Positions 1 to 64,000 of a DNA stretch of 64,000 nucleotides are shown one piece after another. Source of the DNA: Macrotis lagotis (lineage: Eukaryota > Chordata > Mammalia > Peramelemorphia > Peramelidae); NCBI RefSeq assembly GCF_037893015.1, contig NC_133663.1:620001-684000 (forward strand), written 5' to 3'. The notes below the pieces were generated by a model. The model searched no databases. It was not told the DNA's origin and worked only from the letters and a program-made list of their open reading frames with translations. The position numbers and the translations under genes were made by a program. Each line of letters opens with the position of its first letter. Position 1 is the stretch's first letter.

Positions 1-799
1 CCCTTAAGACCTAGCAAGAAGCCAGTGAGGAGAGGCTGAGAATGGAGTGGGGGTTGGACCAAGAGGGGAGGCTGGATGTCTGGATGCTCAGATCCCACTC
101 TATCAAAGACTTTCCTTTCTATGATGCTCACACTAATCTTCTCTCTTCTTGGATACCCCAGTCTAGGAATAGATAGATTCTGGATGTCTTTCCTGTCCTT
201 AGTCCTACCTAGGGGCTTCTCTTCAAGCTGGAGGTCAGAGCAGGGCCTGGAGAGGATGACCCTGGCTAAACCCTGACTCCTTAGAGGCTCAGAGACCTGG
301 GGAAGTTTATGAAGGTCTTGCCATGCCATGCAACTTAGGACCCCTCAGGAGGAGTGCAGAGCATGGGACATGGGAAGCTCAAGGGAAAGAGATGGATGGA
401 GTAAGTATGGGCTTCAATGTTAAAGAAATCACAGGCCATCAGTACTTTTAAGCACAAGCCTCAAATTCTGACTGATGCCATCTCCTGGTCTTATTCCTGG
501 GTAAAATCCAGATTTCAGTCTGGTACCTTTGACTTTACTGATCTCCTTTGCTATAGATCTCTGGGAAGGAAATTCTAACTCATTCCACCCTTGGGACATC
601 CTATGGAAACTCAATAAGAGATACCTGGAGCCTGATGCCTCCACCCCTGAGGATGACAGAGGCTTCAGAGCTGTGGGACAATCCAATCCAGCCTGGCTCT
701 TTCCAGATGCAGGTTGCAGAGTCACAGGGCCCAGCCTTATCCCTATGGGTGACAGCATGTTTTCTCCCCTAATTCCTGACTGTACAGTAGCTGTGGAGC
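1..799. other. unassigned non-coding DNA
   Basis: I recognise no gene or repeat here. Short open frames on both strands show no known motif and look like chance. Confidence 0.5.
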
Positions 800-1130
800 G
801 AGAGTGACAGACTTTAATAGCAATTCATCTCAGTGTGGGCTCTCAAACCTTAATTTATCTTTGTTACTGCCAATGTTTGGATTAATCTGTGGCTCTGTGT
901 CTCTCTCACTTCCATGAGACCCAGAAGGATCAGAGGGAATTGATACATACAAGGAACTGAATTTCAATTAACGTGAGCTTGTTGCTAATTTTCTAACACA
1001 TAACCAAGAAACATTCTAATTCATTACTGTTTTGTCATTACCATTCTCCAGAGGAAACTCTTCTGCACACTCATTTTTCTTGAAGATTTATTCATCAAGC
1101 TAAGGCCTGGATCCCCCTCCCTCTACCATA
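800..1130. other. possible conserved non-coding element (weak)
   Basis: This is unique, AT-rich sequence with several TAAT/ATTA cores, for example near 850, 873 and 968, and no repeat signature. It differs from the purine-rich DNA that follows. Enhancer character is only a guess from composition. Confidence 0.22.
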
Positions 1131-1278
1131 GCAGGAAATGAGTCCCTGCACTATTGTCCACCCCAGGACTTCCCAGTGTCTGTCAGGATACTAATTTCTG
1201 AGATTGGCTGCCTGCTTGAACACCATCTGGGTCTCCATTGCATCATCTGTAGACTGCTGGTGACTCACCTAGCCCTGA

Positions 1279-1509
1279 AGGAAGCAAAGAATGGAGTGAA
1301 GGAGAGAGGGAGAAGTAATAGAGAAAGGAAGGAAGAAAGGAAGGAAGGAAGAAGGGAAGGAAGAAGGAAGAACAAGAGGGAGGGAGGCAGAAGGAAGGAA
1401 GGGAGGGAGGGAGGAAGGGAGGGAGGAGGAAGGGAGGGAGGGAGGGAGGGAGGAAGGAAGGAAGGAAGGAAGGAAGGAAGGAAGGAAGGAAGGAAGGAAG
1501 GAAGGAAGG
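1279..1509. repeat. (GGAA)n / GGGA-rich purine microsatellite
   Basis: About 230 bases are almost pure purine on the + strand. An imperfect GGAA/GGGA part is followed by a clean (GGAA)n run from about 1450 to 1508. The long frames across it, rich in K/E/R/G on + and L/P/S on -, come from the repeat. Confidence 0.95.
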
Positions 1510-1989
1510 GCTGCCTTAAACTGGAGCAACTCTTCCCATTCTGTATGTTTTTTGTAAATGAATTTAGTGGTCAGGGTCTGGTTTTAAATATTAATATTAT
1601 TCTTCTTTCCTTTAGAGACACAGCCTCTCACATCTGTCAAATGGAGTTGATGTATTTGACCTTCTAGCTAAATAACATGAAAGGTTTGATGAATCCTATT
1701 CATTGAAGCCAATCTGTTCAGCAATTTGAGGGTCAGGGTATTTAGGAATCCCTGTTTTTGCTGTCAAAAAACGTCATCTTTTGGAGTCATAGGAAATCGG
1801 GGTTTTTTTTTAATAATCCTGATTTTCCTAGGTTGTCTCTATCATGAATGCCCTAGAAACCTCTTTCCCTTAGAAATTCACTCTTCCCTTGGAGTTCTCT
1901 TATTTCTCACCCACTCTCCCCCCTGTGGTCTTGGATTAGTTGTTTCCTCCCTGAACCTCCACTGTAAAGAGGATATCTGTAGTCCTCTA
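1510..1989. other. unassigned non-coding DNA
   Basis: No recognisable gene or repeat. Confidence 0.45.
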
Positions 1990-2190
1990 CAAGCTGCACT
2001 TCTTACCGGATTTTCTCTACCCTGCCCCTTTGTAAGGTTTCCCACCTCCATGCTTTTCCCTCCTTCCCCCTACATTTTATGTATTGTATTTCCCTAATAG
2101 AATATAAACTCCTTGAGGGAAGAGGATGATTTTCTTTCTGCTTGTATTTGTATTCTTAGAGCTTAGGCCATAATTGTTTTTCCATCATTC
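1990..2190 (+). mobile_element. L2 LINE 3' end (old)
   Basis: The L2 3' UTR signature 'atataaactccttgaggg' at about 2101-2120 is followed by the degenerate segment that normally reads 'gtatccccagcgcttagcacagtg'. The 5' boundary is uncertain because the copy is diverged. Confidence 0.6.
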
Positions 2191-2249
2191 TGACCATGCA
2201 TGACCCCTTGAACCAATGCTTTTCTATTTCGTTTTCCAGTGGATTAATG

Positions 2250-2364
2250 CAAGCAGAGGTTAAGTGACTTGCCAGAGTCGCACAGTTAGCAAGTGTTTAA
2301 GGCCAGACTTGAGCTTAGATCTTTCTGATTCTAGGCCTGGAACTCTATCCATTGCTAGCTGTTG
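2250..2364 (-). mobile_element. CORE-SINE/MIR-type SINE
   Basis: Read on +, it shows the reversed CORE-SINE order: 'taagtgacttgccagag', 'cacagttag', an 'aagtgtttaaggccag' block, then the reversed tRNA-like head ending 'ctctatccattgctagctg'. It is moderately diverged. Confidence 0.8.
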
Positions 2365-2590
2365 AGTATTCTAAGTTCTTAATAAAAGTTTTTGAAACAT
2401 TGGACTTTGCTGCAAACATGCACACAGCTGGTTATGCCCTTTTGTCTGTCCTAGAGATGTGGAAGAGAATGAAGACAATAAAGACAAAGAAATCAATTCA
2501 ATAATCAATGAGCATTTTTTAAGCGCCACTATGCAAGAGACACTGTGCTAGGCTCCAAGAATACAAAGAAGGAAGCAGTCCTTAGTCATA

Positions 2591-2601
2591 AGAAGTTGAC
2601 A

Positions 2602-2605
<4 letters not shown>
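2591..2605. repeat. target-site duplication, left copy
   Basis: Fifteen bases, AGAAGTTGACATTTT, repeat at 2958-2972 with one mismatch and flank the RPS21 retrocopy. On the minus strand the site reads TT/AAAA, the preferred nick of L1 endonuclease. This points to L1-driven retroposition. Confidence 0.9.
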
Positions 2606-2972
<367 letters not shown>

Positions 2973-3640
2973 AACAGAGTAGACTTTGAGGAAATGGATG
3001 TGCAGAATAAGCAGAATGATCATTATTGCCCAAAGTAATCCACACAAGTAATGATGAAAGGCAGGAGGATTGGGGGGATCAGGGAAGACTGGGGTACAGA
3101 AGGGAGAGCCTGAGCTAATTCTTGGGAAAAAAGGGTTGGTCAGACAGACTTGAGGAAGGAGTGCCTTCCAGATGTTCCAGGAAGATGGGACAGCCCAGGC
3201 AAAGTCAGGCAGGAGGGAGATGGGAAAAAAGAGAGGACAATTTGGTTGGATTCTAGAGTGCAGGAAAATAAGAAATAGTCATTGAAAGTGGAAAGGTAAG
3301 TTAGGGTCATGTTTGAACAGCTAAACAGGGGTTTGTACTTTTATTATAAAGGAGATAGGGAAATCACTAGAACTAGTTGTTTAGGGGAGTCACCTGATCA
3401 AATGTTGGTTATAGGAAATGTCATTTCAGTGGCTAAGAGTTCAATGGATTGGAAAGGGGAAGACTGAGTCAGGGAGACTCATCAAGCTGCTATGCAGTGA
3501 TATAGATAAGGACAAATGAAGACCTGAACTAAGATGGTGACTGTGTAAAAAGGGAGGAGGGTCTGGATTTGAGAGATGTAGTGGAGATAGAAATGACAAA
3601 AGTTTATCAATTTAGTGGATTTATAAGGAGAGAGACAGAG

Positions 3641-4223
3641 AGGGGAAAGAAGTGAGAGAGAAGAAAGAAAGGGAGGGAGAGAGCCCTTGGTTATCTTCCT
3701 CCTTTCGCCTTAAAGTCTGACTCTGTCTATGGTCCTGAAAACACCATCATGGGTCCCATTATGCGGCACCCAACGTGTGCTTTGGAAAAAGCTCAGCTTA
3801 TGTTCAGACCAGTCAGTAATAGAAGTATATGTGGGGACCATTAGAATCACATAGATCAAACTCCTCTCCACAACACAATTGGCTTTCTGCCAGAGTTCAA
3901 AGGTCAGTTTCCATAACTAATTGTAAGTGTTCAAACTTTGTTTCTCTCTGCTCCTCTGGGGCAGCCAAACACATATTCTCTCCTCTTGGAGTGTAGGGCC
4001 CACATTGATGCCCCACATCCTCGCAGGCATCATTAACAGGATGCTTCAGAACACCTGGATAGGAAAGTGATGCTCACAGAGGGTTAGCAAGGCTTCAGCA
4101 AGAAGAAGTTAAGTCAAGTAAACTTCATCTCTGTTTCTAAGTTACGTGACAAGGAATCACAGAATCTGGGAGTTAGAAGGGAATTTGTTGTTGTTTTGCC
4201 AAGAGGATTGATCAGATAGACTT
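3641..4223. other. unassigned non-coding DNA
   Basis: A short GA-rich stretch (3625-3680) leads into DNA with no recognisable repeat or gene. Confidence 0.45.
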
Positions 4224-4452
4224 GAGGGAGTCAATTTTCAGTCATATTTACTCCTTGTGACCCAGTTTGGGGTTTTCCTTGAAAAAGAACCTGGAGTAGT
4301 TGACCATTTCCTTCTCTAGACCATTGTACAGATCAGAAAACTGAAGCATGAAGGGTGAAGTAATTTGCCCAAGGTCCTGCAGCTAGAAAGTGTCTGAGGT
4401 CAGACTTGCATTCCTGACTCCAGGTCCTGTACTCTAACCACTGCAACTCCCA
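4224..4452 (-). mobile_element. MAR1-type CORE-SINE, near full length
   Basis: The + strand shows the complete reversed order: a tail block around 'ggggttttccttg', the 'gaccatttccttctc' block, 'acagatcagaaaactgaag', the CORE 'aatttgcccaaggtcctgcag', then the reversed tRNA head 'ctgactccaggtcctgtactctaacc'. It directly abuts an L3 copy. Confidence 0.82.
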
Positions 4453-4455
4453 GCT

Positions 4456-4935
4456 TCCCTTGAAAGGCCTTAAATCCAGTCCCGGCTTGACCAGGCATCT
4501 TTTGATATCATAGATGCCAAGGGATCTCCCAGTTCCCCACCCCAAGAGGGGTTGTCTTCCACCTCCCAAGATAGACTGTTCCACTTCAGACCAAGTCTCA
4601 TTGTTAGGATTTCTTCCTGACATGTCTCTTGAATTTGACACTAATTCCCCCTTATTTTCCTCAGGGACTGAGCACAACAAGGGTCATCCCTCTTCTATAT
4701 AATAGTCCTTCAGGTATTTAAAGGTTGCTATTGTGTTCCCCAGAGCCCTCCACTTTCTAAGCTAAGTGCCTCTATTCCTTCACCCACTCCCCCCTCTTTT
4801 ACATGGACTCCTGATGGCTCCTCTCTTTGTGTTCTTCAGCCTCTCTATGTCCTTCCTAAAATGCAATGCTCCAGTCTAGTCTGACTAGGGCAGAGGTTAT
4901 GGATGATGGTCAAGATGGTCAGTGGGAGAGCCCAG
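4456..4935 (-). mobile_element. L3/CR1 LINE fragment
   Basis: Antisense L3/CR1 landmarks appear in order: 'ttaggatttcttcctgacat', 'gggtcatccctcttctatat', 'tcaggtatttaaaggttgct', 'atgtccttcctaaaatgcaa', and 'ctccagtctagtctgactag' followed by 'ggcagag'. They match the 3' half of the family's RT gene in reverse. Confidence 0.7.
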
Positions 4936-7070
4936 CAACCTCTCCTAGAATTCAAAGGCTCATCCCCTTGCCTTCTGTGTCCTCAGTTCCCTGTCTGTCT
5001 CCCCAAGTACTTCTGTCAGACTCTTCTGAGGATCCTGTCACTCAATCACTCTGCTCTGCCCTCCCAGAGAGGCCCAGGAGTTCAATACCTATGTAGTGCT
5101 GAGCTTTAGGGAAGTAATATTCCACACTTTTCTCCTGAGCTAAAGAAGCCCACCCCCAGAAGCTGAACTCTGAGCCAAATGTCATTCAGCCAGCACTAAC
5201 TCTGTTTGGCTTAAATATTTCAGGACTTAATGGCCATGTATGCCATAGAGATGTATTGTCTCCCATTGTAAGTGGTGAGCTGAGTTTGGTATTTTGCATG
5301 TGTGTCTCTCTGTAGAGATGGGGTAATTAGTGTAATTATTAGGGGGTTAATGAAGCTGGAAACAGTGTATCCAAGCACTCTGGGATGGAGGCTGGTAAAG
5401 TGGGTGTCTGTGTTTGCTTGCTCACATGCCTCCTCCCTCAGGACTAGAATTCTAGTCAGTAATAAAAATACCAGATTTATGTGTTCTCCCTGATCAGTCT
5501 GTTGAACTTTGTAGGAGTGAGACAGACCCAGACTTAGTCTCCTCCTATAGAAGTAAGAGGCACTCCTTGGCACACAATGGGGGATGATTTTCACTGTTGG
5601 CGGGGGGGGGGGGGGGGGGGCTGCCCTTAAGATGAAGGACCAATGGTTGCGGTTACCAAGGCAGAGAGTCAAAGATCATCCCCTTCCTTGTCCTGGTCTG
5701 CCAGAGTCCTAGTTGAACTTGAGGAGCAAGCCTTGGGGAGCACTGCTCCAACCCTGCAGTCAGGTTCCCATTTCTGTTTGAGATGACTCAGAGTACTAGT
5801 ACATTCTGACTGTGTCTATTGGCCTTTTCCCAGTAGCCATTGTTTAGGGACCATCTGCCTTTTCATTACTCTACAAGGGGGAATGCAAGATCAAGAAAAG
5901 AGGAGAGCCCTTGCTCTGGAGAGGGGCAATGGAGTCATAGGATTTACAGCTGGAAGGCAAGCAGTGGTGCTTTTGACCTCCATTAGAAGAGAATCTTAGA
6001 AGAGAATCTTGCCAGGATCAGAGATCTGGGAAAGCTCTCCTCTTCCCTTCAGTTCCTGCTTAGAAGTTGGGAACTCCTCCTCCTCTTTTGTCCCAGGACC
6101 ACCCTTTCATCTGAGCCCCTGGTGATGATTGGCCACATGCCTAGCCTTAGAAATTAATCTTTTGATCAGTTTGCCCACCAACAAGTCTTTCATAGCACAA
6201 TTCAATGCGAGGCAGCCTGCTAGATAATGGAGATAGAGACCAAGGTTCAACTTTCTGGTATCAGGTTGGATACTTGGTACTTCTTCCCCCAGGATCAAAT
6301 CTAATTTTATAGTATAATTTGTGGGAGGCCATTGAGATGGATTTGTAGAACTAATCTATTCAGATGGACCCTCGATTAAAGATTGGAAAGCCTATCCTCT
6401 CTCTGGACTCTTGGTCCACATCCTTCTGAGCTCTCTCTTTCCCTCTCCAGGAGAGCTATGAGAAGCAAGCTCTTTCCTACTCCCTGGATGATGGGCAGTA
6501 ACCCCCCATCAAAGTGAGAGTTTTCCCATCTATAGGATCCCCAGATTTATATTTGTTTATATTTGCAGATGGTAGGAAGATGGGACATTTATGTTTTGGG
6601 CAGATGTTCTCCATGTTTGAGTCTGTCAACCTCATCTCAACGCCTACTTTCATGAATGAGTTAGGTTCCTAGTAGTAGTTATCCTTTGTGATTGAAGAAG
6701 ACAAGTTGGGTTCCTAGAGGTTTCTAGAGGTGGGATCTCCTTCGTTTACTTCTAGGAGCACCCCTAATGAAGGCAGTAGAGTGGTCTTCTTTCATGGCAT
6801 TGCTTTGAACCCTGACAAGTACACTCCCACTATCAGTTTAGAAAAGAGTATTTACCAAGCTGGGATTAAAAGATTGTACCACAATAGTTTGTGATACTCT
6901 CCCACTAGTTCATAGTGTTTGTGGGAATATGAGCCTAAGAGTAGTGAGCATACATGGCAAATGAAAAACTCACAGTTCCTGGTTGCTAGCCGTTCTTTTC
7001 TTCTTTCCATGGGTTCCTCAAGAATTGCCCTTTAGATGTAGGAGGAGTTCTCTTTGCTAGGTCTCTTCTT
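4936..7070. other. unassigned non-coding DNA
   Basis: Over 2 kb contain no repeat or gene I can name. A 19-base G run lies at 5602-5620. A short tandem duplication (unit 'ttagaagagaatc') lies at about 5983-6009. Confidence 0.45.
5602..5620. repeat. poly-G homopolymer
   Basis: Nineteen consecutive G residues on +. It may be inaccurate in length, since homopolymers are prone to slippage and sequencing error. Confidence 0.95.
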
Positions 7071-7835
7071 TTAATTGATAATTTATTTTATTTTTCCAGT
7101 TGTATGTTATGAGAGTTTTTCAACATTCATCCACAGGCATATGCACATGCATATTTATAAGTTACATAATTTACTTCCTTGTTCCTTTCCCACTCCCATT
7201 CCCTCAGTGGTGAACAGTCTGGTGAACATTGTACATATACATTTTTGCCTAACATATTTACAGATTAGCCATGTTCTGTATGAGGAATTAGAACTAAGGG
7301 GGAAAAAAAATAAGAAAACCATGAAATAGGAAGGAAAAAAATGAGAAATTTTAAAAAACGTGAACCTAGTGTTCATTCAGGTTCTGTAGGATTTTTTTTA
7401 GGGGGGATTTTGTTTTGTTTTGTTGTTCTTCATCTGGATGTATATAACATTGTCCATAACAGGTCTCTCAGTGTTGCCCCGGCTCTCTGAACTGCTGAGA
7501 GGAGCTACAACCATCAAAGTTGATCAACTCACAATGTTGTTGTTAATGTGGACAATGCTCCCTTGGTTCTGCTCCCTTTGCTCAGCATCAGTTCTTGTAA
7601 TTTCTTCCATGCTTCTCTAGAGTCTGGAAATTCATGGTTTCTTATAGAACAATAGTACTCCATAACATTTATATACCATAATTTGTTCAGCCATTACCTG
7701 AATGATGGGCATCCACTCAATTTCCAATTCTTTACCATTATAAAAAGAGGTGCTATGAATATTTTGGAACATGTGGGACTTTTTCCATTTTTTTTATTTC
7801 TTCTGGATATAAGCCTGTTAGGTCCCATGTAAAGT
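7071..7835 (-). mobile_element. L1 LINE, 5'-truncated 3' end
   Basis: The + strand reads an L1 3' end backwards. A T-rich start and 'tttttcaacattcatccaca' of the 3' UTR come first. The antisense ORF2 C-terminus follows, with 'ggttctgctccctttgctca', 'gtactccataacatttatat', 'cagccattacctgaatgatg' and 'caatttccaattctttacca'. It is too diverged for open ORF2 sequence. Confidence 0.85.
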
Positions 7836-9082
7836 TATAAGCTCAGTCTGTCCTTGGCTCCTGATGTTGCTGATCATCCCACCAGATGCTTTCCTGCTTA
7901 GAACACATTGTGGAAGACATAAAATCAAGACCCTTCAAAACTGATCAAAGATGAGGGAGGAGTAATCAGGGACTTCTTCCCCTCCAGACTGTTCCTTCTG
8001 AAATTTACTCTCTTCTCAATTTAATTGATAATTTTCAAATTATTGCTGGGGTGTAGGGAAGTTTTTTTTTAAATTTAATCTAAGGCCCTTTGATTGACTG
8101 ATTAATGTGTTTACACTTACTAAGGTCTCAGAGATAAAATGGGATGTGGTGAAATCTACCCCATTCTTATGCAAGCAAAACCTCTAAGCAATGAGCTGGA
8201 TCAGTACTTGAAGCTGATTGAGCAGACTGAGTGTGTTGGAAACCATTTTAATGGAGCTGCAGAGAGATATTTCTGGTTATATTCAACTTGTGGGCCCCCT
8301 TTCCTAACATTAAGACCCAGTACATGGCCCACAAAGGTGTGAGGCCACAGTTAAAGCTGAATCTTTTATAAGGCTCTGAGAATAGAAAGAGAAGAGAAAA
8401 GAAAAGGCAAGTAGGGTAGAGTAGGGAAGCCATAAGGAGAAGAAATGATGGAGGAGGGCACAAGAGGACAGAGGAGGAAGCTCCTGAACTTGGAAATTCC
8501 CCTTTCCCTTAGACTGGTGGTGACACTGGATCAGACATTTTACACCTCAAGTCTCTCTAGAAAAGTGAGATATGGTTCCATGGAGCCTGAGTAGCAGTTT
8601 CTTAACCTAAGGAATCACTCAGGGAGCCATACTAACTTTGAATGTAATAAAGCATAAAACCTAAAGGGAGACAATGAGATTCCACCCTCCCCTTGAGAAT
8701 CAGCTCCAGAGTTTCTTCTAAGGCCCTGCCTATCTTCTACTGGATCTGACTCACTTCTTTGGGTAAGAGGATTGGTGGCAGGGACTGAAGGGGAGGAAAT
8801 CATGCAAACCTCAACTGAGTCAGTCATCATGGGACCAAAGGCAGGTGAAGTGTGCCAGGAATAGAAGCTCTCATCTTTACAAAGTCTAATCCTTCATGGG
8901 CACTGGCCAACTATACTTATACAGAACCATAAGTATGAAAAGTCACTGAGCCATTCAGACCCTGTGGCCAAGCATTTCACAGAACAAGAAAGTGAGAGGC
9001 AAAAGAGTCTCACAGAAATGAAAATATTCACAACTTTTTGTGGTAATGGGATTTTTTGTTCTCTTGTCAAGTCCAGTTCATT
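7836..9082. other. unassigned non-coding DNA
   Basis: No convincing repeat or gene. A small A/G-rich patch lies at about 8380-8470. Confidence 0.45.
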
Positions 9083-9190
9083 CAATTACATTAAATAAAC
9101 ATTGATATGATCTAGGAACTATGCCAAATTCTGGGAATACAAAGAGGAAAAAGAAACTGCCCTCAAAGAGCATACAATCTAATGAAGGAC
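9083..9190 (-). mobile_element. L2 LINE 3' end fragment
   Basis: Antisense L2 end: 'aataaacattgatatgatct', 'ctgggaatacaaagaggaaa', then 'ctgccctcaaagagcataca' followed by 'atctaatg'. Confidence 0.7.
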
Positions 9191-9478
9191 AATGATGATG
9201 TTTGTTCTTGGTTCTAGAAAAAGACCATGACATCAGGGAGGTGAATGCCATGATAAGCAAGGGAATTATATTCACTTGCTCTCCCAGAACCATCTAGGAC
9301 CAGTGGCCAGATATGGATCAGGAAAACTGGGGAATGGCCCCAGATGTTAGGGTAAAGTGACTTGCCCAAGGCCCCACAGCTAGTAATTGTCAAGTGTCTG
9401 AGGTCAGCTTTGAACTCAGGTCCTCCTGACCCAAGGATTGCCATTCTATCCTCAATATCATCTAGCTGCCTGGGTGTC
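9191..9478 (-). mobile_element. long CORE-SINE (marsupial-specific 3' block)
   Basis: Read on +, it starts with the distal block 'agaaaaagaccatgacatca' and 'gccatgataagcaaggg'. It passes 'ccagtggccagatatgga' and the CORE 'aagtgacttgcccaagg', and ends in the reversed tRNA head. It has the same architecture as the copy at 51,923. Confidence 0.8.
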
Positions 9479-10239
9479 TGGTATGAAAAACTAGGAAATG
9501 GAAATGTCATTTGGAAAGATGAAGCTAAAAGGAGTTGCTGAGATTGAACAAGATTACAAAGAAGAGATGTGAACTACAGACAATGCTATGGAGACCTTAA
9601 GACTATGAAAAAAGATCTGAAATGATTGGAGAAAATCAGTGATGTTTCCCCCTCAAAGAAAAGTTCAAGTGTAGAGTGAGAGGCCATCAGAAACATCTGA
9701 CCAATGGGCTTATTGTCTCATTTCTTTAAAATGTTCATGAAAATGCTCTGCATCCTAAAAGAGGCTATTCTTGAGGTGAAGGTAAGAAGATGGGAATAGG
9801 AAGCTTTAATAAGGATAGTCTTTGGTATATTGGCTAACGATGGATACATCTGGGACGAGCCAGGACTTACTTCCAGAATCTCCTGATTCATGGAAAGATC
9901 CAGTACTTTTTGCTGTTGGAGAAAGTACTTCTATCCAAGAAGTTGATGTGCATTCTGTGGGTTATCCCCATTCTGATTGGTTGGAATTGTGGGTGGCGAA
10001 AGAAGATACATCGTTTTTTTCTGGGTCCTGACATCATCCTGGGTTAGGGACCCAGAACCAGCTTGGACGAGGCTGTGGGCTATGAAGGCTATTCTTCCCT
10101 CTTGATGTGCCTTCTTTCTCCTTATTCAGCATTGGGTTTGAAGCCAGAACACCTCAGTTTAGTGTTTGCAACTGCTATTTAATACAACAACAAAAACAAC
10201 AATTCTATGTAGAAACAAAAGGTTTCCAGCTGGGAAACC
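9479..10239. other. unassigned non-coding DNA
   Basis: Diverged AT/GA-rich sequence. Some of it may be old LINE material, but I could not place it. Confidence 0.4.
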
Positions 10240-10376
10240 CAACCACAAATAGATCATTTAACACCTCTGGATCCCAGTTTCCTCATCTGCAACATGGTTA
10301 TAATAAAATGTGCCCTGGAGACTTAGTAGACAAGATGCTAGGTTTAGAGTCAAGAAGACAAGGGTTCAAGTCCTGA
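10240..10376 (+). mobile_element. MIR/CORE-SINE pieces
   Basis: A MIR-like 'cccagtttcctcatctgcaa' at 10,270 is followed at 10,317-10,376 by a SINE-like head ('ttagagtcaagaagacaagg', then 'gttcaagtcc'). They may be two separate fragments. Confidence 0.5.
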
Positions 10377-12264
10377 TCTGTCTTGATCATCATCACAAGA
10401 AAAATGCATGAGAACATTAATTGAACTGCTCGGGACACAGTAAAAGGGGAAGACTTGTAAAAATCCTTCTGGAATGAACAGACTTTTCACTACATGGGGC
10501 AACAGGCCAAGACTGGACATAGGGATGACTCGATTTCCTAAGTGAAAACCAGAGATTTACCTCCAGATGGAGCCTAGGAAGAAACTATCATCCCGCTGTG
10601 GGTGACATCAACAGGAATTCAACTGACATGTCAACAATGAGATAATAAACAAATAGTTGAGTAATATAGATTTGTTGTAGTAATAGAGGAGCCTATGATA
10701 GCAGCACAAGACCAAGTCACCATCACTAGAAATTATAGAAGGGTTTTCCCCTCGGGGAATCCAGACTCACTGATCAACATAGATCATGCAAGGGAATTAT
10801 GATAACTAAACAACATGTTGCCAAAAGTGACAAAAATTTCGTATCTCCCAAGGGCCAAGCAAAAGATAAGTAGATAGCTAGAATTATACGCCAAAAGCTC
10901 ATGATCTTTCATCAATAATGAACAAGAAGTCCCCATACAATAACAACAGATTCCCAATCTCTTTGAGGATTCAACAAATAACTGTATTGGCTTCGGAGAA
11001 TAATCACAGACAAACCTGTTGCTTATAATCATTCAACATAATGTGAAGAGTCATGAAGATTTAAGGGCAATATTTTTCACACCGAGTGTTTATAATATAC
11101 AAATAAGTGGAGCAAAAAATCTTTCAAGATACAGACATCTATAATAAGAAATAAAAATAGCCCAGAAGGAGGATGAGGTTTACATCATCCCATCATCCTC
11201 TCTGCTCCAGTTCTTCCAGTAAATCTACTGCAAGTAAGCTTAAATCCCCAAACTGTTCATGCCAAAGATCAGTCATTTCCCCACCATCACAGTAATGCAA
11301 CAAACATTAACCATAAAAGAACAATGGTCTGATGGTGTCATGGCCTGGGAATATTTTGATCTGATTGCCATTAGCTACAAGATGAGAAGAATAAAGATAA
11401 TGGCAGTGAAGATGATGACAACTATAATTTATGTAGCATTTAAGATTTGCAAATAGTCTATGAAACCAAAGGAAAGTCATTCAGCTTCTCCAGAACTTTG
11501 ATTCCTGATTGTAAATACAGAGATTACTATTTGTTCTGTGGACCACATAAACCACATAGGCATGAGGTAAAAAATGGTATTCTGCAGAGTCATCCAGAGA
11601 TGTTAGCTAATGTTGGTCACTTCTAAGGTGAATTCACATTTTGATAGTCATCCTTTGGGAAAGTCCCAGACAACTTCCCAAGGCAGAGGAAGGTAGGATA
11701 GCCCTAAAGGGAGAAGCCAGCAAACAAAGCCCACACCAGCTCCTCTTGGGATGACTGCATACTTATGGGATGGATGTTCTCGCCTCCTCTACCTTCTTAT
11801 GCAGTTTCTTTCCAGAGGAAGTGTAGACAGAGCATGCATTAAGCCCACGTCAGAAGGAAGACTGCTGTGATACTTTAAATGACTCTTAACAATAAGAGCC
11901 CCACATCCTAATAGCATTACCACCCCCCAGGGGGTGCTTCTGTTCCATTATACATCATGCCTGGCTGGGTCTCCATTTGTCACTGAACACCAAGCATGTG
12001 GTAATAGTCCTGTAAAACATGCCCTGTTGGGTCTTAATGCTTATTTAATGACACCTGCTACTTCAGTGCCCATAAAGGAAAGCATAATGGGAGGGAAGAG
12101 ATCTTAGGGCTGGAAGAAGAAAAGTTCTAGGAGTGACAGGTCATTTCCAGGTACATTTTAGTCACTGACAGTGGACTTCTGATGATCACAATGTAAGAAG
12201 GCAACACATGCCTTAGAACCTGGTATTCCATATTGTGATTCCAAATTTCTGCTTTAATCTTAGG
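10377..12264. other. unassigned non-coding DNA
   Basis: I recognise nothing firmly. A weak antisense MIR start ('tatgtagcatttaagatttg') lies at about 11,430. An 82-codon minus-strand frame at 10,784-11,032 has no motif I know. Confidence 0.4.
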
Positions 12265-12480
12265 TCCTCCTGTGGCTACAGTTCTTCTCACAGCAAGAAA
12301 CTTAACTTCACAGAAACTCAGTATGGGCAGGGACCTCACAATCTAGTCCATCAGTCCCTGAATCAGGAACCTAGTAAGAGACCATCCAAGCTCTTCTTGA
12401 AGACCTTAAGTGAACAGAAATCCAGGTCAGGCACTTCCTCATCCAGCTGATTCTGACTTTGGGAAAAATTGCACAGTTTT
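12265..12480 (-). mobile_element. possible L3/CR1 fragment
   Basis: The blocks 'aatctagtccatcagtccct' and 'catccaagctcttcttgaag' resemble the antisense L3/CR1 3' region ('catccagtctctgcttgaag'). The copy is diverged and the boundaries are loose. Confidence 0.4.
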
Positions 12481-12782
12481 GTATTAAAAATGAAACCTTA
12501 GAAAGACAAGTGGTGTTTTACTAAACAATGGATTCTGAAGAGATACGGGCAGAATTGGGAAGATAATGCTTGAGAATATAATCTGGATTTCTGAGACTAT
12601 GGCTTAAAATACAGGAAGAACAATGTCCCATCTAGGGAGACAGTATACCTATACAGGACTGGATAGTAAGTGTGGACCTGAGTGTAGTTGTACTAATCTA
12701 ATCCAAAGGGTTCTTAACTGAAAGGGAAAAAGAGACCAATATTTGTCCCATGTGATAATCATGGAGTAACTACAATGTAGAA

Positions 12783-12836
12783 AGAAGAAGAAGAAGAAGA
12801 AGAAGAAGAAGAAGAAGAAGAAAAGGAAGGAAGGAA

Positions 12837-12882
<46 letters not shown>

Positions 12883-12891
12883 AGAAAGAAA
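12783..12891. repeat. compound (GAA)n-(GGAA)n-(GAAA)n microsatellite
   Basis: Three purine repeats follow one another: GAA to about 12,822, GGAA to about 12,840, then GAAA to 12,891. Pure purine tracts of this length can form triplex DNA. Confidence 0.95.
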
Positions 12892-12985
12892 ACTTAGCTA
12901 CTAAGATATCCAGAGAGTCACAGGAAACAAAATTCAGGACAGGAGACAGGAGCAGTATTCATGGCCTTTGATATCTACACACAAA

Positions 12986-14127
12986 TACTATATTTTCCCC
13001 CCAAATAAAAATTGATTGGAAAATAAACCCTAGCATGATTTTTAGTGTTCTTAATATAAGCCTGAGCTCCAGTTAATATCATCAGATACATTTAGTATGT
13101 CCGATGCAACACACAACAGACATATTGAAATATCAAACAATATTATTAATATACAATTAAATATAAATAAATAATTTTATTGACATTAAAATAAATGATA
13201 ATACTTATTATAATTATGCATCAGTACATATCCAAGTGGGCACCTTTGGATGATAGGTAAATGCCTATGTAAAAAATGATTTGAAACATTGCTGAATGAC
13301 AATTGGAGACCAGATACATTGCATGAATCATGTGTGTGCTTGATAATGTCCAGATGGGAAAGAAAGCCCCACCCCCAGCCCATCATCACTAAGGGCAAAA
13401 AAAGGTAAGATTGAGTGTGTTTCAGGTATTTAAGTCCTTCAAACAGAAAAAGCCTAGTGCACCCAAACAGTTAGAAGGAAGTGGGTCGCTTTCATGCTGC
13501 CCCTGTTTTGCGAGGTGGCCAAAGAGGTCAGCTGGTCTGGGATTCAGCCAGCATTTCCTGTGCTAAAGACATGAAGAGCTTCCATGCAGAGAGAAGACTA
13601 GATCAAGTAATGATCCCGCAGAAATGACTGCTTGCCGCCAAACTTGATATTGCAATAAATAAACCCTTCAAGGACCATTTGTGCATGGAAATCAATGAGC
13701 ACATTGAGAACAGAATGGAGAGAAATCTGTGTAGAAAGTTTATGAAGCTGAGCCCACAAGAGGTCATGACTTCGGTCAAGAATTCATGGGATAAAAGCAC
13801 CAACAGTTGTGCTCTATGAGTAGGCTACAGGGACAGCAAGTGCTCATTTAAGAAAAACTCTGTGGCTGGACAGGAGAGATTGTGACCAATGGTTTTACAG
13901 AAAATGGAGAAAAACATTCAGACCAGAATTTGGGGTTTGGAGAGTTATGATGATGTTCCAGAAGAAGACGACATGACTGTATTAGGATAAATGCTGATTC
14001 TTGTGTGTGAATAAATGTAGTTTGTTGTGCATGAAAAAATAAGACATCTCCTGAAAATCAGCTCTTATGTGTCTTTGGGAACAAAATTTAATATAAGACC
14101 TTGTCTTCTTTTGGGAGAAATACATTT
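12986..14127 (+). mobile_element. pogo/Tc2-like DNA transposon fossil with TIRs
   Basis: The ends are inverted. The left end reads TACTATATTTTCCCC (12,986-13,000). The right end, read in reverse, gives a TGTATTTCTCCC-type sequence ending near 14,127. Both lead into 'aatataag'-type subterminal blocks. Inside, the frame from about 13,633 encodes LDIAINKPFKDHL followed by EINEHIENRMERN, then an SPQEVMTSVKNSWDK block ending at a stop near 13,820. This matches the C-terminal DDE region of Tc2/pogo transposases, whose hallmark is 'LQPLDV..NKPFKD'. A degenerate acidic tail (13,960-13,975) resembles the family's 'EDD' end. At about 1.1 kb it lacks most of a full transposase gene, so it is an internally deleted, immobile copy. 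Confidence 0.75.
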
Positions 14128-14224
14128 TATGAAGTATGGGTGGTCAAGCAGGATAAATTTGGATCCAAATGCAATAAGGCAAAAGGACTAGATACTCTAG
14201 ACAGGTCTCACATTACTTGGAGGA

Positions 14225-14600
14225 ATTCAATCTCTTACTAGAAAATAGCTCTGGAAGTTCTGAATGCCTGGTTACAACTCCTTACACATACTCACAGTTG
14301 TTTCTGTTGGGGCCAAATGGAACAAGTTTCATCTCTCAAGAAGAAAGAACAGAACAGAATATAAAGTTCCAAATGGGGTCTGAACAGAGAACATGGACAC
14401 CCTTAGCTTATTTGAGTTGGATGTTGTGTCTTCCAATGCAATGTACAGAACTGTTATATCACATTGTTGACTTATTTTGAACTTGTGGTCCTCTGAGCTC
14501 CAGATCTTTCTCCGATAAATTACTCTTTAATCATACCTCCTCCATCTTGCACTTTTGCTGTTGCTTTGCCTTCCAGTCCAAGCATAGGATTTCTGCTCTT
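14225..14600 (-). mobile_element. L3/CR1 LINE fragment
   Basis: Antisense L3/CR1 landmarks in order: 'ttggggccaaatggaacaag', 'aaatggggtctgaacagag', 'cacattgttgacttattttg', 'gctccagatctttctccgat' and 'cctcctccatcttgcacttt'. Confidence 0.65.
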
Positions 14601-14794
14601 GGGGCTCAGAATCCCAAAATTAGATTGATACAGTGAAAGAGAACTACTGAAGTCATTCTGTATTCAATCCCCTTATTTCATGTACTTAGATAAACCTCAC
14701 ACAATGCTTGTTATTATCTCCATTTCCTTATCTGGGAAAAGTTGGACTAGAAACTGGATAGGAATAGTTCAGGGAGGGACACTGGGATCTGAGA

Positions 14795-14935
14795 AGGAGA
14801 GCACCTAGTCTTGACTCTGCCACAGTCACAGGGAATTTTATTGCTATTTCATGTCTATGAGTCTCCATGTCTGGGTTTGTAACATGAATAGATTAGACCC
14901 TGGGTCCAGTTGCTTTAATCTGATCTTCTCTGTGA
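14795..14935 (+). mobile_element. MIR SINE
   Basis: 'cttgactctgccacagtcac' is followed by 'tgagtctccatgtctgggtt' and 'aatagattagac', in the MIR order of CORE then 3' block. The middle is diverged. Confidence 0.6.
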
Positions 14936-15071
14936 AACTTCCCAGTGGGTGGGATCCATTCAACCAATATGCCCCCCATATTGCCTTCTTCCATTCTCAT
15001 TTCTTGACTACCTTGAATCCCCTTGTTGGGCAGGAGAGTAGGAACTGGCTTTTCTTAGTGAGTGAGTGAGT

Positions 15072-15322
15072 GGGCAACTAAGTAGTGCAATGGATAGAGC
15101 ACTGGCCCTGAAGTCAGGAAGACAACTTTCTGAATTCAAATTTGGCCTCAAATATATATCAGCTATGTGACCCTGGACAAGTCATTTCATCCTGTTTTCC
15201 TCAGTTTCCTCATCTGTCAAATGAGCTGGAGAAGAAAATGGCAGACCACTCCAGTATCTTTGTCAAGAAAACCCCAGTGGAGTCATGGAGAATTGGGCAT
15301 AACTAAAATGAAGTGAGTAGAA
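15072..15322 (+). mobile_element. MAR1 CORE-SINE, full length
   Basis: Complete sense copy: head 'gggcaactaagtagtgcaat' and 'ggatagagcactggccctga', B-box-like 'gaattcaaattt', CORE 'tatgtgaccctggacaagtc', 'cagtttcctcatctgtcaaa', and the MAR1 tail blocks 'gcagaccactccagtatctt' and 'gtcaagaaaaccccagtgg'. Confidence 0.9.
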
Positions 15323-15479
15323 GAAATGTACCTAGGACCTGCTGTTTGAGGATCTACCACCATGAACTTGGGCAAAATCCTGAGCCCCGCTAGGAACCTC
15401 ATACCCAGCTCATCTCTCCATTCATGACTTTTCAAACTTTTACACATTGGTTGGAGGAGCCTTCAAAAAGGTCCCTGAT

Positions 15480-15725
15480 CCTTCAGCTTCCTTCTCCAAA
15501 GGGTAAGTGCCCAGAAGAAGTGCCCAGGACAGCCAGATTCATTGCCCTCCCAGCTTCACTATGGTTCTCCAGACTCATCCCAACCCCTCACTACATGGTT
15601 TCTTTTGTTTTTTGCCTTCTTAGAAGGTAAACTCTGTGAGGGCAGGAAGTACCTTTCTTTGTGATTGTATTAATAGTCTTAATGCTTCCCACAGTATCTG
15701 TCACATAATCACCGCTTAAGTAATC
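15480..15725 (+). mobile_element. L2 LINE 3' end
   Basis: The 3' part is clear: 'agaaggtaaactctgtgagg' then 'gcaggaagtacctttctttg', 'cacagtatctgtcacataat'. The upstream part is looser. Confidence 0.65.
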
Positions 15726-15744
15726 TTTGATCTCCCTACCTCCC

Positions 15745-15915
15745 TATAAATATTCATCCATCCATCCATCCATCCACCAATCCATCCATCCATCATTCAT
15801 CCATCCAGTGCATTCTTCCATCTATATACCTATCATCTCTCCATTTATCCCATCCTATCATCTACCTCTTCTACTTATCATCTGTCCATATATCTATTTA
15901 TGTATGTATCTATCT
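15745..15915. repeat. (ATCC)n grading into (ATCT)n
   Basis: A run of CATCCATC units (15,755-15,805) degrades into ATCT-rich sequence. Confidence 0.85.
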
Positions 15916-15989
15916 TTTAATGATCAGTACTGACAATCTCAACCTGTAATGAGCCTGCCCTACACAGACCTTGTACAGTACTTGGTTTT

Positions 15990-16100
15990 TATCTTTCAAG
16001 TCAACAAGTCAATGTACATAGATCAGCAATAAATATTATGCCAAGTTCTGGAGATGCAAAGGCAAAGTCTCTGCCCTCAAGGAACTCCCAATCTAATATT
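15990..16100 (-). mobile_element. L2 LINE 3' end fragment
   Basis: Antisense L2: 'gccaagttctggagatgcaa', 'tctctgccctcaaggaactc', 'ccaatctaat'. Confidence 0.7.
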
Positions 16101-16226
16101 CTTTCATCTTGTATCTCTGTGTCCGGGCTCCAACAGAGTTAAGTTGTGTTTGGGGTCTTTGAAGTCCCTTTCATCTCTGAGCTTCTGAGCTTTGAAGGTT
16201 CTATGGTCTAATTATATGTGACTTTT

Positions 16227-16384
16227 GGGGGGTGGCTAGGCAGTGCAGTGGATAGAGCACCAGCCCTGGAGTCAGGAGGACCTGAGTTCAAATCTGACCT
16301 CGGACACTTCATAATTACCTAGCTGTGGGGCCTTAGGCGAGCCACTTAACCTCATTGCTTTGCAAAAGACTAAAAAAAATAAAT
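16227..16384 (+). mobile_element. WSINE1-like CORE-SINE
   Basis: Well-preserved copy: head 'gcagtggatagagcaccagc', 'ctggagtcaggaggacctga', B box 'gagttcaaatc', then 'cacttcataattacctagct' and a short end 'attgctttgcaaaagacta' with an A-tail. This short tail separates it from the MAR1 copies. It is one of the younger repeats here. Confidence 0.88.
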
Positions 16385-16439
16385 GCCCTTTGGAAGGCAA
16401 TGCTGGGCCCTCCAGTAGCCTTTCTCCCTTAAAATCATG

Positions 16440-16672
16440 ATGATGATGATGATGATGTTAGTTAGCATTTAGATCATGCTTTAAGGCTTGCAAAGTGCCT
16501 TAAATGTGGGATTTCATTTGATCCTGCTCCATGATGAAGAAATTGAGGCAGATAGAGGTGATTTGCCCAGAATCTCAGTGCTAGTGAGTATCAAAGGCTG
16601 AATTTAACTTTACATACTCCTGATTTCAGGTGCCTGTGCTCTATGCACTGTACCACCTATCTGAGGATGATA
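16440..16672 (-). mobile_element. MIR SINE, near full length
   Basis: Antisense MIR: 'gctttaaggcttgcaaagtg', 'atttcatttgatcctgctcc', 'gatgaagaaattgaggcaga', CORE 'gtgatttgcccagaatctca', then the reversed head 'gtgctctatgcactgtacca'. Confidence 0.75.
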
Positions 16673-17209
16673 GTTTACTGGGGCTTTGTAAAGCCATCTT
16701 GACAAAATGAAGCATCCAAAGGACCCCTACCCATGTAGCCTAAAAGCCTTTGGACCAGGTATACTGACTCCTGCTGGCTTGACAAACTGCTTCCACATCC
16801 CTAAACCCAACTCACCCTGCAGTGGTGAGCTTGCTTATGTTTGTCCTCATGGGCAGGAATGTCTCTATCCAGGTGTAGGCATTTTTTCTAGCACCAAGTC
16901 TGAATATAGAGGAAACTACCCATGAAAAAATCTGCTTCCTGTGAATTGTTCCTGAGGCAAGCTCTCCCCCAGACTCCAGAAGGGTATATAAGGCTCCCTA
17001 AAAGGAAACTGTGATCATATCAAGAGTCATCTAGGGGAAAATTACACAACATGACTTTTCCTTTCATGTTCCTAGGCTATGTATGAAACTCATAGTTACT
17101 CTTGATTTTCCACTTCTTGGGCTTTCAAGCCCAAATCAGATGAGGGTTTCCCTCTCATCTGATTTGCTTTAAGGAGAACTCTATGGCAGAATGTACATAG
17201 GTAGGGCAG
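16673..17209. other. unassigned DNA with a double hairpin
   Basis: No repeat family recognised. Two adjacent inverted repeats lie at 17,117-17,165. Confidence 0.45.
17117..17165. repeat. two adjacent short inverted repeats
   Basis: TTGGGCTT (17,117-17,124) pairs perfectly with AAGCCCAA (17,127-17,134) across a 2-base loop. AAATCAGATGAG (17,133-17,144) pairs perfectly with CTCATCTGATTT (17,154-17,165) across 9 bases. The first arm pair overlaps the second by two bases. Confidence 0.9.
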
Positions 17210-17325
17210 TTCAGGTGGTGGTCCAGTGTGATGCTGTGGAGAGATGATTGGATTCGAAGCCAAAGGACTGGGTTTAAATCCTGGGGCTATCCACCATTCC
17301 CTGTGTAGATTTCCAACCTTGGAAA

Positions 17326-17377
<52 letters not shown>

Positions 17378-17505
17378 TCTTAGGTGACCTTATCTTTTTT
17401 CTAATTTATTTATTTTCTAATTTTCTAATCAACATCAGTTTTCTCAACTGTAAAATGAAGAGGTTGATCTAGAAAGACTATAATATCTCTACCAGCTCTA
17501 GACTG
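17210..17505 (+). mobile_element. MIR SINE split by a (GT)n tract
   Basis: The head half (17,215-17,300, with 'gatgattggattcgaagcca' and 'gggtttaaatcctggggct') and the tail half (17,436-17,505, 'cagttttctcaactgtaaaa' then 'tgaagaggttgatctagaaag') are separated by (GT)n plus about 50 bases that do not belong to MIR. Confidence 0.65.
17328..17376. repeat. (GT)n microsatellite
   Basis: About 24 GT units, followed by sequence shared with 18,372-18,417. Confidence 0.95.
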
Positions 17506-17514
17506 AGGAGGCAA

Positions 17515-17855
17515 AAAGAGCGCCTGGTCTTAATAAATACAATCTTATGGGGGAGACAACATGCAAGCAAACATATACAAAGTATGATGTGGGATAGATA
17601 ATAAGTAAGTAACAGAGGGAATTAACAGACTTACTGGAATAAAGAGGATTCAGGAAGATTTTCTGTAGAAGATAAGAGTTTAGTTGAGACTTAAAGAAAG
17701 CCAGGGAGGAGGGCTTGGGGAACAGCTAGAGAGAGCCAAGACATGGAGCGACTTTTCATGAAATAGCTATGTCATTGGATCAAAGAGTACATGACAGAGA
17801 GAATGTTGTTAGCAGATGGAAGAGTTAGAGGGGGGCTAGATTATGAAACAGTAAG
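17515..17855 (-). mobile_element. L2 LINE
   Basis: Antisense marsupial-type L2: 'ttatgggggagacaacatgc' then 'aagcaaacatatacaaa', 'gattcaggaagattttctgt', 'ttgagacttaaagaaagcca' and 'gggaggagggcttgggg'. It stops at a point close to where the L2 at 24,666 starts in the family order. Confidence 0.75.
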
Positions 17856-18285
17856 TGCATTCATTCATTCATCTACCCTAGCTTTATACAGAGAAAGGTC
17901 TGGAGACCTTTCCCCATTCTGATTGAACTCCTGTTTGGTTCATCAGTGTCTTTTCTATGCCCAACCCCTAATTAAGCACAAGACTCCAAATGCAATGTGA
18001 CCCAGGCAAGGATGCTATCTATCCCTGGATCTCAGTCATTGATAAAATCAGCACATGGCAAAGCACAATCCTTTAGAGCACACTACATGAAATCTCTGTC
18101 CAAGGTGCCATCGGTTCATTATAAACAACTCCTTGGGGTTGCTCATCCAAACAGTTATGAATCTATCTGTGTGTACAGATTCCCATCTAGCTTATGTTGC
18201 TTTATCTTATCCATAAAGAAAAATGTAACAGACTTTGTCAGAAGCCTTTCTAAATACTTAATTGGCAGGAATCCCCTAGCCTTTT

Positions 18286-18369
18286 GTGTGTGTGTATGTG
18301 TGTGTGTGTGTGTTGTTGTTGTTGTTGTTGTGTGTGTGTGTGTATGTGTGTGTGTGTGCGTGTGTGTGT
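18286..18369. repeat. compound (GT)n-(GTT)n-(GT)n microsatellite
   Basis: GT repeats flank a (TTG)n core at 18,314-18,330. The open frames through it are repeat artefacts. Confidence 0.95.
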
Positions 18370-18376
18370 AGGATCT

Positions 18377-19297
18377 TATGTGACCTTATCTTTTTCCTAC
18401 TTTACTTTCTAATTACATGAAAAGGTTGTTTTCAACATTCACCCTTTTACAAACTTTGGAGTTCCATATATTTCTTTTTTTTTTTTTTTTTTTTTGCAAG
18501 GCAATGGGGTTAAGTGACTTTCCCAAGGTTACACAACTAAATATTAAGTGTCTGAGGGCAGATTTGAACTCAGGTCCTCCTGACTCGAGGGTTGGAGCTC
18601 TATCCACTGCACCACATAGTTTCCCCAAGTTCCATATCTTTCTACCATCCTCTTTTCCTTTCCCCCTCCTCATGAAAGCAAATAATTTTATATAGAGGTG
18701 TACATATATAATGGTGTTTAGCATATTTCCACATTTGTCATGTTGTGAAGGAAGAATTAGAATGAAGGAGAAATGAGAAAGAAAAAACATTAAAGAACTT
18801 TTTAAAATTGAACATAGTATACTTTGCTCTGCATTCAGAAGCCATAATTTTTTTCCTCTGGATGTGGATGATATTTTCCTTAACAGTTCTCTCAGGATTG
18901 TCCAGGCGTTGTGTCCATCATAGTTGTGTCCATCATGTTTGATCTCAAAATGGTGCTGTTAATGTGTACAACATTCTGGTTCTGCTTATTTCACTCAGCA
19001 ACAGTTCATGAAAATCTTTCCAGGCTTTTCTGAAATCCTGCCATTTTAGAACACCACAGCTTGTTCAGCCATTCCCCAATTGATAAGAATCCCCTTGATT
19101 TCCAATTCTTTGCCACTACAAAAAGAGCTGTTGTAAATCTTTTTGTTCATGTGAGTCTTTTTCTCTTTTGATCTCTTTGGAATATAGACCAAGTGTATTG
19201 TTGGTTCAAACAGTTTGTACAGTTTTATTGTCCTTTGGACATTGTTTTCCAGTTCACAACTCCACCAACAATGCATTAGTGTATGTGACCTTATCTT
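18377..19297 (-). mobile_element. 5'-truncated L1 with perfect 16-bp TSD
   Basis: TATGTGACCTTATCTT at 18,377-18,392 and 19,282-19,297 is a perfect 16-bp direct repeat flanking an antisense L1 3' end. The body (18,393-19,281) reads the 3' UTR 'tgttttcaacattcaccctt', then antisense ORF2: 'gttctgcttatttcactcag', 'cagccattccccaattgata', 'gatttccaattctttgccac'. A SINE later inserted at 18,476-18,627. Confidence 0.92.
18460..18643 (-). mobile_element. WSINE1-like SINE with 16-bp TSD, inside an L1
   Basis: AGTTCCATATATTTCT (18,460-18,475) and AGTTCCATATCTTTCT (18,628-18,643) flank it with one mismatch. The body starts with a T-run and 'ttttgcaaggcaatgggg' and carries the reversed CORE and tRNA head ('gttggagctctatccactgc'). 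Its insertion into the L1 gives relative order: L3, then L1, then SINE. Confidence 0.92.
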
Positions 19298-19384
19298 GAT
19301 GAAATTATGAAGACTTTTACTGCTCACTACCCTCATTTCTAAATGCTTTCAAAAAACATCTCTTTAATAATACTCCCCAGTCCT

Positions 19385-19570
19385 TTCAGAATTCTGAGCC
19401 TCATTTTACTTATCTGTTAAGTGGGAGGTAATCATTCTTGTGCCATTTACCTCATAGGGATCCTAGAGAACATAGTTTCTACTCTTGTGTTTTACGTTTC
19501 ATGCCTGTCACACTGGGCAAGTTACTGAACTTTCATGGGTCTCCTTTCCCTCATCTGTCCAGTCTGTCAT
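19385..19570 (+). mobile_element. MIR fragments (two)
   Basis: 'ctgagcctcattttacttat' then 'ctgttaagtgggaggtaatc' at 19,395, and 'cacactgggcaagttactga' then 'cctcatctgtccag' at 19,508, are both MIR-like on +. Confidence 0.5.
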
Positions 19571-20030
19571 AATATATTATCTACTTCTCTAGGATCTTGA
19601 GGGCTAATTGAACATGATAGCACATATGGGGGAATTTGGGGTTTAGATATAGAAGTCACAGAGATGAAAAGCCGGGCAATAGGATGGACATGTCGTCTAC
19701 AATAGTGGCTGATAATGGAAGGGGAGAGAATGGAGTCACAGGAAATGAATGGAGTCACAGATACCAACATGACAAAAAGTGGCCAGAGGCTGAGTCTGGG
19801 TCTAGCTAACTATGGAAAATTCTCACCAAGCAAAAGGCCCTTGGCCAGATCATTTGAGTGGTCTCAGCTTCAGCAGAAGGGAACATGAAGTACTAGGCTC
19901 CAGGGTACAAATGGGGGGCTCCAGAAGAACTATCTCTTCTTTCAGACTTTCTCCAGTAGCTCAGCTTCATGACTCTGGCACTGATCTGGATCCTTCAGTC
20001 TTCCTCACTTCACATATCTAATGGTCTTCT
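19571..20030. other. unassigned non-coding DNA
   Basis: No recognised gene or repeat. There is a local duplication of 'aatggagtcacag' near 19,729-19,762. Confidence 0.45.
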
Positions 20031-20400
20031 CACCTCTAGCCTTATTACTCCCATCTTTCCTATAAATCCTGCCAAAGTAAGTTCCCTTTAGCTCAGATCT
20101 GATCATGTGACTCTCCTGCTCAACCAACTCCAAAGACTCCCCATTACCTCCAGGATCAAAAATAAATATATCTGTTTCACTTTTAAAATCATATGAGGGG
20201 GGCAGCTAGGTGTTGCAGTGGATAGAGCACTGGTCTTCAAATCAGGAGGATTTGAGTTCAAATTTGACCTCAGACACTTAATTGTCTAGCTGTGTGACCA
20301 TGGGCAAGCCTTAAACAAAAAAAAATTTAAGAACAGTCATATGTAATGTGGCTCCAACCTATCTTTCCAGCTTCATTGGATATTCCTTTCAACTTCATCT
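20031..20400 (+). mobile_element. L2 LINE, interrupted by a SINE
   Basis: Sense L2: 'ctcagatctgatcatgtgac' then 'tctcctgctc', 'actccccattacctccagga' then 'tcaaaaataaa'. After the SINE it resumes with 'atgtggctccaacctatctt' and 'tccagcttcatt'. Confidence 0.75.
20197..20325 (+). mobile_element. WSINE1-like SINE inside an L2
   Basis: 'ggcagctaggtgttgcagtg' then 'gatagagcac', 'aaatcaggaggatttgagtt', 'ctgtgtgaccatgggcaagc', A-tail. The motif 'tcatatg' on both sides (20,189 and 20,337) is a probable partial TSD. Confidence 0.88.
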
Positions 20401-20800
20401 CAGAAATCTTGGCATGTTGTTTCATAGTTATTTTCTTTCATATAATTATTGTTTCTATTGTTTTTCCTTCTGATTCTCACATTATTTAGAATTTCATTGT
20501 TTAGTCTCCATCTGGGTCTGTGTCATTTCCTTGAAATCTTTGGTCTGTTTAATATTTTTCTTGTGCGATGGTCTGCAGAGGAAGAATGACTATTTCTACC
20601 TTTTTTACATTTTTTCTGAAATATCTTTGTGTCCTGACACAAGGTCAGTTTTGGTGAAAGATTCTTCGGCACGCCCATTTAGCTCTAGCTTCTCTAGCAA
20701 TTTGCTCTGTCCTTTGTTTTCCATTTTTGTTTCTCTCCTACTATTGTTTTACTCACTGTATCTTTTTGTAGTTCAGTTAATTATTCTCTTGTGAATTTAA
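20400..20800 (-). mobile_element. L1 LINE internal fragment
   Basis: Antisense L1 interior: 'gtctccatctgggtctgtgt', 'gatggtctgcagaggaagaa', 'atatctttgtgtcctgacac' then 'aaggtcagttttggtgaaag', and 'tagctctagcttctctagca'. Confidence 0.6.
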
Positions 20801-21409
20801 GTGATAAAGTATTTGGACCATATAGGTTTAATGTTGATATTAGTTGGTGGTCTATGGTTCCTTTCAGCATATAGCTAGGTTCCAATTAGTGTGAATAATG
20901 AATCCTATGAAGTATTCACATTATTTAAATTTGCACCATTTGAAATTATAATATATGCAAAAATATACCAATTGGTTCCAGCCCAATGGGAATAAGCAAT
21001 GAAAACAATTTTAAATAAGTTTTTCTCTTTATTAGCATAATAGGATAAGAAAAATGTATTTCTGGTTATAAAGTAATAGAGGAGTTGTAGAAAGCCAAAT
21101 TTTAAAATTGCTGAATATTTTGCCTAAAGATAAACCTTACAGATAATATAATGAAAATATTATTGTTGCTTGAAATATTTTAGCAGCAGTGATTGGACTG
21201 TCTTCTCTTTCTTTAAATCTTTATAAATACACTGGCCAGTGCAGAGAACTTTATCCACATTTCTGCAAATTTGCATGATCACAATTTCATACAATGAACC
21301 AAATGTAGTCAGGAGACCTTGAAAGTTATCTAAAATCAATATGCTCTAAATGTGATATTTTTGGTCTTATAATATTTTCAACAGTTAAGGTAAAAGAACT
21401 TGAAAACTA
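20801..21409. other. AT-rich unassigned DNA
   Basis: About 600 bases of AT-rich sequence with no repeat signature that I can name. Confidence 0.4.
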
Positions 21410-22525
21410 GCTTTTTTTGTAATAGTCTTTTATTTATAATTACGTATAAAAACAATATCAATTTTGTACATGACTGTCAATCTAATATAGGTTATACATT
21501 AACAATCATATAACACATAGTTCCATATTGTGGAAGAAAATTAAAAAAATAAAGGAAAAAATGAAAAATACTATACTTTGGTCTGCATTCAGACTCCATC
21601 AATTCTTCCTCTGGAGACAGATAACACTATTCATAATGAATACTTTTGAGATTGTTTTGGATCATTGTATTTCATCATATAATATTGCTGATACAATGTT
21701 CTCCTGGTTCTGCTCATTTCACCCTGCATCAGTTCATGCAAGTCTTTCCAGGTTTTTCTATTCATCATTTCTTAATACACAATAATATTCCATTTAAAAT
21801 CATATAGCACAACTTGTTCAGTCATTTCTCAATTTTCAATTCTTTGCTTCCACAAAAGAGCTGCTGTAAATATTTTTGTACAAATAAGTCTTCTCCCCTT
21901 TTCTTCTCTTGGGGATATAGACCTAATAGTGGTATTGCTGGAACAAAGGGTCAGAACAGTTTTATAGCCCTTGGAATAAATTTCCATATTGTTCTCCAAA
22001 ATGGTTGGATCAGTTTACAACTTTACCAGCAATGCAATAGTATCCCAATTTTCTCACATTCTCTCTCATACTTATCATTTTCCTTTTCCCATCAGCTAAT
22101 CTGTTAGGCATGAGGTGGTACCTAAGAGTTATTTGAATTTTTCTAATCAATAATGATTTAAAATATTTTAATATAGATAACTTTGATTTCTTCCTTTGAA
22201 AACTATCTATTCATATTCTTTGACCATAAATTGGGGAATGACTTGTAGTCTTATAAATTTAATTCACATCTCCAAATATTTGAGAAATAAGACCTTTATC
22301 AGAAATATGTGCATAACATTTTAAATTTATTATAATAAAAATTACCCATATTACATTTTCTTATGCTCTCTATTTATTATTATGATAGGCAAACTATTCC
22401 ATGCTCTCCTTTACATCTAAGTTATGCACTCATTTTGACCTTATCTAGGTATTTGGTGTGAGATATTGGTCTATTCCTAGTTTCTGCCATAATGCTTCCT
22501 AGTTTTTGAAAACAGCTTTAGGTAC
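21410..22525 (-). mobile_element. L1 LINE, 5'-truncated
   Basis: Antisense L1 3' UTR, then ORF2: 'ttctgctcatttcaccctgc', 'aatattccatttaaaatcat', 'tgttcagtcatttctcaatt', 'ggggatatagacctaatagt', 'gttaggcatgaggtggtacc', and 'aattggggaatgacttgtag' in degenerate form. Many stops, so it is inactive. It faces a sense L1 300 bases downstream. Confidence 0.85.
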
Positions 22526-22745
22526 CCAAGTCATCTAGGTGGCACAAGGGATGGAGTGCTAGACTTGGAAGCAGGAAGATTCATCTTCCTGAGTTTAAAT
22601 ATGAACTCAGTCAATTACTACCTGAGTGATCCTGGGCAAGTCACTTAACCTTGTTTACCTTAGTTGGCAAAACACTATTGTATCTTTGCTAATAAACAAT
22701 CTAAATGGAGTCAAAAATACATTGGATATAACTGAAATGATTATA
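22526..22745 (+). mobile_element. MAR1 CORE-SINE, full length
   Basis: Head 'tctaggtggcacaagggatg', CORE 'gtgatcctgggcaagtcact' then 'taacc', tail 'ttagttggcaaaacactatt' and 'atggagtcaaaaatacattg'. It lies between two opposite L1 copies. Confidence 0.82.
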
Positions 22746-22829
22746 TGGAGACTAGTTATGTAGGTCTTCTGATTTGATTACCAAAGAACTGGAAGGAATC
22801 AATGACACCCTCTCAGGGTGTCAGATTCT

Positions 22830-23716
22830 GACATGTAAAATAATGCTTTTTTACCCAAATAAAACTAATACTATAATTACAAGGAAAGCAGCAATCTGGG
22901 GCGGGGGGGGTTGCAACAAGTATCACTGCTAAAAGGCCTTATTCTCAAATATATAGAGAACTAAGTCAAATTTAGAAAACCACAAGTCATTCCTCAATTG
23001 GTAAATGATCAAAGTATATGAGCAGGCAGTTTTCAGACAAATAAATCAAAGCTATCTAGTCATATAAAAATTCTCTAAATCACCACTGATCAGAGAAATG
23101 CAAATGAAAACAACCCTGAAGTACCATCTCACACCCCTCAAAGTGATTTATATGACAAAAAAGGAAAATGCTCAATATTGGAAGGGATATGGGAAACTGA
23201 AATACTAATATATTGTTGGTGGAGTTGTGAATTGATCCAGTCATTTTGGAGAGCAATGTGGAACTATGCCCAAAGCAATAAAACTATGCAAACACTTTGA
23301 TCCAGCAATACCACTACCAAGTCTATAACCCAAAGACATTCAAAAAAGGGGTGATCAGTACCTATTTGTGCAAAAATATCTATAGCAGCTCTTTTTGTGG
23401 TGACTAAGAATTGGAAATTAAAAGGACCTCATCATTTAGGGAATGTGCTTAAGATTGAAATGGAATACTACTGTGCTATAAGAAATGAGAAGCAGGATGA
23501 TTTCAGGAAAATCTGGAAAGATTTATGTGAACTGATGCTGAGTGAAGTGAACAGAACCAGGAGAACATTGTTCATTGTAACAGCAAGGTTATGAATGACT
23601 TAACCATTCTCAGCAATACAATGATCCAAGAAAATCCCAAGAGATTAATGATGAAGCATAATATCTGCCTCTTGAGAAAGAATAGATATTGATTGAATAC
23701 AGACTGAAGCAAGCTT

Positions 23717-23774
<58 letters not shown>

Positions 23775-23775
23775 A
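22830..23775 (+). mobile_element. L1 LINE, 5'-truncated, with partly open ORF2 end
   Basis: Sense ORF2 C-terminal region: 'cactgatcagagaaatgcaa', 'taatatattgttggtggagt', 'gatccagcaataccactacc'. The frame at 23,397-23,594 encodes KNWKLKGP...MEYYCAIRNEK...VNRTRR, the usual L1 ORF2 end. Stops interrupt it upstream. It ends in a (CT)n/(TTTC)n tail at 23,722-23,775. Confidence 0.88.
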
Positions 23776-24589
23776 GAAATGTACATTATGGAAGGTGTCC
23801 TTCACCAGAATAAGCATATTCAAAATTCATTCCCCAATTGATCAGATTCCCTTGTTTCAAAATATTAGGTTTTTCCATGATCTTTGACTTGACTTAGGGT
23901 TTAGCTTGGGGTTTAAGTCAAATTTACCTTCAGTAAATTCAGTGTTATTTTAATGTTATGTATTCAACTTGCTTTTAAAGGGAGAAAACCAGCCAACATT
24001 TTTTGTTGTCACTCTTCCCTTCATTTCCATTTTCCTTTGTTGGCTTAAAACATCTTGAAGTTTTTGTCTGAATGGCTGCTCTGTATGGGAAATGCTTCTT
24101 TTTTATTACAATCTTCCATCTATGCAAGTACAAAATGTCCCTTTTCTATCCCTTGTAGTTGTTTGTAGACTGAGGCAACTTTGCCTTTTGCTTTTATTCT
24201 ATATTGCTTCTAATAGTCCAAACTGTAGATCCAGGCATTTTGACATTGCGTCCTATTTTTGTGTTTCTAGAACCAAATTCAGATGTTTCAATTCTGTCAA
24301 TTATTCAAATGTTGATTTAATAACAGAACATCTTTTTTGTGATGCAGTGATTTTATCTGAAGCATTCTTTCTTTGCCCACTTTCTAAAGGACTCTTTTTA
24401 AAAAGACTCATCTGTTGGTGATGTGTTCAGGAGCCACACATCACATCCACGCACAATGATAGGCAAATGCAGACAGAATGTGTAGAGTCATAATAAAATT
24501 CTCACCTGGCTCCCAGGCACTGAATTCAATGGGCTACCTCCATTTTATTATTTACACTAAATCCAAGTAAGCTGGTCCATTTTTTCTTT
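23776..24589. other. unassigned AT-rich DNA
   Basis: No firm match. A 109-codon + frame (24,092-24,421) has no motif I recognise. Old LINE material is possible. Confidence 0.4.
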
Positions 24590-24665
24590 TTTTTAATGTA
24601 GATATTTGCTTTTGCTTTATCTGATAGCATGACTATAATTCCTGCTTTTGTTTTGATTCAAAAGA
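24590..24665 (-). mobile_element. L1 LINE fragment
   Basis: 'tgctttatctgatagcatga' and 'ctataattcctgcttttgtt' resemble antisense L1 ORF2. Confidence 0.45.
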
Positions 24666-25060
24666 CAGAAAAGGTAGGTGGGGCTTTGAATGTAAACAGA
24701 GTGTTTTATATTTGATCCTGGAGGTAATAAGGAGTCACTGAAGTTTATTGAATAGAAGGGTGACATGATCAGATTTCTGCTTTAGCCCCCAAGGAGGTGG
24801 CAATGCCAGAGGAGAGAAAGCCCCCCCCACCATACAAGAGATGCTGTATAGGTAAAATCAACAGGACTAGGCAACAGATTAGATGTGTGGAGGGAGTTTA
24901 AATGAAGAGTCCAGGATGACACCTGGGTTGGGATCCTGAGTAGCTGGGAGGATGTAACTGTAATAATAACCAGAAGAGGGGAGAGCTGGGGGGATGGGGG
25001 TGTGGAGAAAGAATGTAGTGTTGACCTTGTTGGCTTTGAGAAATCTATGGCCAGCCAGTG
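24666..25060 (-). mobile_element. L2 LINE
   Basis: Antisense L2: 'ggggctttgaatgtaaacag', 'ttttatatttgatcctggag', 'gggtgacatgatcagatttc', 'aggatgacacctgggttggg', 'tgagtagctgggaggatg'. In family order this follows directly after the segment that ends at 17,855. The minus-strand frame at 24,782-25,189 is decayed L2. Confidence 0.78.
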
Positions 25061-25714
25061 AAGATATGAGTCAGGGTTGACCATTGTCTCCTTTGGGATG
25101 TTTGGTCGTGGGAGGAGAGGCTGAGTTTGGTGACTCACAAATCCTTCTCCCTCAAGCAAGTTCCCCCCTCTGTGTGATGGTACAGACATTCACAGAACCA
25201 GCTCTCAATTCATGGTTTCCAAGGAAACATCAGCAAAGGCTTCAGAAGAACCCACAGTTTTCAGCTGTTTGTTCCAGCACATAGGAACTGAGCTGATGTG
25301 AAGAACTGCTCCCACCCCCCTCCTTTGGGCAGCTGGGAGAAGGCAGTGTTGCCAATGTCTTGTTGAAGATTTGACAAAAGGATTTCTTTCCTGTTTTCCT
25401 TTTCCATGAAGCTCCTGTTCAGCAGAGGGCTGGGTGCTGGGAGTGAGGAGCTCTTGGCTTCCTCCATGGCTTTGCTTTGGAATCTAAATGACTATTGTCT
25501 GGATAGTCTTTGTTAACCCTGGCCTGAAGATGTGCTCAGGTTTAGAACTGTCTTTCCAAAGTCATAGTTTGAGAAACTGGAGGGTGCAGGAAGCCAGGGC
25601 TCAGCATCAGAGAACTCAGCCCAGTCTCCTTTCCTGAAATATGGTGTTCCATTGACCTGGGGTATACCTAGATTTGGGGATGGAATGTGCAAAAGGGATG
25701 TAGTTTAGAAAGTT
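25061..25714. other. unassigned non-coding DNA
   Basis: Nothing recognised. Confidence 0.45.
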
Positions 25715-25840
25715 CCCTTTGATGCATACCAGCCGTTGCATGATCCTGGCTAGGTAACTGCCCTGCTCTGAGACTCAGTTTCCTCATCTCTAAAATAACT
25801 TAATGATCCCTTTTGTCCCTGCCTCACAAGAGCTCCTCTG
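25715..25840 (+). mobile_element. MIR SINE fragment
   Basis: 'gatcctggctaggtaactgc', 'gactcagtttcctcatctct' then 'aaaataac', 'ccctgcctcacaagagc'. Confidence 0.65.
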
Positions 25841-26530
25841 GAAAACCAATGAGGGAATAAGAATAAAACTTCTTCACAGAGATCAATTCTCAGTGATTAT
25901 AATAATGATGGAAAGAAACTCTGGGCAGATTTTAGATCTCTGGGTTTCTTCAAAGTTCAGCTCAAGAGATTCTCTGTAGCTCATCAAAAGGAGAGACTCA
26001 GCTGGCTGTCAAGGTCCTGCCTCATCAAGCATGAATTGGATTTAAGCTAGGGACATAAAAGCTGCCTATGGGACTGGGAGAAACCTGGACCCTTTCTATT
26101 GGCAGGGCTTGCCCTGGCGAGATTCTCCACCTGGGCCTCTTGTTGCTGGATGCCCTCATTCTCAGGGGCATCCTGAGATGCCTGTCACAGCTGAGGCTCC
26201 TTGTGACAGGAAATCCGACTTTCTTTTCTCCTGTTGTATTTACGTCACTTTTTCTAGTGTGTTTCCTTTTCAAGATGGATTGATTTGTTTGGAGATGATT
26301 TTTGTCTAGTTCAGTATTTAAGCTCTGGTACCTGTTGTAGCTTTGAGTCCTTTGCAAGTGCTGGTCTTGAGGCTGATGGGAAAAGGAGGCTTTGGGCCTC
26401 TCCAAGATGCCAGTGCCCAGCTGATAAATGTTTGCACGTTTGTTCTGCTGCTTAGATACAACCCTAGGCAGCTTGTCTGATGGGGAGATTCTCATGTCCC
26501 ACTTCATGATCTCCTGGGTTCTCACTGCAG
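25841..26530. other. unassigned DNA with a 166-codon minus-strand frame
   Basis: The minus strand is open from 26,525 to 26,025. The predicted peptide is basic (many K, R, N, Q), has no domain or signal I know, no Kozak context that stands out and no nearby exon-like partner. At this window size a frame of this length can arise by chance. Confidence 0.3.
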
Positions 26531-26534
26531 CAAG

Positions 26535-26650
26535 GCAGCCCCCCTTTCTTGTGTCCTTCCTCTGGGCCAGAGACTGCAGATAGAAGGACTAGCCAGACTT
26601 GCCCCTAAGGAGTTTACAATCCAATGGGGAAGAGGAAAGTAAGAGTTGAA
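26535..26650 (-). mobile_element. L2 LINE 3' end fragment
   Basis: 'cttcctctgggccagagact' and 'cccctaaggagtttacaatc' then 'caatgggg' match the antisense L2 end. Confidence 0.6.
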
Positions 26651-26879
26651 AAGGGGAGGGGAAGGAACCAAGAGAGAGCAAAGTAAAGAAATCCAGAGAA
26701 TGAGGAGTGGAGCTATGGGAGGAGTGGGGGGTGGGACGGACCTAGATAACCCAGTAACGATTACACAGTTTAAGCCCCATGACCTGGACATGTCCCAAAT
26801 TAAACCCATGGTTTTGCCTCCTAAACCGTCCCTCCTCAGCCCCTCACCCACATGACCAATCAATTGACTAAACCTTGCC

Positions 26880-27390
26880 GTTCCTGCCTTCACATCATCT
26901 TCCTCATTCTCAGCCCATTCCATCCCATCTTTTGGCTCACACAGGAACGACTTTAGGCTTGGCATTCATCACTTCTGCCTCCATTGTTACAGGAGCCTCC
27001 CAATGGCTCAAAGCTCCAGGCCAGCCTCCAGACTGCTATCAACAGGATTTTCCTTAAACTCAAATTAGATCATGTGACTCCCAGTGGATATTAAGATCAA
27101 ATATAAACTCTTATCCTCTTAGTCCCTTACCTCTTAGATTGTCTTTGACTTATACCATATAGATGATGGCTAGATAGATGATAGATAGATCTTATACACA
27201 AAATACAAACTCCCCTTGCCTCTGAGATCACCTCCCATTTACACTCTATATAGATCTTATATACCAAATGTGGGGTTCCAGAGGTGGGGTAGATCATGGG
27301 CCCTTCTTTATATCTCCACTCCAGTGCATTGTGCAATGACTAGCACATGGAGATGCTTATTAAATTCATGTTGTAAACTGACTAGCTGAA
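26880..27390 (+). mobile_element. L2 LINE
   Basis: Sense L2: 'ctcaaattagatcatgtgac', 'atcaaatataaactcttatc', 'cagaggtggggtagatcatg' in degenerate form, and the end 'cattgtgcaatgactagcac' then 'atggagatgcttattaaatt'. A small GATA-type repeat (27,162-27,190) lies within. Confidence 0.6.
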
Positions 27391-27899
27391 TCTGTCTTCT
27401 AAAACCCTTCACCATGGCATTGTAGTTGACAATTCCAGCCCAATTCTCCTCTTGATCCTGAAGTCCAGGCAAACTGTCCTTTGGTTCTCATCAGCAGAAA
27501 TCCCCCAGTGTCACAATGACACAAAGTAGGACCAAGTGCACAGCTCCTGTGAGGAAGCTTCCTGGAAACCTCATCCCAGGCTGGGAACTAGGGCAGAGTC
27601 TGAGTCTATTCAAAACAGGATGTTTACTGACTCCAAGGAGCCTCAGGCCTCCTCCTGCTTCCTGCCACCCTTTCCTGGTGGGCCTCAGCCAGGCCAAATA
27701 CATCCCAAAGCAGCTGAAGCTGAAGGTGCCAGCAGCATCCCCAGGGGCTTCCTGCAGAAAGTATCACTCCAGGAGAAGATAGTTTCAACCTCTGGTCTGG
27801 GGGGAAGTGGAGGGCTGAATGTCCTGGGAAGGTTCATTTAACAGCTAAGTTTCTTCACTTAGCAGAGATCTGTAGAGATAGAGAGGCTGGACTGTGCTG
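27391..27899. other. unassigned non-coding DNA
   Basis: Two overlapping + frames (27,516-27,841) lack any known motif. Confidence 0.45.
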
Positions 27900-28120
27900 C
27901 CCTTCCAGCTCTGAAGGTCTCTGAACCTTTCCTGGTTCTGATACGTCATCCCAGAAGATGTTAGACAGGGAGGCTGGAAGGGACCCAAGAAATCACCCAG
28001 GACATGCTTCATTTTACAGCAAGGGCACATGTGACTCAGGAGAAGGCTGTGTCCATGGGCATCAGCTAGTAACAGCTAGAACCAAGCTCTAAAGATGCTA
28101 GATCCAAAGCTTTCCACTCC
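27900..28120 (-). mobile_element. old MIR-like SINE
   Basis: 'aggctggaagggacccaaga', 'gcttcattttacagcaaggg' and a reversed end 'agctctaaagatgctagatc' follow the MIR antisense order in diverged form. Confidence 0.4.
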
Positions 28121-28524
28121 TCCCTGTGGCTCAAGCTTTCTCAAATTGCCTTTGGGAAAGCAGACTCCTGGGCTCCCACTAATGGGTTTGGTTCCAGGGA
28201 CCTGAAGTATGCTGCTCACCTTCTAAATATGATGGGAAACATCCTTCCTATTGTGGTGGGCTCTTTGGGAATTCTGGACTGAGAAAGGTTAGATATGTTG
28301 TCTTGGTGTGGAGGGATCATGGAAAGCTGGACAGATTACCAGGCTGAAGTGGTTGGAGAAGATCTGACGCACCCTGACCTCTCTACCTATAAGGAGGAGA
28401 CCCCCTAAAGAGCCCCAGTATATTTGTACTACAGATTGAGCATTTGGAGACTGGGGGCTGGGAGTGACCACCAAAGGTTCCTGTGCCAACTCCCCCACCT
28501 AGTAGCAAAGTGAAAGTGAAGGGG
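28121..28524. other. unassigned non-coding DNA
   Basis: Nothing recognised. Confidence 0.45.
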
Positions 28525-28680
28525 GCTGCCTGTTATGATCTCAGATCTAGGAGGAATCTTTGGGACCACTTAGTTCCACTTGGCTCTCTTCTTTTGCCCA
28601 GGAGGAAACAAACTGGGGAATCACAGTCAGCAAACCAGAGGTGAGACTTAAGCCCAAAATTTGTGCCCCACCCCACCTAG
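28525..28680 (-). mobile_element. old MIR-like SINE
   Basis: 'tctttgggaccacttagttc', 'caggaggaaacaaactgggg' and 'aatcacagtcagcaaaccag' then 'aggtgagacttaagccc' fit a degenerate antisense MIR. Confidence 0.4.
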
Positions 28681-28837
28681 CAGCCTTCTCCCTGGGCCAG
28701 AAAGGTAGGGTGACAAAGAAGCCATATGCTTCCCCATCTAAGGAAGGCACTGGGGACATCTGTTCCTGTTGTAGGAAGGCCTAACTAACTTATCTGAAGA
28801 AGATCTGGGAAAGTCATTAGGCTGCAAGCCTAACCCA

Positions 28838-28880
28838 GCTGAATGAATGGATGAATGGATGTATGGATGGATAGATGAAA
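28838..28880. repeat. (GGAT)n short repeat
   Basis: Imperfect GAAT/GGAT units. Confidence 0.8.
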
Positions 28881-29424
28881 ATAAAGTAGATTGACAATCT
28901 CAATTGCATTGTGGATGCCTCTGCTCTGAGGATGCTAAGCCAGAAGCCCCGACCTGGAGAGGTAACTTCATTCGAGATTTTTGCCAGTGACCTAAGTGCC
29001 ACAGTGGAACAGGGAACTTTGTTGGTGAGTCTGGTCCTGGCTCTGTCCAGTGGAAATTCTGATAAAAGGCCAGGTCTGCATCTCTGCCCAGAAGCATTAG
29101 CTTCAACCTGCATGTGAAGGCAAGGATCTCATTCCCCCAGAATGAGAGCAGTTCATTCTGTCTGGATGCGTGAATTCTACTGCCCACCTTGTCCGGGTCT
29201 TTGCCAGTGTTGTGAATCAGTACTGACCTGCCAGTGACCACTGAGCCCTAGACACTAGATCTCAGCGGGGGGGGGGGGGGGAGTAAGCCACCAGCTTTGA
29301 TTGATTGTGTGGGAATTAACTGAAGCTCTTCTGCTTTGGGATGCCTGGCCCTGGGTAGGAGAGAAGAAAATTGGATCCTTGAAATGGATCTGTTGAGCCA
29401 AAACCCTAACTCCATTCTTCTTTA
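28881..29424. other. unassigned DNA with a G run
   Basis: No recognised element. A 15-base G run sits at 29,267-29,281. Confidence 0.45.
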
Positions 29425-29640
29425 ATTAAAAATATTTGTGCTTTTTGATGTATTTCATTTTTATGTCACCTAATGTCTGCAGTGTCTTTCCTTCTCCCCC
29501 TCCTAGAAACCCATCTTCAGACCAAGATTTTTGAGGGTGAGGGAAAGAGGGAAAAGAGGAAAAATAAGCTGCCAAACAGATCAATATATCAGCAAAACCT
29601 GAAAACAGATGCTACATTCCACACTTAGAGAACATTTTTA
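29425..29640 (-). mobile_element. possible L1-type 3' end
   Basis: A T-rich start, 'cttccttctccccctcctag', 'gaaaagaggaaaaataagct' and 'gatgctacattccacactta' resemble a marsupial L1-related 3' end read backwards. The match is from memory and weak. Confidence 0.35.
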
Positions 29641-29641
29641 T

Positions 29642-29771
29642 CTTATGAGTCAAACCCCTGGGAAACTAGAGAGCTGATACCACAATTAGGGGTGGTAAAA
29701 GTGGAAGTGGTAGAAAGGCCAGGTGAGGGATGGACAGAGAGTTGGAAGGAGGGATGGAGAGAGCAGAGGAA
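29642..29771. repeat. source copy of a 130-bp inverted duplication
   Basis: It matches the reverse complement of 31,128-31,257 at 129 of 130 positions by eye. It is contiguous with the purine-rich tract that follows, so it is the likely source. Confidence 0.95.
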
Positions 29772-30425
29772 TGGGAAATGGAAGAAGGGCTGGAAAGTGA
29801 GATGGAGGAATAGAAGGGGGATGGAAAGATAGAATAAGGATGGAAGGAAGGATGGAAAGAAAGATGAAAGGATGGTAGGAAGGATGGAAGGAGGGGTGAA
29901 AGGAGGGATGAGTAGAAGAAAGAATGGAGGTTTGAAAGGATAGAAAGATGGAAGGAAGAGTGGAGGGAGGGGAGAGGAAAAGATAGGAGAGGTAAAATGA
30001 GGAATGTAGGAAGGCGAGATGGAGGGAGGGCAAATAGAAGTGGAATGAGGAATGGGGAAAGGAGAGATAGAGGGATAGAAGGAAGGATAGGGGAACAGAT
30101 GAAAGGAAGAATTGATGGGTGGAAGGAGGAAGGATAAATGGAGAGGATAGAGAGCTGAAAAGAAAAAAGAGGTAGAATCAGGAATGGAGGGAAGGATGGA
30201 TGGAAATAAAAATGGAGAAATTAAAGAATGAAGGAATAGGGGAGTAAAGGGAAAGATAAATGGAGGGATATTAGAAAAGATGGAGAAATAGAAAGTATTT
30301 GGAGGGAAGAATGGATGGAAGGAGGAAAGGAAAGGGAGGGAAGTATGAAAAAAACATTAAGGGATGGAAAGAGGAGTGGAGGGAAGGATGGATAAATGAA
30401 AAGCAGAATGAAGGGAGGGATGCAC
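29772..30425. repeat. GGAT/GGAA-rich degenerate satellite-like tract
   Basis: About 650 bases are dominated by GGATGGAA-, GGAAAG- and GGAGGGA-like units with few pyrimidines on +. The same bias starts inside the source segment at about 29,690. The S/F/L/P-rich minus-strand frames follow from this composition. Confidence 0.85.
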
Positions 30426-30729
30426 TTCACTTTGCATCTGGTACTCTGCCTGATTTCAACTCCATGAACAAGATGCCCACCTGCCAGGAATCTATGGTGT
30501 GCCCCACTTCACTACTTTCTTGCCTTCCCTTCTGTGCTGTCTACCCTATTCAATGGTTCTCATTCCTGCTCTGAGACTTTTTCTCTGGATGAGCCTCACC
30601 ATCTAAGAAATGGGTATAAAAAGATTTGTGCTTCCTGTATCAGTGGGCTAAGGTGAAGAGGAAATGAGTTTGTGTTTGTCCAAGACACCCCTGCTGACCT
30701 ACAGAAGTGGATGTTGGTGGCCAATATGA
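30426..30729. other. unassigned non-coding DNA
   Basis: Nothing recognised. Confidence 0.4.
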
Positions 30730-31681
30730 CCAGAAAAGATAATGATTGATCTTGGAAAGGATGTGGGAAATCTGGGACACCGATGCATTGTTGGTGGAGC
30801 TGTGAACTCATCCAACCTTTCTGGAGAGAGATTTGGAACTATGCCCAAAGGGCAATGAAAATGTGCATAGCCTTTGACCCAGCAATACCACTATTGGGTC
30901 TGTACCCTGAAGAGATCATGAAAAAGGGTAAAAACACCACCTGTATAAAAATATTCGTAGCAGCCCTGTTTGTGGTGGCAAAGAATTGGAAATCAAGTAA
31001 ATGCCCTTCAGCTGCAGAATGGCTTAGCAAACTGTGGTCTATGTATGTCATGGAACACTATTGTTCTATTAGAAACCAGGAGGGACAGGAATTCAGGGAA
31101 ACTTGGAGGGATTTGCATGAACTGAGCTTCCTCTGCTCTCTCCATCCCTCCTTCCAACTCTCTGTCCATCCCTCACCTGGCCTTTCTACCACTTCCACTT
31201 TTACCACTCCTAATTGTGGTATCAGCTCTCTAGTTTCCCAGGGGTTTGACTCATAAGCTGAGCGAGATGAGCAGAGCCAGAAGAATGTTTTACACCCTAA
31301 CAGCAACATGGGGGTGAGGATCAACCTTGATTGACTCACTCATTCCATTAGTGCAACAATCAGGGACAATTTGGGGCTGTCTGCAATGGAGAATGCTATC
31401 TGTAGCCAGATGAAGAACTGTGGAGTTTGAACAAAGGCCAAAGACTTTTACCTTTCATTTTTTTTTAATCTGTCATCTCATTATGTAATTTTGCTATCTC
31501 TCACATTTTATTTTTTCTCTTAAGGATATGATTTCTCTCTCATCACATTCAACTTAGATCAATGTATACCATGGAGATAATACAAAGACTAACAGACTGC
31601 CTTCTGTGGGGGGAGGGGGAAGGGAAGCAAGATTGGGGGAAAATTGTAGAATTCAAAAATAATAAATTTATTTAAAAAAAG
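30730..31681 (+). mobile_element. 5'-truncated L1 carrying a 130-bp foreign insert
   Basis: Sense L1 ORF2 end: the frame at 30,783-31,127 reads MHCWWSCELIQPFW, then FDPAIPLLGLYPEE, VVAKNWKSSKCPSA and MEHYCSIRNQ, the typical ORF2 C-terminus. The L1 is broken at 31,127/31,258 by the inverted insert and then resumes with 'gagatgagcagagccagaag'. The 3' UTR ends in 'aataataaatttatttaaaa'. It is less diverged than the other L1 copies here. Confidence 0.92.
31128..31257. repeat. inverted templated insert inside the L1
   Basis: These 130 bases are the reverse complement of 29,642-29,771 with one difference. CTGAGC is present on both sides (31,122-31,127 and 31,258-31,263), so the insertion may have duplicated 6 bases. 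There is no A-tail. Confidence 0.95.
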
Positions 31682-33196
31682 AAGTATGTGTCGGTATTGC
31701 TACTGCCTCAGGGCTCTTGTGAAAATCAAGGGAGGTGGCCAATGAGAGCACCCTCTGAGGTGGGACATGGCCAATGAGAGCAGCCTCTGAGATGGGACAC
31801 AGATGTCAGGTCCCTGCTGCCCTCACCCTGGCATGGTCAATGGAGGTCAGTAATCATGAGGACTGACCACATGGTCAGAAGAGCCCAGATACATCCATGT
31901 AACTAGACTCATGTGGCTGGATTCCTCCAGCTGTTGGGGAGGGGTCAGGCAAGAAGATCCTTGGAGGTCACCCTGCCCAGCCCCTCACAGGAGGTGGGGG
32001 TAAGGGGTGAAGAGCTGGGAGGGAGGAGACAGTAGACCAGACCCTGGGTTTCATCTCCTCCTGTTTTGGAAGGGGCCTCTCCCTTCTGTGTCCAGCCCTG
32101 CCCTGAGGGCAGAGAAGGACATCTCAGGAAGTTCCCCCTGAATCCTAGAAGTTAGAAGGAACCCACCTGAGGAAGCAATGGATCCCGAGAAGTGGAGCCA
32201 GAGGGAGGACCTAGAGCCCCTCCACAGAGATTTACCCAGCACAGTTGGCCCCCAAATCTCGGCTCTTCAGTACTCACTCTGTGTGTTCATCACAACTGAG
32301 TACCCACCCTTGCCAGGTCCCTGACCTCCAGCCATACACTTTATTAAAAGCCACAAAGGATGGAAGATCCCATTCCTATTAAGTTGCAGCTGTAGGGATG
32401 TGGTTCGGGTCAGCTTGCCCTCAGAGACTGAGGCCCTTCCTCGTATGGCATCCTTCGACCTGGTCAGGAGAGGGATGCACTGCCAGAGGGAGAGATGGGT
32501 GCTGAGCTGTCCTGGGCATGTCTGCAGAGAGACTCAGTTGCCCAGGCTTGGGAGGATAGAGAGCCAGATTCTGGGGGGAAGTTAGGCTCCTAATCTGACA
32601 AAAAGAGACTCTGAGGTTGGGCACTGGGTGGGCACTGGTGGGCAGTGCCTGGCCCACAGAGTTTCTCTAACATATTAATCCCCCTTCTTCTGCTGTCTAA
32701 CCCCCACAACACCTCACCACCTTTACCTACCTTGTGCCCCATTACCTTTCTCTTATTGGATCACCTAGTATTTGTTAAGGCCGGCCAGGGGCGTGTCCTG
32801 ATAAGTATCAGAATGTGTTTGTGAATAAGGACCCTCTTGTTGGCATTGCTAGGTCATTTTTGTGACTTATAAACTGGAAGGGGAGGCTGCATGGGATTGT
32901 CTCCATCCTACAGATGAGGAAACTGAGGGATGAAGAGAAGTCCCTTTCCCATCTTTGCATCCATAAACATGAAAACTGCACTGACTGAGCCAGCATCTCA
33001 GGCAAGGCCTGCTTCCTCCCAGCCCCACTCCTCAGCTCCGCTGGTCAGCACCCCCTCTTTTTCTTTCCTCAGGGCTCTGTCTCTGAGGTGGCCACCTGAG
33101 GGGGAGGCTTCCTCCTCTGGAGCTCCACAGCTGGGTCTCTACAAGAGCCTTCCAGGACTTAAGGGTCTGAAGGGCATTTGCCCTCCAGTGACACCA
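31682..33196. other. unassigned GC-richer DNA
   Basis: No gene or clear repeat beyond a tandem duplication (31,737-31,800) and a short antisense MIR piece, 'tacagatgaggaaactgagg', at about 32,909-32,928. Confidence 0.4.
31737..31800. repeat. 32-bp unit tandem duplication
   Basis: Two adjacent units, both starting GGCCAATGAGAGCA, differ at three positions. Confidence 0.9.
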
Positions 33197-33232
33197 GCTG
33201 CTGCTGCTCCTCCTCCTCCTCCTCCTCCCCCT
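33197..33232. repeat. (CTG)n/(CTC)n short repeat
   Basis: CTG units lead into CTCCTC units. Confidence 0.85.
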
Positions 33233-33239
33233 CCCTCCT

Positions 33240-33917
33240 GCTCGCTGTAGTTTCTTCAAGGTCACTGACAAGGTTGTTTCTTCCAGGACTAAGGATGTGG
33301 CCCCGGGACCAGGGAGCTGGAGGTCACCCAGAGCAGCCAGGCTCCCTTGGCCTTCTTCCTTCTACTCTGTCCTCTCCCATCCAAACTCTTCTTTCTGCCT
33401 CTGTTCATCGTCCCTGGCCCATAAGCCAAGAGCAACAAGGCCCTCCTTGATCTTCCTCTGGCCCCTGGGAGAGTGTAGGGGAGTCCTGGGCCTTCCACTT
33501 TTCTCAAGGAGTATGGGGCTTCACCTGTTCCTACTGAACAGTGCCAAGTTTGGAGAGCATGAGCCCAGAGGTGCAGGCTTCTTTGTCCAGGATCTATAGC
33601 AAGAACCCAAGGATCCCAGCCCATCTCAGGAGCTGACTCTAACTCTGGCTTTCAGAGAGGCTGATTGGAGTCTGGAGGGGGTGGAGGAAGAGAAGGACCA
33701 GCTCTGAGGACACCAAAGACCAAGGCCTAGGTTCCTCATCCTCCAAGGAGGCCTGGGATAAGAGATCAAGGCATCTCAGACCAACAGTGGCCCCTCAGGC
33801 CCACCTATTGCTCAGAGGTCTATGGTAGGACCAGAGGGCTGAAGTGATTCTCCTGAAGTTATCCAGGGGGCCATCTCCAGAGCCAGGTTGTCTGCATTCT
33901 ATCATGAGTGACACAGT
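33240..33917. other. unassigned GC-richer DNA
   Basis: Overlapping frames on both strands have no recognisable motif. Confidence 0.4.
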
Positions 33918-34087
33918 GATGTATTTTTTTTTTTTTTTTAGTTTTTGCAAGGCAAATGGGGTTCAGTGGCTTGCCCAAGGCCACACAGCTAGGTGATTAT
34001 TATTAAGTGTCTGAGGCCGGATTTGAGCTCAGGTCCGCTTGACTTCGGGGTCAGTGCTCTATCCACTGTGCCACCACCTAGCTGCCT
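33918..34087 (-). mobile_element. WSINE1-like CORE-SINE
   Basis: A long T-run (33,924-33,939) is followed by 'gtttttgcaaggcaaatggg', CORE 'gtggcttgcccaaggccaca', 'aagtgtctgaggccggattt' and the reversed head 'gtgctctatccactgtgcca'. This is a well-preserved young copy. Confidence 0.9.
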
Positions 34088-35699
34088 CTTGTCCTTTTTT
34101 CTTGAAGAAGCCCATGCCATGGAGTTGATGCTACGACAAACCTGGGAGTTGGATTGGAATGAGAATGATGAATGGGGTTTGCCTACTCCTGATACAGTAT
34201 CCCAGGAATGCCTGCAATGACAGAAAATTCACTACCTGCTGTCACTCACTTGTTGGAAAACTATCAGGACATGCTTCCCTTGGCCCAAGGCTGGTCCTGG
34301 GTACCCCAGATTACAAAGGTCATGGATGGGTTGGCAGGGCCTGGAGCCAATCATTTGAAAGAAATGGGCAGTCAGTCTGGCCAAGAAAAGACTCTGTTGG
34401 GGTGGGGTTATATGAAGGGTTGTTTTCCCTGTGAAGGAGGGATGATCTTGTTCTACTTGGCCGCAGGGGTGCATCCCTGGAGGGCTCTGAGCAGAAGTTG
34501 GGATCCCATGGGAGTCTCATTCCCTATAGGCTCTACACCATCTTTCCCAGGTGCTTCTCTTTGGAAATTTTGGCTACGTAAAATCTCTCTGTGATGGCCA
34601 TTTCCTCTTTTGCTTGCTCCAAGCTGGGCCAGAGGTTGACCAGGGACATTTGTTTTCTGATGGATGGAGCTTGCCTCTACCAGCCTGCCCAGGGATTTGG
34701 CCAACTAGCAGAGCATAACCTGAAAGGTGTGGACACACTCCAGTGAGGGCTGGCCTAGAAGGCGGGCACAGACCATTTCCTGCAGGAGTCTGGCCAGTCT
34801 GTTTGGACAGACAGTGTCACAAAGCATGGAAAGGCCAAATCTATGTGGGACCTGTGTCAATGAGGGTTTGCCCATAGCGGTGGTGCCAACCTCCCTGGAA
34901 GCATGTGTCCGGAGCTAGTTACTCAGATGACCAAATGTACCTGCACACACTCCCTGTGGCCTGGACCTCAGACTCCAGGCAAGATCAAGGTCTGACACAG
35001 TGTCCTCTGAGCAGCCTCCTCAGCAGAGGGGTGAGCCTTCTGGGATGGCCCACTTACTGGACTCAGAACCCTGAGAACATTGGCCTGGGGCCACTGGATC
35101 TTTGGACATTTCCTGAATGGAGGGTGGATTGGCATGGGGAGAGACAGCAGACTACCCAACAGCTACTTGAGAATGCAGACACAAGGGGGCAGGGTCTGCA
35201 CCAGGGGTCTGGCAGTGCCATGGCAGAGGAAGGAGAGCCCCAAAGGGAGTAAAGAGGAGACTTGGCCCCATATTGAGGAGGTTGTGAGGGATGGTTATGA
35301 CTTACTGAGAGATGCTTCAAGGCAGCTGGCGATGGGAGACCAATGCTCAGGAGAGAGGGATAAACCAATGGGAGCATTCTGAAGAAAATGTATGAGGGTG
35401 GCTTCCCAGAGATGATGTGAGGCCCCGACAATAGCCATGAGTAGGACAATTGGAGACATGGCCCAAAAGCCACTTCCGGATGGAAAGTCAGGGCATCTTG
35501 AGTGAGATGAGTGAAACTCAATTTGATCCACAAAGCTTTCTTTTTGTGAGTAAGGAGGATGGATCCCAGAAAGAGGAGAGAACCCCCCCCCTCCAGCTTC
35601 AGGACCCAAGACTCCATTCCCTTGCCCACCCTGGGTGGTGGCCTTCACATCCCCAAGGATGCTTACCCATATTACACATGGGGAATTTGTTCAAAGAAG
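34088..35699. other. unassigned DNA with a SINE fragment
   Basis: At 34,104-34,180 'cttgaagaagcccatgccat' and 'gttggattggaatgagaatg' resemble the distal block of the long CORE-SINE. The rest is unrecognised. The minus-strand frame of 188 codons at 35,063-35,629 has no known domain. Confidence 0.4.
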
Positions 35700-36260
35700 G
35701 TGTTGATTAACCTTGCTCCACGCTACCAGAAATGCATCAGGACAGACTCGGAATGTTTAATGTGTTACTTACTGGAAATTCAATATCAAGATAATTTGTT
35801 ATCAATTAGACAGACTAACGATTATTTATTCTGACTGTTGCTTTGAAGACCCAGCACATTCGGAGGCAGGGGACGCCTCCTTGGCACCTGCCAAGTCTGC
35901 TCAGCTGGTATCACGGCCTTGCTAATATGGCTTGTGTTAAAGTTTACAGCCCTTTATTAGATGCAATTGGAGCTGGCTTATGGCCTGTTATTGAACATCG
36001 AGGCTGATTAATCTCCGTGAGTGGCCCAGGCTGCACCTGAGCAGGGAGTGCGCCCAGCCCGCCTGCCCAGCCTGCGTTTTTCATCCTTGCCTCATCTCTT
36101 CCAGAGCCTGGGCATTGATGTATCACCACCAACTCTCCCTAGCTTTAATTAAGTTTTACTTTTAATTAATGAAATTGCTTTGTAATTGTCTCGATGCAGA
36201 CTGATACGAAACTCGACTGTTTTAATCACTGCAGGCCTCGCCTGCTCATAAATATTTGTG
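35700..36260. other. candidate conserved non-coding element / enhancer
   Basis: This is unique sequence unlike its surroundings, with alternating AT-rich and CpG-containing blocks. It has dense homeodomain-type cores: 'gttgattaac' at about 35,702, 'atcaattaga', GATTAATC palindrome at 36,006-36,013, and two perfect TTAATTAA palindromes at 36,145-36,152 and 36,162-36,169. CpGs survive outside any CpG island, as in 'acatcgaggctg' and 'tctcgatgcag'. No open frame of note crosses it. Similar AT-rich sites continue at about 36,340-36,380. Conservation across species is inferred and has not been measured. Confidence 0.5.
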
Positions 36261-36506
36261 ATGGACTAAGTTGGTCAGAGTCAGAGACTTCCCTCAGGCT
36301 GGGTTCCCACCTGTCAGGTAGGCTTGGGCTCAACCAGATCAATTGTTTATGATAATTGGTTTTGATTGGTTTAATAAGATTTCATGATCAGTTTGTCCAA
36401 GTTGTATAAATATAACCAGAGCCCCAGATCAGTGAGCCTGGCAACACCCTAGTGCTCACCCCCTGGAGGGTGGGAGCAGAATCCATTGGGTGGGCATCCC
36501 TGATAC

Positions 36507-36571
36507 TCTCTCTCTCTCTTTCTCTCTCTCTCTGTTTCTCTTTCTGTCTCCCTTTCCGTCTCTGTCTCTCT

Positions 36572-36618
<47 letters not shown>
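36507..36618. repeat. compound (CT)n-(CA)n microsatellite
   Basis: An interrupted CT tract is followed by a clean CA tract from about 36,574. Confidence 0.95.
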
Positions 36619-36619
<1 letters not shown>

Positions 36620-37389
36620 CTTGGGCTCTCCTGGCTCCTGGCAGTGTACAGCACTGTGCTTGGCCCTATGGATAGGAGTTTTGCCTTCTGAATGGGTCTA
36701 TTTCCCCACCTCTGTGTCTTTGTCTAGGCTATTGTCTTCTCCCTTTCAAAGAGGGAGAGAATGCCACCTCTGGAGTCAGAGTCGCCCCCTCCCCATTTGA
36801 ATCCCAGCTCTCCTTTTTCTTGACTGTAGGACTAAAGTGAGTCACTGAATCTCTGAAATGAGAAATGACTTCTGAGGACTTTCAGACTTTCACACTACAG
36901 GAGTATTCAAATGTAGGGTTTCCTCCAGCTCCCAATTCAAGTAGATACACCATGAGATGAAAAACTGAAGAGGTGGATGAATGAATGAATGAATAGATAA
37001 ATGGATAGATGGATGGACCAACAGATGGATGGGGGGATAAAAATCCAAGTGACTGTGTGTGAATGAGTGCGTGCAAGTATAAAAGTCGGAGTGCACCTTA
37101 TATCAGAAGGTAGCTTTGCAAAGCATTCCCAAACTTACCAGGCAAAATAGTCTGGACTTCAGATCCTGAGCTTGAAAGTTAGGATGGGGATCAATGTTCA
37201 TTGCTCCCAAATCTAGGAAATGCACCTCTGCTCTCTGCATCCCATAGCAGGATTTTTCTCCTCTCCCTTAGTGTCCTTCAGAGTCCATCAGAGGAGTGGC
37301 TAGGTGGGGAATCCCAAAAGATATCTGGGAGGAGACAATAATCAGAAAGGGGCAGGTGGCAAAGAGAAAACCTCATTCCAGGCGGAATC

Positions 37390-37390
<1 letters not shown>
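36619..37390. other. unassigned DNA with weak MIR and GAAT/GATG repeat
   Basis: A diverged + MIR-like stretch lies at about 36,775-36,870. A short GAAT/GATG repeat lies at 36,972-37,035. Confidence 0.4.

Positions 37391-37442
<52 letters not shown>
37391..37442. repeat. (GT)n microsatellite
   Basis: About 24 TG units ending in GCGCG. Confidence 0.95.
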
Positions 37443-37443
<1 letters not shown>

Positions 37444-37849
37444 CACCTTCCTCATTTCACTTAACCACAAAGATTTATAAGCATATTTTATCTCTGCTTG
37501 GATGATCCTGGGACTCCACCCTTGTGAGTGGTCCTCCAGTGGTACAGAGAGCAGGTTAGTCAGGCCTTCTCATTGTATATGTCTGGCCTGAGTCCTTCCT
37601 GTGACTCTCCAGGCGATCTCGTCACTATGCTGGAGGTTGCGTGAGTCTTACAGATAACTGCTGCCCTTGCATTTGGATACATGACCAGCTTGCCTTTCCT
37701 CATCACTTGTGTTTTTAAGGAAATTTGCTAACACAAATGAGTCTTTGTGTACAGAGATCACTCTGAGATTGAAAATCATTGAATTAAAAATAATTTCACT
37801 CAAGTTCTCACTCTTTATTTCCAAAGGAAAAATCCATACAACACAGTGT
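37443..37849. other. unassigned non-coding DNA
   Basis: Nothing recognised. Confidence 0.4.
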
Positions 37850-40740
37850 TAACAAATCATGCCCGCTAGTCAGAGAAGTGGAAAGAATAGTGAACTTTCT
37901 CCCTCACCCACTCCCCCCCAAAATAATTTCCTCCAAATAGATCTAGAAAACTCACCAGATCTAATCCTGTTTGGAATATTCAAGAAAGCAATCACAATGG
38001 ATCATTTGATCATCCCAGGTCTACAAAGGGCGATAGACAGAGATTGGTGGATACCAGGAACATGGTCTGCCACCAGGGCAAGTAGACCCAGATAGAGGGG
38101 CATTATCTTGTGCTAGAATAGGTGCCATCTGGCACCTAAGCCCCTCACCACCTGTCTCCTGTTCACATATTCAGGACAGATCAAGGAAGGACCTGTGAAT
38201 AGCAGTGACATTCCATGGTGAGGAGAGGTCACAGGACCAGGGCTAAATTCCCAACAATGAGAAAGTTCAAAAGCTCCAATCTCAGGAGCAAATCGAGGGT
38301 CTCAGTTCAGTCTCCCACCCTGTCTGAAGCCCACAGAGGAATATCAAAGGAATCCCCTACCAAAGGAAAACTTTCATTTGTGTCACTCTAAACCAATAGA
38401 GTTTTCCAGTGGGTTCCTGGTAAGTGACCCCCAGTAGTCTACTGGGACTTCAAATAGATGAAGCCTACAGCAGTGTGGCTTAGACTCCAACCCACTTCAA
38501 GAATAATCAGAATTCAGTCCAGGGGCCAGTAACAATAATTGTACTTTATTGGTCCACTTTGGGAGCACTGAATGCTTTCAAGCCCCCAGCCTGAGCTGTT
38601 GCTGAGATCCTAAAAATATCACAACACTAAGGAAAACAGCAGGAGAACCAGCCCAGATATTCCCTCCAGAAGTATACAGAGTTTGACCTTAACATAAAGT
38701 CAAACGTCAGAACATAGGCTGGAAGAATGAACAAACAAATAGAATTTTATCATGAAAAGCAATTATAGTGGCAGACCCCCCACCAAAAAACAGAAGAAAA
38801 TGACTCCAAAACATCTACAAGGAAAGTCTCAAAGAAAAATACAACTTGAGCACAAATTCAATTAGAACTCCTAGAAGAGATTAATCAAGAGTTAAATTAA
38901 GATTTAAAAAATAATAAATGAAATGAGAGCACTAAAGGAAAAAAAAAGAAAAAATGAGAATTATGGAAAAAAGAACTGGAAAGGGAATTAACAATTTGGC
39001 ACAAAGGTTACAAAACCTTTTCCAAGCATCAAAATCTCTGAAAATTAAAAAGGATCAAATAGAAGCCAATACCTACATAAAACAAGAATTATTAAAACAA
39101 AGTTTAAAAAACCCAAAATACAAGTACTGAAAAATAAAAGAAAATATAAGTTCTCCAACCACAAAGCTCACTGATCTGTTAACATTGTGTCACATGGATT
39201 TTTCCTTTAGAAAATGTAAGGTATCTAATATCAAAACACAGAGACACAAATACACACACCCAATCAAGCAACTAGCCTGGAAAATGGATCAAGAAGAAAT
39301 AAATTAAGAATAATCTCAAACACTTGATACCTATTAGCTGTGTGATCCTGGGCAAGTTACTTATCCCCAATTGTGTCACTAAAAAATAAAAATAAAAAAA
39401 GAATAATTGGTGTACCTAAAACCATAACCAAAAAAGATTCTAGACATTATATTTCAAAGCAAAACTGCCCAGATCTCTTAAAACTACAGAAATAGGAAGA
39501 ATCTGCCAGGAATCCTGAAAGAAATCCTAAAAAATAATCTTTTTGGAACATGATAGTCAAAATCTAGTTTATAGATCATAAAGAAAATTCTGTAAGCAAT
39601 TGGCAAAGAAGGATCCAAGTCCCGAGGAGCTTCAGAGAGGATCACACACAATGTAGCAGCTACCACTCTAAAGAAATGATAAAAGTTCACAAGGTAAAGT
39701 TGACAACCAAAAAATAAATTATAATTCTTTGGGGGAGCAGGGGGAAGGAAAAGACCCTAAATGCAATGGAGTGCTTCCAAGCATTCCTGATGAAAAGACC
39801 AGAGCTCCAGAGAAACTGTAGTGCACCCACAAAGGGTCAAGAGAAGCATAAAAAAATAAGGAACGATCATTTGCCTTGTAATTTGAGATGATGCATCATG
39901 CATCGAAGAAGTCTGATTAGACTGAGGACCTGGAAGTGGCTTTGTTGTGCCTTGATTTTAAGAGAGAAATGGAAAGGAAAGGGAGGAATACTGGTGGGTA
40001 AGGGAGATGAAGCTTTGGGATTATTACCTCATATAATCAAGGGGTGCAAGTAAAAGTCTATACAAAAAAGGAGAACAAGGGATTGGGAGAAACGATTGAC
40101 CCTTGAACCTACTTCTCATTTGAAATGATCAAAGGATGTAAGAATACACATGCAAACACAGTTATGTACAGAAATTTATTTCACTGAAATTCAGAAGGGA
40201 AAGAGGGAAAAAAAGGAAGCAGTTAGAGGCAGGGTAGATTAAGAGAGGGATTAGTCCTGAGCATGACTAAGGATGAGTCTCTGGTGACAAGGATCTGGTA
40301 ATTTAAGGGGTGCCCATCAATTGAGGAATAACTGCACAAGTTATGAAATTTAAATGTAGATAATGATGAAGAGGAGGGTTAGAATGACTGCTATCAACTG
40401 ACACAGAATGAAGAGAGTAGAACCAGGAGAACAATTTTATATAGTAACAACAATTTTTTAAAGATAAACAATCTTTTAGAGAAATAGGAACTCTGGTCAG
40501 AGTGATGATAATGCCAGAGGACTAATGTGAGGAGACATATTACCCACTTCTTGATAAAAAAAAAAGAGAGAGACTTAAGAGTTCAGAATGTTTTACTGGA
40601 TATGATTGATGCAAGAATTTGTTTTGTTTCCATATTTGTAATAAAGGGGTTTCACCTTTCTTCTCCCCCCCCCCCCATCTTTTTGTCTCCTTTGGGGAAG
40701 GAGGCAAATTTTTGCTGATTGTAAAAAAAATAATTTTTGA
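37850..40740 (+). mobile_element. HAL1-like (ORF1-only) LINE, near full length, decayed
   Basis: The 5' leader (37,858-38,700) includes 'agtcagagaagtggaaagaa', 'gagcactgaatgctttcaag' and 'agagtttgaccttaacataa' then 'agtcaaac'. The ORF1-like part (38,740-39,850) includes 'ctcaaagaaaaatacaactt', 'gaactcctagaagagattaa', 'agcctggaaaatggatcaag', 'gcttcagagaggatcacaca' and 'attcctgatgaaaagaccag' then 'agctccagag'. It then skips to an L1 ORF2-like tail (40,380-40,440, 'gaatgaagagagtagaacca' then 'ggagaac') and a 3' UTR. This ORF1-plus-tail layout defines half-L1 elements. Many stops leave no open ORF1, and it depends on L1 for movement. Confidence 0.78.
39318..39398 (+). mobile_element. SINE 3' fragment inside the HAL1-like element
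   Basis: 'tattagctgtgtgatcctgg' then 'gcaagttacttatccccaat', with an A-rich tail. It interrupts the ORF1-like region. Confidence 0.75.
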
Positions 40741-40984
40741 GCCACAAACCCCCCAAAAATATTCTCTCTCCCATGGTAGAGCAAGGAAGACTGGTCCAGT
40801 ACCACAACCACCATTCACCATTACCACCACCTCCAGTTGGAAGACATTGGATCTCTGAGAAGATGAGCGTCCAGGGAAGAATGGGAGACTGGACTGTGTA
40901 ACTCTGAGAGAAGTCCCTTTAAAAATCAGCAATCACAGAAGCAGACAATGGGTCACAGATGAATGAGTGTTGAACAAGAATCAG

Positions 40985-41095
40985 CAAAGACCTTGAATTC
41001 TGACTCTGGCACTTAGAAGCCATATGAAATTGGGTAAATTGCTTAGCTTTCCTGTGCCTCAGTTTCCCCATCTGTTAAATGGAAGTACTAAAAAG
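40985..41095 (+). mobile_element. MIR SINE fragment
   Basis: 'aattctgactctggcactta', 'tgcctcagtttccccatctg' then 'ttaaatggaagtac'. Confidence 0.75.
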
Positions 41096-41764
41096 ACTGG
41101 CACTATAGTACAATGGGAAAGTGAGGGATAGTCTGGCTGAAGGACATCCAGAGCTTGGGGACATAAGCTTCCTGATGGAACACCTCCCTCAGAGAGGGGG
41201 CCATCAGACCTCCTGGGGCTGGGAGAGGAACATGCCAACAGTGAGAAGGTGATCAATCTTAGTCTGAAGACTCCCTTGGTTACTGGCTCTCTAAATCAAA
41301 GAACTTGGCAGGTTTTCCAAGGGAGAATCAATCTTGCTGTCTCTGCAGTAAATACTGTAATTCCTTTGCCAGCACACTTTAGTGAATGTAACTGCCATGT
41401 TTAAGATATATTAGAAAATATTCTTCCAAATTGTGTGAATGTGCTGAGCCAAAAGGCTTTTCAACGGGAAATCAACAGTCTGAAAATGGCTCTTTACTCA
41501 GTTTTTGTTGTTAGAGAGGAAGGGGGCGGGAGGAGTGCGATCACACGTACAAAGAAGAGCCCTAAGTAAGGGCGAGCTCACCTGGAGACACTATTACAGA
41601 GAACCAGGGAAAAAACCCATGGAAGCTCATTCACTGGTTCTCAGACTAACAGAACCCAAAGACTCAGAACCTCAGAATTTTGGAACCACAGAAGAATTGG
41701 TTCACAAAATGGAATGATCATCAAATCATAGAATCTCTCAAAGAACAACAGAATCTCTCCCCTG
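41096..41764. other. unassigned DNA; 41,340-41,480 possibly conserved
   Basis: The part at 41,340-41,480 is unique and moderately AT-rich with 'cagtaaatactgtaattcc' and 'cttttcaacgggaaatcaac'. Its character resembles non-coding conserved sequence, but support is thin. Confidence 0.25.
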
Positions 41765-41950
41765 TTGGTCATCTCCTGTTTTGTAACCCAACTATCACTT
41801 ACTTGTACTTAGGGGTATGTCTACTCTTCACCCCCCCCCCCCAGGGACTGTGAGCTCCTCCAGGAGAGAGTTTGGCTTTTCCCCTTCTCTGCATGCTTAG
41901 CCCTTATCAGGGTGCTGAGTATGTAGGAAGTCCTTAATAAATGTTTATGA
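41765..41950 (+). mobile_element. L2 LINE 3' end
   Basis: 'gggactgtgagctcctccag', 'gcttagcccttatcagggtg', 'aagtccttaataaatgttta'. A C run interrupts it at 41,830-41,842. Confidence 0.75.
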
Positions 41951-41954
41951 CTAC

Positions 41955-42060
41955 TTCAGAACCACAGTGGGAAATTGAGGCAAAAGGGATTAAGTGAGTT
42001 GCCTAGGGTCACATAGCTACTGTGTCTAAGGTTTAAGCTCAGAAAGAGGAGTCTTCCTCA
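41955..42060 (-). mobile_element. CORE-SINE/MIR fragment
   Basis: 'gggattaagtgagttgccta' then 'gggtcacatagctac', followed by a degenerate reversed head. An L2-like end ('gtaggtgcttaataaatgc') follows at 42,088. Confidence 0.65.
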
Positions 42061-42110
42061 TTCTCAGCCCGCACATACTGCATACATAGTAGGTGCTTAA
42101 TAAATGCATT

Positions 42111-43085
42111 TATTTATTTATTTATAACATCTTTTTTCAATTTTGAGTTCCAAATTCTCCCTCTTCCTACCACTCCTCCCCTACCCAATGGAAAAGCAGC
42201 CAAAATAATATCAATTATACATATGAAATCATATAAAACATGTTTCCATATTAACCAGATTACAAACAAGGCCCCCCCAAAAGACAAGAAAATTATACTT
42301 TCCTTTGTATTCAGAGTGCGTCTAAATTTCTCTTCAGGTGGATAGCAATTTTTCATCTCGAGTCCTTTGGGATTGTCTTGGATCAGTGTATTGATCACAA
42401 TAGACAAGTCTTTCACAGTTGATCACTATTGCTGGTTCTTCTCAATTCACTTTGCATCAGTTCATATGGATTGTAATATTTTTTCTGAATACCCCCTTGT
42501 CATTTCTGATAGCACAGTAGTATTCCATCATAAGCATGTACCACAACTTGTTCAACTATTCCCAAATTGATGGGCATCCCCTTGATTTCCAAAAAGAGCC
42601 ACTGTAATTTTCATAAGAGTGAACACTTGTCATTTTTCTTTTATCTCTTTGGGTAGAGGCCTAATAGAGGCATTCTTGGGTCCGAGGGTATGTGGGCATA
42701 GATCCACTCCAGAATGGTTGAACCAGTTCACAACTCCACAACAGTTTGTAGTGTCCCTATTTTTCCTTATTTGCTTTAGCTTTGGTCATTTCCCATAGGT
42801 GTCTGTGTGTGTCTTTCTGTTTCAAGGGTGATACATTTTTGTATTCTGGTTACTAATCTGCTCTGCAATCTGCTTCCATTTTATGGGTGAGCTTATCCCA
42901 TCCCCATTCAAAGTTAAGATGATTATTGTGTACTTCCCTCCATCATATTTTCTTGTTTATTCCCCTATCTGTTCCATTTTGCTTCTGACCACTGCTTTCC
43001 TAAATCCACCCCCCCCCCAGATGCCTGCCCTTCCACTTCTGTATTGGGTATGATTTATTTCTGTACCTAATCTACCCTCGAGTGT
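42111..43085 (-). mobile_element. L1 LINE, 5'-truncated
   Basis: Antisense 3' UTR, then ORF2: 'ttcactttgcatcagttcat', 'gtagtattccatcataagca', 'gatgggcatccccttgattt', 'agaatggttgaaccagttca'. The part after about 42,800 is a less certain upstream ORF2 section. Confidence 0.82.
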
Positions 43086-43089
43086 AAGT

Positions 43090-43110
43090 GTGAGTGCATG
43101 CATGCATGTG

Positions 43111-43144
<34 letters not shown>

Positions 43145-43146
43145 CA
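43090..43146. repeat. (GT)n microsatellite
   Basis: Imperfect GT/GCAT start, then clean GT units. Confidence 0.95.
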
Positions 43147-43464
43147 TACATGCCTGCTGGGGTAGAACCATTGATCTGCCCAGTCCTCTTCCAGACCCTG
43201 GTCTTCCCTTGACCATGTCTCCAAGGCCCCACACTGAGGAGAACCTGGCTGCCCTAGTCCTGGCCTTTCCCATTTTTTGGTTCCCAATAGTAGCACAGAC
43301 TTTAGGCCTGAGTTCTTCACTTCATCCATTCTTTGTTAATATAATACCGAGCTGTCACTGTGATGGGACAACTTCAAATGCATATGACTCATTAGCATGG
43401 CATCAGCCCAGATTCAGGATGGGCAAGACCTCAGAGGCCTCCAGGATGGTCCAGGCTATGACCC
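43147..43464. other. unassigned non-coding DNA
   Basis: No repeat recognised. 43,325-43,410 is unique, AT-leaning sequence. Confidence 0.4.
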
Positions 43465-43545
43465 GTCAGTTAACAATAAGCATTCATTAAGCACCTACTG
43501 TTTGCCAGGACTATGCTAAGCACTGGATCACTCAAACTCCTTTGA
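43465..43545 (-). mobile_element. L2 LINE 3' end fragment
   Basis: 'gcattcattaagcacctact' then 'gtttgccaggactatgctaa', a clear antisense L2 terminus. Confidence 0.8.
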
Positions 43546-44559
43546 CAGCATCCCTGAAAAGGGGTCAAGCAGTGAATACTAATAAAGACCCTCCATAATG
43601 GGAATCTCCCTTCTGTGACCTAGCCCCTCTCAGTGACTTTTAATGGAAGGGTGAGAAGGGCCTTGGGCCTTTGGGGAATGACGTGGATTCAAATCCTGCT
43701 GCTAACCTTTGCTGGCTCTGCATCTCTGGGCCTCTACATGGGGGCCCCCTGCTTCTTGCCCCTTTCTTCCGAGGGAAGTTGTGAGGGAAGCCCTTTGTGG
43801 ACCTTCAAGGTGTGCCACTGATCCCTGGAAGGGGCAGGTGCTGCTGCTTCTTTCCAAGTGAAGCTAAACTTGTGCTTTCTCAGCACCTCTGCCACGGTTG
43901 GTCTGGCATCTAGGCTCCTCTACCAAGGGGCTCGCCACAGAATGCTCCCCGAGGGTCAGTTGGACCCCACATTGATTCCCCGCTGAGCCACTGTGAACAT
44001 GCACCTTCTCTGGCCCAGAACATCCTTCTTGGATTCTTTGCCCTGTAACCCTCCTCCAACAGATCCTTGCTGGGAGGGGATGGGCTGGTGTAGACAGATG
44101 CTGCCAGAGTCAACCCCCACAAAGAAGGACCTAGAATATTCACTCCTGCCCTCAGTTGTACTTCACACAGCAAACATCAAACCCCTCTTGTGTTTGCCAG
44201 AGCTGGGGAGCTGCCCTAAGAACTTGTGTAATAGAAAGGCAGGAGCCACCCTCAAACTCAAACCCCTGACCATCTTGGGCTGGGACAAGGGTCTGTTCCA
44301 GTGTGGGAACAGGGAGGGCTAGTCAGTTCTGACTGGAAGGGGCTATTTGCATTCATCCCAGGTCCTCAAGGGAGAAAGGCCTGAGCTCCCAAGCCCCAGG
44401 CCTGCAGCAGCCCCTCCCTTTGGTTGGCCCCAGTCAGCAAGGACTCGAGCCCTAGAGGATGACACTGAGCCCACAGCAGTGGTGATTTGCAGCACCCAGT
44501 GAGTGAGGTTGGAGGATGCTTTACTGGAGTTGGGAAGGGTCCTTCATAGCTATTCAACC
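43546..44559. other. unassigned GC-richer DNA
   Basis: A possible + MIR remnant lies at 43,680-43,735 ('gacgtggattcaaatcctgc'). Nothing else is recognised. Confidence 0.4.
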
Positions 44560-44870
44560 TTCACCTCCCTGCCTCAGTTTCCTCATCTGTAAAATGACAA
44601 GCCCCTCCAGGATCTCTGCCAACAATATCTCAAAGGGGGAGGGGGATTTGGACCTTGTTGAAACAACTGAACAACATGAGGAAGATGGAATCAGGGTCTC
44701 CAAAGCTCCTTCTACCTCTGAGGCAGCTGGCAATGTGGGCCAGAATCAAGAAGCCCTGAGTTCAAATCTAAACCCAGAAGCTTCCTAGTTGAGCAGCCAT
44801 GGCTTCCTCACTTGTAAGCCCAAGATCACAGCTTCTTCCCAGGGTGTTGGTGAGGATCTAATAGCATGGT
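44560..44870 (+). mobile_element. MIR SINE pieces
   Basis: 'cctgcctcagtttcctcatc' then 'tgtaaaatgaca' at 44,570, and 'ccctgagttcaaatctaaac' then 'ggtgaggatctaatagcatg' at 44,755-44,868 are MIR-like. They are two copies or one rearranged copy. Confidence 0.6.
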
Positions 44871-45279
44871 TCCCCCCACTGTGATGGCTACTTCCCTCCC
44901 TCCTTCCCTGCTGTTTGACTACCCAGTTTAGGTTGAGACCCAAATAAGAGCAGTGTCCTTCTGGGTGGACAGGCAGCCCAACAGCTCTCCCCTGCCAGGG
45001 GCTGCTCTGCCTGTGGCTGACCTCTACAGTCCAGCTCTGAGATCTCTAGGTCTGCCTGCCAGGACCAGACCTCTCCTCCTGGATAGCTTTGTCAGTGCTT
45101 CCAGTAAGGAGGGAGCCCCTTCCCACCATATAACGCAACTCCCCACCAAGATTTTACCATCCCCCTCCCACCTTCTCTCAGGCCCTGGCCACCCTCCCCC
45201 TGAGCTCAGCAGAAAAAAGGAGAGAAAGGCAAGGAGGCCCCTGATGCAGGAGAACCCTAGCCTTGGCCACTAGCCAGTG
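44871..45279. other. unassigned GC-richer DNA
   Basis: Nothing recognised. Confidence 0.4.
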
Positions 45280-45440
45280 CCCAGACAGTTTTCACCACAT
45301 TGTTCTGTGTGGTTCATTTAATTTATATTGTAATAAAAACTCCTATTGATTTTAATAAAGTTGAAGAATATCCTGTGGAATGAGCTCCCGGAGGTGCCTG
45401 TTCTTACAGAAGCTGACTTCTGGTTTTCTCCAATTTCTGC
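45280..45440. other. possible conserved non-coding element (weak)
   Basis: A unique AT-rich island in GC-richer DNA, with 'gttcatttaatttatattg' and 'gattttaataaagttgaag'. It has two AATAAA-like motifs, but no transcript evidence is visible. Confidence 0.28.
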
Positions 45441-45639
45441 TGCCCCAGGGCATGTTGGGCCAGGGCCCCCTTACCAGCTTCCCTGAGCAGGGCAGGCTCC
45501 TGATAACCCCATCCTGCAAGGGGAGCAGGCTGCAGGGAGCATGTCTGAGCACCTTCAGTTCACTCAGGCCAGGGCTTGGCCATGGAGGGAGGGAGGCAAT
45601 GGGGAATGGGTTTTGCCCTCAGAGCGAAAGAAGACAAGA

Positions 45640-46010
45640 CCACATACACATGATGAGATTCCAAGATGGTGGCTGACAAAGGATGGATCTTGAGCTTCCT
45701 ATGACCAGGCGAGCCCAAGAGGATATACCTAGGGAAGGCTTCCTGGGAGATGGCCATTGCACATCTGGGCAGGCAAATGGGAAAAGGGAGGCAGACATGG
45801 GGCAGAGTGAGGGAGACCTGAACAAAGGTATAAAAGAGGGGATGAGTGTGGAATGCCAGAGGGAGAGTGAGGAAGGGTCTAGAGTCTGGGGAGGTTGGTG
45901 GTGGAGCCTTGAACACCATGTGGACTAATCTGCACTTTATTCTGAAGGCAATGGAGAGCCTAGAAGGGTCTTTGCTACACTGCTTAGTCTGGTCTACTCA
46001 GGAGGTTATG
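45640..46010 (-). mobile_element. possible L2-type LINE
   Basis: 'gggaaggcttcctgggagat', 'gtgtggaatgccagagggag', 'ctgcactttattctgaaggc' then 'aatggagagcc' resemble the antisense L2-like order. Confidence 0.45.
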
Positions 46011-46573
46011 GGGGGAGGTGGCCTCAAGCCCCAGAGGAGAGCAAGGTCCTTTTGGCAGAAGCTGCTCTAATGACCCAGGCACAGACTGGGGTCAGAAGCT
46101 CCGAGGAAAGGCAGGAAGCCTCAGGGCCTTCAGAGGCTTGAGGGGAGCATGAGCACTGACAGGCCCTGAGCCCCTCTCCAGGAGGCAGGTGGCAGGCTGC
46201 ATGGGGCTCTTCAGGATCAATAAGAGCAAATAGCAAAATGCAATCCAAGAGGGAACTTGTCTAGCTGTCACTTCTCGGTCCCCCACAAACCACCCCCCAA
46301 GAGTTAATCTGAGACTGTGGCCTTACAGCTCTGAAAAGGGAGTACCCTTCATCTCCAAACCTCTCTGCCACTGAGTACCATCTCATGGGGACAACTTCTA
46401 GAGACTCCATACTGGCTCTGATGTTCTGCGTCCTGATTGAACCCAGAACCAGTGAGGAGAGAGACAGCCCTATGGGAGATCCTGGGCCAGTCCTCACAGG
46501 TCACACTTTTAAAACGTGGATGATATAATAACTGAGCCTCCTCGTCATCTTGCATGGACTCTATCTTATTCAC
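46011..46573. other. unassigned non-coding DNA
   Basis: Nothing recognised. Confidence 0.4.
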
Positions 46574-46775
46574 CAGGTGGCACAGTGGATAGAGTATCAG
46601 GCCTGAAGTAGAGTAGCCTTGAGCCCTAATTTGGCCTCATACACATGCTGTGTGACTGGACCAAGTCTCTTAACCTTGCTTGCCTCAGTTTCCTCATCTA
46701 TAAAACGAATTGAAGAAGGAAATAGCAAACTTCTGCAAGAAAACTCCAAATAGGTTCATGGTAGTATATGACAAA
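46574..46775 (+). mobile_element. MAR1 CORE-SINE
   Basis: 'caggtggcacagtggataga', 'gctgtgtgactggaccaagt', 'cctcagtttcctcatctata' then 'aaacg', and tail 'caagaaaactccaaataggt'. Confidence 0.88.
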
Positions 46776-47399
46776 CAACTTTTCCATCTGGGGTAGTTCC
46801 ATATCTGCCAGTATGGGATGATGTAACTATGCAAACTGTTGGACAAAATCTGCATTCAGATGCAGGTTGACATTTGAACAATAAGAGTTCTTTATTCAAT
46901 TGGTATTTCCTGTGTAAGTGGTTGAGCCAACCTCCTTTGAATGATCGCAAACCTCTTCTAGGAGGTTCTAGAGTACCATGGGGCTTGATGTAATCAATTC
47001 AATGTCATCTTCCAAGAAGAGCATCTAAAGGAATCTTGTCACCCCCCAGAGAATTCTCTTCAACCTGTATTCTTCCCACCCTACTAGCACTCTTGCATCA
47101 CGGTAGCAAATACTTTTGTCAAGCAACTACCATCCAGTTTTGTGCTTCCTTGAGGATTATTTTCAGAGAAAGGGTTATGAATAGAGATATTTTTGTTGGT
47201 TCATCTTCCAAAGAATCTTAAGTGATCTTGTTATGTGGTTGAGGAGACAACTCCTTTTGTCCAGTCTAGTGGTTTAGCTTTTGTTTTGTAATAAATGAGC
47301 ACAGTGGAGTCTTCTCTTCTCTACACTTTTTGATCTATTGTAAAGATGGGTTCATTGCACGGTATCACTTCTTGTTCTCTCCCAACAGCCTCATTGATG
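46776..47399. other. unassigned non-coding DNA
   Basis: Unique-looking AT-rich sequence. It may be an old retroelement, but I could not place it in a family. Confidence 0.35.
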
Positions 47400-47690
47400 A
47401 TGCACTTAACTCATGGAATCAATGACTTCCAAAATGGGAAATTCCAGTGTTGGAGACATCTTTTTCAAGTGGTGAAACTCCTGGGTACTTGCTAGGGACT
47501 GTTATGTGTGGGAATATTGTAAACTATCATCACCTGGTGCGCTTGAGCACCAGAACATTGTTTTACTAAGTGCCACAGGAGTGGTTTAGGGATTGGAGAG
47601 GATATTTAAGCACTTGCATTTGGTTCAATAAACAGAGTAGTTAGGGATCTTGGAGAACTTGTCATCCTTGTTTTCCTTGTCTGCTGTCCC
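47400..47690 (+). mobile_element. possible solo LTR fossil (uncertain)
   Basis: A TATA-like 'gatatttaag' (about 47,601) is followed about 23 bases later by 'caataaacagag', the spacing of an LTR promoter and poly(A) signal. I see no internal viral region and could not confirm the ends. The family is undetermined. Confidence 0.2.
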
Positions 47691-47699
47691 TTCCATGTT

Positions 47700-48030
47700 C
47701 ACTTGGGGAAGATTGAGAGAGTCCAGAAAGGGACTCAACAGGTGCCCAGCAAGACCCCACTGTTACCCACCCTCTCTTGCACTCACATTGATCTTCTGGC
47801 TCTTCCCTGCCCGTGATTTCCCATCTTCTTTTCTCACCACCCCATTGGCGTCCACTTCCTCCTTCCCTCTGCCTCAGAGCATCTCTGATCTCCTTCAGGT
47901 GCTGCTCTCTTACAGTGGCATGGATACACATGTAATACATGCCCCCAGTAGAATATAAGCCCTTTGAGGGCAAGGATTTATCTTTGAATCCCCAGCACCC
48001 AGCACAGGACTTGGCACATTTGTCCAGCTC
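47700..48030 (+). mobile_element. L2 LINE 3' end
   Basis: 'agaatataagccctttgagg' then 'gcaaggatttatctttgaat', 'ccccagcacccagcacagga' then 'cttggcaca'. The part before 47,840 is weaker. Confidence 0.75.
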
Positions 48031-48074
48031 TTTGGTAACCTATGGACTATATACCACAACACTACTGTCTGAGG

Positions 48075-48250
48075 GTATTGGCGAAGATGCTGGAGTGGTG
48101 CATCATTTTCTTCTCCAATGGATTAAGGTAAACAGGGATGAAGGCACTTGCACAAGGTCACACAACTAGGAAGTGTCTGAGGTCAGATTTGAACCCAGGT
48201 ATTCCTGCCTCCATGCCCAGCATTCTATTCATTCCATCTAGCTGTCCCCC
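48075..48250 (-). mobile_element. MAR1 CORE-SINE
   Basis: 'gaagatgctggagtggtgca' then 'tcattttcttctcc', CORE 'cacttgcacaaggtcacaca', 'aagtgtctgaggtcagattt', and the reversed head. Confidence 0.85.
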
Positions 48251-48489
48251 TTCATGTTTAGTGGAGGCTTTACTAGATGTTTGTTAAATTGAACTGCACT
48301 GATTTGCATCAGGCGATGCATTTCCAATGGTAGAGATAGACTGCATTGTTGTATTCATGTTTTCTTACCCTTCTTCCCATGACCAATGGTGCACCATGGT
48401 GAACTGGTTAGAAGAGGTTGGAAGAGAGGCTGCGACCCTGGTCCCAGACTTTCACATTGAGAGCTGTCCAGTACTGTGCTTTTGGGGTG

Positions 48490-48720
48490 TCTTATTGCAC
48501 AGAACACTGGCCTGGAGTCAGGAAGACCTGAGTCTCAGATACTTACTGTGTAGCCCTAGGCAAGTCACTTAACCTCTGTCTGTCTCAGTTTCTCATCTGC
48601 AGAATGGGGGTCATCATAGATCCTCCCTCCCAGGGATGCTGTGAGGACCAAATGAGACTATCACTGGGGAGAACTTCACACAGCACCTCATACATACCTC
48701 ATGAGCACCATGTAAATAAT
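48490..48720 (+). mobile_element. MIR/CORE-SINE
   Basis: 'aacactggcctggagtcagg' then 'aagacctgagt', CORE 'gtagccctaggcaagtcact' then 'taacctctg', '3-prime' block 'gatgctgtgaggaccaaatg'. This is the MIR order in full. Confidence 0.78.
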
Positions 48721-51069
48721 TGTTCACTCTTAGCTCTAGCTCAGGAGGGAGGGGACTCCCTTCAGGGGTCTGGTCACCATGCCAGAATCTATCTGCCAAG
48801 AAAAGGGTCAAGGAGACTCTTGGGAAAGGATGAGGGGCATTGGGATGGATGCCCATGGTCACTTTTCCCAACTCTCTCACAAGCCAATCATAATGATCAG
48901 CCCAGATGATATCATATGTAACCCATTCTGAAGCCATGTCCTGCCTGCCATACATTGCTCCATTATCTGAGGAAGGAGGAGCCTGGAGAGAAAGAGAGGA
49001 CCTAAGGTCCCATCCTGCTCCCTTCTCTCTCCCTCCCACCCTCCCTTGAGATCTCAGTGGATGGCTGCAGATAAGGCAGGGTAGACAAACCATCCCTGCT
49101 CCAAAGAGCCCTAAGTGTACTCTGCCCAAAATAGCTGGGGGGCCTGGGAATTGGTGGCTCTTGGTTGCTTTCAAAATTCTAGAGATAATGAGTGTATGCA
49201 GCCCAGGGCCAAGCAGATGGTTTCTGACTCCTACAAGGGCTGCATCAGAAGGCCATGGTGAACCTGGACCAGGGTTTGCCCTTGGACACCCTCTCCTTTA
49301 TCCTCATCCTCCTCAGAAGAACCCTTCCTCTTGTGTCAGCAGCTCTTCATCTCAGCTCTCCTGAGCAGCCAATCACTCCAGAGCCATGGAGGAGAGGATG
49401 AGTGCCAGGGCACTGGCATTCTTGAGAGGTTGGGGCTTAGCCATCTGCAAAGGAACCATGATGTTCCTTGTGAGGCATCCTCTTAGAACAGGGGTCAAGC
49501 CAAGTTGAAGGTTGTCATCTGGATAAAGGCAGTGGGACTCCCAAGCTCCCCTGAGTTGAGCTGCAAAAGTGAGACTGGGATCCAGAAGATGGGCCCATCC
49601 CAAGAAATGGGAATTAGGAGATATGGAGGAGGGTCACTTGTAATGTTGGCTGAAAATTCGAGGACTAACCGCTTATGAAAAGGAGCCTGGTGGGCCAGAA
49701 ATGGGGTAGAGCTTAGAAATTAGGAAACCCCTTGGGTAGCTCTAAACAAGCTGGTGAAGAGAGAGGCAAATCCAGAAAAGACTTAGGAGGAACTCAAGGT
49801 AAACTCACAGTCTGGGGCTGTGATGTGGAGGAATTGGGCATTCAATTCAGTAGCATCCATCCTGGGTGACACTGTCTACTTCGTCACCATCATTGATTTC
49901 CAGTGACTCATTGAACAGAACCAGTAGCCCAGGGTTCATTTCTGAGGTGGCAGCCATCCCAACCAAAGATCCAGAGAGTAAGAAGGGATCTCAGGGTTCA
50001 GCTGGGCTCTGATTCTGGATGTAGAAGGCTTCTGATAGCAGCCCTCTGCCTCCCCCACTGCCTTGAGCTTTGACCCCTCTGGTGAGCCCATTTACTGTTC
50101 TTATTCTGAGTTCTCTGTGAGGTAAGCAGCTTCTCTGTTCCCAAACTCAAACCCTCATTGACCTGAGAATTCTCAGGAAGTGATGACATGTCTCTCTCTG
50201 ATGAGAAGGGATGTTTATCTTCCATAAATAGCTCCCTCTTCCTAGGTGACTCCTGGTCCTGGATTGATGCAAAGAAGGTAGGAAGGCAAGCTATTGCTGC
50301 TGTCCCCCTTCATTCTGCCCATCTGTTATGTGCTTTGTAAAACCGCTGCCTCAATGGGCCAGCTTCATGGTTCTTCAGGGGCACTGGAGCTGGAAGCTCT
50401 GGTAACACAGGCACTTGACAAATTAATTTGACTCCCACAGATCTTCAGCCAGAATGAGAGAGCCCTCCTGTGGACCCCGGCAGCTCCCATATTTCCCTAC
50501 TGAAGATGGGTCTGGCCTTCACTCCTCACAGTCACAGATGGGGCCAACTTAGGGGCACAGATGACAATAGACATGATTCTTCTCATTGTTCTCATTCCTT
50601 CAGAGAAGCCTCCAGATCTGTGAAGGGAGAAAGGCTTCAGTGGTGTTAGGGTGCTGAGGGATGCAGGGGAGAGAGCTGGCCACCAGTCCTCATGCTATCA
50701 CAACGCCCCAGGGCTGCAAGATCACCAGGTCTTCTAGGCTGCCTGAGGCCAAGGGGGTCTTGCTGATTTTTCAGGCAATTTCTCCCTGGGGATCTGGGGC
50801 TCTGAGATTGAGAAATGAGGTCTCCTCTCCGCCATCACATATCTAGATGGGCAATAGGACTGACCGTCCAGACTTGGTAGGTCCAGAAAGGAAATGATGC
50901 TTTGTCCACATTCAAAGGAAAAAAAGACACAAAAGTGAGGAATTTAGTTATTGCCTTGTGAGCACTGTGACCAGAATCCAGACATCCCCAAGTGTCCAGA
51001 CAAATGCCTCAGTTGGATATTTGAGTCTTGTGGAAGCACAGATGATCCCCTTCCTTCTACCCCAGGATC

Positions 51070-51072
<3 letters not shown>
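48721..51072. other. unassigned GC-richer DNA
   Basis: Over 2.3 kb have no recognisable repeat or exon. The 186-codon minus-strand frame (48,614-49,174) overlaps the MIR and shows no known domain. Confidence 0.4.

Positions 51073-51154
<82 letters not shown>
51073..51154. repeat. compound (GT)n-(GA)n microsatellite
   Basis: A clean GT run to about 51,107, then a clean GA run. The 260-codon + frame crossing it (V/C then R/E runs) is a repeat artefact. Confidence 0.97.
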
Positions 51155-51155
<1 letters not shown>

Positions 51156-51848
51156 AAGAAAAGTCTGGAATCATCCATATTGATCACCCTTGGTGCCCAA
51201 ACTGCACCCCAGGGAGCCTCGCCATCACCACAATTTTCTGTTGTGATGTTACTGAGAAGGGCCATGAACTCAGTCAATGAACTAAGGTCTTCAATTGGGG
51301 GCTTTCTGCTTAGCAGTTTAATGCCCTTGCCCATCAGCCCCAACCCATATGGAGATCCCCAGCACACTCAGCTTGATGCACCCCCCCCCCCAGCAGACAC
51401 TGGAGAATGTCTAATTATTCTCCACCATTTCCCATCCACTCACCACAGCAAAGAAGGTGTCTGCCAAAACTTAGCCCCACACAAGAGGTCTCGGGACTCC
51501 CTCGTTTTCCCTCCTCTCTGGCTTCATTTAGGGGAGGAGGCAGTAACTGCTATAAGACTGGGTGGACAGACCATCCCACTCTGCAATGACTTGTCCTTTC
51601 CTCCCCAAAAATGGAAGGCATGTGATGTGGTCAAACTGCTGCTTCTGTTTCATCTATGTCTCCTCTTGACTGAGGTGGAGGGGCATTGGACATGGGAAGG
51701 GTTGGGCATCTGGGGACTTCAAAGGTCAGAAGTGGGGTGAGATCCCATTCCTGAGTCTGTGGGAGCCATCCAGTGAGTGAGACCAGCTACCCTGCAGGGC
51801 TTTCTGAGAGTTCCAGTTCCTACAGCCCATGGGGTTGTTGTAGTAGCT
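51155..51848. other. unassigned non-coding DNA
   Basis: Nothing recognised. A C run lies at 51,380-51,391. Confidence 0.4.
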
Positions 51849-51905
51849 TGGGGAGGGTGGGGTTGGACCACTCCTGCCTCCCTGGGGAGGGTGGGGTTGG
51901 ACCAC
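51849..51905. repeat. 34-bp spaced tandem repeat
   Basis: TGGGGAGGGTGGGGTTGGAC plus CAC occurs at 51,849-51,871 and again at 51,883-51,905. G-runs make it a plausible quadruplex-forming site. Confidence 0.9.
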
Positions 51906-51922
51906 CTCCTAGCCCTTGGTCA

Positions 51923-52240
51923 TAATGTTTGTCCTTCAATTTTGAAGAAGGCCATGACATCAGGAGGGTGATGCCATGACAAGCATGTGAATTGGATTGG
52001 AGTGAGGGGAGGCTGTGCTAAGTCCCCAACCTCCCTTTCTCCTCAGAGTCATCTGTATCCAGTGACCTGATATGAATCAGGATGACTGGAGATGGCTCTG
52101 GATGAGAGGCAATACGGGTTAAGTGACTGGCCCAGGGTCACACAGCTAATTAGTAGCAGTTGTCTGAAGCCAGATTCAAACTCTGGTCCTCCTGACTCCA
52201 AGGCCAGTGTTCTATCCACTGCACCATGTAGCAGCACCTT
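51923..52240 (-). mobile_element. long CORE-SINE, near full length
   Basis: 'tttgtccttcaattttgaag' then 'aaggccatgacatcagg', 'gatgccatgacaagcatgtg', 'gtgacctgatatgaatcagg', CORE 'aagtgactggcccagggtca', and reversed head 'gttctatccactgcaccatg'. It has the same layout as 9191-9478 but is better preserved. Confidence 0.88.
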
Positions 52241-52574
52241 AGCAGGCTCAAGTCTCTGAGACATCATTCGAGAAACCCCTCTCCTGAAGCAGAAATGGTC
52301 TTAAGGAGGGCAGAGGGTTTGTACTTTGAATCTTGCTAAGTCTTTTTTCAGTGAATAACCTATCATGATGATGGTGATATAATGGCTGTGGAGATTGAGC
52401 TGGAAATAGGCCTGGTGGGTTGGGGGCACTGCTATTCTAAGGCTCTTGGATTCAGGATCCTGGGATATCTGGATATGAGGAGAAATCTGCATCTCAGGAA
52501 AATCATTTCAGCAAGATGGATGAAGCTGGATAGATACATGAATAAATGAATGTCTAATCACACCTGTGTTCTTG
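52241..52574. other. unassigned non-coding DNA
   Basis: Nothing recognised. Confidence 0.4.
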
Positions 52575-52660
52575 TGCTGTGGGCCAGGGCACCAAGTTCA
52601 GGAGGCAGAGCAGTCCCTACCCTCAAGAAGCTGACATTTATATGGAGGGGAAGAATGCAT
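52575..52660 (-). mobile_element. L2 LINE 3' end fragment
   Basis: 'agtccctaccctcaagaagc' then 'tgacatttatatggagggg' match the antisense L2 end. Confidence 0.6.
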
Positions 52661-53039
52661 GTGGTCTGGGTGGGGGTGGTCCTGGGGTGATGAGGGCAGC
52701 TATAGACCAATAGGCCAGGACTTTTCCAGTGGTTATGGCAGCACTGCTTTGTTTGTGGTTTCAGATATACAAAGGGAGAGACAAGAAGAAAGGAGTATTT
52801 TGGGGGGGGGTGGGATTGGGGCCAATTCTCCCACCCTGTGGTTTGTTGAGTCTGTCCCAAGGTGACCACCATTTATCTAGCCCTTAAACAGGAGAGTCTG
52901 TGAATGACCCTAGTGTCCTCTGTCTCTGTAAGAATCCTCTCCTGATAAACTCCCAGAATAGGCTGAGGACACCTACCTAATATACAATATTATGCCTATA
53001 GAATAGCATTGGGTGTAAAAATGGAGATGATGGTATCTT
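52661..53039. other. unassigned non-coding DNA
   Basis: A G run at 52,801-52,810; otherwise nothing recognised. Confidence 0.4.
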
Positions 53040-53180
53040 CAGAGATGGCACCTGGCTTGGGGTCTAGAAGACCAGAGTCTGACCTCAGCTATGTATTAGA
53101 TTTGTGACTCTAGGCAAGCCACTTCACCTCTTTTTGCCTTGGTGTTCTCATCTGTAGAATGGGGGCAGCAGCCCACAGAG
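53040..53180 (+). mobile_element. MIR SINE
   Basis: 'ggcttggggtctagaagacc', 'ttgtgactctaggcaagcca' then 'cttcacctc', 'ttctcatctgtagaatgggg'. Confidence 0.7.
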
Positions 53181-54300
53181 TCAGTGCTGTGTAAATGTCC
53201 ACCATCCTCATCATGGTCGACAGTGGGAACAGTGGCTTCATGGCTCTCAGACAGAATTAAGTTCCACAATGCTGGCCAGACCCCTTGACCACATGAATCC
53301 TTCCTGTGGAAGCTTTGTGCATGTGGGACCCACACAATGACCCATTTCCCTCAAACAGGATGTGTGGTGATGGAGAAGCTTCATGGCCAAGAACAGAGGC
53401 AGTTGGGCATCAGGGTGTTAAGTATCATAGCCCTTGAAAGACAAAGGTCCACCCTGGAAGGCTTTCTCCATTGAACTGAGGGTGCAGCAGTGGCAGTTCT
53501 GAGAGCGGAAGCCCCCATTTTGTCCTGGCACTTTCTGTCCCTACCCTCAGCCAGATTCCACACGGGAGCAAACACTCTGGGACTCCCACTCAAGTCTCAT
53601 CCACAAACTGCCAGATTTCTCTGCTCCTGGTTTAGCCTTGGCCCATACAGCTGACCCTCTGAATGCACACACGCCACCTCCTCAGGAGCTGGTTCCTTCT
53701 TTGGACTCTGGTTTTCACTAAAACACCTTGATTCTCTCTGGGGGCTCCACTCGCAGCTGGAACCAGTAAATCTGGGTAAACCCACTTACCGTGGTTGGGC
53801 TAAAAGGACCATGGTGCTCCCAGGGGCTAAGGGTGAGCTTTATGGTGGGAGCGGGGTGGGAGGGAGCAGGGACCCCAATGCAAAGGAAGCCCGGGGACAT
53901 GGGACCTCAGAACAGTCACCTCCAGATCCCAGGAGCACCTGAGGAGGAGGTCCAGGACAGATTTGATCCCTTGCCCAGCACCTGACCCTCTGGTGGCTAG
54001 CCAGCTCCTTAAAAAGGGCTGAGAAACTCAGCAGGTAGAGAGAAAAATGGTACCTCTCCAAATGAAGAAACGCACCATCTCCTCCTCACAGGAGTGGGAA
54101 AAATGGAATACTCTAAGAGTCTGGCTGTGAACCAAATCTCCTGGAAGCCCAGCCAAACTGGCTCAGTGATAAAGCAAAGAATAAGGAGGACCCTGCCAAC
54201 CCTTTGCCACTGCAGTACTTGTCAAGGGACTCTGTAAATTGAGGCAGGGGCAGCAGGTCTTAACCAGTGCCTGCTCTCAGAGGCTGAAGGGGAGAGAGGA
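53181..54300. other. unassigned GC-richer DNA
   Basis: Nothing recognised. Confidence 0.4.
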
Positions 54301-54319
54301 GTGTGGGGTGGTGAGTAGA

Positions 54320-54890
54320 GGTGGGGGAGTGTGTGGATGTGTGTGTGTGTGTGTGTGGTGTGTGAGTGGGTGTGTGTGTGTGGGTATGTGGATGTGTGTG
54401 TGTGTGTGTGGTGTGTGAGTGGGTGTGTGTGTGTGGTGTGTGAGTGTGTGTGTGTGAGTGTGTGTGAGTGGGTATGTGGATGTGTGTGTGTGTGGTGTGT
54501 GAGTGGGTATGTGGATGTGTGAGTGTGGATGTGTGTGTGTGTGGTGTGTGAGTGGGTATGTGGATGTGTGAGTGTGTGAGTGTGTGTGTGTGAGTGTGTG
54601 TGAGTGGGTATGTGGATGTGTGTGTGTGTGGTGTGTGAGTGGGTATGTGGATGTGTGAGTGAGAGTGTAGAGGTGTGTGAGTGGGTGTGGGGTGTGAGTG
54701 TGTGGGCATGAGTATGAGTGGGTGTAGAAGTGGGTATCTGAGTGCATGTGAGTGTGAGTGAGGAGCTAAGTGTGTGGATGTATGTGGGTATGAGTGTGTA
54801 GGGGTATGTGAGTGGGTATGTGGATGTGTGGATAAATGTGTGGGTATGCATGGGAGTGGGGATGTATGAGTGTGTGGGTATGTTAATGCC
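54320..54890. repeat. GT-rich minisatellite with higher-order units
   Basis: About 570 bases are built from GTGTGAGTGGGTATGTGGAT-like units and GT runs of variable length. The same 40-60 base block recurs several times (54,361-54,660), then degrades into GAGTGT/GGTATG variants. The T/H/P-rich minus-strand frames of up to 280 codons arise from it and are not genes. Confidence 0.95.
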
Positions 54891-54929
54891 CCTGTCTGTG
54901 GCTGTCTGTAGAACAACTGAACGCCCTTG

Positions 54930-55330
54930 CAACCTGCAGGCCGCCTCTTCAGCCTCCCCACAAAATTGCTGACCATAAGCAATAAATCGGTCTCTCCGGG
55001 AATGGAGTGAAGCTTTCCAAAGAATTACTCTCCAGCTTTGTAAACGCACCGGGTCACCATCCATTTAATGGAATATCATTTTTATAACATGGCACCAGGA
55101 GTCCTAAACTATAGAGTGATAAACCCTGAGTCACTGAAGACAGGTGACTGCTGCCAACGCTGTCGCTGGAAATGGGAAAGCCCCGCATCCCATAAACACC
55201 TCTGCTGGCAGCTGGCGATTGATGTGGGCATGGCTCCACCAGCTCTGCAGAAGCAGGGGCAGGATGTCTCTGGGCCGCTCGTTGCTTGTGCCCAAAGCCC
55301 AGAGGCCCATGCCAATTCTCTGGGGCTCCT
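54930..55330. other. candidate conserved non-coding element
   Basis: Unique sequence directly after the minisatellite. CpGs are retained ('taaatcggtctctccggga', 'tttgtaaacgcaccgggtca', 'gccaacgctgtcgctgg', 'ctggcgattgatg') and mixed with AT-rich cores ('ccatccatttaatgg', 'ctatagagtgataaa'). No exon signals. Its composition matches that of deeply conserved enhancers, but no alignment was possible. Confidence 0.42.
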
Positions 55331-56468
55331 TCTTTCTTCGTGGTTACCATCTGCGTGTCTCTCTGTGTCTGTTTGTCCAACTGGCTATCTCCTCCTATCC
55401 ATCCGACTCTCTCTCTCTTGAGGTTTCCTTTTGCAGACAAGTTACCTCTCCTTTCCCCAGGCCCAGAAGAAAATACACATCCGTCAGCCTGGGCCCCCTC
55501 TTGACCTCCAAGGAGTAGCGTGGTTTGGGATGGTCCATTCTAGGCAGCCCATACTGGTCCAGCAGTCAGGACCCAGCTGTTCTGAGATCTGGACATCTTG
55601 TTTGGGCCGAGGTGGGAAACACTACCTTCCCAGCTAAGTGGCTGATGTTAGGTCAGCACAAGCCTCCTGATGACTGGCTTTTAGCATCCAGGTCAGAAAA
55701 AAATCCACAAGCTCAGACTTAATGGTGCTCATGAAGAAGAGACAGACTTCTCAGTAGCAGACAAGTGGGGTCTTAATCTCAGAGAGACCTTGCCACAGGG
55801 AGGGATTCAACCCTGGCTTGCAGTGGGGTCAACCCTGCCAATGTAGGACTGGGAGGGGCCTCACTGGCCTTTAGTGACTCAAGCAGAAATGTTCTCTGAC
55901 CCCTGTTCCAGGAGTGATCCCTCAGGTGGCACAGAAGGAGCCAGGTCTCAGAGAGAGTCAGAAGTTAGGAGTCTGAGAAAGCAGTTAAGATGAAGGCAAG
56001 CCTGTTATCAACCACTATCAGGTTTTCCTGTGCACCAAGTGTCCAGGGTTGGATAGCTCCTCCTAGGGGATGGTGTAGTAGAGTTGAAGGAGATAGGAGT
56101 GAGAGGACTGAAGAAGACAGAGGTCAGAGGCCAGTGGCCTTGGTCCTGGGTTCAGAGCAAGTTTCAGAGGCACAAATCTTCCTCACCTGCAAAGGAAGGG
56201 GATGTCATAGCCTGGGGGGGGGTTTGCAAACAGAGAATAAGTGGCCTATAGATGAAGGGAATTCTTGGTCACACAGAAGTAAGGCATGATTTTGCCTCAG
56301 TCTAGATAATCAGGATGATGGGTTGAGCACCTGGCAATTATTTTTCCGCCCCGCCAGTTATTAAATATTCTTTTCCTTCTTCCACATCTCCTTCCAATGC
56401 AAAAAAGAAAAAAAAGTCATAATTAAACAGTGGAAAACAATCAAAACTCTCTGAATTGGCCAAGTCCA

Positions 56469-56470
<2 letters not shown>
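55331..56470. other. unassigned non-coding DNA
   Basis: Nothing recognised. Confidence 0.4.

Positions 56471-56511
<41 letters not shown>
56471..56511. repeat. (GT)n microsatellite
   Basis: About 20 GT units. Confidence 0.95.
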
Positions 56512-56512
<1 letters not shown>

Positions 56513-56676
56513 TTCTAAACAGTAGCCCATACTCTCTCATTCCAGAACTGGATCAGACTTCCTCCTCTGTCCTTGAGAATTGTGATTTAATATTGTGCTG
56601 ATCAGAGTTTTCATTTTTTCTGGCAATTGTTTTTAACCGAATTTGCCTTGCTTTTACTTAGAAGGACTTGGAAGGA

Positions 56677-56790
56677 GCCATTTTCACCTGGTGTTCAGGT
56701 TTGAAGGTTAGGGAGCCTGAATAACTCCTATAAATTCTGGCATAGGTTGTTATAAAGAGAGACATTAAACAGATTAGGGCCACCACATAT
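56677..56790. repeat. direct repeat unit, copy 1
   Basis: Begins GCCATTTTCACCTGGTGT and includes 'ctcctataaattctggcata' and 'agagagacattaaacagatt'. About 15 differences from copy 2 over roughly 112 aligned bases by eye, plus a 3-base gap. Confidence 0.88.
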
Positions 56791-57543
56791 TTACACACTC
56801 CTGTCCTTGCCACAAACCAAGACTTTGGCTTCCTCTGGTTCTTTGAGAGAGGGATTGTGGTAGAATGGACACACCCAGGGATTTAGAATGGAAAGACTGT
56901 GGTTAGCCAAGTACTAGTAATGAGTTACCAGTCCCAGATCTGCTGCTTCCTCCTTCCCTCCTCCCCACTGGGTGTTTTCCTCTGTTAAAAGTCCTTTCTG
57001 CCCCCCAGTCTTAGGTTTTGAGAGCTGAAAAGAGGGAGGAGACCACTGTACCACCCTGCCGGCCCTCCTCCAGCCCATGCCCAGCCCGACTGGAGCTCAC
57101 TGCCTACAAGCCAGGAAGTTGCCCATTTCTATTCAAACCTTCAGGTGTAGAGGCACAAGGGAAGAGGGTTCAGGTGCCCTCCCTGCTCTTGTTCCCCATT
57201 TCTAAGCCTGCAAAACCCTGGAAGGCCACTGCATAAAAGTGACCGAAGGCAACTTCATCTTTGTGTCTAACTTTATGGAGAGTAAGCAATGAGCCCCCCC
57301 GGGAGAATTGGGTCGTGAACGATTTCTTCCCAAACCTCGTGTAACTGTTCTGAGGCCAGGGAAGGATGGAGTCAGAGCTGGGTCTCCAGATAAGATGCTG
57401 GATTGATGCCATATCACTCCCTCATCTTATGAAGGCCTGCCTATCAGTGGAGCCACATTTCCCCCACATTCTCTTCCCTCACTCCCTCGGAAGCCAAGGG
57501 CAAGAAAGAGAGGTTTCACATTGACTTTAAGGGGGCTGACATT
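56791..57543. other. unassigned non-coding DNA between the repeat copies
   Basis: Nothing recognised. Confidence 0.4.
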
Positions 57544-57660
57544 GCCATTTTCACCTGGTGTGCGGGTCTGAAGGTCTGAGAGCCTATAAATTAACTCCTA
57601 TAAATCCTGGCATAGGTTCTTAAAAAGAGAGACATTAATCAGATCAGGGGCACAACACAC
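57544..57660. repeat. direct repeat unit, copy 2
   Basis: Partner of 56,677-56,790, offset 867 bases, same strand. I cannot assign the unit to a known repeat family. Confidence 0.88.
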
Positions 57661-58178
57661 AGAAACAAGCAAACATAGTAACATATATGTATGATAAACT
57701 CAAAGATATTGGAAGGATTCACTATTTGGGGAAAATATCTTTTGAAAACTGGACCTTAGTCTGATAGAAATTAGATTTGGATAAATATAACCTAGATTTT
57801 TGAACATACAAAGTTAAAAAGATTGACAAAGATGACAAAAGAGGAAAATGACAGAGGGGCTATGGGGAAATAGACATACTGATGCCCTATGGGGGAGCTG
57901 TGATCTGAACTATGTCCAGAAATTTACCAAGCAATGCATGCCCTTTAATCCTGTTATACCACTGGGCCTTTACTCCCCACCCAAATTTTTAGAAAACAAA
58001 AGGAGATTCAATGCACAAAAATATTTATAGATCCTCTTTCTATGAGAGCCCAAAATAGAAAGCAAAGGGGTATACCCCACTGGGAAATGACTAAACAAAT
58101 TGTGGCAGAAGACTTTAAAGGAATATTAGTATAACAAAAGAAAAGATGAAATGAACATTTTGGAGGGGAAATCCTTCA
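57661..58178 (+). mobile_element. old L1 LINE fragment
   Basis: The frame at 57,848-58,030 reads NYVQKFTKQCMPFNPVIPLG, a decayed L1 ORF2 C-terminus. 'gactaaacaaattgtggcag' and 'aggaatattagtataacaaa' follow the ORF2 order. More diverged than the L1 at 30,730. Confidence 0.7.
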
Positions 58179-58179
58179 A

Positions 58180-58381
58180 ACAAGGACCAACAAGCATTTA
58201 TTAAGTGCCCACTATGTGCCAACTGCTGCACTATGTGGAGGATTCTAAAAGAGGCATAAGACAACCAAGTGATAAGGATGCCTTGCATAGTGAAGCCCTC
58301 ACTATAATGAACACAACTGTGCAAGTCACCACAACATTAATTTGGTCAGCATGGCCCTCTTCAAAATCGAAGGACAACTAA

Positions 58382-58475
<94 letters not shown>

Positions 58476-58550
58476 TAGATAATCTCTTTTTTCAAGGAGC
58501 TTATAGTCGAATTTGGTACAAGATCTAGGCAGGGGAAGTTGGAGATGGTC
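58180..58550 (-). mobile_element. L2 LINE 3' end, split by microsatellites
   Basis: 'caagcatttattaagtgccc' then 'actatgtgcc' starts the antisense L2. After the trinucleotide tract 'ttttttcaaggagcttatag' continues it. Confidence 0.7.
58381..58475. repeat. compound (ATT)n-(AGT)n microsatellite
   Basis: About 12 ATT units pass straight into about 19 AGT units, a T-to-G change of the repeat unit. Confidence 0.97.
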
Positions 58551-58555
58551 TCAGA

Positions 58556-58705
58556 GATAGACTTGCCCAGGATCACCCAGATAGGAAGTGTCTGAGGATG
58601 AATTTGAACCCAGGAAGATGTGTCTTCCTGATTCTAGGCCCCGTGCTCTGTGCATGGTACCTTCAGACCTTGTGCTCTGTGCACTGTGGCATCCCCTAGT
58701 TGGAG
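58556..58705 (-). mobile_element. CORE-SINE with duplicated head end
   Basis: CORE 'agacttgcccaggatcaccc', 'aagtgtctgaggatgaattt', then the reversed head. The 'gtgctctgtgca' block occurs twice (58,644 and 58,671), so the terminal part is duplicated. Confidence 0.75.
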
Positions 58706-60855
58706 ATGGTCTCAGAAGGAGCATAAGCCTTAAGCAATCAGAATGAGATAAGTAGAGGCACAAAAGAGTGAGTCTGAGCTACTGGTATTTTCTGACATTC
58801 TACCCAAAGACTAGGTGGCAAACTGCATTTCAGTCTCCCCTGACTTTCCCCTCCTCTCTGCCCAAGTATGACTGAAGTTGAATCCAAAGCTTATTGCAGT
58901 CTCATTTCTGTTTAAGTAGCTTGAATTTCTTTTGCTGTCCAGATAAATCTATTCAATCAATTATTCACAATGATCTGTCTGTTGCCTCATTTGTGAAGGG
59001 GAGGGAGTGGTCATGTTAGGTAAAAGTGGAACTTAATATTGGTATGCAGAGGGGGCCAGGCTTGGATCCACAGTCCAAAACTGTCCGACTTTCTTCTGGC
59101 TGGGAAGTGAACCAAAATGAGAAATAATCTTATGGTTGAGAATTCATTATTTTTTTATTAACTTCCTAAAAGGCAGAGCCAAGGATCTAGATTTTCCTTC
59201 TACCCTTCAGGCTAGCCTGAGTCAGAATGCCATTTTGCTGCCTTGGATAAAGCTGGGCTGTTGGGCCACATGGGAAGCCCACTCATCCTTGTCTCCCCTC
59301 CTTATTCACTATCCCTGGGAGTAGTCAAGGTATGGCTAGATCTGGCCAGCAATGCCCACGTTCCAAAGTTGGGGGGGGGGCAGACATTCCTGTCATCTTC
59401 TACCTCCAGTTTCACATTCAGACAGGCACAGACAGGCACAGGAGAATCAGCCTCTAAAGTGAAGTCTCCTAGAGTGGGGGACCTTGTTTTGTTCCTTCCA
59501 CATTCTCCCTGAGCTGTCTCACTCCTTCCTCCTGGAGGTGTTAGAGCCAGCAGTCACTCCCCTCCCCCAGACTGTTGAGAACTAAAGGTCATCACCGGTC
59601 TGTGTCATAGCTGTGCATCCTCCTCCTCTGGGTTTGATGTGAGGACTATTCTGATGTCATCACCATGATACTACTTTATTTACTTGTAACTTGGACTGAA
59701 AGTATCATTTTTAAAAATAATTGGTAAATCAGACTTTGATCTGAAGTTTCTACTCCTACTCATGAAAACACAGTCATGTAGCAGAGATGGGAATGGCCCA
59801 TGAAGAACACACATGGCTTCAGAAAGAATTCAGTCTGAGAGCTCATAGGAAGAGAAGGTCTCCTATGCCACCATTCCTCCACAGAGCTGATTAAATCATC
59901 CACCTTGATACCTTAATACCTCTCTATAAAAGAAGCCGATTTTGTTTCACTGTAGTTGGATAATCAATTCAGAATTGTGTGGAGCTTTTGGTTGTGAGGG
60001 AGCCCGTCTTGGGGTGCCCCCCCCCAGTCTGAACCCAGGGTCATTCAACTAGAGCTACTCCAGTCCACAATGAATGTCAATTAAGGGGGGCTTACAGCAA
60101 CACTACTGTCATGTGGTGGGCATCTGGGAAATGTGGCTCTCTCCTTTCCTTCCTTCAACCTCCCCAAGGCCTAGTAACATTCTACTTTTATTATCCTGTT
60201 CCTGGGATATTTCCTCTAATACAATAAATACGTTTTGCTTCATTTTTATTCTACTAAAGGGAACACTCTGTGTGTGGAGACATTAGCCACTTCAGAGAGA
60301 GCAAAGAACAGCCCAAAGATCAGTGGAAAGGAATGGAAACATCTCCAAGCCCAACTCGTGAATGTGTCTGACATTTATTTTCTATACAGTTAGGATTGGG
60401 GGATATTTTCCAGATGGGGTGCCCAAGGCTCATAGAGAGGATGGACACCCCAGATGACGCAGAGGTGGGTGAGGTCAGGGCTGAGAGGGGTCTTCAGTCT
60501 CTTCTCTAGAACCTTTGTAACCACTCAGACCTGGGTCTCAACTTCCAGTTCATTTGTTACTATTCCTAGAACCTGTGGACCAGAGTCACTCACTCAGAGG
60601 CTACAAGGCCTGGGTTCAATCTTGGGGTTTTTTCAAAACCCCCAAGTGCCCCACATAGAATTTCCTATGAAAACCTCTGAATGTTGATTGCTTTCCCCTC
60701 CTCCTAGAAATACCAGCATATAGTTTCTGTGTAGCTAAGTATCGGGGAAAAAAGGCCCTCAGCTCCTGCCTGGGCAAGCAAGGGCTGAAAGACCCCCTGC
60801 CCTAGATTGCCCATCATGTCTTCAATTATGCAGCTGCTCAGGTTCCCCCTTTACT
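58706..60855. other. unassigned non-coding DNA
   Basis: Over 2 kb without a recognised gene or repeat. G and C runs lie at 59,370-59,379 and 60,017-60,025. Confidence 0.4.
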
Positions 60856-60960
60856 CATGAAGAAAAGTCTGAGACATGGAAGCAGATGCAGTTCCTGTCC
60901 TTGGGGAGCTTCCAGTCTGCTTGGGGAAATGGTTCATGAATCATCTGAAGATCAATCTGA
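60856..60960 (-). mobile_element. L2 LINE 3' fragment
   Basis: 'gcagttcctgtccttgggga' then 'gcttccagtctgcttggggaa' fit the antisense L2 end. Confidence 0.55.
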
Positions 60961-61302
60961 GGCAGGGAGGAGGAGGAGCAGGAGGAGGAGGGAGAGGAGG
61001 AGGAGGAGGGGAAGATGGAAAAGGAGAGGAAGGAGGAGAAGGGCATGGAAGAAGGAGGAGGAAGGAGGGGAGGAAGAGGAGGGGAGGGAGGAGGAAAAGG
61101 GAGAGGATGAAGAGGAAAGGGAGGGGAAGGAGACAGGAAGGGGAAGGAAGTGGGAAGGGAGGAGGAGGATGAAGAGAAGGAGGAGGGGAAGAAGGAAGAA
61201 GAGAAAGAGGAAGGAGGAGGGAGGAAGGAGGAGGGAAAGTTGGAGAAGGAAGAGAGGAGAAGGGTGGGAGGATGGAGAAAGAGGAGAGGAAGGAAGCTTG
61301 AC
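60961..61302. repeat. long (GGA)n-rich purine tract
   Basis: About 340 bases are almost purely purine on +, built from GGA, GGAA and GAGGAG. The G/R/E/K-rich + frames and the S/P/L-rich minus frames are composition artefacts. Triplex or replication-stalling potential is high. Confidence 0.95.
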
Positions 61303-61489
61303 ATGGAGATGCCTGTAGACTTCCCTCATAGGGATAGACTCTGCTCTCAGACCTCTCCTGTCATGCTCTTCCTTCTTTTTAGTGGCATTCCCCAGAAGTG
61401 GGGTCCATGTTGACTCCTATTGTGGTCCAAAGGAGGCTGCCCAGACTGCTTCTTTCCCTCAGGTTCAGATCACTCAGGCTGTGCAGGTC

Positions 61490-61620
61490 ATTTTTTTGAC
61501 TTTTATTTCAAGAACTTTCCAAACTTGATCTGTTATTATTCCCAGTTTAAAGAAGTGAGTAACCCAAAGATACACACAGTGTCAGAGGCAGGATGCCCAG
61601 ACCTAGGAATAGTCCCCTGA
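61490..61620 (-). mobile_element. old MIR fragment
   Basis: 'ttattattcccagtttaaag' then 'aagtgagtaacccaaagata' and 'cacagtgtcagaggcaggat' follow a degenerate antisense MIR. Confidence 0.5.
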
Positions 61621-61639
61621 ATGTCAGCCCCCATCATTG

Positions 61640-62210
61640 CCTAAAGGGTGTCCCTCAATCTATGCCTCCTAGATGTCTCAAATTCATCAAATGAGTTCAT
61701 CCTCCTGCCCTCTTCCTAAGGGTTCTGTTGTCTTGCCCCCAGGCTCTCCACCTCTTCCCTGGCACTTGCAGACCCCACATATATCCAGTCAACCCAATCC
61801 CATTGTTTACTAAGCACATTTCAACCTTCACATCAGTTCCCTTTCTGAAAACTGCTGCCTTCCCCTTTCTCTCCGCAACTCCTGCCTGGCCAGTGTCCCT
61901 CTGGAGGCTCTTACACCTCTCTGGTCTTTCCCCACCCCCTCCAGTCCATCCACTGCACATCTGCCAAAAGAAGTGTCCCACTGGAGAGGGCTAAGCATGC
62001 CGCCCCTCACTCAATTGCCTCCATTTGGCTTTTAGAACTTCTCCTAGTCAGGTCTTTTCCATTTGACTCATCCCATGCATTTCATGGGCCCTACCATCTT
62101 GGTCCTCAAATGCAGAGATTGCAATCTCCTTGAGGGCAGGATCATTGGGGTCTTTCTCTGCATCACTGATGCAGCTCTGCATAGTTTCTGGCCACTGACT
62201 AAGGGATGAG
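61640..62210 (+). mobile_element. L2 LINE 3' region
   Basis: 'gtccctctggaggctcttac', 'ctcctagtcaggtcttttcc' and 'gcaatctccttgagggcagg' then 'atcattggggtctttctctg' follow the sense L2 C-terminus and 3' UTR. Confidence 0.65.
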
Positions 62211-62869
62211 GCTCCCCCAGGGAAGACGATGAGGACTGATCAACCTCATCTCGGGCTGGAGGAAACAGACCCTCTCCCCCTGCACCCAGGTAAAGCCAGA
62301 GAGAAATGGCCAAGTCGTGGTCTTTGGTGTCAAAATCTCAGGGATCAAAATGAAGGGGTATGAGTGCCTGTTTTGAAAATGTCAAAATGTTTTTTCCTCC
62401 CTCCCAATAAAAATGAAGCACTCCCTGAAGATTTTATGAAAGGCTCTTTTGCTGGGCGGGATAGGGGAGACATCCTTGGGAGTCTCCAAGTCTCTGCCTT
62501 GCCCAGGATCCAGGTGCCAAAATATGCCAAAGAAATGAAAATGGTGGGAAGAGGGGCCGTGGGCCAGGTGGTGCCATCAGAGCAGCTGAAATGGCAGTCA
62601 GGACCTTGACTCCCAAAGGGTCCCCACTTTGGGGTATTTTCCTCAGAGAAAAGCTAGGAGCCTCCTGAGTGCATCCGGATGAGGACCAGGGATGGACTGA
62701 AGTCTCTGCTCCTACTCCCCATCTGGTCAGTGTCTCCCCAGGAAATGCCTCCAGCCTGGCTCCATGGGGCTTGTCCCTGCCAGGTATCATGCACACCCAC
62801 CCAATGACCTTCATCTGGCCAAGCAGCATCCCAACTCTGTCTGCTGTATGCAGCTCTGTCCTGGCAGGT
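62211..62869. other. unassigned GC-richer DNA
   Basis: Nothing recognised. Confidence 0.4.
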
Positions 62870-63110
62870 TGAGGATGAGTTACTGCCACATCCATCTAGT
62901 AAAAATAAAAGGCTCCATTTCGCAAGCAGCAGCCGGCAGCTTTGCTGCAAACAGGAGCACCGTATTTATTAATATTTTACTATATTGTCGCTGCTAAGTA
63001 TCTGTTTTTATCCTGCCTACAATATGGCTTTAGTGCCTCAATTAAAGGCAGTAGATTTTAAAATTCAATAGAACACCATGTGACAAGATTATTGGAGAAC
63101 TAAATCTCAG
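62870..63110. other. candidate conserved non-coding element
   Basis: Unique and AT-rich within GC-richer DNA: 'aaaataaaaggctccatttc', 'gagcaccgtatttattaata', 'actatattgtcgctgctaag', 'gcctcaattaaaggcagtag'. CpGs persist in AT-rich context and homeodomain-like cores are dense. No open frame. Its character fits a developmental enhancer; no alignment was possible. Confidence 0.45.
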
Positions 63111-63199
63111 GGCTACCTGGGCCAAGGCAGTGCTGCCAAACTGCCCTCCCAATCTTGGCTCCAGATTGCTCTGGGCTCAGCCCTGGGTACTCTGCAGGA

Positions 63200-63850
63200 A
63201 GTCTGGCCAGATGAACCTGCTCAAGGGGGCTCCTGGGCTCTTGGTCCTGCTGCTGTAGCCACTTGGAACCTCTGTGACCCTCATTTCTTCTCCTGTGGCA
63301 TCTGTGACTATTCTTCCTGCCTGGCTGACCACCTGTTTCTGCTTCATCAGCTTCATCAACTGTAGACATCCCCCAGGGACCCCTCCCAGGCCTTCTCTTC
63401 TTCCTTGCTTTCCCCCTTCATCAGCTTCCATGGGCTCCCAGATTGATACATCCAGCCCCAGTCCTTCTCCTGAGCTCTGGTCAGACACCCACCAGACTTC
63501 ATCATGTCTATTTCTCTGGGGGATCTCAAGCTCCATGTGACCAAAGCAGAACTCAAAGAATGGCATCCAAACTCATCCCTCTTTCAGCATCCTTCTGGTC
63601 CCCCCAGGTTTATGATCTCACAGTCACCTAAGACTCTTCCTCCCCCCTCATCCCTATATCAGATTCTTGTCATTTCTATTCAGCTGAAGCCTTTTCTGAC
63701 TCTCTCAGCAGCTACTCCCCTCTACAAATGACCTTTTAGTGATTTCTCTTTGCTTCTCTATGTATGTGTATTATCACCCTAGAGAGACTGAGATCAAGGA
63801 CTACATATGGGACTTTGCCAATAAATGTTTCTGGTTTGCCTGATGGCAGG
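63200..63850 (+). mobile_element. L2 LINE, RT to 3' end
   Basis: 'gtagacatcccccagggacc' encodes DIPQG, from the RT motif VPQGS..GPLLF of L2. It continues with 'tacatccagccccagtcctt' then 'ctcctgagctctgg', 'ccaaagcagaactcaaagaa', and ends 'gccaataaatgtttctggtt'. It is internally deleted and not open. It is the longest recognisable L2 reading in sense orientation here. Confidence 0.78.
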
Positions 63851-64000
63851 CCAGGCTTAAAAAGCATTTGTTTTCCTTCTGAGGATCTGTAGACAAACAA
63901 TGGGTCAAGGACGGCCGAGGTAGGATTCTTGAGGCTCTTCTAGGAGAGATTACTGGGATCCCAAGGGACTTTTGGAATATTTTCTGCTCGAGTCCCTACT

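Follow-up and report, generated by a model that had tools for sequence, protein, structure and literature searches.

An L1 fragment in the genome of Macrotis lagotis is interrupted by a short inverted copy of DNA that lies nearby, which raises the question of where this copy came from and how it came to be placed within the L1. The stretch analysed here (the window) comprises 64,000 nucleotides of contig NC_133663.1, from position 620,001 to 684,000, and contains no N bases; all positions below are counted from its first letter. The interrupting copy, 130 bp long, occupies 31,128-31,257, and its + strand corresponds to the - strand of a segment at 29,642-29,771, with 1,356 nt (about 1.4 kb) separating the two arms. 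Upon direct comparison, 31,128-31,257 and the reverse complement of 29,642-29,771 are identical at 129 of 130 positions with no gaps, so that the single difference counted by eye in an earlier, sequence-only reading of this DNA is upheld. The sole mismatch is represented by a T at 31,208 facing position 29,691, which reads C on the strand of the insert. The edges of the match are abrupt, and not one further base matches beyond either end.

Such a match is not expected by chance. A repeat search of 27,000-34,000 (seed 12, minimum 30 nt) returned this pair as the only inverted one. In the whole window, 167 exact inverted matches of at least 20 nt were found; the 15 longest consist of the two halves of the pair, 80 nt (its longest uninterrupted stretch) and 49 nt, together with (CA)n/(TG)n runs, the pair being the sole match of another kind among these 15. 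Two controls were used for comparison. When the window was simulated ten times under a Markov-1 model, the exact inverted matches peaked at 16-24 nt, while the mirror sequence, reversed and uncomplemented, gave 782 matches of at least 20 nt, the longest of 58 nt, which are likely simple repeats. The 49-nt half taken by itself exceeds the Markov-1 control only; the 80-nt half exceeds both controls, and chance is thus excluded. Ten pairs were obtained when the window was compared with itself by BLAST under dust filtering (E up to 1e-20), and the second highest identity among them was 87%, over 87 nt. With an E-value limit of 1e-3, the 130 bp were not found a third time in the window, leaving two copies in total there, and the only other match to it was a purine-type one of 33 nt at 82%, located within a purine-rich tract. 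A repeat family with a third copy was accordingly rejected, within the 64-kb window only.

Which of the two copies is the original can be read from the L1. The 5' part, at 30,750-31,127 on the + strand, is open for 126 codons and encodes the C-terminal part of ORF2, as indicated by its translation and by phmmer, which aligned residues 2-123 of the 126 to human LINE-1 ORF2p (E 2.1e-39); a Pfam search of the same ORF2 end gave no families. Past the insert, translation and alignment to sibling copies show that the ORF2 frame resumes on the + strand at 31,258-31,317 as LSEMSRARRMFYTLTATWG, followed by a stop codon, and the rest of the L1 3' end, with an A-rich tail last, follows at 31,318-31,681 on the + strand. 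Direct repeats around the whole L1 amount to two 6-nt ones only; the limit of the element used here is the putative one drawn from its letters in the sequence-only reading. Both halves of the L1 keep one orientation, which gives no sign of a later recombinational inversion between the arms. Just past the L1, at 31,730-31,793, a 32-nt unit occurs twice in tandem, with 88% identity between the copies.

The window also holds five sibling L1 pieces, near 7.5, 18.9, 21.7, 23.4 and 42.5 kb, which are older, paralogous copies with 67-73% identity to the recipient over their longest alignments. Two old L1 pieces, 21,581-22,297 and 22,932-23,704, are mutually inverted with 71% identity over 782 columns, and parts of them are among these empty-site siblings. 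The insert is absent and the site continuous in all five siblings; the local alignment itself spans the insertion site in four of them, the 42.5-kb copy not crossing it. It follows that the L1 is the recipient and 29,642-29,771 the donor, as had been proposed from the continuity of the L1 on both sides of the insert.

With the empty site supplied by the siblings, the junction is resolved almost to single bases. In all five, TG stands before C (GAACTGA-TGC in four, GAACTGT-TGC in one), whereas the target reads GAACTGA-GC and then enters the insert. Relative to the siblings, two bases (TG) are therefore lost, while GC, at 31,126-31,127 on the + strand in the place of that TG, and the 130 bp are gained. 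The lost TG belongs to an ATG or TTG codon in the siblings; indeed, the peptides at the site in the four siblings that were translated are CELMLSE, QELMLSK, HELLLSE and HELMQGE, all of which keep the codon order EL-(M/L)-(L/Q), and the target reads HEL before being broken by the insert. The pre-insertion site was most likely AACTGA-TG-CTGAGC, and the simplest history would lead from AACTGA-TG-CTGAGC to AACTGA-GC-[130]-CTGAGC, corresponding to a putative insert-free reading of AACTGATGCTGAGC; as the siblings are old paralogs, the prior state of the target itself is one that we infer from them rather than observe. The GC filler could have been copied from the downstream CTGA-GC after a slip on the 4-base CTGA, or it could be untemplated, a two-base match having a chance of 1/16. 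At the joins with the donor, the left side shows no microhomology and the right side no more than one base (G), with the 4-base CTGA slip possible at the left.

These junctions bear directly on whether the insert could be a mobile element. The sequence CTGAGC immediately flanks the insert on both sides, as had been pointed out, and it would be a true 6-bp target-site duplication if the insert-free site had been AACTGAGCGAG, the donor then being just another copy of the element. However, TG before C in 5/5 siblings argues that the repeat, although present as letters, is no target-site duplication, as this history would further need a 6-bp deletion. The repeat is probably better explained by CTGA already occurring twice in the L1 (CTGA-TG-CTGA) and by the two added bases GC. 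In addition, no direct repeat longer than 4 nt lies within 20 nt of the donor on either side, the donor runs into a purine tract, and the window contains no third copy. A mobile element is thus extremely improbable, and a transposon with a 6-bp duplication was rejected on account of the TG-C of the siblings and of a donor lacking flanking repeats. L1-mediated retroposition of the insert was also rejected, since no poly(A) tail is present on either strand and no target-site duplication is seen against the siblings, in agreement with the earlier view that this is not a retroposition.

The combination of a microdeletion, microhomology of 0-1 base, two filler bases and no A-tail fits the scar of a template switch, and the insert is most likely the product of one such event during repair or replication. 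The earlier proposal that a template about 1.4 kb off was copied in inverted orientation into the L1 gains support, and the junctions are compatible with either template switching or the repair of a break. In this process, a DNA end or a stalled nascent strand within the pre-existing L1 fragment would have been extended on the wrong template nearby, namely the opposite strand of the segment about 1.4 kb upstream, so that 130 nt would have been copied in inverted orientation before the L1 was rejoined. On the + strand, the four-point path would leave the L1 at 31,127, enter the donor at 29,771, follow it leftwards as far as 29,642 and rejoin the L1 at 31,258; the mirror-image path along the opposite strand is equally possible. 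As to the left junction, the end ...ACTGA may have slipped to the next CTGA, which lies two bases on in the sibling sequence (CTGA-TG-CTGA), with GC copied after the slip and the jump to the donor coming next. A single event, driven by a replication or break-repair polymerase and of germline origin, would account for this path.

A tentative alternative, possible but not favoured, is that a ready-made local fragment was ligated by end joining into a double-strand break of the L1 (class 2), with no polymerase jump in place; the captured fragment may have been a displaced flap, a short piece of DNA or the reverse transcript of a local RNA. Near-blunt junctions, the 2-base loss and the 2 filler bases are in line with this capture, and microhomology of just 0-1 base leans towards it for at least one end. 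In the available text of PMC5110952, experimental patches range from 73 to 414 bp, with a median of 191, and RNA is reported among the templates, while a fragment-capture step by non-homologous end joining (NHEJ) is proposed in yeast in the corresponding part of PMC11724301. On the other hand, the patches of PMC5110952 are there said to derive from distant regions, and a donor 1.4 kb off would be very unlikely for a patch drawn at random from the genome, so that end joining would need some local coupling. Template switching is the most likely reading and the end joining of a local fragment a close rival; the two share the copy and the scar and overlap in practice, and the probabilities given to them are not mutually exclusive.

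The return to the L1 also weighs on two further explanations. The reverse transcriptase of this very L1 might have jumped templates during its insertion, copying a local RNA in the middle of the cDNA. The L1 chimeras known to us join at the L1 end, without return to the L1. Here the reverse transcriptase would need to abandon the L1 RNA and regain it within two bases, which makes such a jump highly improbable, even if chimeras of L1 with other RNAs are catalogued in the accessible text of PMC13174262. An artefact of assembly or sequencing, in the form of a fold-back chimera or a misplaced contig piece, is very unlikely as well: the insertion is exact in an otherwise continuous L1, two bases are replaced, one base is unlike the donor, and a fold-back would not be expected to return to the same L1 base.

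The donor is intact and continuous with a purine-rich tract of 737 bp at 29,688-30,424 on the + strand (86% purine, by the purine fraction in 200-nt sliding windows). The donor had been described as bordering this tract; the contact is real, but it goes beyond bordering, as the tract takes in 84 of the 130 donor positions. The tract had also been put forward as a candidate stalling site; for one event with a locally chosen donor, overlap with a 737-bp tract is unsurprising. No unusual DNA folding was found at four stretches beside the switch points (z -1.48, -0.22, 1.83 and 0.72), and stalling driven by structure is thus unsupported by the folding z-scores. Kilobase-range inverted switches seeded by purine-pyrimidine tracts might be recurrent in this genome and missed by 100-nt scans, with synthesis here arrested by the tract, which would have fixed the limit of the copy at 29,771; this broader idea is improbable. 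Three purine-rich tracts (1,239-1,552, 29,688-30,424 and 60,911-61,343) are present in the 64 kb, with 82-86% purine by 200-nt windows, and a run of 15 G stands at 29,267-29,281, some 360 bp to the 5' side of the donor.

Regarding its age, the insertion would postdate the L1 if made by template switching; ahead of the insert, the ORF2 end runs for 126 codons with no stop, and beyond it the frame agrees with the protein of the siblings. The near-identity of 129/130, from which a recent event had been proposed, stands, but one difference in 130 corresponds to a divergence with a 95% confidence interval of 0.02-4.2%, and gene conversion between the arms could keep them alike. The near-identity thus suggests a recent insertion only weakly.

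No function of its own can be discerned for the insert. Rfam gave no matches in 28,000-33,500 at the gathering score, and ARAGORN no genes in the whole window. Exact L1 and 130-bp patterns were absent from a collection of viral contigs, and the exact L1 pattern from a collection of genome contigs; these say little, being viral and prokaryote DNA, respectively. The same holds for protein pattern scans of the viral and prokaryote collections, which yielded 1 viral and 21 genome-contig stretches, with none confirmed by tblastn. Elsewhere in the window, five short segments (9,351-9,436, 16,243-16,383, 18,475-18,619, 33,924-34,081 and 52,107-52,226) are 80-87% alike on both strands and perhaps form one dispersed SINE-like family, and 56,677-56,787 and 57,544-57,657 form a direct repeat, 0.87 kb apart, with 85% identity over 114 columns.

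Scars of this type, left by repair or replication, have precedents in other genomes. In apes, four-point template switches place a reverse-complement copy of a neighbouring sequence between points 1 and 4 via a transient jump and return (Walker et al. 2021, PMC7954356, available text). The insert is similar in that, between its two switch points, it reads as the reverse complement of DNA close by; however, the search described there covers the cluster region +/-100 nt, whereas here the arms are 1,356 nt apart and the copy is 130 nt long. The ancestral and derived states required by the four-point model are here compared through paralogous L1s with 67-73% identity, not through an orthologous site. 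A different class of events, the microinversions of apes, was rejected: all cases are flanked by inverted repeats according to the accessible part of PMC8755829, and the present edges share 0 bases and show no inverted repeats, so that this class does not fit.

According to the available text of PMC8421209, the signature of MMBIR is an inverted orientation relative to a template close by, and the insert shares with the MMB-TI described there the inverted copying of a nearby template. In that dataset, microhomology of 2-12 bases is reported for 80% of 103 junction sets examined, with a tool range of 100 bp; in contrast, the arms here lie 1,356 nt apart with 0-1 base of microhomology. Insertions at yeast breaks also resemble the present case in that copied DNA is captured at a break, and the complex cases show 0-4 bases of microhomology at break ends. 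Local foldback copies in yeast, unlike this one, are mostly 5-34 bp, and the longer inverted cases are fragment pairs from one other locus (PMC11724301, available text).

Class 2 templated insertions (TSIP) are marked at their junctions by microdeletion, microhomology and added bases, as stated in the available text of PMC5110952. The insert agrees with them in length, as 130 bp falls within the experimental 73-414 bp, in its microdeletion and added bases, in having an intact donor elsewhere, and in the lack of an A-tail and of a target-site duplication relative to the paralogous siblings. It differs in that class 2 donors are described as distant and the present one is local and inverted; with the donor 1,356 nt off, the event is thus filed as working like class 2 rather than as a strict TSIP.

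The consulted literature yielded no title about this locus in a search on marsupial inverted template-switch insertions, and no unpublished kind of event is claimed; being a single event, the insert proves nothing general. Collectively, the four known kinds (PMC7954356, PMC8421209, PMC5110952 and PMC11724301), as far as their available texts go, jointly cover the features seen here, distance excepted. The combination of 130 bp and 1.4 kb, beyond the 100-nt scans and nearer than class 2 donors, is slightly unusual by the same sources, a difference of degree in what is a clean but ordinary example.
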